Assembly: GCA_028278425.1 (NCBI GenBank)
Contig: JANQEJ010000054.1
Coordinates: 1-64,000, forward strand
Reading direction: 5' to 3'
Length of the DNA: 64,000 nucleotides
Source: Planctomycetota bacterium
GTDB lineage: Bacteria > Planctomycetota > UBA1135 > GCA-002686595
Notes under the pieces: generated by a model
Databases searched by the model: none
Told to the model about the DNA's origin: nothing
What the model saw: the letters and a program-made list of their open reading frames with translations, nothing else
Position numbers and translations under genes: made by a program
Shown here: in pieces, positions 1 to 64,000 of the stretch
Numbering within the stretch: the first letter of the stretch is position 1
Layout: each line of letters begins with the position of its first letter

Positions 1-39
1 CCGCACGCAGCGGACGACGATCTCGGGGCCGTCTAGAAG

Positions 40-1260
40 CTAAAGGGTCAGGACGTCTGCTTCGCTCCCGAACGTTAGCGCCCCGGTGCCGAGGTCCAGC
101 CGCACGCTCGCCAGCGTTACCGTGATTCCCGCCGCCAGCGCTCCCGGCGCGAGGTTGATGCCCAGCGTGTAGAACCCGCCCGCGTCCGTCAGACCGGAGC
201 CGAGCACGATCGGGTTGATCGGCACGCCGTTCACCTTGCTCGCGTAGAGCAGCGCGAAGTCGCCGGCGTTGCCGTGTGCGGCCATCTCAACGAGCGTGGC
301 GGCCGCAGCCGAGAACCGCCGCGGAAAGACCTCGGTGCGGTCGATCAGGTCGTTCACCTTGAGCGCGCGCGCAATCTCGTTCGCCGGCGGGAAGGTGGCG
401 AGCGTCGCGGGAACGCCGATCGCCGGGTCGACCAAGAGCCACTCGGCCGAAAAGAGCGTCGGAACGCGCGTCGCCACGTGTACGTCGCCGGTGCGCCGGT
501 CGACGTGCAGGCCGGACAGCGTCAGCGATCCGGCCGTGATCGGCGTGAACGTGCCGCCGCTGAGCGAGTAGGCGTAGAGCGGATCGAAGAGGAAGTCGAA
601 CCCGCCGAGGTAGAGCCGGTCCAGCCCGTCGTAGTCGAGCCCGTCGATCTCGGTGGGGAGGCCCGTGAAGCTCAGGCTGGCGATCACCGTGCCCGGACCG
701 GGCCCCGCGTCGAGGTCGTATTCGATCAGGACGTTGTCCTCGAAGGCCGTGCTCGTGCTCGTCGCGACCCAGCAGCGGTTCGTCGCGCGGTCGGTGGCGA
801 CGGCGCTCATCTTTCCCGGGTACGCGTCGACGTCCCACGGCGTGATCGTCCCGACGTGGCGTTCCACGTGCACGAGCCGGCCGGACTCGATCGCCATGAC
901 GCCCCCGTCGCGGTCGATCGCGAGGTCGAGCACGTCCGCGTCGCCGAGGTCGGCGATGACGATCTCGGCGGCGGCCGCGGTGCCCGCGAGCTGCACGACG
1001 CGCAGCGTTCCGGCCGCGCCCGGCGTTCCTCCGCCGCCGACGATCAGCCGGCCGGTCACCGGGTCGAAACCGCCGCTGTAGGCCTCCTGCGCGTCCGCGC
1101 TCAGGCCGGACACGGGCGTCAGCGCGCCCGTCGCGAGGTCGACGAGCACGACGCCGTTGCCCGTCGGGCTCGGCGACGTCTTGGAGAAGCGGACTCCGTG
1201 TCCGACGGGCACCTGAGCGGCGAGTGAGCTCGCGAGGAGAAAGACGACGAGGAGCTTCAT
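40..1260 (-). CDS. secreted beta-propeller-like hypothetical protein
   Basis: This 406-residue protein begins with a signal peptide (MKLLVVFLLASSLAAQ), so it is probably exported. The body has repeated short strands with Asp/Gly turns and phrases such as LVDLATG, VDRDGGVMAI and YDGLDRLYLGG, which resemble YVTN/NHL-type beta-propeller repeats. The last ~80 residues form a beta-rich tail of the kind common at the C-terminus of planctomycete exported proteins. The start at 1260 is chosen over an upstream in-frame extension because the signal peptide starts there and GGAGG lies just before it (rc of 1262-1267). It is 25 bp downstream of the sulfatase-fold gene on the same strand and may be co-transcribed. 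No catalytic motif is visible. The fold is inferred; the function is unknown. Confidence 0.75.
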   Translation of the reverse strand: MKLLVVFLLASSLAAQVPVGHGVRFSKTSPSPTGNGVVLVDLATGALTPVSGLSADAQEAYSGGFDPVTGRLIVGGGGTPGAAGTLRVVQLAGTAAAAEIVIADLGDADVLDLAIDRDGGVMAIESGRLVHVERHVGTITPWDVDAYPGKMSAVATDRATNRCWVATSTSTAFEDNVLIEYDLDAGPGPGTVIASLSFTGLPTEIDGLDYDGLDRLYLGGFDFLFDPLYAYSLSGGTFTPITAGSLTLSGLHVDRRTGDVHVATRVPTLFSAEWLLVDPAIGVPATLATFPPANEIARALKVNDLIDRTEVFPRRFSAAAATLVEMAAHGNAGDFALLYASKVNGVPINPIVLGSGLTDAGGFYTLGINLAPGALAAGITVTLASVRLDLGTGALTFGSEADVLTL

Positions 1261-1285
1261 GCTCCTCCAACCGTAACCGTCGCCG

Positions 1286-2767
1286 CTAATCACCGCCGTG
1301 CGCCTCGCCGTAGCCGAGGGCGCCCATGAGCCTCTCCTGCTCGTCGGTCCGTTCGTCGCCCAGGGTCGTCCGCGTCGGGTACTTCGCCCTCCAGCGCTCG
1401 AGCCGGCGCTTGAGGTGCTCCGTGGTGTCGGGATCGACGTCGACCAGGTTCTCGCGCTCAAGCCAGTCCGTGCGGATCCGGTAGAGCTCGTCGGTCGCCC
1501 CCGCCTTGCGCCCGTGCTCGGTGGGAACGATCAGCTTGTCGCCCGTGCGCACGTCGCGGATGGCCTGACTGTAGAGCACGTCGGAAAACACCGCGTGGCG
1601 CCAGTTGTAGGGGCGCTCGCCGCGGAGCAACGGTACGAGGCTGCGCCCGTGGAGCTCGTGGCGCGCCGGCACGTCGCACAGCTCGAGCAGCGTGGGGAAG
1701 AGATCGACGTTCTCCACCGGCAGCTCGACCAGGGTGCCCGCGGGCACGCCGGCGCCCCACAGGAGGAACGGCGTGAACACGGCCTCCTGATAGAGGTACG
1801 CGCCGTGCTGCTGGTAGAAGAAGTTCTCGAGCGTCTGGTTCTTCAGCTCCTCCCGCGGCATGGGACCGAGCCGGTCCCACAGGCCCTCGCCGTGGTCGGA
1901 CACGACGGCGACGACGCAGTTCGCGAGCACGCCGAGCTCTTCGAGCCGCTCGAGGATCAGCCCGAGCTGCTCGTCGGTGTAGCGCACGTCCTGGTCGTAG
2001 AGGCCGCGCAGCGCGTGGATCTCCTTCCGCTTGAGGCCGCCCGGCGCGGGCGGGCCCCACTCCTTCAGGACCTGGAGCGGCCACTCCTCCGGCAGGACGG
2101 GCAGCGCCCCTTCCCGCGGCAGCTCCGCCTCGAGGTGCTCCTTGCCCGTGTAGGGGTTGTGGGGATCGAACGGGTGCAAATAGAGGAAGAGCGGCGGCCG
2201 CTCGCCGTTCTCGTCGACCGCCAGCGCCTCGTCGAGCGGCCCCCAGAGCTCCTTCGCCAGCACGTCGATCATCCGCGCCCTGGCCCGGTCGTCGCCCGGC
2301 TCGTTCTCGGCGGTCCGCGCGTCGTAGTGGTCGAAACCGCGGTCGAAGCCGCCGTGCGGCTGCATCAGGATGTTCCCGACGACCCCCACGGTTCGATAGC
2401 CGGCGCCGCGGAAGGTCTCCGCCAGCGTCGGCACTTTCGGGTCGAGCTTGTCCCGATAGGCGGTGAGGTACTGCCCCGAGAACATGGACACCATCGACGG
2501 GAGCGTCCACGAGCTTTGCGCGGTGACGTCCTCGAAGCGGGCGCCCTCCTTCGCCAGGCGGTCGAGCGTCGGCGTGGTCGGCCGCGGGTAGCCGTAGCAG
2601 GACATGCGGTCCGCGCGGAGCGTGTCGATGCAGATCAACACGACGTCGGGGCGGCGGGGCGGCGCCTCCTCGGGTTCCCCCCCGCAGGCGGCCGCCAGAC
2701 CGCCCAGGAGCGCGGCGCCCACAACTTTCGCCGCGCGAGCCGCAAGGTTGGGACGGTCGGTCTCCAT
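1286..2767 (-). CDS. sulfatase-fold lipoprotein lacking the formylglycine Cys/Ser
   Basis: This 493-residue protein has a lipobox with Cys28 (LAAAC), so it is probably lipid-anchored. It belongs to the alkaline-phosphatase/sulfatase superfamily: DVVLICIDTLRADRMSCYGY (41-60) is the N-terminal metal-binding strand, and VVSDHGEG later gives the C-terminal metal-binding Asp-His. At the nucleophile position, where true sulfatases have C/S-x-P-S-R, this protein has T88-L-P-S-M92. Thr cannot become formylglycine, and the Arg is missing. It may therefore be a phospho- or phosphonate-ester hydrolase or transferase, or an inactive homologue. The start at 2767 is supported by the lipoprotein signal and by a TATTCT hexamer 6 nt upstream. 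It is divergent from the HDOD gene across 97 bp. Confidence 0.85.
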   Translation of the reverse strand: METDRPNLAARAAKVVGAALLGGLAAACGGEPEEAPPRRPDVVLICIDTLRADRMSCYGYPRPTTPTLDRLAKEGARFEDVTAQSSWTLPSMVSMFSGQYLTAYRDKLDPKVPTLAETFRGAGYRTVGVVGNILMQPHGGFDRGFDHYDARTAENEPGDDRARARMIDVLAKELWGPLDEALAVDENGERPPLFLYLHPFDPHNPYTGKEHLEAELPREGALPVLPEEWPLQVLKEWGPPAPGGLKRKEIHALRGLYDQDVRYTDEQLGLILERLEELGVLANCVVAVVSDHGEGLWDRLGPMPREELKNQTLENFFYQQHGAYLYQEAVFTPFLLWGAGVPAGTLVELPVENVDLFPTLLELCDVPARHELHGRSLVPLLRGERPYNWRHAVFSDVLYSQAIRDVRTGDKLIVPTEHGRKAGATDELYRIRTDWLERENLVDVDPDTTEHLKRRLERWRAKYPTRTTLGDERTDEQERLMGALGYGEAHGGD

Positions 2768-2773
2768 CCGCTC

Positions 2774-2779
2774 AGAATA
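2774..2779 (-). promoter_or_regulatory. candidate leaderless -10 (TATTCT)
   Basis: TATTCT on the minus strand ends exactly 6 nt before the ATG at 2767. That is where a sigma-70 -10 element sits when transcription starts at the start codon. There is no Shine-Dalgarno sequence in the 6-nt interval and no convincing -35. Confidence 0.45.
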
Positions 2780-2864
2780 CCCCTCCGGACGTTCAGGCCG
2801 CGATTGCGCGGCGTCGAAAGAAGCGAGCGATCCGCACCAGTCGGGGAGGAGGAGACGTCTCCCC

Positions 2865-3728
2865 GTGAAGAGCACCGACCTGACGACCCCGGCTCTGCCG
2901 AAGGTGCTTCGCGACCTCTTCGAAGCGAAGCTGGCCTCCGGCGACATCGAGCTTCCGTTCCTGCCGGACACGCCCGCGCGGGTGATGGCGGCGTGCAACG
3001 AGGAGAAGTGCGACGCTCGCCAGCTCGCCGAGCTCATCCAGCGCGACCAGGCGCTCGCCGGGCACGTGCTGCGGGTGTCGAACTCCGCCGCCTACGCTCC
3101 CAAGGAGCCGATCGTGTCGCTGCAACACGCCGTGAGCCGGCTCGGCATGGGGACGATCTGCGAGATCGCGATGGCGGTCTCGATGAAGGGCCGCGTGTTC
3201 CGGGTGCCGGGCTACCAGGTGAAGATCCGCGAGATGTGGCAGCACTCGGCCATCGCCGGCACCTACGCGAAGGAGATCGCGCGGCTCCGGCGCTTCAACG
3301 TCGAGGGCGCGTTCATGGGCGGCCTCCTGCACGACGTCGGCAAGCCGATCGTGATGACGGCCTTTCTCGACATCCTGGCGCAGCTCACGCAGGAGCGGGT
3401 GCCGGTCCGCCTGCTCGAGTCGGCGATGGACGCGTTCCACGAGCGAGTCGGCGCGATGCTGATCGAGAACTGGAGCCTTCCGCGGTGGGTGCACGCCGCG
3501 ATCCGCCATCACCACGACTACACGCAGGCGGAGGACTATGCCGAGGAGGCGGCGACCGCGCACCTGGCGGACCTGCTCGCGCACTGGGCCTTCGACGTGC
3601 GGACGACCGCGGAGGACTTCGACCACGACCTTCCGGTGCTGGTCGACCTGAACCTCTACTCGGATCAGCTCGAGCTGCTCCTCCAGCGCCGCGGCGACGT
3701 GCTCGAGATCGCGGACGCCTTCACGTGA
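2865..3728 (+). CDS. HDOD-domain protein
   Basis: This 287-residue protein consists almost entirely of an HDOD domain, a degenerate HD-phosphohydrolase-like fold used in signalling and often combined with two-component or c-di-GMP systems. Recognisable segments are LPFLPDTPARVMAACNEEK, ...AELIQRDQALAGHVLRVSNSAAY, the helix ISL-like 'IVSLQHAVSRLGMGTICEIA', GGLLHDVGKPIV and the C-terminal WSLPRWVHAAIRHHHDY. The GTG at 2865 is taken as the start because GGAGGAGG lies about 12 nt upstream and the domain starts soon after; an in-frame extension back to 2604 would overlap the divergent sulfatase-fold gene. The stop overlaps (GTGA) the start of a flavoprotein remnant. Its partners are not visible. 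Confidence 0.85.
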   Translation: MKSTDLTTPALPKVLRDLFEAKLASGDIELPFLPDTPARVMAACNEEKCDARQLAELIQRDQALAGHVLRVSNSAAYAPKEPIVSLQHAVSRLGMGTICEIAMAVSMKGRVFRVPGYQVKIREMWQHSAIAGTYAKEIARLRRFNVEGAFMGGLLHDVGKPIVMTAFLDILAQLTQERVPVRLLESAMDAFHERVGAMLIENWSLPRWVHAAIRHHHDYTQAEDYAEEAATAHLADLLAHWAFDVRTTAEDFDHDLPVLVDLNLYSDQLELLLQRRGDVLEIADAFT

Positions 3729-3868
3729 GCGAGATCCACGGCCGCCTCGACGTCGCCGTCATCGGCGGCGGTCCCGCGGGACAGAAGGCGGCGGTGCGGG
3801 CCGCGAAGGGCGGCCGCTAGGTCCTCGTCATCGCTCGCGAGCGGGCGGTCGGCGGGACGTGCTCTTAG
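3725..3868 (+). pseudogene. remnant of a pyridine-nucleotide-disulfide oxidoreductase
   Basis: A GTG start overlapping the HDOD stop (GTGA) opens a frame reading VSEIHGRLDVAVIGGGPAG and continuing QKAAVRAAKGGR, then TAG (3818-3820). The same frame continues VLVIARERAVGGTCS and stops at TAG (3866-3868). This is the FAD-binding GxGxxG Rossmann motif followed by the G-G-T-C that carries the first redox-active Cys region in the glutathione reductase, lipoamide dehydrogenase and soluble transhydrogenase (SthA) family. The real family is about 460 residues long; only about 48 codons remain, with an in-frame stop. The 3' part is gone, and the stump abuts the convergent gene ending at 3865. I infer a decayed gene formerly coupled to the HDOD gene. 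Confidence 0.75.
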
Positions 3869-6800
3869 TCCGGCAGGACCTTGAACGAAACCTCCCCGAC
3901 CGCGTCGAGGAGGAAGAACGCATCGTTGGTGCGGTCCAGCACGATCTGGAAGCGGATCATGTTCGAGCGCAGCGACGGGTCGCCGAAGTAGTCGTTGAGC
4001 TCGGCCGGGTGTTTGACCCATCCGGTGAGCGAGCCCTCCTGGATGACGGAGTCCGGTCCGGCGAGCGGCACCTCGCAGAGGCTCTCGATCGCCGTGATGG
4101 CGCGCGCGCCCTGGAACCGGATGACCATGGGAGACACGCCGAGGATGTTGCCGAGGACCGTCTCGAAGGAGACGCCTCCGGGAAGGACGTCGTTCTCCCC
4201 GCGGAACGACTGCTCGTCGGGCTGGCTGGGCAGGATCAGCTTGGCGTCCCACGCCGGAATGAGGTCGCCCGTGCCGGGATCGGTGTCGTCGTCGATGAAG
4301 GTCAGCGTGAAGAAGTTGCCCGACGGCTGGATCCAGCACGACTGCGCGCCGCTCAGGGCGCCGGGGCCGATCTCCTGGAGCTCGAGCTCGCCGATGCTGA
4401 TCACGTCGCTCGGCGAGGCGCCCTTGGCCGCGAGGTCGGCGTCGTCGGGAAGGGTCTTGGTCGCCAGGTCGTTGATGTCGAGCAGCGGAAGGTCCGTCTC
4501 GACGCGCAGGAGACCCGGGCCGCCCTGCCCGCCCAACGACCCGCCGGAGCCCGGTCCGCCCATGCCGCCGTCGAAGTCGAGGCGACCCGGGATCGGGGCC
4601 ACCTGCAGGGTGGGGGCCTGGACCAGGAGCGCTCCGCCCGAACCGCCGCCGCCCGCCGTCACCTGGCCGCCTCCCGGGGCTTGTCGGCCTCCGGTTCCCC
4701 CGGTCGTCAGGAGCACGCCGTCGAGAACGGTGCGGCGGCCGCTTTGCACCTGCATCGCGCCGCCCCCCGCGCCGCCGCCGGCGCTCGAGTGCTGGATGTA
4801 GGTCTTGAACTGCGCCTGCCCCACGGCGGCGGTGAGGCAGTCGAAGAACACCATGCCGTTCGTGTCGGAGAGCGCGACGTGGCTGCCGCCGCCGCCTCCA
4901 CCCGATCCGCCGTGAAGCCAGCCGTCCTCCGGCGAGAGCTTGCGCGGTTCGGAATCCGGATCGCTGCCGATCCCGAAGCCGAGCCCGAAGTCGCTCGCCG
5001 AACCCGGAACGGCGTCCGGCGGGAACGCGGGCAGCGAGCCCCCGGGAATCGGGAGGTTGTTGCCGGGCTCGCCGTCGAGACCGTAGGCCCCCCCGGCTCC
5101 GACGCCGCCCTTCATCTTGGTCTGGCACAGGAAGATGAGGTCGAACTGGAGTCCGCTCAGGTCGAACAGATCCTCGGGGAGGTGGGCGAGCGCCTCGTTG
5201 AACGTCGGCGTCGTCGGATCGTCCGGGATGACGCCGGGTTGCGGCCAGGCGAAACCGCCGCCGCCGCCCCCGTAGTTGCCCGTCGGGGAGAAGAGGTTGT
5301 CGATGGCGCCGGTTCCGACCTGACCGTTGAGCTCCGGCAGCGTGGGCGCCGGCGGCTTGGGGTCGGGGGGGACGACGGTTCCGGCGACGGTTTCGAAGCC
5401 CTCCCAGGTCGGGAGGCGTCCCCCGTCCCCGCCGGCGGACGCCGTGAGCATCGGCGTCGGCGACATTCCGCCGAAGATGCTCGAGGACGAGTGCTGCGTC
5501 CCCGCCGGACCCGACGCGTCGATGCTGCCGAACAAGAGGGCGTCGCCGCGCACGAAGAGGCGCGCGGGCTGGGTTCCCTCGAACTTCAGGAGCGAGCCCG
5601 GCTCCATGTCGATGAAGCTGAACTCGAAGACGCCGTCGGTGACCGGCGCGACGGTGAAGGTGGACCCGTCGAACGTCGCGTCGAGCACGCTCGCGGGGTT
5701 GAAGATCGTCGGATCGATGCCGGCGAAGTCCTCGAAGTCGGTGTTCAGCGTGACGACCTGGCCCGCGACGAGCGTGAGCTCACCGAGCCGCCCGGACCCA
5801 CCGCTGTTCGCCGCGAGCAGGGCGCCGGGCACCGCGTCGCCCCAGTCGGCGCTCGTGCTGGAGCCGTCGAGCTGGTCGGTCATGTCGAAGCTCTCGAGCA
5901 GCGTCGTCTCCTGGAAGCTCAGCACCTCGGGCGTGAACACGGGCGGATCGGGATTCGTCAGCGAATTGCCCGCCAGGTCCGAGATCGCCGATCCCAGCCC
6001 GACCACGATCACGCGCTTGGTCACCGGATCGGACCCGGCGGACGGGAAGCCGAGCTCCGGCGTGAACACGACCCTCGTCGTCAGCGCGTCCTGATCGAGG
6101 TCGATCGAGAACGAGCCGTTGATCGGCTGCTGGTCGGACGTATCGCTCGTGTCCCCGTCCGGGTCGATGCTCACGGTGATGGACGACGATTCGCCCGTCA
6201 CGGGGTTCACCAGCGTCGCGGGGTTCATCACGTCGTCGAACACGAGCGTGATGTCGGTGAACCGGAACACGTCGACCGCGCCGTCGGCCGGGACGTCGAA
6301 GGCGAAGTCGTTCGGATCGCCGGTCACCGGGTCGTAGCCGGTGACCTTGTCGACCGTCACCGAGACCGTCGGCGAGCCCGGCTTCGCGTCCAGGATGCCC
6401 AGCGACGCTTCGACGGTGCAGAGCATCCGGTGCCGGTTCGGCGTCCCGTTGACGTTGGTCACGTAGGGGCCGACCGAGTCCTCGACCACGCCGGGGAGCT
6501 TGATCGTATAGGTCGAACCGCCGGTCAGGCCGAAGACGGGCGTGCCGGCCGAGTCGAACGTGAGCTTGGGACGGTAGACCAGCACGTTCGGGTCGGCGGG
6601 ATCCACGAAGCGGTCCGCCGCCGGCGTCGTTCCGCTGGCGAACTCCGTCACCTGAACCGAGAAGACGGTCAGCGAGCTCTCGTTGATCGGCGAGCTGAAC
6701 GTGATCCGGAGCTCGCCGTTGACGAACACGTCCTGGATGCCGCAGGAGACTTGGCCGACGCCGCCGGGACCGCTTCCCGTGCAGCCGAGAGAACAGGCGG

Positions 6801-6900
6801 TGATGAGGAACGATCCGCCGCCGGATCCGCCGCCGCCGCCGCAGGAGGCGGCTACGAAGAGGGGAAGGGCGAGGAACGGAAGAAAGCGTTGAAGCGCCAT
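3865..6900 (-). CDS. large exported lipoprotein with SbsA-type Ig-like domains
   Basis: This 1011-residue protein starts with MALQRFLPFLALPLFVAASC; Cys20 is the lipobox cysteine and is followed by a Gly/Ser linker. Residues ~45-330 contain two SbsA-like Ig domains (for example NGELRITFSSPINESSLT and DITLVFDDVMNPATL), which occur in bacterial surface proteins. The central part is very Gly/Pro-rich (GGGGGGF, GGSGGGGGG) and beta-strand-rich, consistent with a surface or adhesin-like architecture. The start at 6900 is the signal-peptide Met; an upstream TTG at 6933 would only prepend a non-signal segment. A TAGAAT hexamer (rc of 6939-6944) about 38 nt upstream could be its -10. No enzyme motif is seen. 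Confidence 0.8.
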   Translation of the reverse strand: MALQRFLPFLALPLFVAASCGGGGGSGGGSFLITACSLGCTGSGPGGVGQVSCGIQDVFVNGELRITFSSPINESSLTVFSVQVTEFASGTTPAADRFVDPADPNVLVYRPKLTFDSAGTPVFGLTGGSTYTIKLPGVVEDSVGPYVTNVNGTPNRHRMLCTVEASLGILDAKPGSPTVSVTVDKVTGYDPVTGDPNDFAFDVPADGAVDVFRFTDITLVFDDVMNPATLVNPVTGESSSITVSIDPDGDTSDTSDQQPINGSFSIDLDQDALTTRVVFTPELGFPSAGSDPVTKRVIVVGLGSAISDLAGNSLTNPDPPVFTPEVLSFQETTLLESFDMTDQLDGSSTSADWGDAVPGALLAANSGGSGRLGELTLVAGQVVTLNTDFEDFAGIDPTIFNPASVLDATFDGSTFTVAPVTDGVFEFSFIDMEPGSLLKFEGTQPARLFVRGDALLFGSIDASGPAGTQHSSSSIFGGMSPTPMLTASAGGDGGRLPTWEGFETVAGTVVPPDPKPPAPTLPELNGQVGTGAIDNLFSPTGNYGGGGGGFAWPQPGVIPDDPTTPTFNEALAHLPEDLFDLSGLQFDLIFLCQTKMKGGVGAGGAYGLDGEPGNNLPIPGGSLPAFPPDAVPGSASDFGLGFGIGSDPDSEPRKLSPEDGWLHGGSGGGGGGSHVALSDTNGMVFFDCLTAAVGQAQFKTYIQHSSAGGGAGGGAMQVQSGRRTVLDGVLLTTGGTGGRQAPGGGQVTAGGGGSGGALLVQAPTLQVAPIPGRLDFDGGMGGPGSGGSLGGQGGPGLLRVETDLPLLDINDLATKTLPDDADLAAKGASPSDVISIGELELQEIGPGALSGAQSCWIQPSGNFFTLTFIDDDTDPGTGDLIPAWDAKLILPSQPDEQSFRGENDVLPGGVSFETVLGNILGVSPMVIRFQGARAITAIESLCEVPLAGPDSVIQEGSLTGWVKHPAELNDYFGDPSLRSNMIRFQIVLDRTNDAFFLLDAVGEVSFKVLPD

Positions 6901-7063
6901 GGGGCTGGGGATGGGGACCGATGGGGGGCGCAACCGCGATTCTAGATTCCCGGGGCGCTTCCCAGGTCCGATTCCGGAATTCTCCGCTCGCGTTGGGCCG
7001 CCGTCCGCCCGTCGAGCGCGCGCGGAATCGCACGGCGGCGTCTTCGGATCGGCGAAGGCCCGG

Positions 7064-7699
7064 CTAATCGTCCTTCATGCGGCGCTTCAGCAGCTTCGCG
7101 AGGTCCTCGAGCGCGCGGGTGTGGAGCATGCGCGCCGCGTCGCCGCTCGGGCTGCCGATCTCGCGCGCGACCGTCTCCCACGCCGGATACCTCCTCGGCC
7201 CGCCGCCCGTGGCGAAGTTGCGGACGATGATCACCTCGCGCTGCGGCTCGGGAAGCTCGCGGATGCACTCCTCGAGGATGTGCTGGAACTCCTGCTTCGC
7301 GATCAGGTCGACCGGCGGGTCCATCTCGTCGGCGGGCTGCGGCCGGAGCGCGCCGTTCTCCATGCTGCTCGCCACGCTCTCGTACGCGCGCTCCTGCTGC
7401 ACGCTGCGCTTCGTCGCGCGCGTCTTGACGAGATTCTCGGCGATCTTGGCGAGCCAGTTGATCAGGCTGGTCTCGCTCCGGACCTCGAAATGGTCGAAGT
7501 TGTCGATCGCGCGGACGAACGTGTCCTGCACGATGTCGACCGAGTCGTAGTGCTTGCGCAAACCCGGCGACATCCGCAGGCGCACGACCTTGCGGACGCG
7601 CTCGTAGTAGCGCTTGGCGAGCTCGTTGAAGGCGGCCAGGTCTCCGTCCTGCGCGTTGTGCACGAGGTGGACGGAGTCCATGAGTTCCGGGTCGTCCAT
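7064..7699 (-). CDS. ECF-type RNA polymerase sigma factor
   Basis: This 211-residue sigma-70 family protein has region 2 around AFNELAKRYYERVRKVVRL and VDIVQDTFVRAIDNF, and region 4 around IRELPEPQREVIIVRNF followed by a helix-turn-helix ending RALEDLAKLLKRRM. Its DIVQDTF core and the WLAKIAENLVKTRATKR helix match planctomycete-type ECF factors. The start at 7699 is the Met preceding DDPELMDSVHLV; an upstream extension would run into the ogt coding region. It is 7 bp downstream of ogt and could be part of the senB-senA-alkA-ogt run. No anti-sigma gene is adjacent. An internal G-G-G-P-R-R insert before the helix-turn-helix (FATGGGPRRYPAWETVA) is unusual. Confidence 0.88.
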   Translation of the reverse strand: MDDPELMDSVHLVHNAQDGDLAAFNELAKRYYERVRKVVRLRMSPGLRKHYDSVDIVQDTFVRAIDNFDHFEVRSETSLINWLAKIAENLVKTRATKRSVQQERAYESVASSMENGALRPQPADEMDPPVDLIAKQEFQHILEECIRELPEPQREVIIVRNFATGGGPRRYPAWETVAREIGSPSGDAARMLHTRALEDLAKLLKRRMKDD

Positions 7700-7706
7700 G
7701 CGATGG

Positions 7707-8240
7707 TCAGGCGGTTCCGGCGCCGCTCGGCAGGAAAGATCGCTGGCCGCTCTCGAAGTCGAGCAGCGCCCGCTTGGTGGGGAGCCCACCGCCGTAGCCG
7801 GTCAGCTTGCCGTCGGCGCCGATCACGCGGTGGCAAGGTACCACGAGCGAGATCGGGTTGGTGCCGTTGGCCCGCCCGACCGCGCGCGAGGCGTTCGGCG
7901 ACCCCACGCGCCGGGCGAGCTCGCCATAGCTGATCGTCTCGCCGTAGGGGATGTCGCAGAGAGCCTTCCAGACCGACTTCTGGAACGGCGTGCCTTCCGG
8001 GGCGAGCTCGAGCTCGAACCCGCGGCGCTCCCCGCGGAAGTACTCCTCGAGCTGCGTCCGAACGTGCGCGCAGCGCGCGGGTTCCCACACGACGGTCTTG
8101 CCCTTCTTCTCGATGCGCCGCACGAGCTCCTCGCGCGTGTGCCGGCCGACGAAGTCGAGGTGTTGGAGCGCCCCGTCTTCGTCGACCGCGACGAGGACGT
8201 CGACGAGCGGGGAGGGGACGAGGTCGGCGTAGACGTTCAT
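7707..8240 (-). CDS. ogt: methylated-DNA--protein-cysteine methyltransferase
   Basis: This 177-residue protein repairs O6-alkylguanine by transferring the alkyl group irreversibly to its own cysteine. The active-site P-C136-H-R-V motif is intact within SLVVPCHRVIGADGK, followed by LTGYGGGLPTKRALL, and the DNA-binding helix ISYGELARRVGSPNASRAVG is present. The N-terminal domain (1-80) is of the Ogt/MGMT type. The length is usual for the family. The ATG at 8240 overlaps the stop of the Ada-AlkA gene (ATGA), so the two alkylation-repair genes are translationally coupled. The ECF sigma gene follows 7 bp later. Confidence 0.95.
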   Translation of the reverse strand: MNVYADLVPSPLVDVLVAVDEDGALQHLDFVGRHTREELVRRIEKKGKTVVWEPARCAHVRTQLEEYFRGERRGFELELAPEGTPFQKSVWKALCDIPYGETISYGELARRVGSPNASRAVGRANGTNPISLVVPCHRVIGADGKLTGYGGGLPTKRALLDFESGQRSFLPSGAGTA

Positions 8241-9679
8241 GCGGGCTCTCCCAGGGTCTTCCAGAGGTGAAAGGTAGCGAGGCTGCGGTGCGGCGCGAAG
8301 GGCTTCATCAGCGCGACCGTCTCCTCCGCGCCCGGCCGGTGATCGAGGCCGTGGAAGCGTTCCAGCGCGCGGACCAGGCCGGCGTCGCCGACCGGCACGC
8401 AGTCGGCGAAGCCGCACGCGCGCATGAGCACGTAGTGCGCCGACCACGGACCGAGGCCGCGCACGGCGAGCAACGCCGCTTCCGCGCTCGTGGCGGACCC
8501 ATTCGCGACGGCGTCCAGGTCGAGCTCGCCCTCCGCGATCGTCCGCGACGTGTCGATGAGGTACTCCGCCTTGCGGCGGGAGTATTGCAGCTTCGTCAGG
8601 TCCGCGTAGTCGAGCTTGGCGACGTCGCGCGGCGTCGGGTGCGCGCGAAGACCGTCACCCGCGCGAGCGCCCGCGAGATCGATCAGGCGGTTGCGGCACG
8701 CGAAGGCGAAGGCGAGGTTGACCTGCTGCCCGACGATCGCCCACACGAGCCCCTCGTACGGGTTGGGCGTCTGCGGGATGCGCAGCCCGGCGCGGCCGCG
8801 GATCAGCCGTCGCACCCCCGGCTCGGAGCGCGCGCGCTTCTCGAAGGCGGCCGGTTCGACCGTCAGGCCGAGGAGTCGCAACAGCGTCGCGTGCGCCGCG
8901 CCCATCTCCGCCGGCCCCAGCGCGCGGCGCGCCTCGACCACGCAGCGCAAATCGCCGCCGCGGAGCTCGACGCGCAGGAGCGCGGGCTTGCCGCCGAGCC
9001 GCACCGCGCGCAGCAGGCGGCGGCCGTCTACGCGCTCGGTGCGCCCGTCGGGGTCGCGGCCGATCGCGCGCAGGACGTGGTCCACCGGGAAGCCGCGCGG
9101 CAGGCGCAGCACGAAGGTCCCGGCCGCGCCCATCCGCCGGTAGTCGCCCGGCGACATGCCGGTCTTGCGGCGGAAGTTCGAGTGGAAGGCCGACAGGCTC
9201 TCGAAGCCGACGTCGAGCGCGATCGAAAGCGCGCGGCGGCGGGTGGTGAGGAGCTCGGTGCACGCGCGCGCGACCCGCGCGTCGCAGAGGAGCTCGCGCG
9301 GCGTCGCGTGATAGTGCTCGCGGAAGAGCTCCGCCAGCTTGGTGGGGCCGACGCCCGCCGCGCGCGGCAGGCTCGCCGCGTTGGGGAACTCGCCCGGGTT
9401 GGCGCGCACGCGCGCCACGAGCCGTTCCAGCTCCTCGCGCTCGGGGTCGCGTCCGGCGTGCACCTGGTCCGGCTTGCAGCGCTTGCAGGGGCGCAGCCCG
9501 AAACGCCGCGCCTCGTCGACCGCGTCGAAGAAGCGCACGTTCTCCGCCCGCGGCTTGCGCGCCGGGCAGGTGGGGACGCAGTAGATGCCCGTGGTCACGA
9601 CGCCGACGACGAAGCGCGTCTCGTAGACCGGGTCGCGCGCGCGGAAGCGCTCGAGCATCACCTCGCGGGTCAACCTCAC
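8237..9679 (-). CDS. alkA: Ada-type regulator fused to AlkA 3-methyladenine DNA glycosylase
   Basis: This 480-residue fusion has three parts. Residues 1-75 are the Ada zinc domain, with Cys34, Cys38, Cys65 and Cys68 (TTGIYCVPTCPARKP and LRPCKRCKPD); in Ada one of these is methylated from phosphotriesters. Residues ~80-185 are an AraC-type double helix-turn-helix (ALDVGFESLSAFHSNFRRKTGMSPGDYRR). Residues ~190-480 are AlkA, with the HhH-GPD motif VRGLGPWSAHYVLMRA and the catalytic Asp in PVGDAGL (Asp432). It would act as a methylation sensor and activator and also remove alkylated purines. The GTG at 9679 is one of several possible nearby starts (TTG, GTG and ATG lie within 8 codons). Its stop overlaps ogt; senA lies 55 bp upstream. 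Confidence 0.93.
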   Translation of the reverse strand: MRLTREVMLERFRARDPVYETRFVVGVVTTGIYCVPTCPARKPRAENVRFFDAVDEARRFGLRPCKRCKPDQVHAGRDPEREELERLVARVRANPGEFPNAASLPRAAGVGPTKLAELFREHYHATPRELLCDARVARACTELLTTRRRALSIALDVGFESLSAFHSNFRRKTGMSPGDYRRMGAAGTFVLRLPRGFPVDHVLRAIGRDPDGRTERVDGRRLLRAVRLGGKPALLRVELRGGDLRCVVEARRALGPAEMGAAHATLLRLLGLTVEPAAFEKRARSEPGVRRLIRGRAGLRIPQTPNPYEGLVWAIVGQQVNLAFAFACRNRLIDLAGARAGDGLRAHPTPRDVAKLDYADLTKLQYSRRKAEYLIDTSRTIAEGELDLDAVANGSATSAEAALLAVRGLGPWSAHYVLMRACGFADCVPVGDAGLVRALERFHGLDHRPGAEETVALMKPFAPHRSLATFHLWKTLGEPA

Positions 9680-9734
9680 GGCGCCATCATCCCCCGCCGG
9701 GCCGCGGCCGTCTTCCCGTTTCCCCCGCCGGAAC

Positions 9735-10988
9735 TCAGATTGCGTCGGCGGCCGTCCGGAAGCCGGCGAACACGTCCCGGCGGTAGGGGCGGTAGAAGTT
9801 GCGCCAGGTGTTGCGCAGGAGCCGCGGGCGGGTCGCGAAGCACCCGCCGCGCAGGACCATGTGGTCGCCGAACCAGGGCGCCGAGTACTCCTTGTAGGGA
9901 TCCGGCGTGAAGCCCGGATAGGGGCCGAAGGTCGTCGACGTCCACTCCCAGACGTTGCCGATCATCTGCCGGCAGCCCTCGGCCGAGTCGCCGGCGGCGA
10001 GGGCGCCCACCTCGCGGCAGCCGTCCGCCGTCAGCCCCACGTGGGCGCGCCCCTCGGTCTCCGGATCGTCCCCCCAGGGGAAGCGGGCCTTGGTCGCGCT
10101 CGCGGCGAATTCCCACTCCGCTTCGGTCGGGAGCCGGCGCCCGGCCCAGTTGCAGAAAGCCTCCGCCTCGTACCACGCGACGTGCAGGATCGCCCGGTCC
10201 GCCTCGAGCGGACGCCAGCAGTCGTAGTGGCGCCGCTCCCAGCTTCCGCCGGCCGGCCGCCAGTACACCGGGTGCTCGGCTCCGGTCTCCTCGCGCCAGC
10301 GCCAGCCGGCGTCGCTCCAGAGCTCGCGCCGCGCGTAGCCCCGGTCCTCGACGAAGGCGGCGAACTCGCCCTGCGTGACCGCCGCTCGCGCCAGGCGGAA
10401 CGGCGTGACCTCGACCTCGTGCGCCCACTTCTCGTTGTCGAACACGAACGGCTCGTCGCCGGTGGCGCCCAGGCGGAACGTGCCGCTGGAAAACTCCGCG
10501 TCGCCCGGCAGCGCGCCTTCGCCCGCCTCGGGCTCCGGCGCGAAGGCGGGCGGCGGAAGCTCGAGCGTCTGGCGGGTGTAGGCGAGCGCCTCCCCGTGCA
10601 TGTCCTCGTGGAAGAGGGCGAGCTGGTGGAACCAGCGCTCCTCCGGCGCGAGGTCGCGCTGCTCGAGACGCTCCGTCACCTCCGCGAGCACGCGCGCCGT
10701 GTACGCGAGGATTTCGTCCCGCGTCAGCATCGGGAGTCCCCAGCGCGTGTCGTGCTCCACCGCGGCGGAGTCGAAGAGCGCGTCGCCGTTCGCGACCAGC
10801 GGATCGCGCCCGGCGAGGTGGCGCAGGCACCACTTCTCCTGGAACCAGGCGATGTGGCCGATCTCCCAGAGGACCGGATTCACGATCTCCATCAGCGGCG
10901 GCATCAGCACCGCGTCGTCGAGGTCCTCGACGAGCGCGAGCGTCCGCGCGCGCGCGTCCGCCAGCTCGCCGGCGATCGAGCCGTTCAT
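9735..10988 (-). CDS. senA: SenA/EgtB-like non-haem iron C-Se or C-S bond-forming enzyme
   Basis: This 417-residue protein has an N-terminal DinB-like helical domain and a C-terminal formylglycine-generating-enzyme-like domain, the architecture of EgtB and SenA. The predicted iron-binding histidines are visible: His45 (EIGHIAWF) and His127/His131 (LFHEDMH). The C-terminus has GNVWEWTSTTFGPYPGF, then VLRGGCFATRPRLLRNTWRNFYRPYRRDVF. EgtB joins hercynine to cysteine or gamma-Glu-Cys in ergothioneine synthesis; SenA uses a selenosugar in selenoneine synthesis. I favour SenA because the gene is coupled (ATGA overlap) to a senB-type glycosyltransferase, with GGAGG placed before the ATG. Neither senC/selD nor egtD is in the window. 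Without a senB neighbour it would be called EgtB. Confidence 0.82.
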   Translation of the reverse strand: MNGSIAGELADARARTLALVEDLDDAVLMPPLMEIVNPVLWEIGHIAWFQEKWCLRHLAGRDPLVANGDALFDSAAVEHDTRWGLPMLTRDEILAYTARVLAEVTERLEQRDLAPEERWFHQLALFHEDMHGEALAYTRQTLELPPPAFAPEPEAGEGALPGDAEFSSGTFRLGATGDEPFVFDNEKWAHEVEVTPFRLARAAVTQGEFAAFVEDRGYARRELWSDAGWRWREETGAEHPVYWRPAGGSWERRHYDCWRPLEADRAILHVAWYEAEAFCNWAGRRLPTEAEWEFAASATKARFPWGDDPETEGRAHVGLTADGCREVGALAAGDSAEGCRQMIGNVWEWTSTTFGPYPGFTPDPYKEYSAPWFGDHMVLRGGCFATRPRLLRNTWRNFYRPYRRDVFAGFRTAADAI

Positions 10989-11962
10989 AGAACTTCCTCC
11001 AGGAGCTCCGCCCAGGCCGCGCGCTCGCGCTCCGGCGAGGCGAGCTCGGCGCGGGCGGCGCAGGCGTCCCGCAGCTCGTCCAGGAAGGCCGGGTCGGTCT
11101 CCGCGCGCTGGAGCAGGTCCGCCAGCGCCGCCTCGTCGCCGACGGGGAAGTAGCCGGGATAGTCCGGCCCGAGGATGCCGATCGACCCCTCGATCTCCGT
11201 CGAGAGCACGGGCACGCCCGCGGCGATCGCCTCGGTGACGACGTTCGCGCCCCCTTCGAGCTTCGAGGTGAGCACGAGCAGCCGCGCGCGCGCGAGGACC
11301 TGCAGCGCGAGGCCGTGCGGGATCTCGCCGGCGAAGTTGTAGCGCGGGTTCTCGTCGGACTCCTCCGCGGCGCGCGCGCCGAGCTCGTGGTCGAGGACCG
11401 CCCCGAAGTGCAGCACGTACACCCGCGACTCGCGCGGGAGCAGCCGGGTCGCGTACGCCGTGCGCAGCGGATCCTTGACGTCGCGCAGGTGCGCGAGCAC
11501 GAGCACGTCGAACGAGCCCCGCGCCGGCGGCTCGACGTCCGCCCGCGGCGGGGCGGACTGGTGGATGACGCGCACGCGATCGCGCAGCCTCTCGGGCAGC
11601 TCTTCCGCCGCCCGCGGCTGGAGGGCGACGATGCGGTCGGCGCGCTCGAGCGCCCGCATGGCGCCGGGGTCCTCCTTGAGCGTGGCGTAGACGTCCGTGC
11701 CGGCGAGACCGACGACGAGCGGCCGGTCGCCCGCCTCGCTCAGCCAGCGGTCGACCGCCGCCCGGCTCTTGACTGCGTGAAGGACGACGAGGACGTCGCA
11801 GTCCCGCCCGTCGTATTCCCGCGCCACGAACACGCGTGCCCCGAGGTTGCGCAGGTGACACGCCCAGCGCAGGGCGGTGACGCGGTTCCCGGTTCGCGTG
11901 CGCGGCTGCGCCGGATGGATGATCCCGATGCGCGCACCGGCGACCTTTCCGGCGGTCTTCAA
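10985..11962 (-). CDS. senB: SenB-like selenosugar synthase (TIGR04348-type glycosyltransferase)
   Basis: This 325-residue GT-B-type glycosyltransferase opens with RIGIIHPAQPRTRTGNRVTALRWA and contains VVGLAGTDVYATL, IVALQPRAAEELP, VLVLAHLRDVKDPLRTAYA, and the E-x7-E nucleotide-sugar motif LEGGANVVTEAI. This pattern matches the TIGR04348 family as I remember it, which includes SenB, the enzyme that joins selenophosphate to a UDP-sugar in selenoneine synthesis. I place the start at a TTG (11962-11960) overlapping the upstream DUF1992 stop (TTGA), because homology begins a few codons later and no ATG or GTG fits; this start is inferred. The stop overlaps senA. The acceptor is not provable from sequence. 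Confidence 0.82.
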   Translation of the reverse strand: MKTAGKVAGARIGIIHPAQPRTRTGNRVTALRWACHLRNLGARVFVAREYDGRDCDVLVVLHAVKSRAAVDRWLSEAGDRPLVVGLAGTDVYATLKEDPGAMRALERADRIVALQPRAAEELPERLRDRVRVIHQSAPPRADVEPPARGSFDVLVLAHLRDVKDPLRTAYATRLLPRESRVYVLHFGAVLDHELGARAAEESDENPRYNFAGEIPHGLALQVLARARLLVLTSKLEGGANVVTEAIAAGVPVLSTEIEGSIGILGPDYPGYFPVGDEAALADLLQRAETDPAFLDELRDACAARAELASPERERAAWAELLEEVL

Positions 11963-12288
11963 CGCTCGCCACGCTCGGCGCGACGCTGCATGAGGACCTC
12001 GTACCGCAGGAGCAGCCGCGCGCGCCGGTCGCGCAGGTCCCGGGCCTCGGCCTCGTTCTCGCACGCCGCGATCAGATCGCCCAGCCGCAGGCACTCGCGC
12101 TTGACCTGCATCTCTTCGGGCAGGAAGCCGGCGCCCTTGAGGAGCCGGTAGCCGCCGCGCAGCTCCTCCGGCACGAGGGAGAGATCCTCGAGCTGAAGCG
12201 GCTTCCCCTTGCCCGGCACGTCGTCCAGCTCCCCCGCGGCGATCGCGTCCTCGATGCGCTGCTCGGCGATGCGGTCCAGCGGGTTCAT
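11959..12288 (-). CDS. DUF1992 (DnaJ-homologue-like) small protein
   Basis: This 109-residue protein matches the DUF1992 family: MNPLDRIAEQRIEDAIAAGEL followed by DDVPGKGKPLQLEDLSLVPEELRGGYRLLKGAGFLPEEM and a basic helical tail. These proteins are sometimes annotated as DnaJ homologue C28-like; their biochemical role is not established. The gene heads the run that continues with senB (4-nt TTGA overlap), senA, alkA and ogt. A TAGGGT hexamer (rc of 12300-12305) lies 11 nt before the ATG and may be the -10 of the whole run. The association with senB may be no more than shared transcription. Confidence 0.85.
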   Translation of the reverse strand: MNPLDRIAEQRIEDAIAAGELDDVPGKGKPLQLEDLSLVPEELRGGYRLLKGAGFLPEEMQVKRECLRLGDLIAACENEAEARDLRDRRARLLLRYEVLMQRRAERGER

Positions 12289-12377
12289 GGCCGACGATCA
12301 CCCTATCATCCGCGGAACGTATCCTCACGGCGCGCGGCGGTTTGCCGCGGACAACGGGAACCCGGGGAGAGAACGGA

Positions 12378-12588
12378 ATGAACCTCGATTCGCTGGCGGA
12401 ACGCGTAGAGCGGCTGGAACGCGAGAACCGGCGGCTCCGTCGCTGGATGGGGCTGCCCGTGGCGGCTGAAGCTCAACGCCGGCGACGAGAAGAGCTCGCT
12501 GCTCGCGCAGGATCCCGATGGCGACACAGCGGCCGAGTTTGGCCCGGAGACCATCAAGTCCGCGTGTTGCTCCGAGACCAGGCCGTAG
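12378..12588 (+). pseudogene. degraded coiled-coil/data-repeat protein
   Basis: An ATG behind GGGGAGAG opens MNLDSLAERVERLERENRRL and continues RRWMGL, the amphipathic N-terminus typical of a planctomycete family with a short coiled coil followed by repeats like 'LxDxxGxxRAxF'. In the frame one base over, the DNA then reads KLNAGDEKSSLLAQDPDGDT followed by AAEFGPETIKS and a stop at 12586-12588, which looks like one of those repeats. The transmembrane segment and remaining repeats are absent. I infer an internal deletion plus frameshift; a short intact gene of about 79 codons in the first frame (to 12617) is the less likely alternative. The rest up to 12747 shows nothing. Confidence 0.45.
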
Positions 12589-12747
12589 ATGCACGCGACT
12601 GCCCGCGCTCACGATGACGAACCCCACAGACACGGCGCAGCCGGTCTGTCTTGCGGGGGCGGACGAAAAGGGGGTCGGCTTCCCTGGGGGTTCAGGACGG
12701 GGACGGCGAGGGCCAGATCCTCGAAGGCAGACCCTGATCCCTTCCCG

Positions 12748-13866
12748 TCAGAGCCCGATCGTGATGTCGGTGCGGTTGCCCGCGCTGATCAGCGGCGGAC
12801 CCGGCGGGCCGGGATTCGTGAAGACCCGCACGGCCTGCGTGAAGATCTCCACATCGATCAGGTTGGTGTTGAGCGGGATCGGGATCGCGAACGGTCCGCC
12901 CGGCGGCTTCACCACCGTCAGGAAGAAGTTGGGCGGCGCGATGTCGATCAGGAGCTCGCCGAACGGAAGGATCACGCCCGGCGGGAGCGGCGCGAGCGAG
13001 AGCCCGATGATCTCGAGCATCGTCGTTCCCGGCAGCCCGGGCGCGAACGTCGGATCCCAGACGCTGCCGATCGCCGGCGGCGTGCTGCCCGGGCCGAAGA
13101 GCATCGGGTTGACGTCGGAGCCGTTGTCGATCGTTTCCTCCGGCGGTTCGGTCCCGTCCTCCTCCTCGAGGCGCACGTAGAGCGAGTTGGTTCCCGGCCC
13201 GGTGACCATCGAAGGTCCGGAGCAGACTCCGGTCGTCGCGGGCGCGGGCGTGTACACGTCGAGCAGGTCGACCGTTCCCGTCGGCTGCGCGCCGACGACG
13301 ATCGTGAGCGGCCCGGTCACTCCGTCGAGGCCGACGTAGCTCCAGCCGATCGGTCCGTCGGGCAGGACGAAGGCGGTCGAGCCCACGTCGACGAACATGA
13401 TGTACCCGATGGGCGCGCCGGTCAGCGAGCCGGGCAGCCCGGTGAACGTCAGCCTCACGAGCTCGACCCCGGGATCGCCCGGCGTGCAGCTCCCCAGCGT
13501 TCCCGAGAAGAGCGCGACCTCGACGTCCGCGCCCGGTCCGAAGACCGACGGGTCAAGGGCGGTGGTGACGTAGCCGAGCTCGCCGCCGCTGACGACCGAG
13601 GTCAGACCGCCGGCCTTGACGCCCCAGTCGACGATCTCGTCGCCGATCGGCGTGGGAATCCCGATCAGGGTGAGCGCGGTGTTGGCGAAGCTGGTCCCGG
13701 GAGCCTCTCCGGCGCTCGCGAGCGGTCCGTCGAGGTGCGTGACCTTCTTGGTCGCGTAGTCGTAGTGGATGTAGCGGATCTCGTCGACGGGCAGCTCGCG
13801 GAGTTGCGCGTCGACGACGGGGTTGAGTACCGCGGCGGCGAGAGGAACGGTTGCGAGTCGATTCAT
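12748..13866 (-). CDS. secreted hypothetical protein
   Basis: This 372-residue protein has an N-terminal segment MNRLATVPLAAAVLNPVVDAQ that can act as a signal peptide. The body is rich in Gly, Pro, Thr and Val strands and reads like a beta-sandwich protein. Two cysteines (SCTPGDPG and TGVCSGPS) could form a disulfide. The end, LISAGNRTDITIGL, resembles the short conserved C-terminal beta-strand of many planctomycete exported proteins. GGAGG lies upstream of the ATG. A TAGAGT hexamer lies further upstream (rc near 13902). No catalytic motif or known domain is recognised. Confidence 0.7.
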   Translation of the reverse strand: MNRLATVPLAAAVLNPVVDAQLRELPVDEIRYIHYDYATKKVTHLDGPLASAGEAPGTSFANTALTLIGIPTPIGDEIVDWGVKAGGLTSVVSGGELGYVTTALDPSVFGPGADVEVALFSGTLGSCTPGDPGVELVRLTFTGLPGSLTGAPIGYIMFVDVGSTAFVLPDGPIGWSYVGLDGVTGPLTIVVGAQPTGTVDLLDVYTPAPATTGVCSGPSMVTGPGTNSLYVRLEEEDGTEPPEETIDNGSDVNPMLFGPGSTPPAIGSVWDPTFAPGLPGTTMLEIIGLSLAPLPPGVILPFGELLIDIAPPNFFLTVVKPPGGPFAIPIPLNTNLIDVEIFTQAVRVFTNPGPPGPPLISAGNRTDITIGL

Positions 13867-13954
13867 CGGGCAAGCCTCCGATTGCCGGTTCCAGCTTCGA
13901 CTCTACCACGGATCCCGGAAACCGCCCGAAGCGCCCGCGGGGAGTCGGAAGCGC

Positions 13955-14971
13955 CTACTCCGCCGTGACTTCGACGCGGTGCTCGAAGGAGCCTTCCTCC
14001 GCGGTCCGCATCGTCATCGAGGACTCGCCCCGATCGAACTCCGAATAGCGCGACGTGGAGATCGACCCCTCGAGATCCAGGAGCACGGGACGGCCTTCGG
14101 CGGCCGAGAAGAGCAAGCGCCCCTCGATCTCGATCGAGTAGTCGTTGTCGGTCGCGAGCGCGCCGTCCCCGGGCTCGAGCACGCGGCCGCGGCGGCCGCC
14201 GAAACGGAGTTGGCGCGGCGCGAGCTCACCCTCGCCGTCGAGCTCGAGCGCGATCTCGAGGCACTCGAGGCCTTCGTGCTCCGTGTCGGTCGCCTTGAGC
14301 GTCGCCTCGGCGCTCCACTCGGCTTCGACGAGAAGCCGCGCCGACGAACGGCCGCCGCCGCGACGGCCGCGCCGCTCGCCCTCCGCGGGTTCGGTCGGCG
14401 CGGGAACGGGGAAGAAGGCGGCGTCGAGGTCGAGGTCGAGCGCGCGCAGGACCGCTTCGCCTTCGAGCTCCCAGGAGTCGCCCTCCGCGACGTCGCCCTC
14501 GGGGAGCAGCGCGTCCAGCGACAGCGTGAGCCCGTGACCCTCGAGCACGGCGTCGTCGTCCGGCTCGCCGCCGTCGACCACCTCGACGACGACCTCGTCG
14601 TCCTCGAGGCTGATCTCCAGCGTGACGCCGTCGAGCGGACACTCGAGCTCGCTCTCGGTCGTCCCGTCGCGCCGCTCGCGTTCAGTCTTGCTCGTGACCT
14701 TCTCGAAAGAGCGCCGCACGCGGACCGGCGCGCCGTCCTCGTGCTCGAGCACGCGGAAGGTCTGCACGATGGTGCGCTGCTCCTGCGAGGCCCCGGAGCC
14801 GCCGCGGGCCTCGACGGGCTCGCCGTCGCGCGTCATCGAAAACTCCGTGGTCTCCATCGCGATCGTCGTCTCGGCGACGAGGCGCAGCGTGCGCTCGGCG
14901 GCGTAGTCGGTCTCCGGTGTGCCCGCGTTGAGCAAGAGGGCTGCGGGAAGGGCGATTGCGAGGTTCTTCAT
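13955..14971 (-). CDS. secreted hypothetical protein
   Basis: This 338-residue protein has a plausible signal peptide (MKNLAIALPAALLLNAG) and a highly acidic mature part made of alternating beta-strands (for example TLEISLEDDEVVVEVVDGGE and YSIEIEGRLLFSAAEGRPV). A basic, Arg/Gly-rich loop (GERRGRRGGGRSS) interrupts it near residue 205. The pattern of an early 'EERT' stretch, a central 'DSWELEG' segment and a C-terminal 'LEGSISTSRYS' segment is reminiscent of DUF6263-like exported proteins, but I am not sure of the family. GAGGAGAAC precedes the ATG. The gene lies 19 bp downstream of the M14 peptidase stop on the same strand, so they may be co-transcribed. Confidence 0.7.
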   Translation of the reverse strand: MKNLAIALPAALLLNAGTPETDYAAERTLRLVAETTIAMETTEFSMTRDGEPVEARGGSGASQEQRTIVQTFRVLEHEDGAPVRVRRSFEKVTSKTERERRDGTTESELECPLDGVTLEISLEDDEVVVEVVDGGEPDDDAVLEGHGLTLSLDALLPEGDVAEGDSWELEGEAVLRALDLDLDAAFFPVPAPTEPAEGERRGRRGGGRSSARLLVEAEWSAEATLKATDTEHEGLECLEIALELDGEGELAPRQLRFGGRRGRVLEPGDGALATDNDYSIEIEGRLLFSAAEGRPVLLDLEGSISTSRYSEFDRGESSMTMRTAEEGSFEHRVEVTAE

Positions 14972-14990
14972 GTTCTCCTCCGAGGCGATC

Positions 14991-17798
14991 CTACCAGCCC
15001 AGCGGCTGGCTGGCGCCTAGCCCCGGCCCGAGCACCACCGCGTTGGCGAGCAAGCGCGCCGAGGCCTCGTGATAGCCGCGGAACGCGGGCATGGCGGCGA
15101 ACAGGATCACCTGGCCGTTCCCGCTCGCCTCGACGGTGAGCCAGGCGCTGTCGGCGATGCGCTCGCGCGCCTCGGGCCACACGAGCCCGCCGAGCCGCAT
15201 CGTTTCCTCCGGCGCGATGCGCACCGCGGTCTCGACCGGCGGTTTCGACAGGAAGACGCGCGAGCCGTTGAAGTAGACCGGCAGACCTTCGCGGCAGCCG
15301 GCGGTGATCCAGTGGTTCAGGTTGACCTCGGCGAGGAGGTTCACGCCGTAGGGCGAGAACGTACGTGTCCACTCGTCGTGGTCCTCGTCGACCTCCGCGT
15401 CCTCGGCCTCCGCTTCCTCCTCGTCGGCTTTCTCCGTCGTCGGACCCTCCCAGATCGCGCTCGCATCGACGACGACGTTGCGCGCCGCGCGCTCGCGCTC
15501 GACGGCGACGCGATAGGACGGGAGCTCGTCGAGCGCGTCGCGCCGCAGCACCACCGACGTCAGCTCGAGGTCGATCGCCGCCGCGGCGGCGCCCGCGCAG
15601 GCGATCAGCGTCCCGCCCCCGTCCACCCAGGTGGAGAGCGCTTCGGCGTGCGGCCTGAGGAGCGATGCACGCGCCCCCGGCGGCAGGATCAGCACGTTGT
15701 AGCGCCGCAGGTCGTAGCTTCCGAAGCGCTGCGCATCGATCAGCGTGAAGGGGATGCCGAGGTTCGCGTCGAGGTGGTGCCAGAGGTTCCCGTAGGCTTC
15801 CACCGACACCGGCGCGTTCGCGAGCACCGCCACGCGCGGCCGGGCGAGCAGCGTGAAGTGCCCGCCGCCGAGGTCCGGCGTCTTGTCGGGCGAACGCCCG
15901 GTGGATGCCGTCAGGACGACCGCCCCCGACGCCTCGGCGGCCGCCGCGACCCGGTCCTGAATCGCCTGCGGGTCGCCTTCGTTCTCGTGGCGGCGAATGA
16001 GCAGGCTCCCGCGCGGCAGGGTCGTCGTGCCGACCCGGAACGGCTCGTCGCTCGCGTGGACCTGGAGGCCCAGCTCCATCGCGCGGATCGCGAACACGAC
16101 CGACGTGTCCGTCGAGGAGTCCACCGCCCATGCGAAGGGCGGGTGCGTCGTGTCCTGCGGCGGCACGACGACCCCGGCGGTTTCGGGGACCTCGGCCACC
16201 GGCGAGCCGTCCACGTCGGCGTGGTCGATCCACCAACCGTCGACGTCGAGCGCGTGGGGTAGCGACCAGGCGCTCAGGTCGTAGATCTTCGTCTCTCCCT
16301 TTTGCTCGAGCTCCTCGCGCTCGGCCTGGAGGGCCGCGTCGTCGTAGCGCTCGTCGAAGGTCAGGTACGCCTTGACGAGCTGCGCCATCGGCTGGCGCGT
16401 CGAGATCACGATGGTGCCGGCGGGAAACTCCCGCGAGTCGAGGCGCTCGCCCAGGGTGCCCTCGCCGTTCGCGCCGGTGAACGCGTCGCTCGCGCGGAAG
16501 CACTCGATCCCCTGGCCGGTCAGCGTGCGCAGGAGCCCGCGCTCGCGGTCCGCGTTGCGACCCGGCACGAGGACGAACATCCGGTCGTTCCCCGGCGTGT
16601 TCGCGGCCACGTTCTTGCGCTTGTTCGCAAGGTAGTCCGCGAGCACCTCGCCGCGGCGCGTCGCGAGAGTCGTCAGATCCGCCATCGAGGCCGTGAGCTG
16701 ATGGTGAACGGTCTCGCGGTAGGTCATCACCTCGCCCGAGGCGCGCTTCAGCGGGAATCCCGACGTCGACGACTGTTCGTAGAGGATTCCGATCGCTCCG
16801 ATCAGCGACGACCAGGCGTCGGAGTAGAACGGCGCCCACCCGTCGGCCCACTCGCGCGTGTAATAGCTCCAGCCGCGCTCGTCGAAGGCGGCGGCCGCCC
16901 CCGCGGCGAACTCGTTGTGCCAGAACTCGTGCTTCTCCGGGAAGTGCGGGTTGTGCGGTCTCTCCTGCGGGTAGAAGAGGAACGTGTCGAGCGAGCCCAT
17001 CTCGTGCGCGTCGACGAAGAGCTGTGGGTTGAATTCGAGCACCGCCCTCCAGCGACCGCGTGTCTCCGGCTGCGTGCCCACCATCCAGTCGCGGTTCAGG
17101 TCGAACAGGTAGTGGTTGCCGCGGCCGTAGGGCCAGTGTCCGCGGTGCATGCTCGCGTAGTCGAGGTTGGGCGTGTAGCCCGCCGACTGCTCGACCATCG
17201 AGATGATGCGCTCGCGCCCATCGGGGTTCATGCACGGATCGATCACGACGACGACGCGGTCGAGGAGCTCGGCCACGTGTGCGTCCTGCGAAGCGACCAG
17301 GTGGTAGCCCAGGGCTACCGCGGCGTCGGAGCCGGAGAGCTCGTCCCCGTGGATGCTGTATCCCATCCACGCGACGGGCGGCGTGTTCTTGACGAGCTCC
17401 TCGCCCTCGGCGTCCGACAGCCCGCGGGGATCGTGCAGCCGCGCCAGGTTCGCGCGGATCTCGTCCAGCCTCGCGTGGTTCGCCTCGGTCGTGATCACCG
17501 CGTGGACGAGCTCGCGACCCTCGTGCGTGACGCCGTGGCTCCGCAGCACGACGCGCGGCGAAGATTCCCACGCCCGGAAGCACGCGAGGATCTCCGCGTG
17601 ACGTGACAAGCGCGTGCCGTGCATCTGTCCGAGAATCGCGTCGGGCGTCGTCACGCTCGCGTCGTAGTTCGCGCCGGGAAAGAACGGCTCGTCGTACGCG
17701 AGCTCGACCGGATCGCCGAAGCGGATGTGCTCCTCGGCGGGCGTCGCGGGGTCCTGGGCGAGCGCGGACAGCAGACACAGGGCGATCGAAGTGGACAT
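14991..17798 (-). CDS. secreted M14-family zinc carboxypeptidase with C-terminal amidotransferase-like domain
   Basis: This 935-residue exported protein carries an M14 carboxypeptidase domain. Zinc ligands are His150 and Glu153 (GYSIHGDELSG) and His265 (FVDAHEMG); LFDLNRDWMV and IDPCMNPDGRER are typical substrate-pocket segments. After about residue 400 the sequence continues with a long region containing VLILPPGARASLLRPHAEAL and GGTLIACAGAAAA, like the class-I amidotransferase-like domain found behind M14 domains in this subfamily. The Met of MSTSIALCLLSALAQ is chosen as start because it opens a signal peptide; TACACT sits 6 nt upstream. It is divergent from the sulfatase-fold gene with only 22 bp between start codons. 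Confidence 0.9.
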   Translation of the reverse strand: MSTSIALCLLSALAQDPATPAEEHIRFGDPVELAYDEPFFPGANYDASVTTPDAILGQMHGTRLSRHAEILACFRAWESSPRVVLRSHGVTHEGRELVHAVITTEANHARLDEIRANLARLHDPRGLSDAEGEELVKNTPPVAWMGYSIHGDELSGSDAAVALGYHLVASQDAHVAELLDRVVVVIDPCMNPDGRERIISMVEQSAGYTPNLDYASMHRGHWPYGRGNHYLFDLNRDWMVGTQPETRGRWRAVLEFNPQLFVDAHEMGSLDTFLFYPQERPHNPHFPEKHEFWHNEFAAGAAAAFDERGWSYYTREWADGWAPFYSDAWSSLIGAIGILYEQSSTSGFPLKRASGEVMTYRETVHHQLTASMADLTTLATRRGEVLADYLANKRKNVAANTPGNDRMFVLVPGRNADRERGLLRTLTGQGIECFRASDAFTGANGEGTLGERLDSREFPAGTIVISTRQPMAQLVKAYLTFDERYDDAALQAEREELEQKGETKIYDLSAWSLPHALDVDGWWIDHADVDGSPVAEVPETAGVVVPPQDTTHPPFAWAVDSSTDTSVVFAIRAMELGLQVHASDEPFRVGTTTLPRGSLLIRRHENEGDPQAIQDRVAAAAEASGAVVLTASTGRSPDKTPDLGGGHFTLLARPRVAVLANAPVSVEAYGNLWHHLDANLGIPFTLIDAQRFGSYDLRRYNVLILPPGARASLLRPHAEALSTWVDGGGTLIACAGAAAAAIDLELTSVVLRRDALDELPSYRVAVERERAARNVVVDASAIWEGPTTEKADEEEAEAEDAEVDEDHDEWTRTFSPYGVNLLAEVNLNHWITAGCREGLPVYFNGSRVFLSKPPVETAVRIAPEETMRLGGLVWPEARERIADSAWLTVEASGNGQVILFAAMPAFRGYHEASARLLANAVVLGPGLGASQPLGW

Positions 17799-17804
17799 GG
17801 GCGC

Positions 17805-17814
17805 AGTGTAGGAT
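17805..17814. promoter_or_regulatory. overlapping divergent leaderless -10 elements
   Basis: Only 22 bp (17799-17820) separate two divergent start codons. On the minus strand TACACT (17810-17805) ends 6 nt before the M14 ATG at 17798. On the plus strand TAGGAT (17809-17814) ends 6 nt before the GTG at 17821. The hexamers overlap by two bases, so RNA polymerase could occupy only one direction at a time. No Shine-Dalgarno sequence fits on either side. Confidence 0.5.
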
Positions 17815-17820
17815 CCGCCG

Positions 17821-19335
17821 GTGCGCGCGTTCCGTCTTTTCCTCCCCCTTGCGGCGCTCCTCGCCGGCTGCTCCGGCGGCGATCGGGAGCGCACGAGCCT
17901 CGTGCTCGTCGTCGTCGACACCCTGCGGGCGGACCACGTGCTCGATCCGGAGGGACGCATCGAGACGCCGCACCTCGCCGCGCTCGCGGCCGACGGAGTG
18001 CTCTTCGACCGCGCGTACACACACACGACGTGGACGCTGCCGTCGCACACGGCGCTCTTCTCCTCGCGGCCGCCGTACGCGAACGGCGTCACGTTGAACA
18101 GCCAGCTCGTGCCCGAGGACCTGCCGCTGCTCGCCGAGTGGATGGCGGAGCACGGCTACGCGACGCGGGCGGTGACGAGCCTGGTCTCGCTCACGCCGGT
18201 GAAGGTCGGGCACGGCCTCGACCGCGGCTTCGCGACGTTCGAGGAGCGCATGGTGATGGGCTACACCGCCGCCGAGGTGATCGACGAGCAGGTGGCGCCG
18301 GTGATCGCCGAGCTCGCGGAGGACGGGCGCCCGTTCTTCCTCTTCGCTCACTACTGCGACCCGCACGAGCCGTACTACGCGCACGGAACGGCGGCGACGC
18401 CGGCCGAGGTGCTCTTGAACGGCGCGCCGGTCGGCCGCATGGCGTCGCTCGCCGACCCGGAACCGTTCGAAGTCGAAGTCGAGTTCCCGCCCGGAGTCAA
18501 CCGCGTCGAGCTACGCGCCGAGGGGCAGCCGGTCATCCGCATGATCCACGCGGCCGACGGCGACGCAGCCTTGCCCGTCGAGCTGAAGCGCGACGACGCC
18601 GATCGGCCGTACGCGGAGTTCGCGATCGAGGGCGAAGCGCCGGTCACCGCGCGGCTCGAGGTGTGGGCCGACGAGCTCGTCTCCTACGAAGAGGCGCGGC
18701 GTCGCTACGCGCTCGAGGTCGAGTACGTCGACCGCTACCTCGGCGCGCTGACCGACGCGCTCAAGCGCCACGGTCTCTACGACGACGTTTTGATCGTGCT
18801 GACCTCCGACCACGGCGAGAGCTTGGGCGAGCACGGCGAGCTCTCGCACGGCAAGACGATCTACGACGAGGTCCTGCACGTGCCGCTGATCGTCAAGCCG
18901 CCGGCGGACCACCCGCGCGCCGCGGACCTGGCCGAGCGGAGCGGCGTGCTCTCCCGCCACGTCGACCTCGCGCCGACGATGCTCGAGCTGCTCGATCTGC
19001 CGGCGCTCCCCGGCCAGACGGGCGTCTCGCTCCTCTCCGACGCCGAGCGCGTGCTCGAAGCGGAGATGCACTACCCCCTGGAGCACGACCACTTCGCCCT
19101 CTTCGACGGCCGCCGCAAGCTCGTGTTCGTCCCTGACCTCGACCGCTTCCTGATGTTCGACCTCGAGGCCGACCCGGACGAGACGCGCGACGTGCTGCCG
19201 GAGACCGAAGACGACCTCGACGAGTGGAAGGCGCGCCTGCGGCACATGGCCGCCGAGGCGAAGCGCACCGACGTCGGCCTGCCGCCGAACCTCCCGCCGG
19301 AGATCGCGAAGCAGCTCGAGGCGATCGGTTACTGA
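17821..19335 (+). CDS. sulfatase-fold lipoprotein lacking the formylglycine Cys/Ser
   Basis: This 504-residue protein has a lipobox (LLAGC, Cys17) and a sulfatase/alkaline-phosphatase-superfamily fold: TSLVLVVVDTLRADHVLD at the N-terminal metal site and VLTSDHGESLGEHGELSHGK at the C-terminal site. The nucleophile position reads T72-L-P-S-H76 rather than C/S-x-P-S-R, as in the gene at 1286. About 100 residues between ~190 and ~290 (VEVEFPPGVNRVELRAEG and following) form a beta-rich insertion that splits the core. The GTG start at 17821 is required for the signal peptide and has TAGGAT 6 nt upstream. The C-terminal GAGGCGATCGGTTACTGA is repeated at 21634. Confidence 0.87.
   Translation: MRAFRLFLPLAALLAGCSGGDRERTSLVLVVVDTLRADHVLDPEGRIETPHLAALAADGVLFDRAYTHTTWTLPSHTALFSSRPPYANGVTLNSQLVPEDLPLLAEWMAEHGYATRAVTSLVSLTPVKVGHGLDRGFATFEERMVMGYTAAEVIDEQVAPVIAELAEDGRPFFLFAHYCDPHEPYYAHGTAATPAEVLLNGAPVGRMASLADPEPFEVEVEFPPGVNRVELRAEGQPVIRMIHAADGDAALPVELKRDDADRPYAEFAIEGEAPVTARLEVWADELVSYEEARRRYALEVEYVDRYLGALTDALKRHGLYDDVLIVLTSDHGESLGEHGELSHGKTIYDEVLHVPLIVKPPADHPRAADLAERSGVLSRHVDLAPTMLELLDLPALPGQTGVSLLSDAERVLEAEMHYPLEHDHFALFDGRRKLVFVPDLDRFLMFDLEADPDETRDVLPETEDDLDEWKARLRHMAAEAKRTDVGLPPNLPPEIAKQLEAIGY
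19318..19335 (+). repeat. direct repeat, left copy (3' end of sulfatase-fold gene)
   Basis: GAGGCGATCGGTTACTGA, covering the last codons and stop of the sulfatase-fold gene, recurs at 21634-21651 with one mismatch (GAGGCAATCGGTTACTGA). The pair brackets a lower-G+C block with two unrecognised genes. Confidence 0.5.
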
Positions 19336-19534
19336 TTTGGGGCGAAGACCGCACTCTGCCAGATTCCCCAGTTTCGCGAACGGGCCGAGAAAGGAGCGGA
19401 AAGTCGCCAAGCTTCGGTAACGCTGCAGCGATGGTTGCCTAGGATGATTCCGGACGCCGCGGCGGCCGCCGTTGGCTGGTGCAGCTCGCCATGTTGCAGC
19501 TCGCTATTCCCTGGACCTATTCCACTCTTTTTCG

Positions 19535-21034
19535 ATGCATCTCCGGACTCTCCTCCCGGTTGGAATCGCACTTGGCTTGTTCTCCGCCGGCCTCGTGATC
19601 TACTCCGGGGGCACGGGCGGTCGCTCGCACGTTCCCACCTTGCAACAAGAGGCGGCAGAAACGCGAACCGCTCGGCTCCTGGGCCCGGCCGGCACATCAG
19701 CCGACGGACGGGCTTCGATAGCAGCGTCGGTCCCTGAGGCGTTTCCCGGTTCTGAGCGCTCGCTGCTCGAGCTCTTGGCGAGTCTCGCCGGCATCGAAGA
19801 GCACCTTCTCACGTCGGCCCTCACCTCCGGCCTTGACGGGACCATAGCGGGTCCCGAAGAGCTCGAAGACGCGGTCGCTGAGATCCTCATCAAGCCGGAT
19901 CACGTTCTGCAAGTCATCGGACTCCTTGAATCCGGTGATCTGCGCGGAGGCCGTCGCGGCGATTCGTTCGAATGGAGCCGGTTTGACGATCTGACTCGCC
20001 TTGAGTATGGAGCCATTCGGGCTCTCTCATGGGCGATGACCGGCTACAACGATCCGGGCGATGGAGCGAATCCGTTCTTCGGCCTCACCTGTGGCCACGA
20101 GGTCGTCCTCAACGTGGTGCTGGCCCTGACCCGAATGGAAGGGAGTGCGCAAGAGTACCTCCTCAACTGCGTGGGCGAAGCTCGGTATCAGGCAACGGGC
20201 CTTCCCATCCTCGACGCGTCCTATCTGGGAGACCTTCTCGCTCTCCGCGGTGCGTTCATCGATCACGAGGAACTGTTTTGGCGCCTCCTATCCATCATCA
20301 AGGAGACCATGGCGCCCGAAGAAATCAGGGCTCTCGACGCTGTCGCGGCCGATCCCAACAACCCAACCGCCGTCAGTGGCCAAATCGCGGCTCTCTTTCA
20401 AGCGGGTGAACACGACCTCGCCATGCAGGTTGCGCGGCAGACGTTCGCCCTTGCCAGCTCGGACGAGGTCAAGAAGGCGGTGACCGCGGCAGTCGTCACC
20501 AGGGCCCGCGAGACCGACGCGGCGGCCTTCATGGTGGAACGCACGCACGACACGAAGAGGTGGGCCGGGTTGTGGCTCTCCCTCGGTCGAAGAGAGTATG
20601 GCTCCGAAGCGCTGAACGCCTCCTACACGGGTCTCTTCGGCAAGGCCATGGGGGGGGCAGATTCCTCCACAAACGAGAGAGCTCGTGAGCTCTGCCTGAC
20701 GGGGATGGTCGACGCCAACGAAGACCGTCTGATCGAAGTCTTCAACCAAGAGTCCAGCCCGAGGATTCGAGGCCAGGCTCTTCTGACGATGACTTTTCGC
20801 ACCGACTACGCATCCTCTCAAGACCATCTCGATCTCTTGGAGAAGGGCATCGACAACAGCGATGTCGACGTCATGAAGGGAGTCTCCGTCGCCTACACCT
20901 TGACGGCAAAGGCGCCGCAGGACTCCGTTCTCCGCGAGAACGGAATCGGGGTTCTCGAGAAGATCCGCGATTCCTCAGAGTCTGAGCGCGCCCGCGAGTA
21001 CGCCAGCCGATGGCTGGACGAGCTCAACGACTGA
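19535..21034 (+). CDS. anchored or exported helical hypothetical protein
   Basis: This 499-residue protein begins MHLRTLLPVGIALGLFSAGL, a signal peptide or N-terminal membrane anchor. The rest is mostly alpha-helical, with repeated patterns of acidic/Leu helices separated by short turns, and resembles HEAT/TPR-type scaffolds, though I cannot assign a repeat family. Its base composition is visibly less G+C-rich than its neighbours. The start at 19535 is chosen for the hydrophobic N-terminus; no strong Shine-Dalgarno sequence precedes it. It is followed 31 bp later by a small Cys-rich exported protein, so the two may function together. No catalytic residues are evident. The 199 bp before it (19336-19534) hold nothing I recognise. 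Confidence 0.7.
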   Translation: MHLRTLLPVGIALGLFSAGLVIYSGGTGGRSHVPTLQQEAAETRTARLLGPAGTSADGRASIAASVPEAFPGSERSLLELLASLAGIEEHLLTSALTSGLDGTIAGPEELEDAVAEILIKPDHVLQVIGLLESGDLRGGRRGDSFEWSRFDDLTRLEYGAIRALSWAMTGYNDPGDGANPFFGLTCGHEVVLNVVLALTRMEGSAQEYLLNCVGEARYQATGLPILDASYLGDLLALRGAFIDHEELFWRLLSIIKETMAPEEIRALDAVAADPNNPTAVSGQIAALFQAGEHDLAMQVARQTFALASSDEVKKAVTAAVVTRARETDAAAFMVERTHDTKRWAGLWLSLGRREYGSEALNASYTGLFGKAMGGADSSTNERARELCLTGMVDANEDRLIEVFNQESSPRIRGQALLTMTFRTDYASSQDHLDLLEKGIDNSDVDVMKGVSVAYTLTAKAPQDSVLRENGIGVLEKIRDSSESERAREYASRWLDELND

Positions 21035-21065
21035 TTCTGTCCACCTGTTATTCAAGGAGTTACCG

Positions 21066-21545
21066 ATGCAAGCCATTAGGGCCCTTTCTCTCCTCTTCGT
21101 CTCGTGTCCATGGGTCGCCGCCGCGGCTTTCGCCCAAGGGGGAGCTGCCGGAAGCCCAGGCGGAGATCCTCCGGCCACTCACGAGTGTCCCGACGTCAAG
21201 GCCTCGCAAGTAGACGGGAGCACCGAAGCTGCTGAGGGAGCAACGGTCAAGACCTGTGGTATCGGACTCGTGGTCTTCGGATTCGGCGGCGGGATCGTGG
21301 GCGAATCCTGCCCTTCGACGCAGGTGAAGACGCCGGCGCACCAGGCGTGCAAGGGAGAGGTGAGCGAAGGCAAGGAGTGTCTGCAAGACGACGACGTTCC
21401 CGTCACCGCCTCGGATTGCCAGTGTGGCGGGCTCATCATTCCGGGGATCTCGGTGGGGATTCCCATCAAGTGCAAGTGCGGGGATTCCTACCCGTTTGGG
21501 ACCGTCGAGGATGCCAAGACCGCGGATTGCCCTCCCGATCGGTAG
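21066..21545 (+). CDS. small Cys-rich secreted protein
   Basis: This 159-residue protein has a signal peptide (MQAIRALSLLFVSCPWVAAA) and a mature part with ten cysteines, including SDCQCGG and IKCKCGD pairs, around Gly-rich strands (IGLVVFGFGGGIVG, GLIIPGISVGIPIK). It is probably disulfide-stabilised outside the cytoplasm. AAGGAG precedes the ATG at good spacing. It directly follows the 499-residue exported protein and lies inside the direct-repeat-bounded, lower-G+C block. No family is recognised; a role as a structural, inhibitor or toxin-like exported peptide cannot be decided from sequence. Confidence 0.7.
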   Translation: MQAIRALSLLFVSCPWVAAAAFAQGGAAGSPGGDPPATHECPDVKASQVDGSTEAAEGATVKTCGIGLVVFGFGGGIVGESCPSTQVKTPAHQACKGEVSEGKECLQDDDVPVTASDCQCGGLIIPGISVGIPIKCKCGDSYPFGTVEDAKTADCPPDR

Positions 21546-21633
21546 CGCCCGCGGTCCTCGCTCGATGCGCGGCGTTACGTCGCCCGGCTCGGCTCTCTCA
21601 CCGCCCGAACGGTTACGCGACGGATGGCACCGC

Positions 21634-21651
21634 GAGGCAATCGGTTACTGA
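21634..21651 (+). repeat. direct repeat, right copy
   Basis: GAGGCAATCGGTTACTGA, 17 of 18 bases identical to the 3' end of the sulfatase-fold gene at 19318-19335. It lies between the Cys-rich gene and the anti-sigma gene and overlaps the 3' end of the latter. Confidence 0.5.
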
Positions 21652-22115
21652 GACCGAAGCGCCAGCGCCAGCATCCCGTACTTCCCGCGCCCCGTCGCCG
21701 GCGGCGGCGGGCCGCTCGGGATCTCCGGCAGCGCGTCGTCCGGGCGGTTCGTCGCGAAGCCGGAAGTCGCGACCTCCGGGGTGACGTCCACCGGATCCGG
21801 GGCGTTCGGGTTGAACGTCATGACGAGGAGCCCCGCGGCGAGTCCCGCGGCGAAGGTGAGGAGCGCTCCGCCGACCGCTCGGCGGCGGGGCGCGGTCGTC
21901 TCGTTCAACCGCTCCTGCCAGTCCTCCGGAAGCGCGCCGTCGTCGCGTTCGGCCGCCGCCGCCATGACCGTGCCGAGGCCCGCGCCCAGCTCGTGCTCGT
22001 ACGCCGCGCAGTCGGCGCACGCGGCGACGTGCGCGCGCAGGCGCTCCAGCTCGGCCGCGTCGAGCTCGCCGTAGAGCTGAAGGGCCATGAGCTCGCGGAA
22101 TTCTTCGTGCTTCAT
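21645..22115 (-). CDS. zinc-finger anti-sigma factor
   Basis: This 156-residue protein has an N-terminal anti-sigma zinc-binding domain, with ligands in LRAHVAACADC (His-x3-Cys-x2-Cys, residues ~28-36). One transmembrane helix follows near residues 80-100 (VGGALLTFAAGLAAGLLVM), then a Pro-rich extracytoplasmic tail. It should hold the ECF sigma factor encoded just upstream; its ATG overlaps that gene's stop (ATGA). This is a classic sigma/anti-sigma pair. The extracytoplasmic tail is short and low in complexity. Confidence 0.88.
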   Translation of the reverse strand: MKHEEFRELMALQLYGELDAAELERLRAHVAACADCAAYEHELGAGLGTVMAAAAERDDGALPEDWQERLNETTAPRRRAVGGALLTFAAGLAAGLLVMTFNPNAPDPVDVTPEVATSGFATNRPDDALPEIPSGPPPPATGRGKYGMLALALRSQ

Positions 22116-22660
22116 CGTGGGTCCTCGGTCGGTCGGTAGGTGGAGAGGGCGGCCTGCAGCTTCAGGCAGGCGCGGGCGAACTGGGTCTTGACGGTGGGGA
22201 GCGCGACGCCGAGCACCTCGGCGACCTGGCGCAGCTTCATCCCGCCGGAGTGGCGCAGGAGGAACACCGCGCGCTGTCCCTCCGGGAGCGTGTCGAGCGC
22301 GGCCCCGAAGCGCCGCTCGAGCTCGGCGCGCGCGGCGAGGTCGTCGGGGAGCGCGCGCTCCTCGACGTCGGTGGCGCCCGCCTCGTGAAGCTGCGCGTCG
22401 GCGACGTCGTCGCGGGTGCGGCGGCGGCGCGCAAGGTCGAGCGAGGTCGACACCGCGACGCGCCGCAGCCAGGCGCCGAAGAGCTCCGGCGCGCGGCCCT
22501 CGTCGAGCCGCGTCCAGAGCCGCAGGAAGGTCTCCTGCGCGGCGTCGGCGCCCAGGTGATCGTCGCGCAGGATCGAACGGCAGATGCGGAGCACCGCCGA
22601 ACGGTGCTCCGCCTCGACGCGCTCGAAGGTCGCGCGCGGACTCCCGGCCATCGCGTTCAT
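22112..22660 (-). CDS. ECF RNA polymerase sigma factor
   Basis: This 182-residue sigma-70 factor has region 2 (LRICRSILRDDHLGADAAQE, then TFLRLW) and region 4 (LDTLPEGQRAVFLLRHSGGM, KLRQVAEVLGVALPTVKTQFARACLKLQ). The start at 22660 overlaps the stop of the upstream lipoprotein gene (ATGA), and its own stop overlaps the anti-sigma start (ATGA). It is probably regulated by that anti-sigma factor and may autoregulate the operon; I see no clear promoter repeat. The Met four codons downstream is an alternative start. Confidence 0.9.
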   Translation of the reverse strand: MNAMAGSPRATFERVEAEHRSAVLRICRSILRDDHLGADAAQETFLRLWTRLDEGRAPELFGAWLRRVAVSTSLDLARRRRTRDDVADAQLHEAGATDVEERALPDDLAARAELERRFGAALDTLPEGQRAVFLLRHSGGMKLRQVAEVLGVALPTVKTQFARACLKLQAALSTYRPTEDPR

Positions 22661-23787
22661 TTCATGAGCACGGAAACCACCCGCATCACGTGGTCCCGGT
22701 CGTTGAGGTCCTTGCCCTCGAACTCCCACCGGGCGAGCCCGTTCTCGTCGAGCGCGGCGTAGTTGCCGCCGACGATCGTTCCGGGCATCGCGACGCGGAC
22801 GTCGAACTTCTCGTCGGAGAGGTCGGTGGTGTGGTCCTGGGCGGTCAGGTTCCACTCCACGCCGAAGAGCGCCGCGTGGACGGTCTCGGACGGCGCGCCC
22901 TGGGAGGTGAGCGAGTCGGCGAGCGAGGTGCGGAAGGCGGCGCGCATGTCGCGGTCGATGCGCTCGATCGGATGCGGACCGGCTTCGACCTCCTCGTCCT
23001 TCTCCGCCGCGTCCCAGGCGATCGAGTCGTTCCAGAGGCGGTCGACGTAGGGCTCGGTGAAGACCGCTCCCACGGCGGTGCGCACGTCGGCGACCGCGCG
23101 CGCGGCCACCGCCGGGTCGAGCATCGCGTCGCCGCGCGTGTACACCATCAGGACCGAGTCGCGCGCCGCGCGCTCCGCCACGGTCTCCGCGCCAGCGCGC
23201 AGGAGGCCGGCGACGTACTCGAGCTCGTCGGCTGAGAGCGGTGCGTGCTGCTCGAAGCGCGCTTCGAGCTCGTCGCTGAGGTCGAGGTCGCCGAGCGCGT
23301 CGTAGCCCTCCTTCACGCGGCCGTGGTACACGCGCTCGAAGGTGTAGACGAGGCGGTCGCCCTTGTCCTCGACCTTGAGCGAGGCGCTGCGCTCGAGGTA
23401 GGCGTTGCGGTACGGCTCGGAGTCGGGTGCGTGGAAGCGCGGCCAGCTCTCCACCGACTGGAAGTCCGCTTCCACGACGAGCGACATGCCGTCGTCCTTG
23501 TTGTGGTTGGTCTTCGCCATCCAGTCGATCTGGTCGGCGCGCTCCTGGACGTAGGCGCTGCCGGTGTCCGGGCCGACGTGCTCGAGCCACATCGGCGCGT
23601 CGCCGCTCGGGATCCACGGGCCGCCGAGCGGAAGCGGGTAGCCGTCGGTCAGGTCGACGATGTCGCCCTTCGCGACGAGCTTCACGTGCACGGACCCGTC
23701 CGGGCGGACCTGGATCGTCTCCTCGTTCTCCAGGCAGGAGGCGAAGAGAAGGGGCAGGGCGAGGGCGGCGAGAAACGGCTTCTTCAT
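22657..23787 (-). CDS. exported lipoprotein heading a sigma/anti-sigma operon
   Basis: This 376-residue protein has a lipobox (LLFASC, Cys18) and a body starting LENEETIQVRPDGSVHVKLV. This resembles exported proteins that sit in outer-surface stress operons, but I do not recognise a named family. A GGAGA leader precedes the ATG. It is the first gene of a coupled operon with the ECF sigma and anti-sigma genes. It could be the signal-receiving or target protein of that pathway; this is inference from position only. There are no enzyme motifs. Confidence 0.78.
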   Translation of the reverse strand: MKKPFLAALALPLLFASCLENEETIQVRPDGSVHVKLVAKGDIVDLTDGYPLPLGGPWIPSGDAPMWLEHVGPDTGSAYVQERADQIDWMAKTNHNKDDGMSLVVEADFQSVESWPRFHAPDSEPYRNAYLERSASLKVEDKGDRLVYTFERVYHGRVKEGYDALGDLDLSDELEARFEQHAPLSADELEYVAGLLRAGAETVAERAARDSVLMVYTRGDAMLDPAVAARAVADVRTAVGAVFTEPYVDRLWNDSIAWDAAEKDEEVEAGPHPIERIDRDMRAAFRTSLADSLTSQGAPSETVHAALFGVEWNLTAQDHTTDLSDEKFDVRVAMPGTIVGGNYAALDENGLARWEFEGKDLNDRDHVMRVVSVLMK

Positions 23788-23900
23788 GGCGGGGTCTCCT
23801 TTGCTCCCCCTGACGCGGGCGCGGCTCTCCAGGATGACAGCCAATGGCGGAAATCGCGGAAGGCGGGCCACCGACTCCCGTCCATGGGGCGGGAGAAGGT

Positions 23901-23906
23901 TATCCT
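23901..23906 (+). promoter_or_regulatory. candidate -10 (TATCCT)
   Basis: TATCCT ends 10 nt before the ATG at 23917. It repeats the placement of TATCCT before the serine-hydrolase gene at 32248. A purine-rich stretch just before it could alternatively serve a start at 23884. Confidence 0.3.
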
Positions 23907-23916
23907 CGCCCCTCCG

Positions 23917-24894
23917 ATGCCCAGAACGACCCTCATCACCGGCGGCGCGGGGTTCCTCGGCTCGCACCTCGCCGAGCGCCTCCTGGCGGCCGGCGACGCG
24001 GTCCTGGTCCTCGACGACCTCAGCACGGGGCGCCGCTCGAACCTGGCCGCGGTGGACGGGCGGCCGGGCTTTGAGCTTCACGTCGGCTCGGCGACGGATC
24101 CGGCGCTGGTGCGGGAGCTCACCGCGCGCGCCGATGTCGTCTGCCACCTCGCCGCCGCGGTGGGCGTGAAGCTGATCGTCGAGCAACCCGTCCACACGAT
24201 CGTCACCAACGTCGACGCGACGCGGGTCGTGCTCGACGCCGCCTCGGAGCGCGAAACGCCGGTCCTCTTCGCGTCCACTTCGGAGGTCTACGGCAAGAGC
24301 GAGGCGGTCCCGTTCCGCGAGGACGCCGACGTCTCGCTCGGGGCGACGACGCGCTCGCGCTGGTCGTACGCGTGCTCCAAGGCGCTCGACGAGTGGCTCG
24401 CGCTCGCCTACCACGCCGAGCGCGGGCTTCCGGTGACGATCGCACGGTTCTTTAACGTCGTCGGCCCGCGGCAGACGGGGCGCTACGGCATGGTGCTGCC
24501 GACCTTCGCGCGGCAGGCGCTGCGCGGCGCGCCGCTGACGGTGTACGGCGACGGGACGCAGACGCGCTGCTTCGCCCACGTGCGCGACGTGGTCGAGGCG
24601 GCGGCGCACCTGCTCGACCGTCCGGACGCGGTCGGTCAGGTGGTCAACGTCGGAAGCGACGAAGAGGTCGCGATCGGCGAGCTGGCCGAGCGCGTGCGCG
24701 CCGCCGCCGCGAGTGCGTCGGAGATCCTGCACGTGCCGTACGCGGAAGCCTACGCCGAGGGCTTCGAGGACATGCAACGGCGGGTGCCGGACCTGGCGAA
24801 GCTCGAGCGCCTGATCGGGTTCCGGCCGGTCACGCCGCTCGACGAGACGATTCGCGACGTGCTGGAGGCACAGCGATCGCCTTCGGCGGTGTAG
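23917..24894 (+). CDS. NAD-dependent sugar-nucleotide epimerase/dehydratase
   Basis: This 325-residue extended short-chain dehydrogenase/reductase has the NAD-binding GGAGFLGSHLAERLL at the N-terminus, DDLSTG at the end of beta-2, the active-site STSEVYG segment and the catalytic Tyr-x3-Lys in SYACSKALDEWL. ARFFNVVGPRQTGRYGMVLP and VYGDGTQTRCFAHVRDVV are typical of the UDP-glucuronate decarboxylase / UDP-glucose 4-epimerase group. It probably modifies a nucleotide sugar for surface polysaccharide. The start at 23917 matches the usual beginning of the fold; an in-frame ATG at 23884 would add eleven residues. The exact substrate is not determinable. It is divergent from the lipoprotein operon. 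Confidence 0.92.
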   Translation: MPRTTLITGGAGFLGSHLAERLLAAGDAVLVLDDLSTGRRSNLAAVDGRPGFELHVGSATDPALVRELTARADVVCHLAAAVGVKLIVEQPVHTIVTNVDATRVVLDAASERETPVLFASTSEVYGKSEAVPFREDADVSLGATTRSRWSYACSKALDEWLALAYHAERGLPVTIARFFNVVGPRQTGRYGMVLPTFARQALRGAPLTVYGDGTQTRCFAHVRDVVEAAAHLLDRPDAVGQVVNVGSDEEVAIGELAERVRAAAASASEILHVPYAEAYAEGFEDMQRRVPDLAKLERLIGFRPVTPLDETIRDVLEAQRSPSAV

Positions 24895-25037
24895 GTCTTC
24901 CCGCCTCGACCATGGATCCGAGCTTCGTGATGGAGCCAGGACTCCAATCGCGCCTTCCCCCTTAGGCTCCGCGACCTGAGGCTTGCGCCAGGATCACGTC
25001 CCTGCACCTCTCGCACGTCCGTTCGCGCCGTCCCTGT

Positions 25038-25436
25038 TTAGATAGGTATCCCGGCCGTTCTCGCGGCAGTCAGAGCAGATTTGCGCATCATCGCGCCGAG
25101 GTTCTCGAAGCGGTTTTCGTATTCCGTCAGCGCCTCGTCGAGCTTCGTCGCGCTCGCCCGCATCTTGTCGAGCTCTTCCCGGGACTGCGCGTCACGGATC
25201 TTCTTCATGAGGTCCCTCATCTTGTCGCGCTCGGCACGTGCCTCGGCCTGTACCTTCTCGAGAGCGGCGTCGACCTCCGACTTGATGTACTCTCCCAGCT
25301 CCTTTGAGAACTTAGCGAGCTCCTCGTCGATCGACTCCTTGATGCGCGGAATCTCGCGCTCGAGGACGTTCTTCACGTCCTCGGGGGCGTACCCCATGAC
25401 CGACTCATAGGCCTTTTCGAACCGATACTCGCGCAT
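25038..25436 (-). CDS. coiled-coil protein of a three-gene membrane module
   Basis: This 132-residue protein lacks a signal peptide and is almost wholly helical: long charged heptad stretches (REIPRIKESIDEELAKFSKE, then LGEYIKSEVDAALEKVQAEA) and KMRDLMKKIRDAQ. The N-terminus, MREYRFEKAYESVMGYAPED, is probably a short globular cap. It is the third gene of a run with the coiled-coil lipoprotein (36 bp upstream) and the four-helix membrane protein, and its leader AAGCGAGAGGT resembles the leader of the lipoprotein gene. The family is not recognised; the long helices suggest assembly with the other two products. The 143 bp downstream hold nothing I recognise. Confidence 0.72.
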   Translation of the reverse strand: MREYRFEKAYESVMGYAPEDVKNVLEREIPRIKESIDEELAKFSKELGEYIKSEVDAALEKVQAEARAERDKMRDLMKKIRDAQSREELDKMRASATKLDEALTEYENRFENLGAMMRKSALTAARTAGIPI

Positions 25437-25472
25437 GGTCTCACCTCTCGCTTATGGACTGATCAAAGCGTG

Positions 25473-26327
25473 TCAACGGGAGCTCTCCGCCTCGTCGGCT
25501 AGCCTCTCCTCGAAGCTCGAGACGGCGTCCTCGAGCTTGCCTTCCACGAACTCCCGCCCCTTGTCGAGGAGCTCCGTCGCTCTGTCGGAGAGGAGACCCG
25601 CGAGCGTCGCCCCGAAATCGTTGCCGATGAGCCCCTTGAGGAAGGGCTTGATCGGATTGGACGACTTTTCGAGGTGCCGGACGAGCTGATCGATGTTGTG
25701 GTCAATCGCGGTCTGGTACTTCTCGATGTCATCGCTCGCCGCCTCGATGATCTTCTTGGCTTCGGCTTCGGGGTCGATGTCGATGACCGCCGATTTGGCC
25801 GCCTCGTCGAAGGACTCGTCGGCTCTATCGAGAGCGCGGTCACGGGCGGCGGCGAACTTGTCACGGATCTCTTCGCTGAGCTTGACCGTTTCGCGCGAGT
25901 GCGCCATGAGGGTCGTGGCAAGTTGAAGGGCGAGCTCGTGCTCTCGCGCCGTGCTGCCGCCGCCGGACGCGACCTTGGCCTGCTCCTCCTTCAGCGCCGC
26001 GTCGAGCCTCTCGATCGGGCCCTCGAGAGCGCCGTCGAGCTGATCGAGCGACGAAGTCGTGACCTGCTTGATGCGTTCGTCCGCCTTCTCGTGGATCGCG
26101 AGCTTGGCCTTCGCTCGCCGCAGCTCGAGCTCGCGCTCCAGCTCACCCTCGACGTGTTCGAAGTACGCGGAGATCGACTTCTCGAGGACGGCCGAGGCCT
26201 TTGTTTCCCGCTCGTGGATTGCCGCCTTCATCGTCTCTAGCGAGTCGATGGCGAGTTGCTTGTTCACGCAGCCCGTCACGAGGGCGATGGAACCCAGGAC
26301 GAGAAGCGTGATGAGTTTACGGTTCAT
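25473..26327 (-). CDS. long coiled-coil lipoprotein of a three-gene module
   Basis: This 284-residue protein has a lipobox (LVTGC, Cys20) and then about 260 residues of almost continuous charged helix, interrupted by a Gly-rich break near 124-128 (ASGGGS). Segments such as ERELELRRAKAKLAIHEKAD and LEKSISAYFEHVEGELER support coiled coils. It should be lipid-anchored to a membrane and reach into the periplasm. It lies 28 bp downstream of the membrane protein and 36 bp upstream of the cytoplasmic-type coiled-coil gene. No catalytic motif is seen; it is most simply a structural or spacer subunit. I do not recognise a homologue by eye. Confidence 0.75.
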   Translation of the reverse strand: MNRKLITLLVLGSIALVTGCVNKQLAIDSLETMKAAIHERETKASAVLEKSISAYFEHVEGELERELELRRAKAKLAIHEKADERIKQVTTSSLDQLDGALEGPIERLDAALKEEQAKVASGGGSTAREHELALQLATTLMAHSRETVKLSEEIRDKFAAARDRALDRADESFDEAAKSAVIDIDPEAEAKKIIEAASDDIEKYQTAIDHNIDQLVRHLEKSSNPIKPFLKGLIGNDFGATLAGLLSDRATELLDKGREFVEGKLEDAVSSFEERLADEAESSR

Positions 26328-26355
26328 CGTCGTACCTCGCTTGTGTGCTGCATGC

Positions 26356-27735
26356 TCAACCCCCTCGTCGGAAGATCGCCGTGGCGTGGTCCTCGGCCGC
26401 CTTCCTCACGGCGGCGAAATCGGGCGGGTGTCCCTTCGGTGTCGGCGGCGTGTTCCTGGCGGAGACGCGCCTGGACTCGGCCATGGCCGGTCCGGCGAAG
26501 GACGTTGCCTTGAAGATCGCCTTGGCGAGCCGCTCGAGCAGGCTGTACGCCATGTTCGGGAAGAGCCCGAAGACGAATGCGAGCGTGACCACCAAGGCTG
26601 CCGACGTGGTGTTGGCAATGTCGCTCTGGATCACGTCCGTGGAGTAGAGCGTCCAAATCACGACGATGCTGACGATCGGCGCGTAGGCGAGCTTGAGGAA
26701 TGTGCGCCCCGTCTCGCGGGGCTCCCACTTCTGTGCCTTCTCGGTCTTGCGTCCGGCGTACGTGAGCCCGAGCCGGACGAGGCACTCGGTCATGACGCCG
26801 AGCCAGGTGAGCAGGATCACCTCGATACCGCGCCACAGGCCGTGCAACCAGAAGTAGCCGATTTCCGAGTGGACGAGGTCGGTGAGCGTCGTGTGGAAAC
26901 CAGCGCGCCAGCCTGGCGTCTCGCTGCTCGAGTCTTCATCCCCACCAGCCAGCGAGGTGTAGAGGAAGCGGAGTTGTTCGTCGAGCTGATCGAAGAACGC
27001 GTCGACGTGTTTACGACAGTCGTCCACTCCGACCCTTGCCCACGCGAGCTTGAATTCTTCGGCCTCTACCACCTTCCCTGCAACACGAGCGGTCGCAGCC
27101 TTGACGTTGTCGCTCGCCTTGGACGGCGGTTCGATCATGCCGGAGACCGAGCCGTTCGCCGATGCCGACTCGCGTTGCGTGCGGTCTTTGCAGTCGAGGG
27201 TCCGCGTCAGAGCCTTGAGCTGGCGAAGCCCCTTCTGATTCGCAGCCAATCGCTTCGGATCGGTGCCGTCGACGTAGATGAACCAGTCGGGGTTTGCATT
27301 CGGCGAGAAGGCCCTTAGCTTCGCTCGGTAGCCATTCGTACCGGGGACGGGCTCGAACGCCGCGAACGTGGCTTCCAGGCTGTCCGCAACAACGCGGTTG
27401 TAGTCATTCACCCTTTGATGGACCGACGCGAGATAGCCTCTGACGCTCGCGAGCTTGCCTATGCCAAGGGGGCCCGCGACGACTGGCCCGGTCTCCGGGA
27501 ACCGCTCGCCAGCGAACATCAGCACGAGCTCGTTCGAGTTGGGATCCTCGACGATCTGATAGAGCTTGGTCGAGTTCTCGATTTGCCCCGAGACGCTCTC
27601 AAAGTACGCCCGGTTGAGGGTGTGGTGCGCCGCGACGTAGACCAGGAACAGGCCGAGCATGAACGTCCCGAGCCCTCCCACGTGCCAGTGGGGGTTCATC
27701 CACATCCGCTCGAGCCGGGTGATCCCGTTCGTCAT
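26356..27735 (-). CDS. four-helix membrane protein heading a three-gene module
   Basis: This 459-residue protein has predicted membrane segments at ~20-38, ~303-325, ~348-366 and ~377-397. Between the first and second lies an extracytoplasmic domain of about 260 residues (YFESVSGQIENSTKLYQIVE; VDGTDPKRLAANQKGLRQLK) with two cysteines (Cys181 and Cys240) that may pair. A basic C-terminal tail follows the last helix. It is the first gene of a co-directional run with a coiled-coil lipoprotein and a small coiled-coil protein. I do not recognise the family. It could be a membrane platform for a surface structure or a sensor; the sequence shows no catalytic residues. Confidence 0.75.
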   Translation of the reverse strand: MTNGITRLERMWMNPHWHVGGLGTFMLGLFLVYVAAHHTLNRAYFESVSGQIENSTKLYQIVEDPNSNELVLMFAGERFPETGPVVAGPLGIGKLASVRGYLASVHQRVNDYNRVVADSLEATFAAFEPVPGTNGYRAKLRAFSPNANPDWFIYVDGTDPKRLAANQKGLRQLKALTRTLDCKDRTQRESASANGSVSGMIEPPSKASDNVKAATARVAGKVVEAEEFKLAWARVGVDDCRKHVDAFFDQLDEQLRFLYTSLAGGDEDSSSETPGWRAGFHTTLTDLVHSEIGYFWLHGLWRGIEVILLTWLGVMTECLVRLGLTYAGRKTEKAQKWEPRETGRTFLKLAYAPIVSIVVIWTLYSTDVIQSDIANTTSAALVVTLAFVFGLFPNMAYSLLERLAKAIFKATSFAGPAMAESRRVSARNTPPTPKGHPPDFAAVRKAAEDHATAIFRRGG

Positions 27736-28073
27736 GGTGTTCTTCGCATAAAGCGGTCAGGCGCTCTCGGCCGGCCAAGGCAGGCAAACGGCCGTGACTA
27801 GGGAACGAATCTGCGAGGCCGGCCCGCCACCGTTCCGGTCGCAAATGCATCCGTTGACCCATCTCCCTTCCTGGAAGGGAGTTGAGTTGCGAAGAGCCTG
27901 TCGTAGGTGGAGGCAAGCCCGAGTCCGCCGCTGCTGCGCGCGCCTCGGCGGAGTTGTGCCGTGCCTTCTCAGAACCGCGGTTGTGCTGCCCTAGACGCTG
28001 CACGGCCCATGCAGCGTTCGTCTTCGGCCTCGTGTTGACCGTGGGGTCAGGGCGCTAGGGTCCGGCCGGACGA
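27736..28073. other. 338-bp intergenic region with a perfect inverted repeat
   Basis: This stretch lies upstream of the minus-strand membrane module and downstream of the beta-helix gene. It contains no credible coding region in any frame. At 27863-27881 it has CTCCCTTCC-T-GGAAGGGAG, a perfect 9-bp inverted repeat. No T-run follows on either strand, so it is not an obvious intrinsic terminator; an operator upstream of the 27735 start is possible. Confidence 0.4.
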
Positions 28074-30428
28074 CTAGGGCTGATCCTCGTCCGCGCCCTG
28101 GTCGACCGCCGGGCCGAACACGCGCGCTTCGCCGTCGATGTCGGTCTCGCCTGGCAGCGCGACGAACGCGGGATCGCCCGCGTCGCGGCACGGCGAGCCC
28201 GGACCGAGGTGGAGGTCGCCCGCGGCCGGGTTCACGAACAGCGGGTCGGCCGCGAGGATCCCCGCGCCCGGGGTGAACGGGCCGCTGAAGCCGGCGAGCC
28301 CGCCTTCGATCGTCGTGTAGGAGATGGTTCCGGCGACGTTGAAGAGGCCCTGCAGCTCTTCGCCCGGGCCGCCGGCGACGGGGTTGTCCCAGAAGGTCGA
28401 GTTTCGGAACGTCGCCTGGGCCGTCGACCCGACGCTTTGCCCATACACCGTCACGGCGGCCGAGCCGGAGCTCGACGTGGCGTTCCCGGAGAACGAGCAG
28501 CCGGTGACGTCCAGCGTCTGCTGGATGCTGGGCGAGAGGAACCGAATCGCCGCGCCGAAAGTGGCGGCGTTGTTGACGAAGACCGAGTTGCGGATCTCGA
28601 CGTCCGTACGGTTGGAATAGATCGCGCCGCCCTCGTCGCCGGTCTGGTTGCCGTCGAAGACGCAGTTGGTAATCAGGACGTCGAAGTCCTCCGCGTCGAC
28701 CGGGTTCAAGAGCAGGGCGCCGCCGTCGGAGACCCCCGAGTTGTCGGTGAAGACGCACTTCTCGATCCGCACGTCGTGCTTGGGGGACAGACCGCCGAAG
28801 ACGGCGATGCCGCCCGGCCAGCCGCCGGTGACGTGGTTGTTGTCGAAGACGCAGTCCGCGATTACGCCGCCGCTGTCGAGCAACAGGATCGGCGCCTGGC
28901 TGCCAAGGGAGTTCCGGAACGTGAAGCCCTGGATGCGCGTGGTGTCGGGGTTGTCTTCGAGACGGAAGGCCCAGAGGTTCGACGTGGCGAGGTCGATCGC
29001 GGTGGTGGCCGGACCGTTCTCGCTCATGATGACGAGATCCTTGCCGTTCAGGTCGATGCCGGTGCTCCCGAAGCCGCTGTAGGTCCCGTCGCGCACCAGG
29101 ATCACGTCCTTGTGGTTCGCGTTCGTCACCGCGTTCAGGATGTTGGGGAACTGGTCCGGCACGATCAGGATGACGTCGCACTCGTCCGGCTGGCCGTTCC
29201 CGTTGGTGTCGAGGCTGAACCCCGACGAGATGTCGAACGCGTCGTCGATCCCGTTGCCGTTGCAGTCCACCAGCAAGACGTCGCGGTCGAGGAGCTCCAC
29301 GTCGGTGGCGCTGCCGATGAAGTCCGGGCCGGTGAGATGCACGAACACGCCCTGGAGCACGAGGCGCAGGGCCTCGATGCCCGCGCCCAGCTCTCCGACG
29401 GTGACGTTCACGTTCGCCTGCCCGGTGGGGCCGAGCACGCCGAGGAAGAGGAGCGTCGACGTCGGCGGCACCGCCAGCGAGCCGAACCACGGCGGGAAGA
29501 AGACGGGCGCGAGCGTGGGGGCGAGAAGCACGTAGGCGAACTCGCCGGGCTCGCCTTTCAAGCGGAGCTCTACGGTGCCGGTTTCGAAGCCGGGTGACGA
29601 AATCTCCAGCTCGTGCGCGTTGCCCGCGATCGTCTGAAGCCCGGGCCCGTTGACGTCCGAGCCGGGCGGCCCCGCGCTGCACGGCGGACCGATCTTCGGG
29701 ATTCCGGGCGGGCCGCCGCTGCCCCCGTCGAACACGCAGTCGATGGCCTGGCAGGTCGAGTTGACGAGCTGGATCCCGTCGCCGCCGGCGCCGCCGTTGC
29801 CGCAGAAGGGGAAGCCGAACGAGCCGCTGCTCCCCGGAACGCCGTCCGCGCCGTCCACCGTGGAGCCCGAAAGGAAGAGGAAGCTGTCGGTGAGGCGGAT
29901 CCCGTCCTCCCCGGAAGACGGCGCGCCCTCGACGTCGAGCTCCCAGGCGTGCACCGTCGAGTTGGTGACCGCGATCCCGTAGCTTTCGTTGCGGATCAAG
30001 AGCACCGAGTCGCTGTTCGTGATGCCGACCGATCCCTGTCCGGTCAGGTCCTCGAGCACGACGTCGCCGAGGTTGTTCTGGAGGTTCGTGAACACGTCGA
30101 CGTCGAAGCCGCGGACGGTGGTTTCCTGACCCGCCGCGAGGTTCTGGACCCGCAGGGAGGAGCCGAACCCGAAGAGCCGCGGGCGCTCGCCTCCCTCTTC
30201 GATCCCGAGGACGCGCAGCGCCTTGCCGTCGACGGTGAACCCGGTGTAGATCCCCGGCCGGACGAGCACCACGTCGCCGTCCGCCGCCGCGTCCACCGCG
30301 TCCTGGACGTCGTCGAAGTCGGCCGGCGGGCCTGGGGCGTCGTCCACCACGATGACGCTGCCTTGCGCGAGCGCGGGCGGAGCCACCAGGAGAAGGGCCA
30401 GCGAAGCGACGGTGACGGTAGAAGCCAT
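28074..30428 (-). CDS. secreted right-handed beta-helix protein with Ca-binding repeats
   Basis: This 784-residue protein has a signal peptide ending PPALAQ. The N-terminal segment (VVDDAPGPPADFDDVQDAVD, AAADGDVVLVRPGIYTGFTV) and the central segment (NHKDVILVRDGTYSGFG) are starts of parallel beta-helix domains like those in polysaccharide lyases and surface adhesins. Between them, DCNGNGIDDAFDISSG and DTNGNGQPDEC form dockerin/EF-hand-like calcium loops. Later repeats (NCVFDGNQTGDEGGAIYSNR, VFVNNAATFGAAI) are polymorphic-outer-membrane-protein-like turns. The end, DIDGEARVFGPAVDQGADE, is the common 'choice-of-anchor' style tail. GGAGG precedes the ATG and TAGAAT lies further upstream. It is extracellular; a lyase or adhesin role is not decided by visible catalytic residues. 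Confidence 0.87.
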   Translation of the reverse strand: MASTVTVASLALLLVAPPALAQGSVIVVDDAPGPPADFDDVQDAVDAAADGDVVLVRPGIYTGFTVDGKALRVLGIEEGGERPRLFGFGSSLRVQNLAAGQETTVRGFDVDVFTNLQNNLGDVVLEDLTGQGSVGITNSDSVLLIRNESYGIAVTNSTVHAWELDVEGAPSSGEDGIRLTDSFLFLSGSTVDGADGVPGSSGSFGFPFCGNGGAGGDGIQLVNSTCQAIDCVFDGGSGGPPGIPKIGPPCSAGPPGSDVNGPGLQTIAGNAHELEISSPGFETGTVELRLKGEPGEFAYVLLAPTLAPVFFPPWFGSLAVPPTSTLLFLGVLGPTGQANVNVTVGELGAGIEALRLVLQGVFVHLTGPDFIGSATDVELLDRDVLLVDCNGNGIDDAFDISSGFSLDTNGNGQPDECDVILIVPDQFPNILNAVTNANHKDVILVRDGTYSGFGSTGIDLNGKDLVIMSENGPATTAIDLATSNLWAFRLEDNPDTTRIQGFTFRNSLGSQAPILLLDSGGVIADCVFDNNHVTGGWPGGIAVFGGLSPKHDVRIEKCVFTDNSGVSDGGALLLNPVDAEDFDVLITNCVFDGNQTGDEGGAIYSNRTDVEIRNSVFVNNAATFGAAIRFLSPSIQQTLDVTGCSFSGNATSSSGSAAVTVYGQSVGSTAQATFRNSTFWDNPVAGGPGEELQGLFNVAGTISYTTIEGGLAGFSGPFTPGAGILAADPLFVNPAAGDLHLGPGSPCRDAGDPAFVALPGETDIDGEARVFGPAVDQGADEDQP

Positions 30429-30574
30429 GGGACCGGGCCTTTCGTTGCCTCCAGCGTGATTCTACCCCTCGCGTCGGGAGGAGCTCCCGGGGCCTGACCG
30501 TGGTTGGCGCGTCGGGTGCTCGCCTGCGTCGACAGAAAGTCGAGAAATCCCGGCGCCGACGCCTCGCCGACGTT

Positions 30575-30853
30575 TCAGCTCGAGGCTTCGGTTAAAGCCC
30601 TGAGCTGCTCAGCACCTGCCGGCGACAGAAGGAGCAAGGTCCGGAACGCCGCGGCGTGGGCCTCGGGATCGGACTCGTCGCGAAGGTAGAGCGCAGCCAC
30701 CAGGTCTCGCCACCGGAGGAGCTCACGCCGCAGGCCGCGGCGCTCGGTCACTTCGACGGTCAGGTCGACGAGGCGCGCTGGTCGGGCGTGAAGGTCTTCC
30801 AGCGCTCGGGTGTCAACGAAGAGTGTTGGGTCACGTCGAAGGCTCTCTTCCAT
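30575..30853 (-). CDS. small hypothetical protein downstream of LanC-like gene
   Basis: A 92-codon frame on the minus strand begins MEESLRRDPTLFVDTRALED and ends LLLLSPAGAEQLRALTEASS. Its third positions are G/C-rich like its neighbours, and it is helical with heptad-like Leu/Arg spacing. It starts 41 bp after the LanC-like stop, so the two may be co-transcribed. The ATG at 30853 is the only good start; the Shine-Dalgarno sequence is weak. No domain is recognised, and a spurious frame cannot be excluded. The 146 bp between its stop and the beta-helix start hold nothing I recognise. Confidence 0.5.
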   Translation of the reverse strand: MEESLRRDPTLFVDTRALEDLHARPARLVDLTVEVTERRGLRRELLRWRDLVAALYLRDESDPEAHAAAFRTLLLLSPAGAEQLRALTEASS

Positions 30854-30894
30854 CAGCCGGCTCGTGGATTCTGCATTGTCGTCGACCTGCTTTC

Positions 30895-32211
30895 CTAGAA
30901 CGGATCGTCCGGAAGGCGTAGGCCGCCTTCGCGTCCGGCGAGGGCGGCGTCGAGCTCGAGCAACATCAGCCCGATCCCCGCCGCGCCCTGCATGTAGCCG
31001 GTCTGTGCCTGGAGGATCTCCGGGCGGACGCGGTGCTCGGCCTGGATCCAGGACCAGCCTTCGCTCGTCTTCGTCGCGCGTGCGATCACGTCGTCGGCGA
31101 GGGCGCGGGCGTAGGCGAGGTCGTCGGCGTCGCTGCTCTCGCGGTAGCGTTCCAGGAAGTGCTGCGCGATGCCGGACGAGCCGCAGCAGATCCCTACGTT
31201 GTTCCAGAAGCCGGGCGTGCGGTTCGCGTCGAGCGCGGCCGTGCGGACCGTGGCGGAGCAGCGCGACTCGAGCGCCGTCCAGACGTCCGCCTCGCCGGAC
31301 GCAGCCAGCGCTTCGAAGAGGCGCGCGGTACCGACGGGGCCGTGGCACCAGCCGAGGTAGTAGAGGTCCTCGCCGCCAGGCGTGTGGTGGTGGACGCGAA
31401 AGCCCTCTGCATCGGGATCGGCGATCGCGCGAAGATGGGAGGCGCCCTTCTTCGCTGCCGCGAGGAACGCAGCGTCGCCGGTTCGGACGTGGAGCGCCGC
31501 AAGGAACGCCGCGACGCCCGCCGTCCCATGGGAGAAGTTCGGCATGCGCCGCGGGAAGTCTGGGCTTATCGCCCAGTCGAGGCCGTGCTCGGTCTCGTCG
31601 GCGACGGCGATGAGCTGGCGGCCGGCCCGCGCCGCCAGGGCGAGGTCATCGGGGCGCTCAAAGGCGTCCGCCATATAGAGAAGGAAGAAACCCGTGCCGG
31701 CTGCGCCCGAGATCACGTCGGTGGTCGCGTTCCAGCGCACGCCGTGCTCGGTCTCCTCGGCCGCGCCATGGATCAGCTCGGCGCAGCGGATCGCACCCGC
31801 CCGGTAGCGCTCGTCGCCCGTGGCGCGGAAGACCTCGTGGAGGACGAAACCGACGCCGCCGACGCCGGTCCAGAGGCCGGCGCCGTCGCCGTCGATCTCC
31901 TCCGGGACGCGGTGGAGCAGCTCGGCGGCGCCGGCGCGCGCGAGCCAGCCCCAGGCCTCCTCGTCGCCGGTCGCGCGCAGGAGCTCGAAGAGGAAGAGCA
32001 CGATTCCCGACGTCCCGGAGTAGAGCGAAGTGCTCGGCTCCTTGTGCGCCTCGGCGGGAACCGCCAGCCACGCGGCGCCGCGGTCGGTCTCGATCGCGTG
32101 GTCCGCCAGCCAGTGGCCGGCCCGCACCGCCGCCTCGAGGTAGGGCGACGAAGACGCCTCCTCCTGGAGCGGCGTCGCGAAGGTCAACAGAAGCGCAGAG
32201 AGCGCGTTCAC
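30895..32211 (-). CDS. exported LanC-like protein with variant zinc site
   Basis: This 438-residue alpha/alpha-barrel protein matches the lanthionine-synthetase C (LanC) family: GAGLWTGVGGVGFVLHEVF, NFSHGTAGVAAFLAAL (His228), YLGWCHGPVGTARLFEAL and VGICCGSSGIAQHFLERY. LanC uses two Cys and one His to bind zinc. Here Cys289 and Cys342 are kept, but the His after the second Cys is Cys343. The N-terminus MNALSALLLTFATPLQ looks like a signal peptide, unusual for LanC enzymes, and no lanthipeptide precursor or dehydratase is nearby. It may instead be an exported glycan- or peptide-acting toroid enzyme. The start is GTG with TAGGCT 9 nt upstream; it is divergent from the serine-hydrolase operon. 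Confidence 0.8.
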   Translation of the reverse strand: MNALSALLLTFATPLQEEASSSPYLEAAVRAGHWLADHAIETDRGAAWLAVPAEAHKEPSTSLYSGTSGIVLFLFELLRATGDEEAWGWLARAGAAELLHRVPEEIDGDGAGLWTGVGGVGFVLHEVFRATGDERYRAGAIRCAELIHGAAEETEHGVRWNATTDVISGAAGTGFFLLYMADAFERPDDLALAARAGRQLIAVADETEHGLDWAISPDFPRRMPNFSHGTAGVAAFLAALHVRTGDAAFLAAAKKGASHLRAIADPDAEGFRVHHHTPGGEDLYYLGWCHGPVGTARLFEALAASGEADVWTALESRCSATVRTAALDANRTPGFWNNVGICCGSSGIAQHFLERYRESSDADDLAYARALADDVIARATKTSEGWSWIQAEHRVRPEILQAQTGYMQGAAGIGLMLLELDAALAGREGGLRLPDDPF

Positions 32212-32231
32212 GGCGCGGCCAGCCTACTCGC

Positions 32232-32237
32232 TATCCT
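32232..32237 (+). promoter_or_regulatory. candidate -10 (TATCCT) in a 36-bp divergent gap
   Basis: TATCCT ends 10 nt before the ATG at 32248. On the other strand TAGGCT (rc of 32221-32226) ends 9 nt before the GTG at 32211. Both starts lack a Shine-Dalgarno sequence, so the two divergent transcripts probably have very short leaders. Confidence 0.4.
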
Positions 32238-32247
32238 GAACGCCGCC

Positions 32248-33234
32248 ATGGGACGCGCCGCAATCCTTGCCCTCGCCTTCGTCGCCGCGGGTTGCGCCTC
32301 GACGGGCGCGAAGTCCGGCATGGCGCTCGAGCTCGCCGCCGCCTATTCCGAGGAGCACGACGGGCACACGCTGCTCGTCCTCCGCGACGGCGAGGTCGTC
32401 TACGAGGCCTACCACAGCGGCTGGAACCCGAAGGCACCGCACCGCATCGCGAGCGGGACGAAGAGCTTCTGGGGTCCGCTCGCCGCCGCCGCGGTCCAGG
32501 ACGGGCTGCTCGCGCTCGACGAGCCCGCCTCCGACACGATCACCGAGTGGCGCGGCGACGCCCGCCGCGAGCGCATCACGATCCGCCAGCTCCTGAACTT
32601 CACGAGCGGGCTGAAGCCGAGCCTCGCGGAGAACTGGGACGAGGCGAAGTCGACCGACCTCTACGCCAAGGCGGTCACGATGCCGGCGCTCGAGGAGCCG
32701 GGCGCTGGCTGGAACTACGGCGGCACGAACCACACCGCCTTCGGCGAGCTCCTGCGCCGCAAGCTCGGAGGCGAGTCCGTCGAGGACTACCTGCACCGGC
32801 GCATTCTCGACCCGATCGGGATGGAGGTCGCCGACTGGACCCGCGACGGCGCCGGCCGGCTCGTCATGTCGTCCGGCGCCTTCGTGACCCCGGCCGAATG
32901 GGCGAAGCTCGGCGAGCTCGTCCGCACGGGCGGGCGCGCGCCGGACGGGACGCCGCTCTTGGACGCCGACGCGCTCGCCGCGTGCTTCCGCGGGAGCGAG
33001 GTGTTTCCGATGTACGGCCTCTCCTGGTGGGTCTCGACGCGGGACGCGGACAAGGCGGACCTGCCGGACGATTACGTGGCGGCGTCCGGCGCGGGGAAGC
33101 AGCAGCTCTTCGTCATCCCGTCGCTCGGGTTGACGATCGTGCGGCAGGGCGAGAGCGACACCTTCGCCAACGCGGAGTTCTTCGCGCGGCTCTTGCACGG
33201 GATGACGCTCGAGAAATACGCGGAGGGCCGATGA
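32248..33234 (+). CDS. beta-lactamase-family serine hydrolase lipoprotein
   Basis: This 328-residue protein has a lipobox (AAGC, Cys16) and the class-C beta-lactamase/DD-peptidase fold. The catalytic Ser-x-x-Lys is S69-G-T-K72 (IASGTKSFWG). The second motif, usually Tyr-x-Asn, reads Y157-G-G (GWNYGGTNHTAFGEL). It probably hydrolyses esters or peptides outside the cytoplasm and is more likely an esterase or 6-aminohexanoate-dimer-hydrolase-like enzyme than a resistance beta-lactamase. The stop overlaps the next gene (ATGA), so it is translationally coupled to the TPR protein and, through it, to the glycosidase. Confidence 0.88.
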   Translation: MGRAAILALAFVAAGCASTGAKSGMALELAAAYSEEHDGHTLLVLRDGEVVYEAYHSGWNPKAPHRIASGTKSFWGPLAAAAVQDGLLALDEPASDTITEWRGDARRERITIRQLLNFTSGLKPSLAENWDEAKSTDLYAKAVTMPALEEPGAGWNYGGTNHTAFGELLRRKLGGESVEDYLHRRILDPIGMEVADWTRDGAGRLVMSSGAFVTPAEWAKLGELVRTGGRAPDGTPLLDADALAACFRGSEVFPMYGLSWWVSTRDADKADLPDDYVAASGAGKQQLFVIPSLGLTIVRQGESDTFANAEFFARLLHGMTLEKYAEGR

Positions 33235-33965
33235 GCCGCAGGATCTTGGCCTTCGTCGGGATCGTCGTCCTCGTGGGCATTCTCACCGTCGCCATCGGCG
33301 GGTACGTGTTCCTCCAGACCGCGCAGGGGCACTACGTCGTCGGCCACTTCCACGACTCGCTCGGCGACACCGAGGCGGCGCTGGAGGCTTTCGAGCGGGC
33401 GATCGAGAAGGACTCCGAGCACGTCGAGGCCCACAACGCGCGTACGTACCGGCTGATGGAGCTGGAGCGCTTCGATGAGGCGCTGACCTCTGCGGAGCGC
33501 GCGTTCGAGCTCGACGATGCGAATCCGTACGTGCTGCACGCGCTGGCCTGGCTGCGCGGAAAGGCGGGACGGCACGCGGAGGCGATCGAGGTGCTCGAGC
33601 ACTGGAACCAGGTCTACCCGGCGGAGGCGGAGCCGCACGTGCTGCGGGGTTACCACCTCGCCCAGCTCGCGCGGGCCGAGGAAGCCCTCGCCGCCTTCGA
33701 CGTCGCGCTCGCGCTCGATCCCGACGACGGGGAAGCGTACTACCGCCGCGGCCTGGCGAAGACCGAGCTGAACCGCCACGAGGAGAGCCTCGCCGACTAT
33801 GAGCGCGCGGCGAAGCTCAACCCGGAGGACGGCGACGCGCACTACGGCGTCGCGTTCGCCTTGTACATGCTGGGGCGGAACGAGGAGGCGCGGCAGGCCT
33901 GCGGGCGCGTGCTCGCGATCGAGCCGGGGAACGAGGAAGTTCGCGAGCTGATGGAGGGTTTGTGA
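33231..33965 (+). CDS. membrane-anchored TPR protein
   Basis: This 244-residue protein starts with one transmembrane segment (ILAFVGIVVLVGILTVAIGG) followed by about six TPR units, for example HYVVGHFHDSLGDTEAALEA, NARTYRLMELERFDEALTSA and AYYRRGLAKTELNRHEESLA. TPR arrays bind partner proteins; the anchor would place them on the outer face of the membrane. The ATG overlaps the serine-hydrolase stop and its own stop overlaps the GTG of the glycosidase (GTGA). It may scaffold these two exported enzymes, but that is inference from the operon. Confidence 0.88.
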   Translation: MSRRILAFVGIVVLVGILTVAIGGYVFLQTAQGHYVVGHFHDSLGDTEAALEAFERAIEKDSEHVEAHNARTYRLMELERFDEALTSAERAFELDDANPYVLHALAWLRGKAGRHAEAIEVLEHWNQVYPAEAEPHVLRGYHLAQLARAEEALAAFDVALALDPDDGEAYYRRGLAKTELNRHEESLADYERAAKLNPEDGDAHYGVAFALYMLGRNEEARQACGRVLAIEPGNEEVRELMEGL

Positions 33966-36103
33966 TCCTCGCGCCGAGCCTGCTGCTCGCGCTCCTTCCG
34001 CAGGAAACCGTCGTTTTCGAGGGCGACTGGCTGATCGTGGCGGAAGCTCCGGCCTCCGTCGTTCGCCCCGGCGCGGCTCCGAACGAGCTCGTTCTCGAGA
34101 ACGGCCTCATTCGACGCACGTTCCGCCTCGTGCCGAACGCCGCAACGGTCGGCTACGACAACCTGATGACGACCGAGGCGATCCTCCGCGGCGTCAAGCC
34201 GGAGGCGAAGGTCACGCTCGACGGTGTCGAATACGCGATCGGCGGGCTTCTCGGGCAGCCGGAGTACGGCTACCTGCGGCCCGAATGGCTCGACGCGATG
34301 ACGGCCGACCCCGCGGCGTTCGCCTACGTCGACCACGAGGTCATCGAGACCGTTGAGCGCTTTCCGTGGAAGCGCGTGCGCTACTCCGAAGACCGCCCGT
34401 GGCCGCCGCCCGGCGTCGGGCTCGCGCTCCGCTTCCGCGGTCCGCCGGGACCGCACGAGAACGTCGAGATCGTCGTGCGCTACGAGATGTACGACGGCAT
34501 CCCGCTGACGTGCAAGTGGTTCGAGCTCGCGAACGGAACCGGCCGCGCGATCGAGCTCGACGCCTTCACGAGCGATCTGCTCGCCGCCGTCGAAGCGGAG
34601 TCGGACGTCGAGCTCCCCGTTCGCTGGAAGCTCCCCAACCTGCACGTCGAGAGCGACTACTCGATGGGTGGCTTCATGCCTAAGAGCGCCGTGCAGACGT
34701 GCCGCTGGGTGCCGGACCCGCAGTACACCTCGCAGGTCAACTACCGGCGCCAGACGCCGAACTTGCTCGTGGTCGGCCCGCCGCTCGGCCCGGGGATCGA
34801 GATCGCGGCGGGCGAGACCTTCGAGTCGTTCCGCACGTTCCAGCTCGTCCACGACTCCACCGACGACGAGCGCCGCGGCCTCGCGATCCGGCGCATGTAC
34901 CGCACGATCGCTCCGTGGTGTACGGAGAACCCGATCCTGATGCACGTGCGCAGCGCGGACCCCGACGCGGTGCGGCTCGCGATCGATCAAAGCGCCGACG
35001 TCGGCTTCGAAATGGTCATCCTGACCTTCGGCAGCGGCTTCAACATCGAGAGCAAGGACCCGGAATACCAGGCGCAGATCCGCGAGCTGGTCGAGTACGC
35101 GCACGCGCAGGGCGTCGAGCTCGGCGGCTACTCGTTGCTGTCGAGCCGGCGGATCGGCGACGAGCACGACGTGATCGACCCCGAGACCGGCAAGCCCGGC
35201 GGCGCGAAGTTCGGCAACGCCCCGTGCCTGTGCAGCGAGTGGGGGCGGGGCTACTTCGCGCAGCTCTACGACTTCTTCGAGGCCACCGGGCTCGACCTCC
35301 TCGAGCACGACGGTAGCTACCCCGGCGACGTTTGCGCTTCGACGAGGCACCCGGGCCATCGCGGCCTCGCAGATTCCCAATGGCGCCAGCGCGAGACGAT
35401 CGTCGATTTCTATCGCTGGTGCCGCGGGCGCGGGATCTACCTGAACGTGCCCGACTGGTACTTCCTGAACGGCTCGAACAAGATCGGGATGGGGTACCGC
35501 GAGACGAACTGGTCGCTCCCGCGCGCACGGCAGGTGGTCCTCGGGCGGCAGAACATCTTCGACGGCACGTGGGCGAAGACGCCGAGCATGGGTTGGATGT
35601 TCGTGCCGCTGGTCGAGTACCACGGCGGTGGAGAGGCGGCCACGCTGGAGCCGCTCTCCGAGCACCTCGACGCGTACGGCCAGCACCTGGCGAACAACTT
35701 CGGGAACGGCGTGCAGGCGTGCTACCGCGGGCCGCGGCTCTACGATTCACCGGAGACGCGCGAGCTCGTGAAGGGCTGGGTCGACCTCTACAAGCGGCAC
35801 CGCGCGATCCTGGACTCCGACGTGATCCACCTGCGCCGGCCGGATGGTCGCGACCTGGACGCGATGCTGCACGTCAACCCGCGGCTGGAGGAGCGGGCGT
35901 TCCTGTCGGTCTACAACCCGACCGATGAGCCGGTCGCTCAGACGCTGAGGGTCCCGCTTTACTACGCAGGCCTAACCGACGCGGCGACCGTTGCCCACGA
36001 GGAGGGCGAGCCGTTCGACGTGACCCTCGACCGCGCCTACGCGGTCGCGCTCGACGTGGAGTGTTCGCCCCAGGGCTTCACGTACTACGTGTTCCGGGAA
36101 TGA
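33962..36103 (+). CDS. secreted melibiase-like (clan GH-D-like) glycoside hydrolase
   Basis: This 713-residue protein begins with a short signal peptide (VILAPSLLLALLPQ). Residues ~20-300 form a beta-sandwich with VVRYEMYDGIPLTCKWFELA; residues ~320-620 look like a TIM barrel of the alpha-galactosidase type, with FEMVILTFGSGFN, AHAQGVELGGYSLLSSRRI and LDLLEHDGSYPGD, where Asp450 is a good nucleophile candidate. The C-terminal ~90 residues make a small beta-domain. It probably cleaves an exported or environmental galactoside-like substrate; the specificity is unknown. The GTG at 33962 overlaps the TPR stop, making it the third coupled gene. Confidence 0.72.
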   Translation: MILAPSLLLALLPQETVVFEGDWLIVAEAPASVVRPGAAPNELVLENGLIRRTFRLVPNAATVGYDNLMTTEAILRGVKPEAKVTLDGVEYAIGGLLGQPEYGYLRPEWLDAMTADPAAFAYVDHEVIETVERFPWKRVRYSEDRPWPPPGVGLALRFRGPPGPHENVEIVVRYEMYDGIPLTCKWFELANGTGRAIELDAFTSDLLAAVEAESDVELPVRWKLPNLHVESDYSMGGFMPKSAVQTCRWVPDPQYTSQVNYRRQTPNLLVVGPPLGPGIEIAAGETFESFRTFQLVHDSTDDERRGLAIRRMYRTIAPWCTENPILMHVRSADPDAVRLAIDQSADVGFEMVILTFGSGFNIESKDPEYQAQIRELVEYAHAQGVELGGYSLLSSRRIGDEHDVIDPETGKPGGAKFGNAPCLCSEWGRGYFAQLYDFFEATGLDLLEHDGSYPGDVCASTRHPGHRGLADSQWRQRETIVDFYRWCRGRGIYLNVPDWYFLNGSNKIGMGYRETNWSLPRARQVVLGRQNIFDGTWAKTPSMGWMFVPLVEYHGGGEAATLEPLSEHLDAYGQHLANNFGNGVQACYRGPRLYDSPETRELVKGWVDLYKRHRAILDSDVIHLRRPDGRDLDAMLHVNPRLEERAFLSVYNPTDEPVAQTLRVPLYYAGLTDAATVAHEEGEPFDVTLDRAYAVALDVECSPQGFTYYVFRE

Positions 36104-36603
36104 GCGGCGGCGCGGCGGACCATGAAGTCCTGCCAAGGCGAGGCGTGTCACCGTTCGGGCCTTTGCCGCGACCTGGACCTACGTCCATCGTCCTTCCGGC
36201 CAGCGCCGCCGCCATCACCCGCAAGAGACCGTGGTCCAGCGCGCCAACCGGTCTGCCGCTCTCCGCGCCGGCCCCTACGGCGTCCTCAGCCCCGCGGACC
36301 GCCTCGACCTCGCCGATTCGCAAGCTGGAGACGAGATGTTTATATACAGATCCGCATAAGTCCGGGTCCCGTCTTCCCGCGGAAGTCTGCATGTTCGCTT
36401 GTTCCAGGTGGTTACGTTTCCTCTCCGACACTGGAAGGCAGGGTTGCACAGGCGGGCTGGCTGCGTTCTTCTGTTTATCCGAGGTCCGTCGAAGACTCAT
36501 TAGGCGCGAAGAAAAGGTCGGAGGAGGGATGGTGTGCTAGCAGAAGCGACTCGATGGACTACTCGCAACTCTTGGCGGGCTGGTGTGTCGAGGGCATCTG
36601 AGT
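36104..36603. other. about 500 bp without a convincing gene, leading into the cassette array
   Basis: No intact gene is supported. A G/C-rich-third-position plus-strand frame ending near 36357 contains SPADRLDLADS and could be the tail of a broken gene. Close to its end is the most A+T-rich spot of the region (TTTATATACA, near 36340), with TTCGCA about 18 bp before TATATA, a weak sigma-70-like arrangement that could drive the array. The segment just before the first attC-like site ends in a short frame (DYSQLLAGWCVEGI) typical of a cassette-gene end. An integrase is not present. Confidence 0.35.
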
Positions 36604-36665
36604 GGCTAACAAACCTATGCGTCGGACGGCGCTTCGCGCCGCAGTTGATCGCCACCGCGCTAGCC
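36604..36665 (+). repeat. attC-like site 1 (62 bp)
   Basis: The left end is GGCTAAC, the right end GCTAGCC, and the central imperfect hairpin is GGACGGCGC-TTC-GCGCCGC. The layout and length match short integron attC sites such as the one behind aadA: outer R boxes, inner L boxes and a central TTCG-type loop. The left box matches RYYYAAC at 6 of 7 positions; the right box is degenerate. Confidence 0.7.
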
Positions 36666-36706
36666 AGACAGTCGGTGCAGCGACCTTACACAGAGGAGGC
36701 AGACGG

Positions 36707-37072
36707 ATGAGGCTTCAGCCTCTCGCGGTTGTCCTGCTGGCGGGCCTAGTCGGGTGCCACTCCGTCGGCCATAGCTTCAGGAGTGATACGGCGGCGCTGT
36801 CTCAGTTGGTTGTGGGAGAGACGACTCCGGACGATGCAGTCCGCATTCTCGAGGCCGAGCCCCACATTCGTCAGAACTTGCCGGACGGCACGCTTGCTTG
36901 GCACTGGCAGCACATCGCCTCTGGGGCGTACGTTGGTGTCACTGACAACCGCTACATCGTGCTGATCTTTAAGCGATCCGACGATGGCTCTTCCTGGCGA
37001 TTCCACAACGTCATGCTTGCACAGAACATCGATCTACCTCCAGATATGCCCTTTGGAGCAGTCGTTCGCTGA
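36707..37072 (+). CDS. cassette gene: small BamE/SmpA-like lipoprotein
   Basis: This 121-residue protein begins MRLQPLAVVLLAGLVGCHSV with a lipobox (LVGC). The mature part (LVVGETTPDDAVRILEAEPH followed by IRQNLPDGTLAWHWQH) resembles the BamE/SmpA lipoprotein fold. AGAGGAGG precedes the ATG. It lies between attC-like sites 1 and 2 in plus orientation, the expected place and direction for an integron cassette gene, and its composition is less G+C-rich than the core genes. The BamE link is by eye only. A frame upstream through attC-like site 1 to 36602 is not used. Confidence 0.7.
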   Translation: MRLQPLAVVLLAGLVGCHSVGHSFRSDTAALSQLVVGETTPDDAVRILEAEPHIRQNLPDGTLAWHWQHIASGAYVGVTDNRYIVLIFKRSDDGSSWRFHNVMLAQNIDLPPDMPFGAVVR

Positions 37073-37090
37073 TGGCGCTATCCGATGAAT

Positions 37091-37152
37091 GGCTAACAAG
37101 GCGATGCAGACGGACGGCCCTTCGGCCGCCGCTGATCGCCATCGGGTTGAAC
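37091..37152 (+). repeat. attC-like site 2 (62 bp)
   Basis: The left box is GGCTAAC, the right box GTTGAAC, a full match to GTTRRRY. The central hairpin is GGACGGCCC-TTC-GGCCGCC. The next gene's ATG lies 4 bp after the right box. Confidence 0.78.
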
Positions 37153-37156
37153 TGAC

Positions 37157-37429
37157 ATGACCACACGTACTGCTGTCGCTTGGTACCGGCGGGACCAATG
37201 GTCGCGGCTGCTGGAGCTGTCGGAGGATGCGGACGAGTTGGAGGCAACCTTCGATCAGTGGCTAGCCGCGGCGACGAAGAGGTTGTTGGAGATCGACCCG
37301 ACCGGCGATCGGGTGATTCAGCTCGACGTGGACGTAGAAGAACTCTGGCGGTGGTGTCAGGATCAGGGCCGGCCTCTCGATGGAAGAGCAAGGGCGGAAT
37401 TCGTAGCCCGGAAGGCACAAGCCAAGTGA
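37157..37429 (+). CDS. cassette gene: small hypothetical protein
   Basis: This 90-residue protein (MTTRTAVAWYRRDQWSRLLE, with VEELWRWCQDQGRPLDGRAR) starts 4 bp after the right box of attC-like site 2 and ends just before attC-like site 3. It is soluble and helical with an acidic N-terminal half and a basic tail. Gene placement, size and orientation fit an integron cassette. The family is not recognised. No Shine-Dalgarno sequence fits between the attC box and the ATG, as is common for cassette genes that borrow upstream translation signals. Confidence 0.7.
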   Translation: MTTRTAVAWYRRDQWSRLLELSEDADELEATFDQWLAAATKRLLEIDPTGDRVIQLDVDVEELWRWCQDQGRPLDGRARAEFVARKAQAK

Positions 37430-37433
37430 CGCT

Positions 37434-37495
37434 GTTCAGCCAGCCGATCGAACGGACGGCGCTTCCCGCTGCCGTTCATCGACGTAGCGTTAGAC
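37434..37495 (+). repeat. attC-like site 3 (62 bp)
   Basis: The right box GTTAGAC is a perfect GTTRRRY and directly abuts the ATG of the next gene. The left box GTTCAGC matches RYYYAAC at 6 of 7 positions. The central hairpin is GGACGGCGC-TTC-CCGCTGCC. The 62-bp length equals that of the other three sites. Confidence 0.75.
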
Positions 37496-38038
37496 ATGCA
37501 AGCCAGCGTCCCATCGACCGCTGAAGTGCTGGCCCTCCGGAAGCTGGGACGCAGTATCGATGCGAGGTGGGTTGATTGGGCAGTGCGCAAGCTCCTTGAG
37601 GGGCGTGACACTCCGTGTCTGCGGGTGCTCGCCGGGGAAGTCGGCCCCTTCAATCAGTTCGAAATGGCAGCTCTTGTCGATCGGACCTTCGAGGAACTCG
37701 GACTTCAGCAGTACCCGAGCCGGAAGGAAGCGGCCGTGGCCTATGCTTCGGTCCTCGCTGGACGTATTCTCAGTGGCGTTCTTCCCGCGGATGTCGCGCT
37801 CGCTGAACTAGCCCAGCTCTGCATCGAGCTCGACTACCTCAAGGATGTCCGGGATTTCTATCTGCTCCACTTCGCGCGTGAAGATCTTCAGGCAACTGGC
37901 ATGCAGTACTACTGGCCTGAAGGTGACCAGGAGAGCATCGATGACGTCATCCGCGAATACTGCAGGAAGTGGATCAGGGAACACTCGCTGGATGTCCAAC
38001 CCACCGATTCACCGGACGGCGCTTCTCGCCGCCGTTGA
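37496..38038 (+). CDS. cassette gene: hypothetical protein
   Basis: This 180-residue protein (MQASVPSTAEVLALRKLGRS and following) has a Trp-rich early helix, a central 'DYLKDVRDFYLLHFAREDLQ' helix and an acidic/aromatic C-terminal half (YYWPEGDQESIDDVIREYCR). The ATG immediately follows the right box of attC-like site 3, and the stop lies inside attC-like site 4, so the gene fills one cassette. Its base composition is lower in G+C than core genes. I do not recognise the family. Confidence 0.72.
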   Translation: MQASVPSTAEVLALRKLGRSIDARWVDWAVRKLLEGRDTPCLRVLAGEVGPFNQFEMAALVDRTFEELGLQQYPSRKEAAVAYASVLAGRILSGVLPADVALAELAQLCIELDYLKDVRDFYLLHFAREDLQATGMQYYWPEGDQESIDDVIREYCRKWIREHSLDVQPTDSPDGASRRR

Positions 38039-38055
38039 TCGCCACCGCGTTCGAA
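37994..38055 (+). repeat. attC-like site 4 (62 bp)
   Basis: The left box GTCCAAC is a perfect RYYYAAC; the right box GTTCGAA is degenerate. The central hairpin is GGACGGCGC-TTC-TCGCCGCC. It overlaps the 3' end of the preceding gene. Confidence 0.72.
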
Positions 38056-38067
38056 AGGCTGGAGGCG

Positions 38068-38166
38068 ATGACGACGCATGATCTTGTAGTAGGCACCTGG
38101 GAGATCACGGAGATGGACGCGTGGGAGAAGTCGACGCTCGATCTCGTGGAACCAGTGTCCGGCTGA
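38068..38166 (+). pseudogene. truncated start of a small cassette-type gene
   Basis: An ATG 12 bp after attC-like site 4 opens MTTHDLVVGTWEITEMDAWE and continues KSTLDLVEPVSG to a stop after 32 codons. The phrase G-T-W-x-I-T-E-M resembles the start of a small family in which the sequence goes on for about 60 or more further residues. Here it runs straight into the C-terminal half of an unrelated VOC-fold gene. I infer a recombination scar. Confidence 0.45.
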
Positions 38167-38390
38167 TGCTGGATGCCCCGGCCGAGACGCAGTCCGAGAA
38201 CTACGGTTCCATCATTTACTACAAGGTCCCGGATCTCGACGCGGCTTTCGAGACGCTCTCCGCCAGGAAGGTCGTCTTCGAGGCAAAGCCGCATCTCGTC
38301 GCGGAACTTCCCGACTACGAGCTATGGATGGCCTTCTTCCGGGATCCGGACGGAAACCTCATGGCGCTCATGAGCGAGGTTCGGCAGTAA
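38166..38390 (+). pseudogene. C-terminal half of a VOC (glyoxalase/bleomycin-resistance-like) protein
   Basis: This 74-codon frame (MLDAPAETQSENYGSIIYYK, VPDLDAAFETLSARKVVFEA, then LWMAFFRDPDGNLMALMSEV) encodes the second half of a VOC-fold protein, including the conserved Phe-x-Asp-Pro-Asp-Gly-Asn metal-side segment. Full proteins have about 120-130 residues, so the first ~50 are missing. The ATG overlaps the preceding stop (TGATG), and recognisable VOC sequence (GTSVRLML) continues a few codons upstream in frame, so the junction with the preceding fragment lies near 38140. Confidence 0.65.
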
Positions 38391-38479
38391 CCTTCGTCGC
38401 GCAAGTTGGGGGGACACCCGGTCTTGCGCACCTCCGCGCCGGCTCGGATCGAGAAAGCGGAGAGCTCGACCGATGGACG

Positions 38480-38508
38480 TTGACCTGTCTGCACGGTGGA
38501 TGCATACT
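38480..38508 (+). promoter_or_regulatory. sigma-70-like promoter of vapBC
   Basis: TTGACC (38480-38485), a 17-bp spacer and CATACT (38503-38508) form a good sigma-70 promoter. The ATG at 38516 begins 7 nt after the -10, so the transcript would be leaderless or nearly so. Confidence 0.65.
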
Positions 38509-38514
38509 TATGCA
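38501..38514 (+). promoter_or_regulatory. candidate VapBC operator (inverted repeat)
   Basis: TGCATA-CT-TATGCA is a perfect 6-bp inverted repeat with a 2-bp centre. It covers the -10 and touches the start region. VapBC complexes usually repress their own promoter by binding such palindromes, so this is a good operator candidate. Confidence 0.5.
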
Positions 38515-38515
38515 G

Positions 38516-38713
38516 ATGAGAACGACCCTGAACATCGACGACGGCCTTCTCAAACAGGCGGCACGACTGACCGGGGTGAAGGAGAAGACTGCTCTCGTTC
38601 GCCGCGGGCTTGAAGCGTTGATCGCTCTGGAGAGTGCTCGCCGGTTGGCGGCCCTGGGGGGCACCGAGAAGAAGCTCAAGCCCGCTCGCCGGCGCCGCAC
38701 GAGCGCGGCATGA
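38516..38713 (+). CDS. vapB: VapB-type antitoxin
   Basis: This 65-residue protein (MRTTLNIDDGLLKQAARLTG) has the ribbon-helix-helix start of VapB antitoxins and a basic C-terminal tail that would wrap the toxin. It is followed by vapC with an ATGA overlap. The ATG at 38516 is preferred over an in-frame ATG at 38510 because the -10 element ends at 38508. The pair lies in the cassette-like region. Confidence 0.88.
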   Translation: MRTTLNIDDGLLKQAARLTGVKEKTALVRRGLEALIALESARRLAALGGTEKKLKPARRRRTSAA

Positions 38714-39066
38714 TCCTGGTCGATACGTCCGTCTGGATCGACCACCTGCGAAAGGGCGACCGCGAGCTTGCGGGGCTCTTGAACGAAGGCGTGGTGCTGT
38801 GCCATCCGTTCGTGATCGGCGAGTTGGCCTGCGGCAACCTGAAGAACCGGCGTGAGATTCTCTCTCTGCTGGCCGCCCTTCCCACGGCTCCGGTGGCGAC
38901 TCATGAAGAGGGGCTGCATCTGGTCGCCGATCGGAAGCTCGACGGCAAGGGGCTGGGCTGGATCGACGTTCATCTGCTCGCGTCCGCTCTCCTGTCGAAG
39001 TGCACGCTTTGGACGAAGGACAAGGCGCTTGCAGCCGTTGCGAGCTCACTCAAGGTCAACGCATGA
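38710..39066 (+). CDS. vapC: VapC-type PIN-domain toxin
   Basis: This 118-residue PIN-domain ribonuclease has the acidic residues expected for magnesium binding: Asp5 in MILVDTSVWIDHLRK, Glu in VIGELACG, Asp in GWIDVHLLASA, and an Asp in TLWTKDKAL. VapC toxins cleave tRNA or rRNA and are neutralised by VapB. The ATG overlaps the vapB stop. The length is usual. It looks intact and probably functional. Toxin-antitoxin pairs are often found in integron arrays, where they can stabilise the array. Confidence 0.92.
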   Translation: MILVDTSVWIDHLRKGDRELAGLLNEGVVLCHPFVIGELACGNLKNRREILSLLAALPTAPVATHEEGLHLVADRKLDGKGLGWIDVHLLASALLSKCTLWTKDKALAAVASSLKVNA

Positions 39067-39118
39067 GCGGGGGGCGAGCCGGCGAAGAGAGTCAGACGAA
39101 CCCACCTGAGGTAAGCCT

Positions 39119-39520
39119 ATGCAGGACTTTTCCGAGTCCGTTCGGAAGCAGATCAAGCAGCTATGCGATCGAGCGTACAAGGCCGAGCTGGAGGCGGCAC
39201 TTCGCGATGTCGAAGCAGGGTTCGCTGACTGGCGCAAGGACCGCCTGGACTGTTTTGAGCTCTCGGATCTCATTCATGACTTTCACCAGGGGCCGAACCG
39301 TAGCTTGTACAACTACTACTCCCGTGTGAAGCCTCACATGGCCGCTGCGCGTGCCATCGCGGAAGGGCTCGTGCCGCGGGACGAGGTTCCTCAGGAGGTC
39401 ATCGCTACCCTTGCCGCGGACTGGACACTTATGAACGGCTCTCGCAGGACCTCGCGTAGCCAACGGACGACACGCTCGGACGAACGGAGGCTCACCACAC
39501 CCGCGCTCTTGCCTGGATGA
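39119..39520 (+). CDS. small hypothetical protein, cassette-like
   Basis: This 133-residue protein (MQDFSESVRKQIKQLCDRAY, LEAALRDVEAGFADWRKDRL and following) is helical and soluble, with a His-rich turn (SDLIHDFHQGPNRSLYNYYS). The first ~100 residues look like a conserved small family; the Arg/Thr/Ser-rich last ~30 residues look like read-through after an altered end, so the C-terminus may be shifted. It follows vapC by 52 bp and overlaps the convergent methyltransferase stop by 29 bp. I see no attC-like site after it. Confidence 0.6.
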   Translation: MQDFSESVRKQIKQLCDRAYKAELEAALRDVEAGFADWRKDRLDCFELSDLIHDFHQGPNRSLYNYYSRVKPHMAAARAIAEGLVPRDEVPQEVIATLAADWTLMNGSRRTSRSQRTTRSDERRLTTPALLPG

Positions 39521-40325
39521 ACGAGTAGAAGAACACCGAGTTCGGGTCGTGCGCGACTCGGTCCAGCTCCTCCTTCATCCCCTCCACCGTCTCCGCAGAG
39601 ACCTTGCCGGCTTCGAGCAGACCGGGCGCACCGCTGAGCAGCAGCTCCGACCAGAACGCGAGAAACTCGGCGCGCTCTCCCGGCGCGCGGTTGTCGAGGT
39701 GGATGTTGCGCACCTTCGTCGTGATGTCGCGATACCCGACGGCGAGCAGCAGGTTCCCGAGCTTCGCCCCGACGAAGGGATCCCCCCCGAGCTCGATCTG
39801 GTGATCGTTGAAGGCCAACCAGTACGCCATCGTGTGCGGGCTGTACGGATCGATGAAGAACGTCGCGTTCTGCACCTCGGTCACGACGATCGGCGAGCCC
39901 TCGCGCAACACCCGTCGCACCTCGGAGAGCACGCGCGCCGCGTCGGGCACGTGCTCGAGGATCCAGCACAGGAAGGCGCAGTCGAAGCTGTCCGCCGCGA
40001 AGCTCAGCCGCGTCGCGTCCTCGGAGCGGAGCTCGTAGCGGCCCTCCGCCCACTGGAGCTTGCTCAGGTTCTCGCGCGCGCGCTCGAGGTTGGCTTCCGA
40101 ACGGTCGACCCCCGTGACGTGCAGGTCGGGGAAGTGCCGCAGCAGGATCTCGGTCTGCGCCCCGACGCCGCAGCCGACCTCGAGCAGCCGGCGGCACTTC
40201 CAGTAGGGGAGGCGGTCGTGGACGCGGTGCTCGAGGAAGCCCGCCTGGCGGCGCAGGCGGTCCTGCTCCTCGCGCGTGAACCCGTGAACGTAGCCCGGCG
40301 TCGCCTTGCCCTTGGCTTCGGTCAT
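39492..40325 (-). CDS. class I SAM-dependent methyltransferase
   Basis: This 277-residue methyltransferase has motif I LLEVGCGVGAQTEILL, the acidic loop VTGVDRSEANLERA, and motif IV FDCAFLCWILEHVPDAARVL. FTREEQDRLRRQAGFLEHRV at the N-terminus is an extra helix. The substrate is not determinable; the fold fits small-molecule or lipid methylation. It is not EgtD, which has a different N-terminus. TAGAAT lies 6 nt before the ATG, with no Shine-Dalgarno sequence. It converges on the cassette-like region. Confidence 0.88.
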   Translation of the reverse strand: MTEAKGKATPGYVHGFTREEQDRLRRQAGFLEHRVHDRLPYWKCRRLLEVGCGVGAQTEILLRHFPDLHVTGVDRSEANLERARENLSKLQWAEGRYELRSEDATRLSFAADSFDCAFLCWILEHVPDAARVLSEVRRVLREGSPIVVTEVQNATFFIDPYSPHTMAYWLAFNDHQIELGGDPFVGAKLGNLLLAVGYRDITTKVRNIHLDNRAPGERAEFLAFWSELLLSGAPGLLEAGKVSAETVEGMKEELDRVAHDPNSVFFYSFIQARARVW

Positions 40326-40331
40326 CGCGGC

Positions 40332-40337
40332 ATTCTA
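40332..40337 (-). promoter_or_regulatory. candidate leaderless -10 (TAGAAT)
   Basis: TAGAAT on the minus strand ends exactly 6 nt before the methyltransferase ATG at 40325, with no Shine-Dalgarno sequence between. No strong -35 is visible. Confidence 0.5.
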
Positions 40338-40478
40338 GAGCGTTACACGCCGCGAGCCGAAGGCGCCGTGCCGCGGGCGCGGAGTGCGCTACCATAAGGA
40401 AGGAATAGGCCGGCCGCGCGTCCGTCTCGGGCGTACGGTCGTCGCCTCCCGCCGTCACCGCTCCTCCCGGAGTCCGCC

Positions 40479-43400
40479 ATGAAACGGACCGCGCTCCTCG
40501 CCCTCCTCCTCGGGCTTCCGTTCGTCGCCGCCGCCGGCCGTGCCGGGGAGGGCGAAGTTGAGACCGGCTTCCTGTCCGAGCGCACCACCGTCTGGCTCGA
40601 CCGCACGCAGGTGATCCCGTTTGAGCTGCCCGCGCCGGCCGCCGATGACGTGCGTCCCGCGGCGAGCTCCTCCGACGACGGGGTCCTCGCGATCGTCCGA
40701 GCGCCCGAGGTCCTCGCGGGCGAGACCACCGGCTACCTGCGCGTGCGCGGGCTCGCCGAGGGCAGCGCGACGCTCACCGTCGGCGATTCGGCACTCGACG
40801 TCGCCGTGCGTCCGGCGCCGGTCGACGCCTTCGCGAACAGCATCCGCGCGCGCGTCACCGGGCTCGTGCCCGGCGCGGTTGCGTGGGGGACGTTCGCGGT
40901 CGGCGTCGAGGTCACCGGCGGCACGGAGCTCGCGCAAACGCGCGCCGCCGAGGTGCGCCTGCGGCTCTCGAACGGCGACGAGCTCGAGCCGGTGAGCGAG
41001 CTCCCGATCGAGTACGGTCCCGCGCGACGGCTCGTCTTCGAGGTGGACGCTGAGGAGCTCTTCCCCGGCGAGGCGACGGCGACCGCGGTCGTCTACCCCG
41101 ATGGCGCCGAGCCCGTCGAGAGCGCGTCGCTCACGTTCACCATCGCGCGACCCGCGGCCGAAGACGTGCTCACCGGCGAGTGCGAGGACCACGTCGCCAC
41201 GCCGCGCCCCGAGGGCTTCGGCGACACGCGACCGCGCGTCGGCAGCGGACCGGGCGCCTCGGGCGACGGCTTCGTCAGCGTCGGCTCGACCTGGCTCCTG
41301 CCGGTCGAGGTCGGCGAGACCGGCCGCTATCAGATGATGGTCGTCGCGCGCGGCGACTTCGGGGCGGGCGCGTTTCCGTCGCTCGGGCTCGACGTCGACG
41401 CGTACCGCGACACCGCGACGACGGTGCGGCTCGTGGACCGCCATTGGCGGCGGATGCCGCTCGGCTATCCGATCGAGCTCGAGGCGGGCGAGCGCCTGCT
41501 CGCGATCAACCCGCTCAATCGGCTCAACCTGACGAACACCGCGCAGCGCACGGCGTTCCTCGACCGCTTCGAGCTGCTCCGCATCGACGAGCCCGAGGAT
41601 GGCGCGTCCGGAGGCATGATGATGATGTCGGCGGCAACGTCGCTCGGCTCCGGCAGCGGGATGGAGGCGGACTACGGCGCGTCCTCCGGAAGCGGCGGGC
41701 TCTGGATCGCCTTCGAGCAGCCGTTCGACGGCCTGCAGGTCACCGGGCGCCTCGCGATCACGGGAACCTGCCGCTGGGACGGCGCCGACGAAACGCCGGC
41801 GCCGCAGGTGGACTTCCTGATCAACGGCCGCGTGGTCGCGAGCCATCAAGCGGCGGCGCCGCTCTTCGGCGTCGACCGCGCGGCGTTCCTCGAGGGCGAG
41901 AACACGGTCCAGATGGTGGCGAGCCTTCCGGACGGCCGCCGCGCGTCGACGCCGATCCAGACCGTGAGCCTCGTCGGCGACCCGAACATCGGCTGCGGGC
42001 AAGGCGCGCGCGCGTGGCACCGCTTCGCCGCGGTCGACGACCGCTGGCGCGAAGCGCTCCAGCCGTACCTGCACACCTACGACAACCGCGCCGGGCACCT
42101 GGTCGCGCGGTTCGTCGGCGCGTCGAAGGTCGAGCTGGCGCTGCCCGACGAGCTCGAGGGACCGTTCATCGTGATCTTCGAGGCGCGCGGGCCGGACTAT
42201 CAGCACGCCGCCCGCTACCGCTTCACCGTGACCGACGCCGACGGCGAGCGCGCGGTCGGCGAGGAGCGCGACCTCCACGGCTGGTGGCAACACCACTACG
42301 CGGGCGAGCTCGACCTCGCGGCCGGACCGAAGACGATCACCTTCGAGCGCCTGGACGACGGCGACGAAGACCCCGGCGTGCTCCTGCGCTCCGTCATCCT
42401 CCAGGACCGCTGGCCGGATCCGGACCGCTGCGCGCCGCGGAGCCGTATCGTCTACCCACGCGCCGGCCACGCCGCGCACGGGCTCGACGCCGTGATCGTC
42501 GAGGCGTTCGACGACTCGCACGTCGAGCAGGCGGATCTCCTGATCGACGGGCGGCGCCAGTACTCCTTCGCGCGCGTGCGGAACGGCTTCGGCCACGTCG
42601 TTCTCCCGCTGATCCTGCGCGGGATCGAGCCGGGCGAGCACGTGCTCGCGGTGCGCGTCGTCGACGAGGCCGGCAACCTCGGCGAGTCCGAGGAGCTTCC
42701 GTTCACCGTCCTCGCGGAGCCGCCCGCGGAGCGCGGGCCCTTCACGCGCGCGGTCCACCTGCTCGACCGCTTCGCCTACGGGCCGGAGCCGCAGGAGCTC
42801 GCCGACGTTCTGACGATGGGCGAGCGCGCGTGGCTCGATGCGAGCCTCGCCGAGGCCGGCGCCGGCGATGCGGCCGCGCTCGGCTTCGCGCGCACGGACA
42901 TGCAGACCTACGGCAACTACCAGACGGTGGTCGCCACGCTGCAGCACGTGCTGCGCACCGACAACCCGGCGCGCACGCGCTTCGTCCAGTGGGTCGAGAA
43001 CCACTTCTCGACGTGGATCAACAAGGCCGGAGGGCCGGCGGAGTGGTACGAGCACGACCGCTTCCTGCGGCTCGGCGCGGCGCCGTTCCAGGAGCTGCTC
43101 GTGTCGTCATCGACCAGCCCGGGGATGCTCTGTTACCTCGACCAGCAGGAGAGCTACGCCGGCCGACTGAACGAGAACTACGCGCGCGAGATCATGGAGC
43201 TGCACACGCTCGGCGTCGACGGCGGCTACACGCAGGAGGAGGTGACGTCGCTCGCCGGCCTGCTCGCCGGCGTCACGCTCACGCGCGAGGCGAACCCGAC
43301 GGGCGAGGGCGAGGGGCTCACGATGCAGCTCCGCTTCGCGCCCGACCTCGGCGACGCGCGCCCGCGGGAGATCCTCGGCATGCGCTTCGGCGAGACGCCG

Positions 43401-44075
43401 CCGGTCGAGCGCTTCGACCGGCTGAACCTCGCGATCGAGTTGCTCGCCGCGCACCCGAGCACGGCGCGCTACGTGTGCGGCAAGCTCGCGGCGCACTACG
43501 TCGCCGTTCCGCCGCCCGAGGCGCTCGTCGACGACCTGACCGCCGTCTTCACCGAGAGCGGCGGCGACATGCGCGCGGTGCTGCTCGCGCTGGCGGAGCA
43601 CCCGGCCTTCTGGGACGAGGACCTGCCGGAGAAGATCGCGAACCCCTTCGACTTCGCGGTGCGGATCGCGCGCGTGTGCGACTCCCACCAGGTCTACTGG
43701 GCGGTGAACAACTACCTGAACCGCGCCGGCATGGGCGTGTTCGACCGCGCGACGCCCGACGGCTACCCGGAGGAGGACGCCGCCTGGGTCGACACGAACG
43801 GCACGATGCAGCGCTGGAGCTTCGCGCGCGACATCCCCTGGGCGATCCAGCGCGTCGTCCCGCGGCAGCTCCACGGCGAGGCGGTCGGCGACGTCGAGTT
43901 CTGGCAGCAACGCGTCATCGACGTCGGCGCCTTCGGCCTGACCGGCGACTACCTGAGCGACGAATCCAACGCGGCCGCGCGCGAGTTCTTCGCGACGGCC
44001 GAAGGCCCGCCGTGGGAGCGCGTGGGCGCGGTGTCGGTGTTCCTGACGCGGCTGCCCGAGGTGAGCTTCCGATAG
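40479..44075 (+). CDS. large secreted DUF1800 protein
   Basis: This 1198-residue protein has a signal peptide (MKRTALLALLLGLPFVAAAG). The last ~430 residues are a DUF1800 domain: RAVHLLDRFAYGPEPQELAD, ENYAREIMELHTLGVDGGYT, LAAHYV, and LPEKIANPFDFAVR. The first ~740 residues are beta-rich, including possible Ig-like and ligand-binding modules and a Met-run (GGMMMMSAAT). Ordinary DUF1800 proteins have about 450-550 residues, so this one has a long extension. DUF1800 and DUF1501 proteins typically form an exported pair of unknown biochemistry, and the DUF1501 gene follows 10 bp later. Confidence 0.88.
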   Translation: MKRTALLALLLGLPFVAAAGRAGEGEVETGFLSERTTVWLDRTQVIPFELPAPAADDVRPAASSSDDGVLAIVRAPEVLAGETTGYLRVRGLAEGSATLTVGDSALDVAVRPAPVDAFANSIRARVTGLVPGAVAWGTFAVGVEVTGGTELAQTRAAEVRLRLSNGDELEPVSELPIEYGPARRLVFEVDAEELFPGEATATAVVYPDGAEPVESASLTFTIARPAAEDVLTGECEDHVATPRPEGFGDTRPRVGSGPGASGDGFVSVGSTWLLPVEVGETGRYQMMVVARGDFGAGAFPSLGLDVDAYRDTATTVRLVDRHWRRMPLGYPIELEAGERLLAINPLNRLNLTNTAQRTAFLDRFELLRIDEPEDGASGGMMMMSAATSLGSGSGMEADYGASSGSGGLWIAFEQPFDGLQVTGRLAITGTCRWDGADETPAPQVDFLINGRVVASHQAAAPLFGVDRAAFLEGENTVQMVASLPDGRRASTPIQTVSLVGDPNIGCGQGARAWHRFAAVDDRWREALQPYLHTYDNRAGHLVARFVGASKVELALPDELEGPFIVIFEARGPDYQHAARYRFTVTDADGERAVGEERDLHGWWQHHYAGELDLAAGPKTITFERLDDGDEDPGVLLRSVILQDRWPDPDRCAPRSRIVYPRAGHAAHGLDAVIVEAFDDSHVEQADLLIDGRRQYSFARVRNGFGHVVLPLILRGIEPGEHVLAVRVVDEAGNLGESEELPFTVLAEPPAERGPFTRAVHLLDRFAYGPEPQELADVLTMGERAWLDASLAEAGAGDAAALGFARTDMQTYGNYQTVVATLQHVLRTDNPARTRFVQWVENHFSTWINKAGGPAEWYEHDRFLRLGAAPFQELLVSSSTSPGMLCYLDQQESYAGRLNENYAREIMELHTLGVDGGYTQEEVTSLAGLLAGVTLTREANPTGEGEGLTMQLRFAPDLGDARPREILGMRFGETPPVERFDRLNLAIELLAAHPSTARYVCGKLAAHYVAVPPPEALVDDLTAVFTESGGDMRAVLLALAEHPAFWDEDLPEKIANPFDFAVRIARVCDSHQVYWAVNNYLNRAGMGVFDRATPDGYPEEDAAWVDTNGTMQRWSFARDIPWAIQRVVPRQLHGEAVGDVEFWQQRVIDVGAFGLTGDYLSDESNAAAREFFATAEGPPWERVGAVSVFLTRLPEVSFR

Positions 44076-44085
44076 GAGAGCGACG

Positions 44086-45336
44086 ATGTTGACCCGCAGA
44101 GTGTTCCTCAAGAGCTCCGGAGCGCTGGCCGTCTGCGCCGGCGCCGCGCCGTTCGCGCGCCTCGGCGCGCAGCCGTTGTCGCGCGCGACCAGCGGCAAGG
44201 CGCTCGTCCTGATCTTCCTGCGCGGCGGCTGCGACGGGCTCAACCTGGTCGTGCCGCACGGGGAGGCGCGCTACTACGCGCTGCGCCCCTGGATCGCCAT
44301 CCCGCGGCCGGGCCAGCCGAACGGCGCGGTCGACCTCGACGGCTTCTTCGGCCTGCACCCGCGCGCGGTGGCGCTCCAGCCGTTCTTCGCAAGCGGGACG
44401 GCGGTCGCGCTGCACGCGGTCGGCTCGGATCACAACACGCGTTCGCATTTCGAGGAGCAGGACGTGTGGGAGACGGGGCTGCTCGAGAACACGGTGAGCT
44501 CCGACGGCTGGCTGAACCGCCATCTGCAGACCTCCGAGGGCGCGGGCTCGATCCGCGCGATGTCGATCGGCGACTCGCTGCCGCGCGTTCTGCGCGGGAA
44601 GTCCGAGGCGATCGCGCTGCGCGGGCTGTCCGACCTCTCGTTCACCAACGACGCTTCACGGCTGCCGTCGATCACGGCGGCGCTCGAGCGCGCGCACGCG
44701 GGCGGCGACGGAGAAGACGCCCGCGGGCTTCTCTCGCGCAGCGCGCGGGAGACGCTCGAGGCGCTCGAGGACCTCCAGAGGCTCGCCGCCGAGCCCTACG
44801 AGAGCGGCGTCGAGTACCCGAACAACGACCTGGGCCGCCGCCTGCGCGAGGTGGCCCGCATCCTCAAGGCCGGCGTCGGCCTCGAGGTGTGCGAGCTCGA
44901 CTACGGCGGCTGGGACACCCACCAGTACCAGGGCGGCGCCGACGGCGCCTTCGGCAACCTGACGACGACCCTGGCCGAGAGCGTCGCCGCCTTCTGCGAC
45001 GACCTCGGCGACAAGCTCGACGACGTGCTCGTCCTCACCGTCTCCGAGTTCGGCCGCACCGCCGCCCAGAACGGCACCGGCGGCACGGACCACGGGTGGG
45101 GCGGCTGCATGCTGGCGCTCGGCGGCCCGGTGCGCGCGAAGTCCGAGGGCAAGGCGCGCAACGTGCTCGGCGAGTGGCCCGGCCTCGAGCGGGAACAGCT
45201 CCAGGACGAACGCGACCTGGCGAACACGACGGACTTCCGCGACGTGTTCGCGGAGGTCGTGAAGGGGCATCTCGGCAACCCGAAACTGGACGTCGTGCTG
45301 CCGGACCACCAGGCGCGGCCGGTCGGGCTGATCTGA
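44086..45336 (+). CDS. Tat-exported DUF1501 protein
   Basis: This 416-residue protein begins with a twin-arginine signal (LTRRVFLKSSGALAVCAG) and has the DUF1501 features LIFLRGGCDGLNLVVPHGEA, HSHFEEQD-like 'NTRSHFEEQDVWETG', and VLVLTVSEFGRTAAQNGTGG followed by TDHGWGG. It belongs to the alkaline-phosphatase-like fold. AGGAGAG precedes the ATG. It pairs with the DUF1800 gene upstream. Function is not established for the family. Confidence 0.92.
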   Translation: MLTRRVFLKSSGALAVCAGAAPFARLGAQPLSRATSGKALVLIFLRGGCDGLNLVVPHGEARYYALRPWIAIPRPGQPNGAVDLDGFFGLHPRAVALQPFFASGTAVALHAVGSDHNTRSHFEEQDVWETGLLENTVSSDGWLNRHLQTSEGAGSIRAMSIGDSLPRVLRGKSEAIALRGLSDLSFTNDASRLPSITAALERAHAGGDGEDARGLLSRSARETLEALEDLQRLAAEPYESGVEYPNNDLGRRLREVARILKAGVGLEVCELDYGGWDTHQYQGGADGAFGNLTTTLAESVAAFCDDLGDKLDDVLVLTVSEFGRTAAQNGTGGTDHGWGGCMLALGGPVRAKSEGKARNVLGEWPGLEREQLQDERDLANTTDFRDVFAEVVKGHLGNPKLDVVLPDHQARPVGLI

Positions 45337-45421
45337 GCGGCGTGAACCTCCGTTCGGCTGGCCGGCTTCGTCCTTTCTCAGGGCGAAGGTAGCCTAAGCG
45401 GCGGTCTGCCGCCGCCCGCCC

Positions 45422-47743
45422 ATGACGAGGGACCCCGACACGAGAGACGATTCGCGCTCGCTCGCCGAGGCGGCCTTCCAGCGCTATCTCGACCGCTATC
45501 GCGACGAGCGCGCGAGCGACGCGGATGACTTCGTATCCGAAGCGCCGGCGCGCGTGCGCGAAGAGCTGCGGCGCATGATCGACGACTATCACGCGTTGCG
45601 CGAGCAGATGGGCCACGTCTCCGCGAACCTGGAGGCCGGGCGCGTGCTCGGCGACTTCCGGTTGGTGCGCGAGATCGGCCGCGGGGGGATGGGCGTCGTC
45701 TGGGAGGCCCGACAGGTGTCGCTCGACCGTCCCGTCGCGCTCAAAGTCCTGTGGCCGCATTTCACCCTGTCTTCCGGCGCCCTCCAGCGCTTCCAGCGCG
45801 AGGCGCGGGCCGGCGGCCGCATGGCGCATCCGGGCATCGTCCAAACCCACGCCATCGGTGAAGCGGACGGCTATCACTACATCGCGCAGGAGCTTGTGCC
45901 GAGCGCCTACACGCTGGCCGACTCGCTCGCCGACCTGCGCGAACGCAAGCGTTTGCCCGAGGGCTACGCGCGCGCGGCGGCCGAGCTCTTCGCCAAGATC
46001 GCCGACGCGCTTCAGTACGCCCACGAACAGGGCGTCATCCACCGCGACGTCAAGCCGAGCAACATCCTGCTCACCGAGAGGGACGAGCCGCGGATCACGG
46101 ACTTCGGTCTGGCGAAGATCGAGGACGACCTGGGCATTTCGCGGACGCTGGAGATCACCGGCACGCCCTACTACATGAGCCCCGAACAGGCGGCCGCGAA
46201 GTCGATGGGCATCGACCACCGCTCGGACGTCTTCAGCCTCGGTACCACGCTTTACGAAGCGCTCGCCCTGGAGCGGCCGTTCGATGGAGAGACGACCTAC
46301 GAGGTCTTCCGCCAGATCCTCACGTCGGAGCCGGAGCGGCCGAAGACCGTGCCGCGGGACGTTCCGGACCAGCTCGCGGCGACTTGCATGCGCGCGCTCC
46401 GGAAGAGCCCCGACGAGCGCTTCCAGTCCATGTCCGACTTCGCCGCAGCGCTTCGGGCGTTTGCGCGCGGAGAGGCTGTTCACTCCGAGACGTCGGCGTC
46501 GCCGACGCACACCGACTCCGCCGATGAAGAAGAGCGCCGCCCGGGTCGGAGCTTGAAGCCGGAGCTCGTTGTCGGAGCCGCTGCAATCGGGATCCTGGTG
46601 ATCGCGGGTGGCTGGATGCTGTTCTGGATCTTCGGCGGGTCCTTTGGGCGGGAGAGCCTCGCGCACGGCAACGCGTGTCCCGCCATCGACGCCGCGAGCC
46701 GGATCCTCGTGGCGGTGGAGCGCACCGGAGAGCTGAAGAACCTCGCCCGGAACAGGGACCTGACGGAACACGAGCAGATGCACCTGATCGACGCCGTTTG
46801 CGACCGGCCCACTCGCTTTCCGGATTCCGAAGCCGACGTGCTCGTGGCCCTCGTCGAGGCACAGGATCTGACCCCCGCGTCGCGCGCGCACCTGAGGCGC
46901 TGGTCGGCGTCGGTCGCGAGGACGCCGGCGTGGGATCGAATCCTCACGGCGCTGGAACAGCCAGAGGAGGTTGCCAGAGCTCTCAACCTCCCCGAGGTGA
47001 GCCTGCCGACGTGCTCGCAAGGGGAGCCGATGAGCTTCGCCGACGCGGAGACACCCGTTCTCTACGTCCTGGCTTCGGGCGAGATCACCGGCGGCGAAGA
47101 AGCCCTGTTCGGTCCCGGGCGCTCCGGCGAGAAGGACTTCCACGCCCTCGGGTGGTGGCTGAAGAAGAAGGTGGAGCCGATGGAGAAGGAGCCGTTCGAC
47201 CCTTCGCTCGTCGATGGTCCGCTGGTGCCCGCCTCCGCCCTCCTCGTGCGCGCCGACGCAGAGGCGCCCTTCCGATGGATCACGGAGGTCCTGCGAGCCG
47301 GCGCGTCGCCGGGCATCGCTCTGTCGCGCTACTGGATCGCGGTTCGCCTGTCGGACGGCACCGAAGCGGTCTTGCCGATCATGCTGCCGCGCAACACCGC
47401 GAAGCCCGACGGGTCTGCGGAGCCGGTGGAGATGGTCGAATGCCGCATGCTGCGCGTTCCGGAGGACGACACTCTGCGATATCAAGTCGGGCCGATGGTT
47501 GGGGACCTCGAGGCCGCCACCGAGCGGCTGGCGAGGCTCTTCGAAGCGGACGAGGAACGCCCGCTGGTCCTGGACGCGGGTCCGGACGCTCTGGTCTCAG
47601 AAGTGGTCGAGTTGCTGGATCACGTACGGCAGGTCGGCTACCGCGGGAGCTACTTCACCTACCACTCCGGTGCGCCGGACCGGCCGATGCGATCGGGCCT
47701 GTTGAGGTTCCCGGTCGATCCCAGCTCCTATGAATTCGACTGA
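45422..47743 (+). CDS. membrane Ser/Thr protein kinase with ExbD-like extracytoplasmic repeats
   Basis: This 773-residue protein has a Pkinase domain (~78-350): glycine loop REIGRGGMGVVW, Lys108 (VALKVL), HRD with catalytic Asp209 (IHRDVKPSN), DFG 227-229 and the APE-like MSPEQ. A conserved N-terminal helix precedes it. One transmembrane segment lies at ~382-405. The ~365-residue extracytoplasmic part contains two stretches that look like ExbD/TolR periplasmic cores: ALLVRADAEAPFRWITEVL and PLVLDAGPDALVSEVVELLD with VGYRGSYFT. It probably senses an outside signal and phosphorylates cytoplasmic targets. A small Cys protein gene overlaps its end by 14 bp. Confidence 0.9.
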   Translation: MTRDPDTRDDSRSLAEAAFQRYLDRYRDERASDADDFVSEAPARVREELRRMIDDYHALREQMGHVSANLEAGRVLGDFRLVREIGRGGMGVVWEARQVSLDRPVALKVLWPHFTLSSGALQRFQREARAGGRMAHPGIVQTHAIGEADGYHYIAQELVPSAYTLADSLADLRERKRLPEGYARAAAELFAKIADALQYAHEQGVIHRDVKPSNILLTERDEPRITDFGLAKIEDDLGISRTLEITGTPYYMSPEQAAAKSMGIDHRSDVFSLGTTLYEALALERPFDGETTYEVFRQILTSEPERPKTVPRDVPDQLAATCMRALRKSPDERFQSMSDFAAALRAFARGEAVHSETSASPTHTDSADEEERRPGRSLKPELVVGAAAIGILVIAGGWMLFWIFGGSFGRESLAHGNACPAIDAASRILVAVERTGELKNLARNRDLTEHEQMHLIDAVCDRPTRFPDSEADVLVALVEAQDLTPASRAHLRRWSASVARTPAWDRILTALEQPEEVARALNLPEVSLPTCSQGEPMSFADAETPVLYVLASGEITGGEEALFGPGRSGEKDFHALGWWLKKKVEPMEKEPFDPSLVDGPLVPASALLVRADAEAPFRWITEVLRAGASPGIALSRYWIAVRLSDGTEAVLPIMLPRNTAKPDGSAEPVEMVECRMLRVPEDDTLRYQVGPMVGDLEAATERLARLFEADEERPLVLDAGPDALVSEVVELLDHVRQVGYRGSYFTYHSGAPDRPMRSGLLRFPVDPSSYEFD

Positions 47744-47915
47744 CCTGAGCCTCTGCGAGACCTGCGAGCACGTGCGGGAAGTCGTCTCGAGCTCGGGGTC
47801 GAGATTCCTGCTCTGCGAGCTCTCCCGGTCGGACCCCCGCTTTCCGAAGTATCCGTCTCAGCCGGTGATCCGCTGCGAGGGGCATTCGACCGAGTCGGCG
47901 CGGGAGGGGAAGTAA
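47730..47915 (+). CDS. small Cys protein overlapping the kinase gene
   Basis: This 61-residue protein has three Cys clusters (LCETCEHVREV, FLLCEL, IRCEG) suitable for one zinc ion, and the phrase DPRFPKYPSQPV. I have seen this pattern in small planctomycete proteins but cannot name a family. The ATG is inside the kinase gene, 14 bp before its end. It is probably a small metal-binding partner; that is inference. Confidence 0.72.
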   Translation: MNSTDLSLCETCEHVREVVSSSGSRFLLCELSRSDPRFPKYPSQPVIRCEGHSTESAREGK

Positions 47916-47931
47916 GCGGCGCGGCACCGCC

Positions 47932-47937
47932 TATAGT
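47932..47937 (+). promoter_or_regulatory. candidate leaderless -10 (TATAGT)
   Basis: TATAGT ends 7 nt before the ATG at 47945, with no Shine-Dalgarno sequence in the interval. Confidence 0.45.
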
Positions 47938-47944
47938 GCTTCCC

Positions 47945-48583
47945 ATGAACGTCCGCGTTGCCGCCTCTGCTGCCGGGTTGCTCGTGCTTCTCGTGGCCAT
48001 CCTCTACTGGATGCGTGACACGCCATCCGATGACGGGACCGGGGATGGCGGCGAGGTGCGCGCGTCCGGGGACACCGCCCTTTCGCAGCCCGGCGCCGAG
48101 AAGGCGGACCTGGTGCCCGCCGCGCAACCCTCGACGGAGGACGTCAAGTCGAGCTCGACGGGAGACGGGGCGCCTGGTGCAGAGCCGCCGCCAGCCGCTT
48201 TCCCTCCGTTTGAAGACGTGCCCCGTACGCCGGACGCCGTTCCGACCCCGAGCGGCGTGTGGGACGGTCTCCTCGTCCAGCTCGGCTGGCCCGCCGAATC
48301 CGCGGAAGCCAAGGCGTTGGTTCAGCTCGTCGGCTCTCGCCTCGACACGCGCGAGAACTTCGAGCACCGCTTCGGACCGGACCCGGAGGAGCGCGTCGAG
48401 GCCGCCGAGGAATGGAACGCCGACCTGGCCGCGGATGCGCGGCGCCTGATCGACCTCGTGGGGCGGGAGTACGTCGCTTCCGTTCTCAAGGTCGCGCCGT
48501 TCGAGCGGATCGATCCCGAGTCGGGCGAGCTCGTCGCGATCCCCGCCGAGGAGCTCGAGGAGTTTCTCGCGGAGAGTCGTTAG
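47945..48583 (+). CDS. membrane-anchored hypothetical protein
   Basis: This 212-residue protein has one N-terminal transmembrane helix (VAASAAGLLVLLVAILYWM), a Pro/Asp/Ser-rich low-complexity stretch (~27-100) and a soluble helical C-terminal part (WPAESAEAKALVQLVGSRLD and following). The ATG at 47945 is preferred over a GTG three codons upstream because TATAGT sits 7 nt before it. No domain is recognised. It follows the small Cys gene by 29 bp. Confidence 0.7.
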   Translation: MNVRVAASAAGLLVLLVAILYWMRDTPSDDGTGDGGEVRASGDTALSQPGAEKADLVPAAQPSTEDVKSSSTGDGAPGAEPPPAAFPPFEDVPRTPDAVPTPSGVWDGLLVQLGWPAESAEAKALVQLVGSRLDTRENFEHRFGPDPEERVEAAEEWNADLAADARRLIDLVGREYVASVLKVAPFERIDPESGELVAIPAEELEEFLAESR

Positions 48584-48690
48584 CTCGGCGCGGCCGAGTT
48601 GATCCCGATTCGTGTCGCCCGCCGGCTCGCCAGGCGACGCACTGGGAATCGATGGGATCGACGACCGACACGCCCCCCAGGGACGGAACC

Positions 48691-48977
48691 ATGAAGCTCC
48701 TCGCGGCCGCCTTCGCCTTCTCGCTCACCCTCCCCGCGGCGTAGCGGCAGGCGTTGCGGACGCGGGGAAGCCGCTCCTCGGCCAGACGCGCACGCTCTAC
48801 ATCCAGGCTCCGAGCGCGCCGTCGACGCCGTACTTGCTGGCCGCCTCGACCGCGACCGCGCCGGGCATCCCGAGCCTCGCGGGCGCGGACGTGTCGTTCG
48901 CCTTCGTCGCGCTGGACGTCGCGCAGCCGTGCCCGGTGGTCGCGGTTTCCGCCCCGACGACGGTGACGCTCCTGTAG
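48691..48977 (+). pseudogene. frameshifted small secreted protein
   Basis: An ATG opens MKLLAAAFAFSLTLPAA, a clean signal peptide, then a stop at 48742-48744. In a shifted frame the sequence continues RGVAAGVADAGKPLLGQTRT and LYIQAPSAPSTPYLLAASTA to a stop at 48977, the small beta-sandwich tail common in planctomycete exported proteins. A one-base change in the C-run at about 48731-48735 would restore one gene. It could be real decay or a base-call error. Confidence 0.6.
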
Positions 48978-49037
48978 CGTCGCCGGCACCGGGTGTTCCG
49001 AGCGGCGACCTGCGGCTAGCCTGGGAACCCCGGCCCC

Positions 49038-51581
49038 ATGGGGAAGCCCCGGCTCGTGCTCGCTCTGCTCGCCATCGCGGTGGCGGCAACCGTCTTCGCG
49101 GTCTTCCGCGGCGGCCCGGAGCACGGAACCGGCGCGGCCGCGCAGCCGGCACAGCCGAACGCCGCCGCGGACCGGCAGGAGACGACGCCCGTCGGCGGCG
49201 TTGCCGGAGTGGACGCGCGCCGCCGGACCGCGGCGGTCGAGGAAGAACCGGGCCGCGAAGAGTCGCTCGACGCGGAGGTGGTTCGGGACGCGCCCGCGCG
49301 CGCGTCCGGCCTGCGTCTCACGGGTCGCATCGTCGATGAGCATGCAAATCCGATCGCCGGTGCCGAGCTCTTCGTCGAGGGACGCGACGGGGTCTTTGCG
49401 GTCAGCGACGAGGCGGGCGAGGTGGTGGCGTCCGGCGAGCTCGGCGACGTGTCGGCCTTCGCGCGCGCCTTCGGACTCGAGGTCGTCGTCCTCGCGCGAG
49501 GGTTCGCGGGCGCGAGCCTCGACGTACCGTGGAGCGCCGATGAGACCGCGGTCACGCTCGGCACCATCGTGCTCTCGCCGGGGCGCGATCTGTCGGGCTC
49601 GGTCCGGACCGAAGCCGGACTCGCCGTCGCCGGTGCCGACCTCGCCTGGCTGCCCGTCGACCACCTCCCCGAGGACGCCGACGCCGCGCGCATCGAGGGA
49701 GTCACCGTCTACGTCGATGACCAACGCTTCGTGCCACGGACGCGCTCGGGCGACGAGGGCCGGTTCGAGCTGCGCGGGGTTCCGCTGGGCCTCGGGTTCC
49801 TCAGCGGAAGCGGTTCCGGGACGGACCACGGCTGGACCGAGCCCGTGGACGTCACGCCGAACTTCGTGGCGGAGCTCGAGCTCGTCCTTCCTCCGGCGGA
49901 AGCGACGTTTCCCATCGCCGGAATCGTGCTGTTGCCCGACGGCAGCCCCGCCGCGGCGAAGGTGAGCTGTGAGGTGCCTGATAGCTACCGCCGCACGACG
50001 AGCTCCACGGACGACGCCGGCCGCTTCTCGTTCCACGTCCGCGGAGACGCGCCGCGCCTGATCGTGGCGCGCGCCGCCGACGACCTGCACTATCCCGCAC
50101 GACGGGAGGGAGTGCTGCCGGGCACGGTGACTTTGGAGCTGCGGCTCGGCGCTCCCGAGTGGCTCGCGATCGCGACGCGGGACGGCTCCGGCGAGGCCGT
50201 TCCCTGGAGTCACGTCCGCGTCTACCAATCCGAACGCGGCCCGACGCTCGAGCCCGGTGGCGCGAACGGCGTGGCGCGCGTGCTTCGCCCGCGCACGTCC
50301 TTTACTGTCCACGTCTTCGCCCCCGGCTTTCGTCCCGAAACCCACGGCCCCTTCGACCCGGAGTCCGTCGGGGAGCGTCTCGAGCTCACCCTCGAGCCCG
50401 GCTCGGCCGTGCGGGGTCGCGTGCTTTACGACGGCGCACCGGTCGCTGGGGCGTCCGTGACGGTCAACCGCAGCTTCGACGGCGACCGCATCGGCGTCGC
50501 GCGGGGCGTCGCCGATCCGGAGACGCCATTCGTCGTCCTGACCGGTGCCAAGAAGGGAGATCCGGACGCGACCACCGACCGCGACGGCTTCTTCGTGGCG
50601 ACGCTGCACAACGACGGCCCCCACGTCGTCCGCGTCGAGGCCGAGGGCTTTCCGACGACGACACGCGGGCCGTTCGAGTGGACGACGGCCGAAGGCGCCG
50701 ACGACGTCGAGATCGAGCTCGAGCGCGGCGGCGCGCTGACGGGTGTCGTGCTCGCGCGCGAGGGAACCGACGTCTCGGGCGAGATCGTCGGCGTGTCGAA
50801 CGGTCGCGGGATCGCGTACACGTGCGTCGTCGACGAGGAAGGACGCTACCGTTTCGACGACCTCCAGCCGGGCGACTGGCAAGTGCGCCGCTGCCGTGCT
50901 CCGGTGGCGGAGGTGGAGATCCTGTCTTTCAGGCCCATCCAGCGGACCGCGTGGAAGGCGCATTGGGACTGCGCCGTCACCTCCGGCCGCGTGACGACCT
51001 TCGACCTGGATCTGACCAGCATGGGCGAGTTCGTACTCGAGGGCCGCGTTCGCATCGATGGTGTCGACACGGCCGGTTGGGACGTGCACCTCCAGCGGGA
51101 GGGTTCCGGCGGCGGCATGCTCGGCCCGCACCTCGCCTCCGACCGCCTTGACGGCACAGGTCGTTTCGCATTCAAGCTCTCCGAGGGCGGGCGTCGCCTC
51201 ATCGTCGTCCGCGGATGGGGTTGGACTCTCCTGCAGGAGGTCGACCTGACGCGCGGGTCGACGCCCTGGAACGTCGAGCTCGCGACCGGCGTCCTCGCCG
51301 TCTCCGGTCGTCGTCCCGTGCGCTGGGATGGTCGGGAGCTCAACGCGGTGCGAGCGCTCGTCGAGACGGAGGACGGCCTCGTCGCGTTGCGCCTGGTCGA
51401 CGTCGAGAAGCTCCCGGACGAGACGGTGATCACCACCGGCGTTCCCGCGGGATCCGCGCGGCTCGTGACCCGCGCCGGGACCCGGTTGCCGTTCGACGGG
51501 CCGCTCGCGGAAGGGATGTGGGCCGACCTCGCCTCCGTCGAGGTCCTACCGGGCGAGGAGATACCGGTCCGTTTGCCTTGA
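49038..51581 (+). CDS. large anchored protein with carboxypeptidase-regulatory-like repeats
   Basis: This 847-residue protein begins with a hydrophobic segment (RLVLALLAIAVAATVFAVF) followed by an Ala/Pro/Gln-rich linker. It then has at least five beta-sandwich units of the CarboxypepD_reg/Cna-B-like type, for example LRLTGRIVDEHANPIAGAEL, PIAGIVLLPDGSPAAAKVSC, VRGRVLYDGAPVAGASVTVN and LTGVVLAREGTDVSGEIVGV, each with a 'D-x-x-G-R/F' edge. Such proteins are surface-exposed scaffolds. TAGCCT lies 15 nt before the ATG. No catalytic motif is seen. Confidence 0.85.
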   Translation: MGKPRLVLALLAIAVAATVFAVFRGGPEHGTGAAAQPAQPNAAADRQETTPVGGVAGVDARRRTAAVEEEPGREESLDAEVVRDAPARASGLRLTGRIVDEHANPIAGAELFVEGRDGVFAVSDEAGEVVASGELGDVSAFARAFGLEVVVLARGFAGASLDVPWSADETAVTLGTIVLSPGRDLSGSVRTEAGLAVAGADLAWLPVDHLPEDADAARIEGVTVYVDDQRFVPRTRSGDEGRFELRGVPLGLGFLSGSGSGTDHGWTEPVDVTPNFVAELELVLPPAEATFPIAGIVLLPDGSPAAAKVSCEVPDSYRRTTSSTDDAGRFSFHVRGDAPRLIVARAADDLHYPARREGVLPGTVTLELRLGAPEWLAIATRDGSGEAVPWSHVRVYQSERGPTLEPGGANGVARVLRPRTSFTVHVFAPGFRPETHGPFDPESVGERLELTLEPGSAVRGRVLYDGAPVAGASVTVNRSFDGDRIGVARGVADPETPFVVLTGAKKGDPDATTDRDGFFVATLHNDGPHVVRVEAEGFPTTTRGPFEWTTAEGADDVEIELERGGALTGVVLAREGTDVSGEIVGVSNGRGIAYTCVVDEEGRYRFDDLQPGDWQVRRCRAPVAEVEILSFRPIQRTAWKAHWDCAVTSGRVTTFDLDLTSMGEFVLEGRVRIDGVDTAGWDVHLQREGSGGGMLGPHLASDRLDGTGRFAFKLSEGGRRLIVVRGWGWTLLQEVDLTRGSTPWNVELATGVLAVSGRRPVRWDGRELNAVRALVETEDGLVALRLVDVEKLPDETVITTGVPAGSARLVTRAGTRLPFDGPLAEGMWADLASVEVLPGEEIPVRLP

Positions 51582-51643
51582 CGCGCCCACGGGAAGGTTG
51601 CTACCGCGCTCCGCGACGGGTCGAGTAGCATGCACGTCCGCCC

Positions 51644-54600
51644 ATGCTCCGGTTCCTGGTCCTGGCCCCCGCCGCGCTCGGCTGGCTCGCGCTCGTCCTC
51701 CCGCCCGAGGAGGAACGCGCGCTCCCGCCCGTCGACTTCCAGCGCGACGTTCGCCCGATCCTCTCCGACAACTGCTTCGCCTGTCACGGTCCCGACGAGG
51801 AGGCGCGTCAGGCCGACCTGCGGCTCGACCTCAAAGAGGAAGCGTTCGCGGACCTCGGCGGCTACTTCGCGGTCAAGCCGGGCGAGCTCAAGGAGAGCGA
51901 GCTCTGGTACCGCATCGTGACCGACGCCGAGTTCGACGTGATGCCGCCGAAGGACTCGGGGCTCTCGCTGACGGCGGAGGAGATCGATACCCTCCGCCGC
52001 TGGATCGAGGAGGGCGCCGAGTGGTCGCAGCACTGGGCCTTCGTCGCGCCCGAGCGCGTACCGGCGCCGGCGGTCGAGGACGAAGGCTGGCCGCGCGACG
52101 ACATGGACCGCTTCGTGCTCGCGCGGCTCGAGGCGGAGGGGATGAAGCCCTCGCCGGAGGCTTCGCGCGCGACGCTCCTGCGGCGGCTGAGCCTCGACCT
52201 CACCGGGCTGCCGCCGACGCCGGAGGAGCTCGACGCCTTCGCCGGCGACGACTCGCCCGACGCCTACGGGAAGCAGGTGGACCGTCTCCTCGCCTCGCCG
52301 CGCTTCGGCGAGCGCATGGCGCTGCCGTGGCTCGACGCGGCGCGCTACGCGGACACGAACGGCTACCACCGCGACGCCGCGCGGACGATGTGGCTCTGGC
52401 GCGACTGGTTGATCGACTCGCTGAACGCGAACAAGCCGTACGACGACTTCGTCGTGGAGCAGCTCGCGGGCGATCTCCTGCCCGAGCCGACGAGCGATCA
52501 GCTCGTCGCCACCGGGTTCAACCGCAACCACATGCTGAACGACGAGGGCGGCGCGATCCCCGAGGAGTACCAGGTCGAGTACGTCGTCGACCGCGTGCGC
52601 ACGACCGCGACGGTGTTCCTCGGTCTGACGATGGCCTGCGGTCAGTGCCACGACCACAAGTACGACCCGATCCGGCAGGAGGACTACTACCGCTTCTACG
52701 CCTTCTTCAACAAGCTGCCGGAGAAGGGGCTCGACGGCAGCGACGGGCCGGCCGAGCCGAAGCTCGTCGTGCCGCGCGAGGAGGACGAGCGCGAGATCGA
52801 GGAGCTCTCCGCCGAGATCGAGGAGATCCGCGGGCGCATGAGCGCGCCGCTTCCCGAGGTGGACGCCGCCGAGGCGCGCTGGGCCGCGGAGGCGGCGAAG
52901 GCGCTCGACGCGCGCTGGGAGACCCTCGTCCCGACCGTGGCGCGCGCGACCGGCGACGCCGTGCTCGAGGTGCTCGAAGACGGCTCGGTGTTCGCGAGCG
53001 GCAAGAACCCGCAGACGGCGGACTACGAGCTCGAGGCGCGCGTCGACGCGTATCCGGTCACCGGGCTCTGGCTGGAAGTGTTGCGGGACGAGTCCTTCGC
53101 GCACGGCTCCGCGGCGCGCACGTCGCACGGGAACTTCGTCGTGTCGGAGCTGCACGTCGAGGCGGTGTCCGTCGAGGATCCCTCGCAGAGCGCGACGGTG
53201 GCCTTCGCCTCGGCCTGGGCGGACTACTCGCAGACGGGCTACGCGATCGCGAACGCGGTCGACGGCGATCCGAAGACCGGCTGGGCGGTCGACGGCCACG
53301 TGCTCTTCGAGAACCGCAACGCCTACTTCGTGCCCGAGGAGCCCTTCGGCTTTCCCGGCGGCACGCTGCTGCGCGTGCGCATGGAGCAGAACTACGGGTA
53401 CCAGCACACGCTCGGCCGCTTCCGGCTGTCGGCGGCGAGCGGCGAGCCGCTCGCGCCGTCCTTCGCGGACAAGGTCGTCGCGGGACCGTGGTCGCTCCTC
53501 GGCCCGATCGGCGGTGACCCCGACCGGCTCTTCCGCCTGCACGACCCCGCGCAGGTCGGCGTGGACGCGGAGTGGGTCGAACAACCGGACTTCCACGACG
53601 GCGAGAGCCACGCGCTGAGCGGCGAGCGCAGCGCGTTCTACCTCCGCCGCACGATGACGTCGCCGAGCGCGCGCACGCACACCCTGTCGCTCGGGAGCGA
53701 CGACTCGATCGTCCTGTGGGTCAACGGCGTGCGCGTGCTCGCGAACAACGCGAAGCGCGGCGTCGCTCCCGACCAGGAGCGCGTCGACGTGCAACTCCGC
53801 GAAGGTCCGAACGAGATCCTCCTCAAGGTCGTCAACTACGGCGGGCCCGCCGGCTTCTACTTCCGCGTCGCCGCCGAGGGGCCGCCGGTGCTGCCGGGCG
53901 ACGTGACCGTGGCGCTGCGCGACGCAGCCGCGGACCGCCCGGCGCTGCGCGACCACTACCGGCGCAACTTCCACCCCGGCTGGTCGGAGTGGACCGGGCG
54001 CATCGACGAGCTCCAGGCGACGATCGACGACGTCCGCGAGTCGTCGCCCGCCCTGATGGTGATGCGCGACGAGCCGGGCGTGCGCCCGACGATGATCCTC
54101 GAGCGCGGGCAATACGACCGCGCCGTGCGCGAGGTCACCGCCGGCACGCCGGCGTTCCTGCCGCCGCTGAGCCCGCGCGGCGACGGCGAGCCCGACCGGC
54201 TCGACCTCGCGCGCTGGATGGTCGACCCCGGTCACCCGCTGACCGCGCGCATCGCCGTCAATCGCGTTTGGCAGACGCTCTTCGGCGTCGGGCTGGTGAC
54301 GACGCCCGAGGACTTCGGAGCGCAGGGCGATTGGCCGTCGCACCCCGGACTGCTCGACCGGCTGGCGCGCGACTTCGTCGACGACGGTTGGGACCTCAAG
54401 GGGCTCGTGCGGCGCATCGTGACCTCGGCGACGTACCGGCAGAGCTCCGACGTGCACCCGGACGCGTACGAGCGCGATCCGCGCAACCGCCTGCTCGGGC
54501 GTGCTCCGAAGTACCGGATTCAGGCGGAGCTCGTGCGCGACGCGGCGCTCTTCGCCGCGGGGCTCCTCGTCGAGGAGCTCGGCGGGCCGAGTGTGCGGCC

Positions 54601-55138
54601 GTATCAGCCGGAGGGGCTTTGGGCGGAGGTCTCCTTCAACAACAAGGGGCGCTCGGAGAGCGACTTCTACACGCCGGACTCCGGCGACGGGCTCTACCGG
54701 CGCAGCATGTACACGTTCTGGAAGCGCTCGCTGCCGCCGCCCAACCTGCAGACCTTCGACGCGCCCAACCGCGAGGTCTGCACGGTGCGGCGCGACCCGA
54801 CGAACACGCCGCTCCAGGCGCTGGTGCTCCTCAACGATCCGACGTTCGTCGAGGCGGCGCGCGCGCTGGCGCAGAGGACGCTGCTCGCGGACGGGGATCT
54901 TGCCAACGCGTTCCGGCGCGTGACCTCGCGCGCGCCGGAAGACGAGGAGCTGGTCCTGCTCTCCGAGTACCTGGCGGTCGAGCTCGAGCGCTTCCGTGGC
55001 GACCCGGAGTCCGCCTCCGCCTTGCTCGCTGTCGGCGAGTCGATGCCCGACGAGAGGCTCGACCCCGCCGAGCTCGCCGCGTGGACCGAGGTGTGCTCGC
55101 TCCTGCTCAACCTCGACGAGGCGATCACGCGGCGATGA
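51644..55138 (+). CDS. PSD1-type planctomycete protein with cytochrome-C-like and DUF1549/DUF1553 domains
   Basis: This 1164-residue protein starts with a signal peptide and a cytochrome-C-like planctomycete domain with haem motif C44-F-A-C47-H48. DUF1549 follows, including [13 protein letters not shown] with C332-x2-C335-H336. An unusual ~350-residue middle part holds a discoidin-like sandwich ([18 protein letters not shown]) and a possible GxGH-type binding region. The C-terminal ~300 residues are DUF1553 ([20 protein letters not shown], then [14 protein letters not shown]). These proteins are a hallmark of planctomycetes; the biochemical role is not established. The stop overlaps the ATG of the DUF1501 gene (ATGA). 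Confidence 0.95.
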
Positions 55139-56565
55139 AGGACCCCTTCCCGTTCCTGGACCGGCGCGCGTTCCTGCAGGGGACGGCCGGCACGCTCGGG
55201 CTCGCGGCGCTTTCGTCGCTCGTCGAGGCAGAGGCCGGCGGCGCGCTGCCGGTTCCGCACTTCCCGCCGCGCGCCAAGCGCGTGATCTGGCTCTTCCAGT
55301 CCGGCGGTCCGTCGCACATGGACCTCTGGGACTACAAGCCGGACCTCGCCGCGCACCACGGCGAGGAGCTGCCGGACTCCATTCGCGGGACGCAGCGCAT
55401 CACCGGCATGACGTCGGGCCAGTCGACGTTCCCCGTCGTCGCGCCGATGTTCGAGTTCCGGCGCCACGGCGAGTGCGGCCGGTGGGTGAGCGAGCTCCTC
55501 CCGCACACCGCGCAGGTCGTCGACAAGATCGCCGTGATCAAGTCGATGAACACCGAGGCGATCAACCACGATCCCGCGGTGACGTTCATCCAGACCGGCC
55601 AGCAGCAGCTCGGCCGCCCGTGCATCGGCTCGTGGATCAGCTACGGGCTCGGAAGCGAGAACAAGGACCTGCCGGCCTATCTCGTGATGATCTCGCACGG
55701 GAGCGGCCGCCCGGTCGGGATGCAGCAGCCGCTCTTCGCGCGCTTGTGGGGGAGCGGCTTCCTCCCCTCGGAGCACCAGGGCGTGAAGCTCTACGGCGGC
55801 AAGGAACCGGTGCTCTACCTGAACGACGCGCCCGGCATCGACCGCGCGGCGCGCCGGCGCATGCTCGACCGGCTCGCCGAGCTGAACCAGCGCCGCCGCG
55901 AGGCCACCGGCGATCCCGAGATCGACACGCGCATCGCGCAGTACGAGATGGCCTTCCGCATGCAGGCGTCGGTACCCGATCTCGTCGACGTCTCCGACGA
56001 GCCCGACGAGGTGTTCGAGCTCTACGGGCCGGATTCGCGCAAGCCGGGGACGTTCGCGGCGAATTGCATCCTCGCGCGGCGGCTCGCCGAGCGCGACGTG
56101 CGCTTCGTCCAGCTCTTCCACCGCGGCTGGGACCAGCACGAGAACCTGCCGACGACCATCACCGGCCAGTGCAAGGACACCGACCAGCCGTCGGCGGCGC
56201 TTCTCCTCGACCTCGAGCGGCGCGGCCTGCTCGACGAAACGCTCATCGTCTGGGGCGGCGAGTTCGGCCGCACCGCCTACAGCCAGGGCACGCTCACGAA
56301 GGACAACTACGGCCGCGACCACCACGGCCGCTGCTTCACGATGTGGCTCGCCGGCGGCGGCATCCGCGGCGGCGTCGAGCACGGCGAGACCGACACCTTC
56401 TGCTACAACATCGTCAAGGACCCGGTGCACGTGCGCGACCTGTCGGCGACGATCCTGCACTGCCTCGGGATCGACCACGAGCGGTTCACGTACAAGTTCC
56501 AGGGGCTGCGGCAGAGGTTGACGGGAGTGGAGGAGGCGCACGCGGTGGAGGAAGTGCTCGCTTAG
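55135..56565 (+). CDS. Tat-exported DUF1501 protein paired with the PSD1 protein
   Basis: This 476-residue protein has a twin-arginine signal ([12 protein letters not shown]) and DUF1501 core motifs: [40 protein letters not shown], and [20 protein letters not shown], with [20 protein letters not shown]. It is translationally coupled to the PSD1/DUF1549/DUF1553 gene (ATGA), the standard planctomycete pairing. It is longer than the DUF1501 protein at 44086 and belongs to a different subgroup. Confidence 0.95.
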
Positions 56566-56582
56566 GTCGCAACCTTCCCGCC

Positions 56583-56792
56583 ATGGCTCGCCCGAACGAC
56601 GTCACCGCTCTGACGCGACGGGCGGGGGAGGGTGACTCGCGGGCGATCGAGCAGTTGATGCCGCTGATCTACGACGAGCTCTGTCTGCTCGCGTCCCGGT
56701 TCATGCGGCGGGAGGCTCCCGACCACACGCTGCAGACGACCGCGCTCGCCGCGAGTGACGTCTACTCTGAGGAGAGGTTTGCCGGAGAGTGA
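56583..56792 (+). pseudogene. truncated ECF sigma factor (TIGR02999-like)
   Basis: A 69-codon frame, MARPNDVTALTRRAGEGDSR and following, ends shortly after HTLQTTALAAS. It reproduces only the N-terminal third of a planctomycete ECF factor of the TIGR02999 type (AIEQLMPLIYDELCLLASRF). Region 4 and the end of region 2 are missing. The break is about 80 bp from the left inverted repeat of the RAYT element, so the truncation may come from that insertion or an associated deletion. It lies 17 bp downstream of the DUF1501 gene. Confidence 0.65.
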
Positions 56793-56869
56793 GAGCAACG
56801 GGGCTGCGTCAGGAAGAGGAAGAGGCTTTGACGACGCGGGTCTGCCGGGAGGGGAGTGAGGAGGTTCCG

Positions 56870-56975
56870 GCCGCGTCGGACGGTTCTGCAGCGCGGGACG
56901 CAACGGCCGGGCTTTAAATCGTTTGCCGGACTCGAGGGCGCTTTCCCTGTACTGACTGAAGTAGGCCGCTTCGCT
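56870..56975 (+). repeat. left 106-bp inverted repeat of the RAYT unit
   Basis: It begins GCCGCGTCGGACGGTTCTGC and ends GAAGTAGGCCGCTTCGCT. Its reverse complement is found at 57775-57880 with five differences by my alignment. Confidence 0.8.
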
Positions 56976-57035
56976 TCTGGGTTGAGAGCGTAGGGGACCT
57001 CCGAGGCCAGGCCTCTGATTTCTGAGAGCTTCTAC

Positions 57036-57064
57036 TTGAGCCCAGATTTTATTACTGCTATAAA
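57036..57064 (+). promoter_or_regulatory. sigma-70-like promoter of the RAYT gene
   Basis: TTGAGC (57036-57041), a 17-bp spacer and TATAAA (57059-57064). The GTG at 57072 starts 7 nt after the -10. The TTG that would extend the coding frame upstream is therefore part of the -35, not the start. Confidence 0.6.
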
Positions 57065-57071
57065 TACTCTC

Positions 57072-57758
57072 GTGAAGCGAGCGAAGCAACTTCACTTCTC
57101 TTCCCTCTGGCGCAAGAAGCCGAGCAAGAAGAGGCCCGGGCGACCGCCCAAGGAGGATTCGGGGGTTCCGCATCTGCGGCGGGCGGCGTTGGCCTCGAAG
57201 TATCCGGTGCACGTCACGCTCAAGACGAGGAGCGATCTTCCACGCCTGCGGGCGATCGATCCCTACAACGCGATCTGCGCCGCCTTCGACAAGGGCAAGG
57301 AGCGAGCGGGGAGGCTTGCCAAGGGGCACTTCCGCCTCGTTCACTTCTCGGTGCAGAACGACCACCTGCACCTGGTCGTCGAGGCGACGGACAGGTTGGC
57401 TCTGTCGCGGGGCATTCAGGGCCTGTCCATCCGCATCGCAAGAGGTCTGAACCGCCTCTGGGGCCGGAAGGGCAAGGTCTTCGCCGACCGCTACCACGAC
57501 CGCATCCTCCGCTCGGCCAGGGAGGTGCGAAACGTCTTGAGCTACGTCCTCAACAACGGCCGCAAGCACAAGCGCCGCATCCCCAAGGGCCAACCCGACA
57601 CCTTCAGCTCCGGCCACTGGTTCGACGGCTGGAAGGACTACACCCTCGACGACTGGATGGGCCTGGGACCGATCGTCTCGCCGAAGACGTGGCTTCTAGG
57701 GAAAGCCTGGAGACGCCACGGCCTGCTCCGCCTCGCCGAAACGCCCGGAGGTCCCTGA
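57072..57758 (+). CDS. REP-associated tyrosine transposase (RAYT, Y1/HUH family)
   Basis: This 228-residue protein has the HUH motif H98-L-H100 (QNDHLHLVVEA), a candidate catalytic Tyr158 in VLSYVLNNGRKH, and the planctomycete-type N-terminus KKRPGRPPKEDSGVPHLRRA followed by YPVHVTLKTR. Y1 enzymes nick single-stranded DNA hairpins. The GTG at 57072 is chosen because a TTGAGC-N17-TATAAA promoter ends 7 nt before it. It is flanked by 106-bp inverted repeats. Confidence 0.9.
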   Translation: MKRAKQLHFSSLWRKKPSKKRPGRPPKEDSGVPHLRRAALASKYPVHVTLKTRSDLPRLRAIDPYNAICAAFDKGKERAGRLAKGHFRLVHFSVQNDHLHLVVEATDRLALSRGIQGLSIRIARGLNRLWGRKGKVFADRYHDRILRSAREVRNVLSYVLNNGRKHKRRIPKGQPDTFSSGHWFDGWKDYTLDDWMGLGPIVSPKTWLLGKAWRRHGLLRLAETPGGP

Positions 57759-57774
57759 CCCGCTCACCCCGCGA

Positions 57775-57880
57775 GCGAAGCGGCCCACTTCAGTCAGTAC
57801 AGGCAAAACACCCTCGAGTCCGGCAAACGATCTAAAGCCCGGCCGTTGCGTCCCGCGCTGCAGAACCGTCCGACGCGGCG
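57775..57880 (-). repeat. right 106-bp inverted repeat of the RAYT unit
   Basis: Reverse complement of 56870-56975 with five differences: one in the TTTAAATC/TTTAGATC block, three around GGGCGCTTTCCC/GGGTGTTTTGCC and one in GTAGG/GTGGG. Confidence 0.8.
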
Positions 57881-57974
57881 AGGCTCTCTCCAACCGCCTC
57901 CAAGCCCACTCGCGTGTCCAAGAAAGGCCGTTACGTTTCGCGCAGGGAACGCGCCGGACGAGCCTCGAGCGCCT

Positions 57975-59132
57975 CTACCGCTCCGGCGCCGGCATCCCGA
58001 GCGCCAGCGTCAACACCATGAACGCCGTCGAGGCCGTCGTCATCGACGAATACGGAACGAAGTCCGTCGACGAGCCGTCCTTCCGCTGCGCCTTCACCGC
58101 GTGCGGCCTCAGCCGCGCGTGATACGCCTCCCTTTCCGTCTCAGGCAATAGGTTGATCGCCCGCGCCGCGTACGCGTGCCCGAACCAGTAGAAGTACGCC
58201 GCATTCGCGTAGTACGCCTCGTGCGGGATCGGCCGCTTGCGCGCGACGTCGAGGAACTTGTGCTTGGAAAGGAAGTGGTCGAGGCCCTCGCGGATCCGAT
58301 CCGCCGTGATCTTCTTCTCGCCCGTGGACGCCAGGCTCCAGTTGCACACCTGGATGCGCCCCAGGCTCCCCTTCACGTCGTTGATGCTCTCCCCGCCGTT
58401 GATTCGCGGGATCGGATTCAGGTCGTACTCGTACGCCCCGTTCGGCAGGGCGCAGTCGGCGACGTAGCGCTTCGCGCGCTCGAGGATCGCCGGATCCTTC
58501 ACCCAGCCCATCTCGATCCCCGCCTGCAACGCCGGCAGCACGAGCGCCGTGCAGAAGCTCGTCGCCCACTTCGGACGCTGCGTCGGGTAGGGGAAGTCGT
58601 AGTAGCCCCAGCCGCCCTCCGGAACCTGGTTGCGCTCGAGGATGCCGAAGTAGCGCTTCCCGCCCTCCTCGACGAGCTCGTGCCACTCGGCGGTTTGAAA
58701 GCGCGGGTCCTGCGCGGCCTCCGCGAAGGCGGTGTAGCCGTACAGCCCCGCCCAGACGTAGTCCGAGTCCCAGTCGCTGCCCCGCTTGGAATCGCGCGTC
58801 TCGCTCAGCCAGCGGATGCCCTTCTCGAGCGCGATGCGCACCTCCGGGGTCTCCTCGACCTGCATCAGGGCGAGCAGCGCGACCCCGTGGGCGGCAACCT
58901 GCCAGTTGTAGTAGGTCTCGATCGAGAAGTTCGGGAACAGAGCGCTGTCGATGACGCCGACGCCCCAGGCGCCGTCCTCGCTCTGATTCGCGAGCAGCCA
59001 GGCGATCCCCCGGTCGAGCGCGCCGCGCGCCTCGTCCGCGGCCATCGTCGCGGGCACTTCCTCGATCGGTTTCTGCGCCGAGAGCGCGGCGCCGAGGACG
59101 AGCGCGACCGTACAACCGACCAGGCGATTCAT
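57975..59132 (-). CDS. secreted terpenoid-cyclase-fold (prenyltransferase/squalene-oxidase repeat) protein
   Basis: This 385-residue protein has a signal peptide (MNRLVGCTVALVLGAALSAQ) and repeated QW-like motifs such as LLANQSEDGAWGVG and NQVPEGGWGYYDF. They belong to the prenyltransferase/squalene-cyclase alpha/alpha-toroid family. Exported members in planctomycetes have no known activity and probably bind or process another polymer. No DxDD catalytic motif is evident. GGAGGAAG precedes the ATG. It is divergent from the fucosidase fusion. Confidence 0.85.
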   Translation of the reverse strand: MNRLVGCTVALVLGAALSAQKPIEEVPATMAADEARGALDRGIAWLLANQSEDGAWGVGVIDSALFPNFSIETYYNWQVAAHGVALLALMQVEETPEVRIALEKGIRWLSETRDSKRGSDWDSDYVWAGLYGYTAFAEAAQDPRFQTAEWHELVEEGGKRYFGILERNQVPEGGWGYYDFPYPTQRPKWATSFCTALVLPALQAGIEMGWVKDPAILERAKRYVADCALPNGAYEYDLNPIPRINGGESINDVKGSLGRIQVCNWSLASTGEKKITADRIREGLDHFLSKHKFLDVARKRPIPHEAYYANAAYFYWFGHAYAARAINLLPETEREAYHARLRPHAVKAQRKDGSSTDFVPYSSMTTASTAFMVLTLALGMPAPER

Positions 59133-59170
59133 GGGACTTCCTCCAGGGGACCGGCGTCGGCCCGGGACTG

Positions 59171-59176
59171 TAGCAT
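59171..59176 (+). promoter_or_regulatory. candidate leaderless -10 (TAGCAT)
   Basis: TAGCAT ends exactly 6 nt before the ATG at 59183. No Shine-Dalgarno sequence lies between them. Confidence 0.45.
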
Positions 59177-59182
59177 GTCCGC

Positions 59183-61204
59183 ATGCGACGCCTCGTTCCG
59201 CTTCTGTTCCTCGTCCTCGCGCTTCCGGCCGCCGCTCAACGGTCCGGCGAGTACCTCGGCCGCCGGATCGCCGAGACGATGCACTGGAAGGGCGCGGAGT
59301 GGCTCCTCCGCGAGACGCGCGAGCGGGAGGAGAACGTCCAGCTCCTGCTGGACGAGCTCGGCATCGAGCCGGGGATGACGGTCTGCGACCTCGGGGCGGG
59401 CGTCGGCGTGCACGCGCTCCCGATGGCGAAGATGGTCGGTCCCGGGGGACGCATCCTCGCGGTCGACATCCAGCACGAGATGCTCGACCGGCTGATCACC
59501 CGCGCGAAGGAGGCCGGTGTCGAGAACGTGGTTCCGATCCTCGGCGACGTCGACGATCCGAAGCTCGAGCCGGGATCCTGCGACCTCATTCTCCTCGTTG
59601 ACACTTACCACGAGCTCAGCGAGCCGGAGGTGATGCTCGAGCGGGTGCGGCAGGCGCTCAAGCCCGACGGCCGCATCGCCCTCGTCGAGTTCCGCGCCGA
59701 AGACCCGGAGGTACCGATCAAGCCGCAGCACAAGATGACGCGCGAACAGATGCTCTTCGAGCTCGGTGTCAACGGCTTCGACCTCGTCCGCGAGTTCAAG
59801 GGGCTTCCGTGGCAGCACCTGATGTTCTTCGGCGATCGCGAAGCCGTCGACGCGCCGCTCGAGCCCATCGGGCCGCTCCCCTCGCCGCGCCAGCTCGCGT
59901 GGCACGAGCTCGAGTACTACGCCTTCGTCCACTTCAACATGAACACGTTCACCGACGTGGAGTGGGGCGAGGGGCGCGAGGATCCGACGACGTTCCACCC
60001 GACCGCGCTCGACTGCCGCCAGTGGGCGCGCGTGGCGCGCGACGCGGGGATGACGGGCATCATCCTGACGGCGAAGCACCACGACGGGTTCTGCCTGTGG
60101 CCGTCGGCCTACACGGAGCACGACGTGGAATCGAGCGGCTGGCGCGGAGGCGAGGGCGACGTGCTGAGGGACCTGTCGGAGGCCTGCCGGGAATTCGGGC
60201 TGAAGCTCGGCGTGTACCTCTCGCCCTGGGATCGCAACAATCCGCTCTACGGCGACTCGCCGCGCTACAACGACTACTTCAAGAAGCAGCTCACCGAGGT
60301 GCTCACGGGCTACGGCGAGGTCTTCGAGGTCTGGTTCGACGGCGCCTGCGGCGAGGGACCGAACGGCAAGCGGCAGGTCTACGACTGGCCGGGCTTCGTC
60401 GCCACGGTGCGCGAGCACCAACCCGACGCGGTCATCTTCAGCGACGCGGGCCCCGACGTGCGCTGGGTCGGGAACGAGCGCGGCTACGCGAACGAGACCT
60501 GCTGGTCGATGCTGCGGCGCGACGAGTTCGAGCCGGGCACGCCGCGCTACGCCGAGCTCACCTCGGGCCACGAGGACGGCACGCACTGGCTGCCGGCGGA
60601 GTGCGACGTGTCGATCCGCCCCGGCTGGTACTACCACTCGGACCAGGACGACGACGTCAAGACGCTCGAGCAGCTTCTCGACATCTGGCACGGCTCGGTC
60701 GGCCGCAACGGTTCGTTGCTCCTCAACCTGCCGGTCGACCGCCGCGGGCTCGTACACGAGAACGACGCCGCGCGCCTGATGGAGCTGCGGCGCGCGCTCG
60801 ACGCGATCTACGACGTGGACCTCGCCGCCGGCGCCGAAGCCTACGCGGACGACTGGCGCGGGGAAATGCGCGCTGCGCTCGTGGTCGACGACGACGACGC
60901 CACGTACTGGGCCGCGCGCGACGAGCGGACGGCGGCGACCCTCCTTCTGGACCTGACCGAGGCCAAGGCGTTCGACCGGGTGGTTCTCCAGGAACCGATC
61001 GCGCTCGGCCAGCGCGTCCGCGCCTTCCGCGTCGAGGCGCGCGTGCGCAAGCAGTGGAAGCCGATCGCCGAGGGCACGACCATCGGCCGCAAGCGCATCC
61101 TGATCACGCCGCGCGTGGAGGCGGATTTGGTCCGTATCCGCATCACCGACGCCCGCGCCGCGCCGGCGATCGCGAGCGTCGAGCTCTACGCGGCGCCGGA
61201 GTGA
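59183..61204 (+). CDS. secreted SAM-methyltransferase fused to GH29 alpha-L-fucosidase
   Basis: This 673-residue protein has a signal peptide (MRRLVPLLFLVLALPAAAQ). Residues ~30-217 are a class I methyltransferase: motif I CDLGAGVGVHALPMA, acidic loop ILAVDIQHEM, end GLPWQHLMFF. Residues ~230-580 are a GH29 alpha-L-fucosidase: LAWHELEYYAFVHFNMNTFT, TGIILTAKHHDGFCLWPS, and VWFDGACG with nucleophile Asp386. The last ~90 residues resemble a discoidin-like module (LQEPIALGQRVRAFRVEARV). The methyltransferase ends where stand-alone homologues end, and GH29 begins at once. TAGCAT lies 6 nt before the ATG. An exported methyltransferase fused to a glycosidase is unusual; SAM supply outside the cytoplasm would be a problem. 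Confidence 0.9.
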   Translation: MRRLVPLLFLVLALPAAAQRSGEYLGRRIAETMHWKGAEWLLRETREREENVQLLLDELGIEPGMTVCDLGAGVGVHALPMAKMVGPGGRILAVDIQHEMLDRLITRAKEAGVENVVPILGDVDDPKLEPGSCDLILLVDTYHELSEPEVMLERVRQALKPDGRIALVEFRAEDPEVPIKPQHKMTREQMLFELGVNGFDLVREFKGLPWQHLMFFGDREAVDAPLEPIGPLPSPRQLAWHELEYYAFVHFNMNTFTDVEWGEGREDPTTFHPTALDCRQWARVARDAGMTGIILTAKHHDGFCLWPSAYTEHDVESSGWRGGEGDVLRDLSEACREFGLKLGVYLSPWDRNNPLYGDSPRYNDYFKKQLTEVLTGYGEVFEVWFDGACGEGPNGKRQVYDWPGFVATVREHQPDAVIFSDAGPDVRWVGNERGYANETCWSMLRRDEFEPGTPRYAELTSGHEDGTHWLPAECDVSIRPGWYYHSDQDDDVKTLEQLLDIWHGSVGRNGSLLLNLPVDRRGLVHENDAARLMELRRALDAIYDVDLAAGAEAYADDWRGEMRAALVVDDDDATYWAARDERTAATLLLDLTEAKAFDRVVLQEPIALGQRVRAFRVEARVRKQWKPIAEGTTIGRKRILITPRVEADLVRIRITDARAAPAIASVELYAAPE

Positions 61205-61262
61205 CGCGAAGCGCCCGCGGGCGAGCCTCTTTCCGACCATCGTTCCGGTAGCCCGCGGCGTT

Positions 61263-61278
61263 TGGCACCTTGTTTGTA
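61263..61278 (+). promoter_or_regulatory. sigma-54-like promoter of the kinase/regulator operon
   Basis: TGGCAC-CTTGT-TTGTA has the -24 GG and -12 G separated as in sigma-54 promoters (consensus TGGCAC-N5-TTGCA), with GT instead of GC at -12. The kinase ATG lies 11 nt after it. The operon encodes a sigma-54 activator, so autoregulation is plausible. Confidence 0.5.
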
Positions 61279-61289
61279 TCTGCCGAGCC

Positions 61290-62996
61290 ATGCCGCGCTT
61301 CCTGACCGGCCGCGTTTCCTTCCGCCTCGCCCTGCTCTTCCTGTTGGCGAGCCTGATCCCCATCGTCGGCGCGGGGGCGATCGGGCTGCGCCTCACGGAG
61401 GAGTCCGTGCGCGGCGAGGCCGAGCGGCGCCAGCGAATGCTCGCCGAGCTCTCCGGCTCGCTCGTCGAACAGTACGTCGAGACCGCGCAGCAGAAGCTCG
61501 CGACGGTGTCGCGGCTGCTCGCCGAGGAGCTCGCCCGGCGCCAGGTGGGCCGCTACGCCGTGGAGAACCGCGATTACCGCGACGCGGCGGCCGAGCGCCT
61601 CCAGGGGCTGGTCGATCCCCCCGACATCTTCCTCGAGTTCCAGTACTTCGCGGGCGGAGCGGAGCCCCAGCTCGTCACGCAACAGCGCCAGCAGGAGTTC
61701 GACCGCGTGCAGCGGGCGCTCCCCGACTACCCCGCGCGCAACGTGGCGTTGATCGAGTCCAACACGCTCAGCGACCTCGTTCAGGCACCCTTCAAGGAGG
61801 GCGAGGACTGGCGCGCCGCGCAGCTCTCTACGATCGAGGGTTTCACGACGCTCTCGACGTCGGTGCCGGTGATCGAGCCGGAAGGGACGCTCGGGGCGCT
61901 GGCCGCCTACATCGACTTCACCGAGCTGCGCGAGACCCTGGCCGCGGCGGCGGCCGACAGCTACGCGATCGCGATCGTCGACGCCGCGGGAACCGAGCTC
62001 GTCCGGGCGGGTGCGGTCGAGGGGGAGCGCATCTCCGTCACGACGGACCTGGGGGACAGCGGTTGGACCGTGACCGTGTCGGAGTCGGCGGACGAGGTGA
62101 ACGCCGCGGTCGCGCGCTTTCGCCGGCAGGCGTGGATCTGGAGCGGCGTGGCCGTCCTTCTGGCCGTCCTGTTCTCGGTCTTCCTCTCCGCGTGGATCAC
62201 CCGTCCGATCGCCGAGCTCACGCGGGCCGCGGAGGAGATGGAGCAGGGCCGTCTCGACGCGCGCGTCGGCCTCGACCGCGAGGACGAGATCGGTCGCCTC
62301 GGCCGCGCCTTCGACCGCATGGCGGCGGCGCTCGCCCAGCTCGACGAGGCGAAGTCCGAGTTCGTGTCGAACGTGTCGCACGAGCTGCGCACGCCGCTGA
62401 CCTCGATGAAGCTGTCGGTCGCCAACCTGATGGAGCAGGTCGTCGGTCCCCTCGAGCCGCGCCAGGTCGAGGTGCTCGAGCGCGTCCGCGGCGAGGTCGA
62501 CCGGATGACGGTTCTCGTCGACGAGCTCCTCGAGATGGCCCGCCTGGAGGCCGGCGTGATCGAGCCCGCGCGCGAGGTCGTGGACCTCCGGGCGGTCGCC
62601 GACGACGCGTCGGACGCCGTGCGGGCGCTGGCGAGCGAGGCCGGGGTACGCATCGCCGTGGAAGGACGGGGCGAGGCCGTCGGCGACCCGCGCATGGTGC
62701 TGCGCGTCCTCGTCAACCTGCTGGACAACGCGGTCAAGTTCTCGCCGCGCGGTGGCGAGGTGCGGGTCGCGGTCGCGCCCGGCGAGCTCCGCGTCGCGGA
62801 CGAAGGGCCGGGAATCGACCCCGCCCGCATCTTCGAGAAGTTCCGCCAGGGCGACCAGGACGGCGTGAAGCACCCCGGCGTGGGGCTCGGGCTCGCGATC
62901 GTCGCGAAGCTCGTGGATCTCCTCGATGGAAGCGTCCGCGCGGAGTCGGACAATGGAGCCGTGTTCCTCGTGACGCTACCCCGGACGGAAGCGTGA
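61290..62996 (+). CDS. sensor histidine kinase
   Basis: This 568-residue kinase has membrane helices at ~13-33 and ~281-302 that bracket a ~250-residue periplasmic sensor. HAMP (~303-355) follows, then HisKA with His364 ([19 protein letters not shown]), and HATPase_c with the N box ([16 protein letters not shown]), G1 (DEGPGIDP) and G2 (GVGLGLAIV). Its stop overlaps the GTG of the regulator (GTGA), so the two proteins are made together. The signal is unknown. Confidence 0.95.
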
Positions 62997-64000
62997 CCGC
63001 CCGGCTGCTCATCGTCGACGACGACGACGCGATCCGCGACTCGCTCGCGGAGCGCTTCGCGGCGCGCGGCTACGCCGTGCGCACCGCGAGCTCCGGTGAA
63101 GAAGCCGTCGAGGAGTTGCGCCGGGGCGTGGACGTCGTGCTGCTCGACCTCCAACTTCCGAAGGGCGACGGCTTCCACGTGCTGCGGACGATGCGCGCCG
63201 AGGGCCTTCCCGCCACCGTCGTCGTGATCACCGCCTACGGCACGGTCGAGCGCGCGGTCGAGGCGATGAAGGAAGGCGCCTACGACTTCCTGCAGAAGCC
63301 CTTCGCGCCCGAGCTGGTCGAGGAGACGCTGCGGCGGGCGCTCGAGCGCTCGCGGCTCCTGCGCGAGAACCGCGCGCTGCGTCTGTCGTTGCCCGATGCG
63401 GGCCTCGTGACGGCCGACCCGAGCATGGAGAAGGTCGCGGTCACCGCGCGAAAGGCGGCGGCAAGCGGCGCGACGGTCCTCCTGCTCGGCGAGTCGGGAA
63501 CCGGCAAGGAAGTGCTCGCGCGGAGCATCCACGCGTGGAGCGAGCGGGCCGAAGGACCCTTCGTCGCCGTCAACTGCGCCGCGCTGAGCGAGACGCTGCT
63601 CGAGTCCGAGCTCTTCGGGCACGAGAAGGGCGCCTTCACCGGAGCGACGGTGCGCAAGGAGGGCCGCCTTGAGGCGGCGCGCGGCGGCACGCTCTTCCTC
63701 GACGAGATCGGCGACACGACGCCGGCGTTCCAGGTCAAGCTCCTGCGCGTTCTGCAGGAGCGGACGTTCGAGCGCGTCGGCGGCAACCGCTCGATCGAGA
63801 CCGACCTGCGCGTGGTGGCGGCCACCAACCGCGACCTGAAGAAGCTCGTCGAGGAGGGCGGGTTCCGCGAGGACCTCTTCTACCGGCTGAACGTGATCGC
63901 GCTGACGCTGCCGCCGCTGCGCGAGCGCCCGCGGGACGTCCAGGCCCTCGCGGAGGCGTTCCTCGCCGGCTTCGCCGGATCCGCGGTTCGTCTGTCCGGC
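62993..64000 (+). CDS. sigma-54-dependent response regulator (NtrC family), partial
   Basis: This frame starts with GTG at 62993 (overlapping the kinase stop) and runs to the window end without a stop, so it is 3'-truncated by the window, with 336 codons visible. The receiver domain has phospho-acceptor Asp52 ([15 protein letters not shown]) and the conserved Lys in FLQKPFAPE. The AAA+ domain has Walker [23 protein letters not shown] ([16 protein letters not shown]), Walker [13 protein letters not shown] and [20 protein letters not shown]. It should activate sigma-54 RNA polymerase when phosphorylated by the upstream kinase. The C-terminal DNA-binding helix-turn-helix lies beyond the window. 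Confidence 0.95.

Follow-up and report, generated by a model that had tools for sequence, protein, structure and literature searches.

An attC cassette array headed by intI and attI relics in a planctomycete genome, very probably a decayed sedentary chromosomal integron

Background

Planctomycete integrase genes (intI) and planctomycete attC models are both already on record (PMC2426708 and PMC8352920, respectively). The same is true of CALINs, defined in IntegronFinder by the presence of at least two attC sites and the absence of a functional intI nearby (PMC9024848). Decay of the integrase gene is common, with pseudogenes making up roughly a third of intI genes by one estimate (PMC2426708) and 43–46% by another (PMC3108266). 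In the integrons of Treponema, intI is transcribed towards attI and is co-directional with the cassettes, and a remnant in T. phagedenis has lost intI and kept its attC sites (PMC3607928). Loss of intI with retention of the array is also known from Xanthomonas, where an inactivated intI accompanies a stable array and secondary CALINs occur elsewhere in the genome; the passages considered do not report attI at the secondary clusters, unlike the clusters of the genome described below (PMC12444791). Integrons in planctomycetes, CALINs and the decay of intI are thus all previously known.

The locus described here lies in a window of 64 kb, which is the whole stretch of DNA that was analysed. It shares with the intact sedentary chromosomal integrons of the Planctomycetota (Pla86 and Pla163) the sequence and structure of attC, the attI core and the arrangement of intI, attI and cassettes in one direction, but its intI is destroyed and its array is short and truncated. 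With four attC sites and no functional intI nearby it falls within the definition of a CALIN, yet it retains a recognisable intI pseudogene and an attI, which that definition does not demand. The Treponema cases belong to another phylum, whereas here remnants of both intI and attI are still visible.

The source genome (G000) is a 7.83-Mb assembly of 364 contigs, 89% complete and presumably a MAG, placed in the same family as Pla86 (G016, CP036296.1) and Pla163 (G029, CP036290.1). We take these two strains to be Engelhardtia mirabilis and Rohdeia mirabilis, whose taxonomy entries lead to Planctomycetia incertae sedis. The window is on contig C81, and its array has a GC content of 61%, against 69% for the window.

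Results

attC sites

The original prediction named four sites of 62 bp each, and these lie exactly where it placed them (Table 1), with the perfect right boxes at attC 2 and 3 and the perfect left box at attC 4 that it described. From attC 1 to attC 4, the left and right boxes read GGCTAAC/GCTAGCC, GGCTAAC/GTTGAAC, GTTCAGC/GTTAGAC and GTCCAAC/GTTCGAA, so that the end boxes of all four nearly match the consensus RYYYAAC / GTTRRRY. The hairpin core by itself (ACGGCSCTTC, one mismatch allowed) occurs at chance-level frequency in the window and is unremarkable in GC-rich DNA, so that the sites had to be tested at full length.

A covariance model, R3, was built from 24 attC sites adjoining intact IntI in relatives and contained no sequence from the source genome. 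This search, which had been proposed as a check, recovered all four sites with E-values from 1.7e-16 to 1e-12 and matched nothing else in the window, the following match having an E-value of only 0.12. A second model, R1, built on the four window sites alone, matched arrays adjoining intact IntI in genomes of the same family (Pla86, Pla163 and others), with E-values down to 5e-20. No extra attC sites were found at 33–42 kb with filters off, and Rfam gave no matches at its gathering thresholds. A loose pattern, AAC-N-CGGACGGC, was also tried genome-wide and dropped, since chance matches dominated.

The sites share a conserved bottom-strand hairpin, the L'' arm of which carries extrahelical bases. 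In an alignment of 36 sites, 88.9% of the cells are paired, although this alignment was fitted to the structure and is biased toward pairing; slid controls all pair at 25–37%. Two-sided, compensatory changes are seen at 16 of the 24 pairs, which answers the concern that a conserved fold might be lacking. A hand-made structure with bulges paired 85% of the cells in the true register and 24–41% when slid. Folding the bottom strand of individual sites gave a mixed outcome: site 2 took up the typical attC fold (Table 1), while sites 1 and 3 taken individually were no better than shuffles. We conclude that the four are true attC sites.

Table 1. Features of the window array and of the other attC clusters in the same genome
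Feature	Position	Strand	Evidence or remarks
intI pseudogene, C-terminal fragment	36159..36308	+	tblastn, local IntI HMM, IntI profile
attI-associated repeat-like element, possible accessory integrase-binding site	36344..36360	+	17.1 bits, attI A-block matrix
attI core relic TCCGAGGTCCGTCGAAG-actc-ATTAGGC (predicted)	36478..36505	+	22.0 bits, top site in 64-kb window
Cassette 1, no credible gene	36500..36659 (160 bp)	+	attI junction to attC1 right box
attC site 1	36604..36665	+	R3 46.5 bits, E 1e-12; R boxes pair completely, bottom strand
Cassette 2 gene, 121-aa predicted lipoprotein (lipobox LVGC)	36707..37072 (cassette 36660-37146)	+	ORF; no known family
attC site 2	37091..37152	+	R3 57.3 bits, E 1.7e-16; bottom-strand fold z -4.7, extrahelical bases
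Cassette 3 gene (ORF2), 90 aa, no family assigned	37157..37429 (cassette 37147-37489)	+	ORF
attC site 3	37434..37495	+	R3 49.7 bits, E 7.5e-14
Cassette 4 gene (ORF3), 180 aa, no family assigned	37496..38038 (cassette 37490-38049)	+	ORF
attC site 4	37994..38055	+	R3 53.2 bits, E 4.4e-15
Truncated fifth cassette	38050..38166	+	ribosome-binding site and start MTTHDLVVGTWEITEMDAWEKSTLDLVEPVSG, then junction
Second integron relic (L084)	G000:C14 10772-13291		three attC sites and attI leader
Third integron relic (L085)	G000:C220 9570-12495		four attC sites
Fourth integron relic (L086)	G000:C295 7974-9326		two attC sites, attI-like site at 9055

The head of the array

According to the original prediction there was no integrase in the window. 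This was wrong, since an intI pseudogene lies directly upstream of the array, on the strand of the cassettes. The intI of Xanthomonas, unlike that of the window locus, has the classical divergent orientation. With the IntI sequences of relatives as queries, tblastn placed the remnant at 36159-36272, where identity reached 63% in an alignment of 38 aa (E 7.6e-8). A local IntI HMM gave E 3.2e-10 in a regional six-frame search, and an IntI profile run against the whole genome gave E 1.6e-6 over profile positions 214-251. The frame reads AFAATWTYVHRPSGQRRRHHPQETVVQRANRSAALRAG and, after a deletion of ~48 residues, runs into the IntI C-terminus, GPYGVLSPADRLD (36264-36308). The intervening IntI segment (HTLRHSFATHLL..LLGH..Y) is deleted and all N-terminal sequence is absent; the remnant is only ~50 residues long. 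Among the parts lost are the HxLRHSFATH box and the catalytic tyrosine, and the product would therefore be dead. No intact IntI was found in the 7.8 Mb of assembled genome, in which TIGR02249 matched nothing above its cut-off; its strongest sub-cut-off matches come in two pieces with a gap at about positions 175-237, as in Xer-type recombinases. Since intI is present only as a pseudogene fragment, the locus is filed as a decayed integron and not as a functional one.

Twelve loci of relatives share a core 3' of their intact intI, roughly TAYGCAGGTCYGYCSAAT-N4-GTTRGGC, which ends at the first cassette junction. A matrix built on 12 IntI-adjacent attI sites from relatives located a predicted attI at the head of the window array, between the intI remnant and attC1 (Table 1). 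On 272 kb of control DNA (544,234 positions), no site reached 16 bits. The core appears to resemble the end of attI1 (..CGCCCTAAAACAAAGTTAGGC), which would fit a shared attI simple site.

Cassettes

The order of the array can be read directly from the sequence. Three co-directional ORFs alternate with attC sites 2–4, each gene being followed by its attC, and the predicted spacing holds, with ORF starts 4 bp past right box 2 (37157) and immediately past right box 3 (37496). The stop codon of the cassette 4 gene falls within attC4. Cassette 1 has an ATG with a ribosome-binding site at ~36530 and a stop three codons later. At the far end, the truncated fifth cassette joins a partial glyoxalase/VOC gene (38121-38390) that covers only profile positions 48-119 of 121. 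Just past this end (window 38516-39066) is a VapB/VapC toxin-antitoxin pair in a low-GC stretch with no recognisable attC, which may be a former cassette or other acquired DNA.

The three cassette proteins had no matches in Pfam, NCBIfam or PADLOC and nothing convincing in the PDB, where the matches of protein 1, to designed chains and GFP-fusion chains, look like an effect of composition. Among the 392 genomes of the phylum that were sampled, the source genome included, ORF2 occurs in 12 and ORF3 in four, and neither is found in any other sampled genome of the same family. The genes therefore do not look ancestral, which had been put forward as a possible objection, and such a sparse distribution is as expected for captured genes. 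The ORF3 protein also has a distant homologue on a Persicobacter plasmid. With R2, no attC was found near homologues of the cassette genes in other families, a weak test because their attC type may differ. Homologues of the 713-aa flank gene were present in 42 of 81 family genomes with no shared neighbours, so that no comparison with an empty site was possible.

Other clusters in the genome and in its relatives

Three further attC clusters were found in the source genome, on contigs C14, C220 and C295, and these are also integron relics. Two of their attI leaders are clear, and one is weaker but paralogous. The best attI-matrix sites of C14 (22.0 bits) and C295 (16.2 bits) lie just upstream of the first cassette, while the C220 core is weak (~11 bits) and its case is made by paralogy with the window leader, to which it is 70% identical over 130 nt (E 1.2e-6 genome-wide). 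As judged from sequence comparison, the homology of the leaders has a z of 16 both for the window and C220 and for C220 and C14; the C295 leader resembles the attI of Pla163 (z 6.5). The C295 array is also headed by a second, frameshifted intI remnant (9230-9326), reading HSFATHFLEDGQDIR and, in another frame, GPHAVRNPLDRP. The own-genome cores thus score 22, 22, 16 and ~11 bits, compared with 26–38 bits for IntI-adjacent attI sites, the latter having trained the matrix. These three additional relics suggest that the genome once had several integrons or duplicated integron heads. As to cargo, C14 encodes a protein of 280 aa matching the candidate defence family PDC-S31 and one of 244 aa with a sub-threshold AbiU2-like HEPN match, and C220 has one ORF matching DUF6236 and another encoding an HTH protein.

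In a survey of 61 genomes (our own and 60 relatives), 34 had attC sites and 15 had IntI above the cut-off. Where relatives have an intact integron, its intI, attI and attC sites follow one another in the order and direction seen at the window locus. A cluster was called attI-headed if a site of at least 16 bits was present on the right strand within 3 kb, and only clusters with at least 1 kb upstream were counted. By this measure 17 of 32 integrase-less clusters in relatives were attI-headed, some of them with intI remnants; the cluster heads were picked manually, and some may lie inside longer arrays, while others are hidden by contig breaks. Set against the absence of such sites in 272 kb of control DNA, this count argues that many integrase-less clusters in the clade are integrons minus intI and not off-site insertions. 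On the closed chromosome of Pla163, a single IntI lies at 1.11 Mb, and an array that is attI-headed but has no integrase stands apart from it at 0.80 Mb.

Some individual loci deserve mention. The Pla163 array (L176, CP036290.1, ~802.3-804 kb) has five attC sites and an attI of 26.4 bits, with the intact IntI 0.31 Mb away. Near-perfect attI cores of 37.1 and 35.9 bits were seen at L203 (G030:C50) and L207 (G048:C6), and the 3 kb upstream of either array head contains no IntI. Planctomycete-type attC sites were also seen in contigs binned to other phyla, in a cyanobacterial MAG (L116, 2286-2348) and a Kiritimatiellales MAG (L120, 5787-5849), through either cassette transfer or binning error.

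Discussion

The window locus, in which an intI pseudogene and an attI relic are followed by a cassette without an ORF, three cassettes with genes and a truncated fifth one, is very probably a decayed sedentary chromosomal integron. The integron-cassette arrangement first proposed for this planctomycete chromosome is supported by the R3 matches, the conserved structure and the non-ancestral look of the cassette genes. Judging from the anatomy, capture by IntI would have assembled five or more cassettes into an array. Loss of the N-terminal part of the integrase and of its catalytic C-terminal box would have followed, together with truncation of the array at its far end. The surviving cassette genes would now be fixed chromosomal genes, mobile only if IntI were supplied in trans. 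It is from these remains that we infer past activity, present immobility and the order of losses.

Supply in trans is also the basis of an alternative, in which an intact IntI encoded in the unassembled 11% of the genome still shuffles the cassettes of all four clusters; it overlaps with our reading, as the local head is decayed under both. The MAG is 89% complete, none of the three cassette ORFs or four attC structures is disrupted, and in both Pla163 and G009 an intact IntI coexists with separate attI-headed clusters that lack one. However, IntI is absent from the 7.8 Mb that was assembled, two clusters carry degraded intI remnants, and the genome's own attI cores tend to score under the IntI-adjacent ones, although it was on the latter that the matrix was trained. 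We therefore regard an array still served in trans as unlikely.

Far less probable is that the locus was never an integron and arose by off-site (attG) insertion through a distant IntI, as a classic CALIN formed by dispersal. The literature describes this route (see the discussion in PMC12444791), and small clusters are indeed scattered across several contigs. For the window locus it is largely refuted, given that the array is headed by remains of both intI and attI and that the leaders of three clusters are paralogous, while it is possible for clusters of relatives without an attI, such as L187 and L201. A GC-rich hairpin core alone is not rare in the window, which might suggest hairpins arisen by chance, or a family of REP/MITE-like repeats lying between ordinary genes. 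This can practically be dismissed, being refuted by the match of a full-length attC model from other genomes and contradicted by the R boxes, the shared orientation, the way the sites alternate with unrelated ORFs, and the presence of intI and attI remains at the head.

With the window locus read as a decayed integron, a wider proposal can be made tentatively, although we would sooner doubt it than rely on it: the integrons of this family may be multi-platform systems, in which one IntI, or none where it is dead, serves dispersed loci that have their own attI and cassettes. If so, many integrase-less clusters would be satellite integron heads, not random insertions, and would be recognisable by the conserved attI core. 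In a limited literature search we found no report of an attI family of the window type or of attI-headed integrase-less clusters in the Planctomycetota.

The origin of attC clusters that lack an integrase is debated, the two candidates being the loss of intI and the insertion of cassettes off-site. At the window locus enough of the array head survives to be read. The two origins can be told apart by the conserved attI core, a criterion applicable to genomes at large. The locus is also a record of chromosomal integrons, and of how they decay, in the Pla86/Pla163 lineage, which has been little studied.
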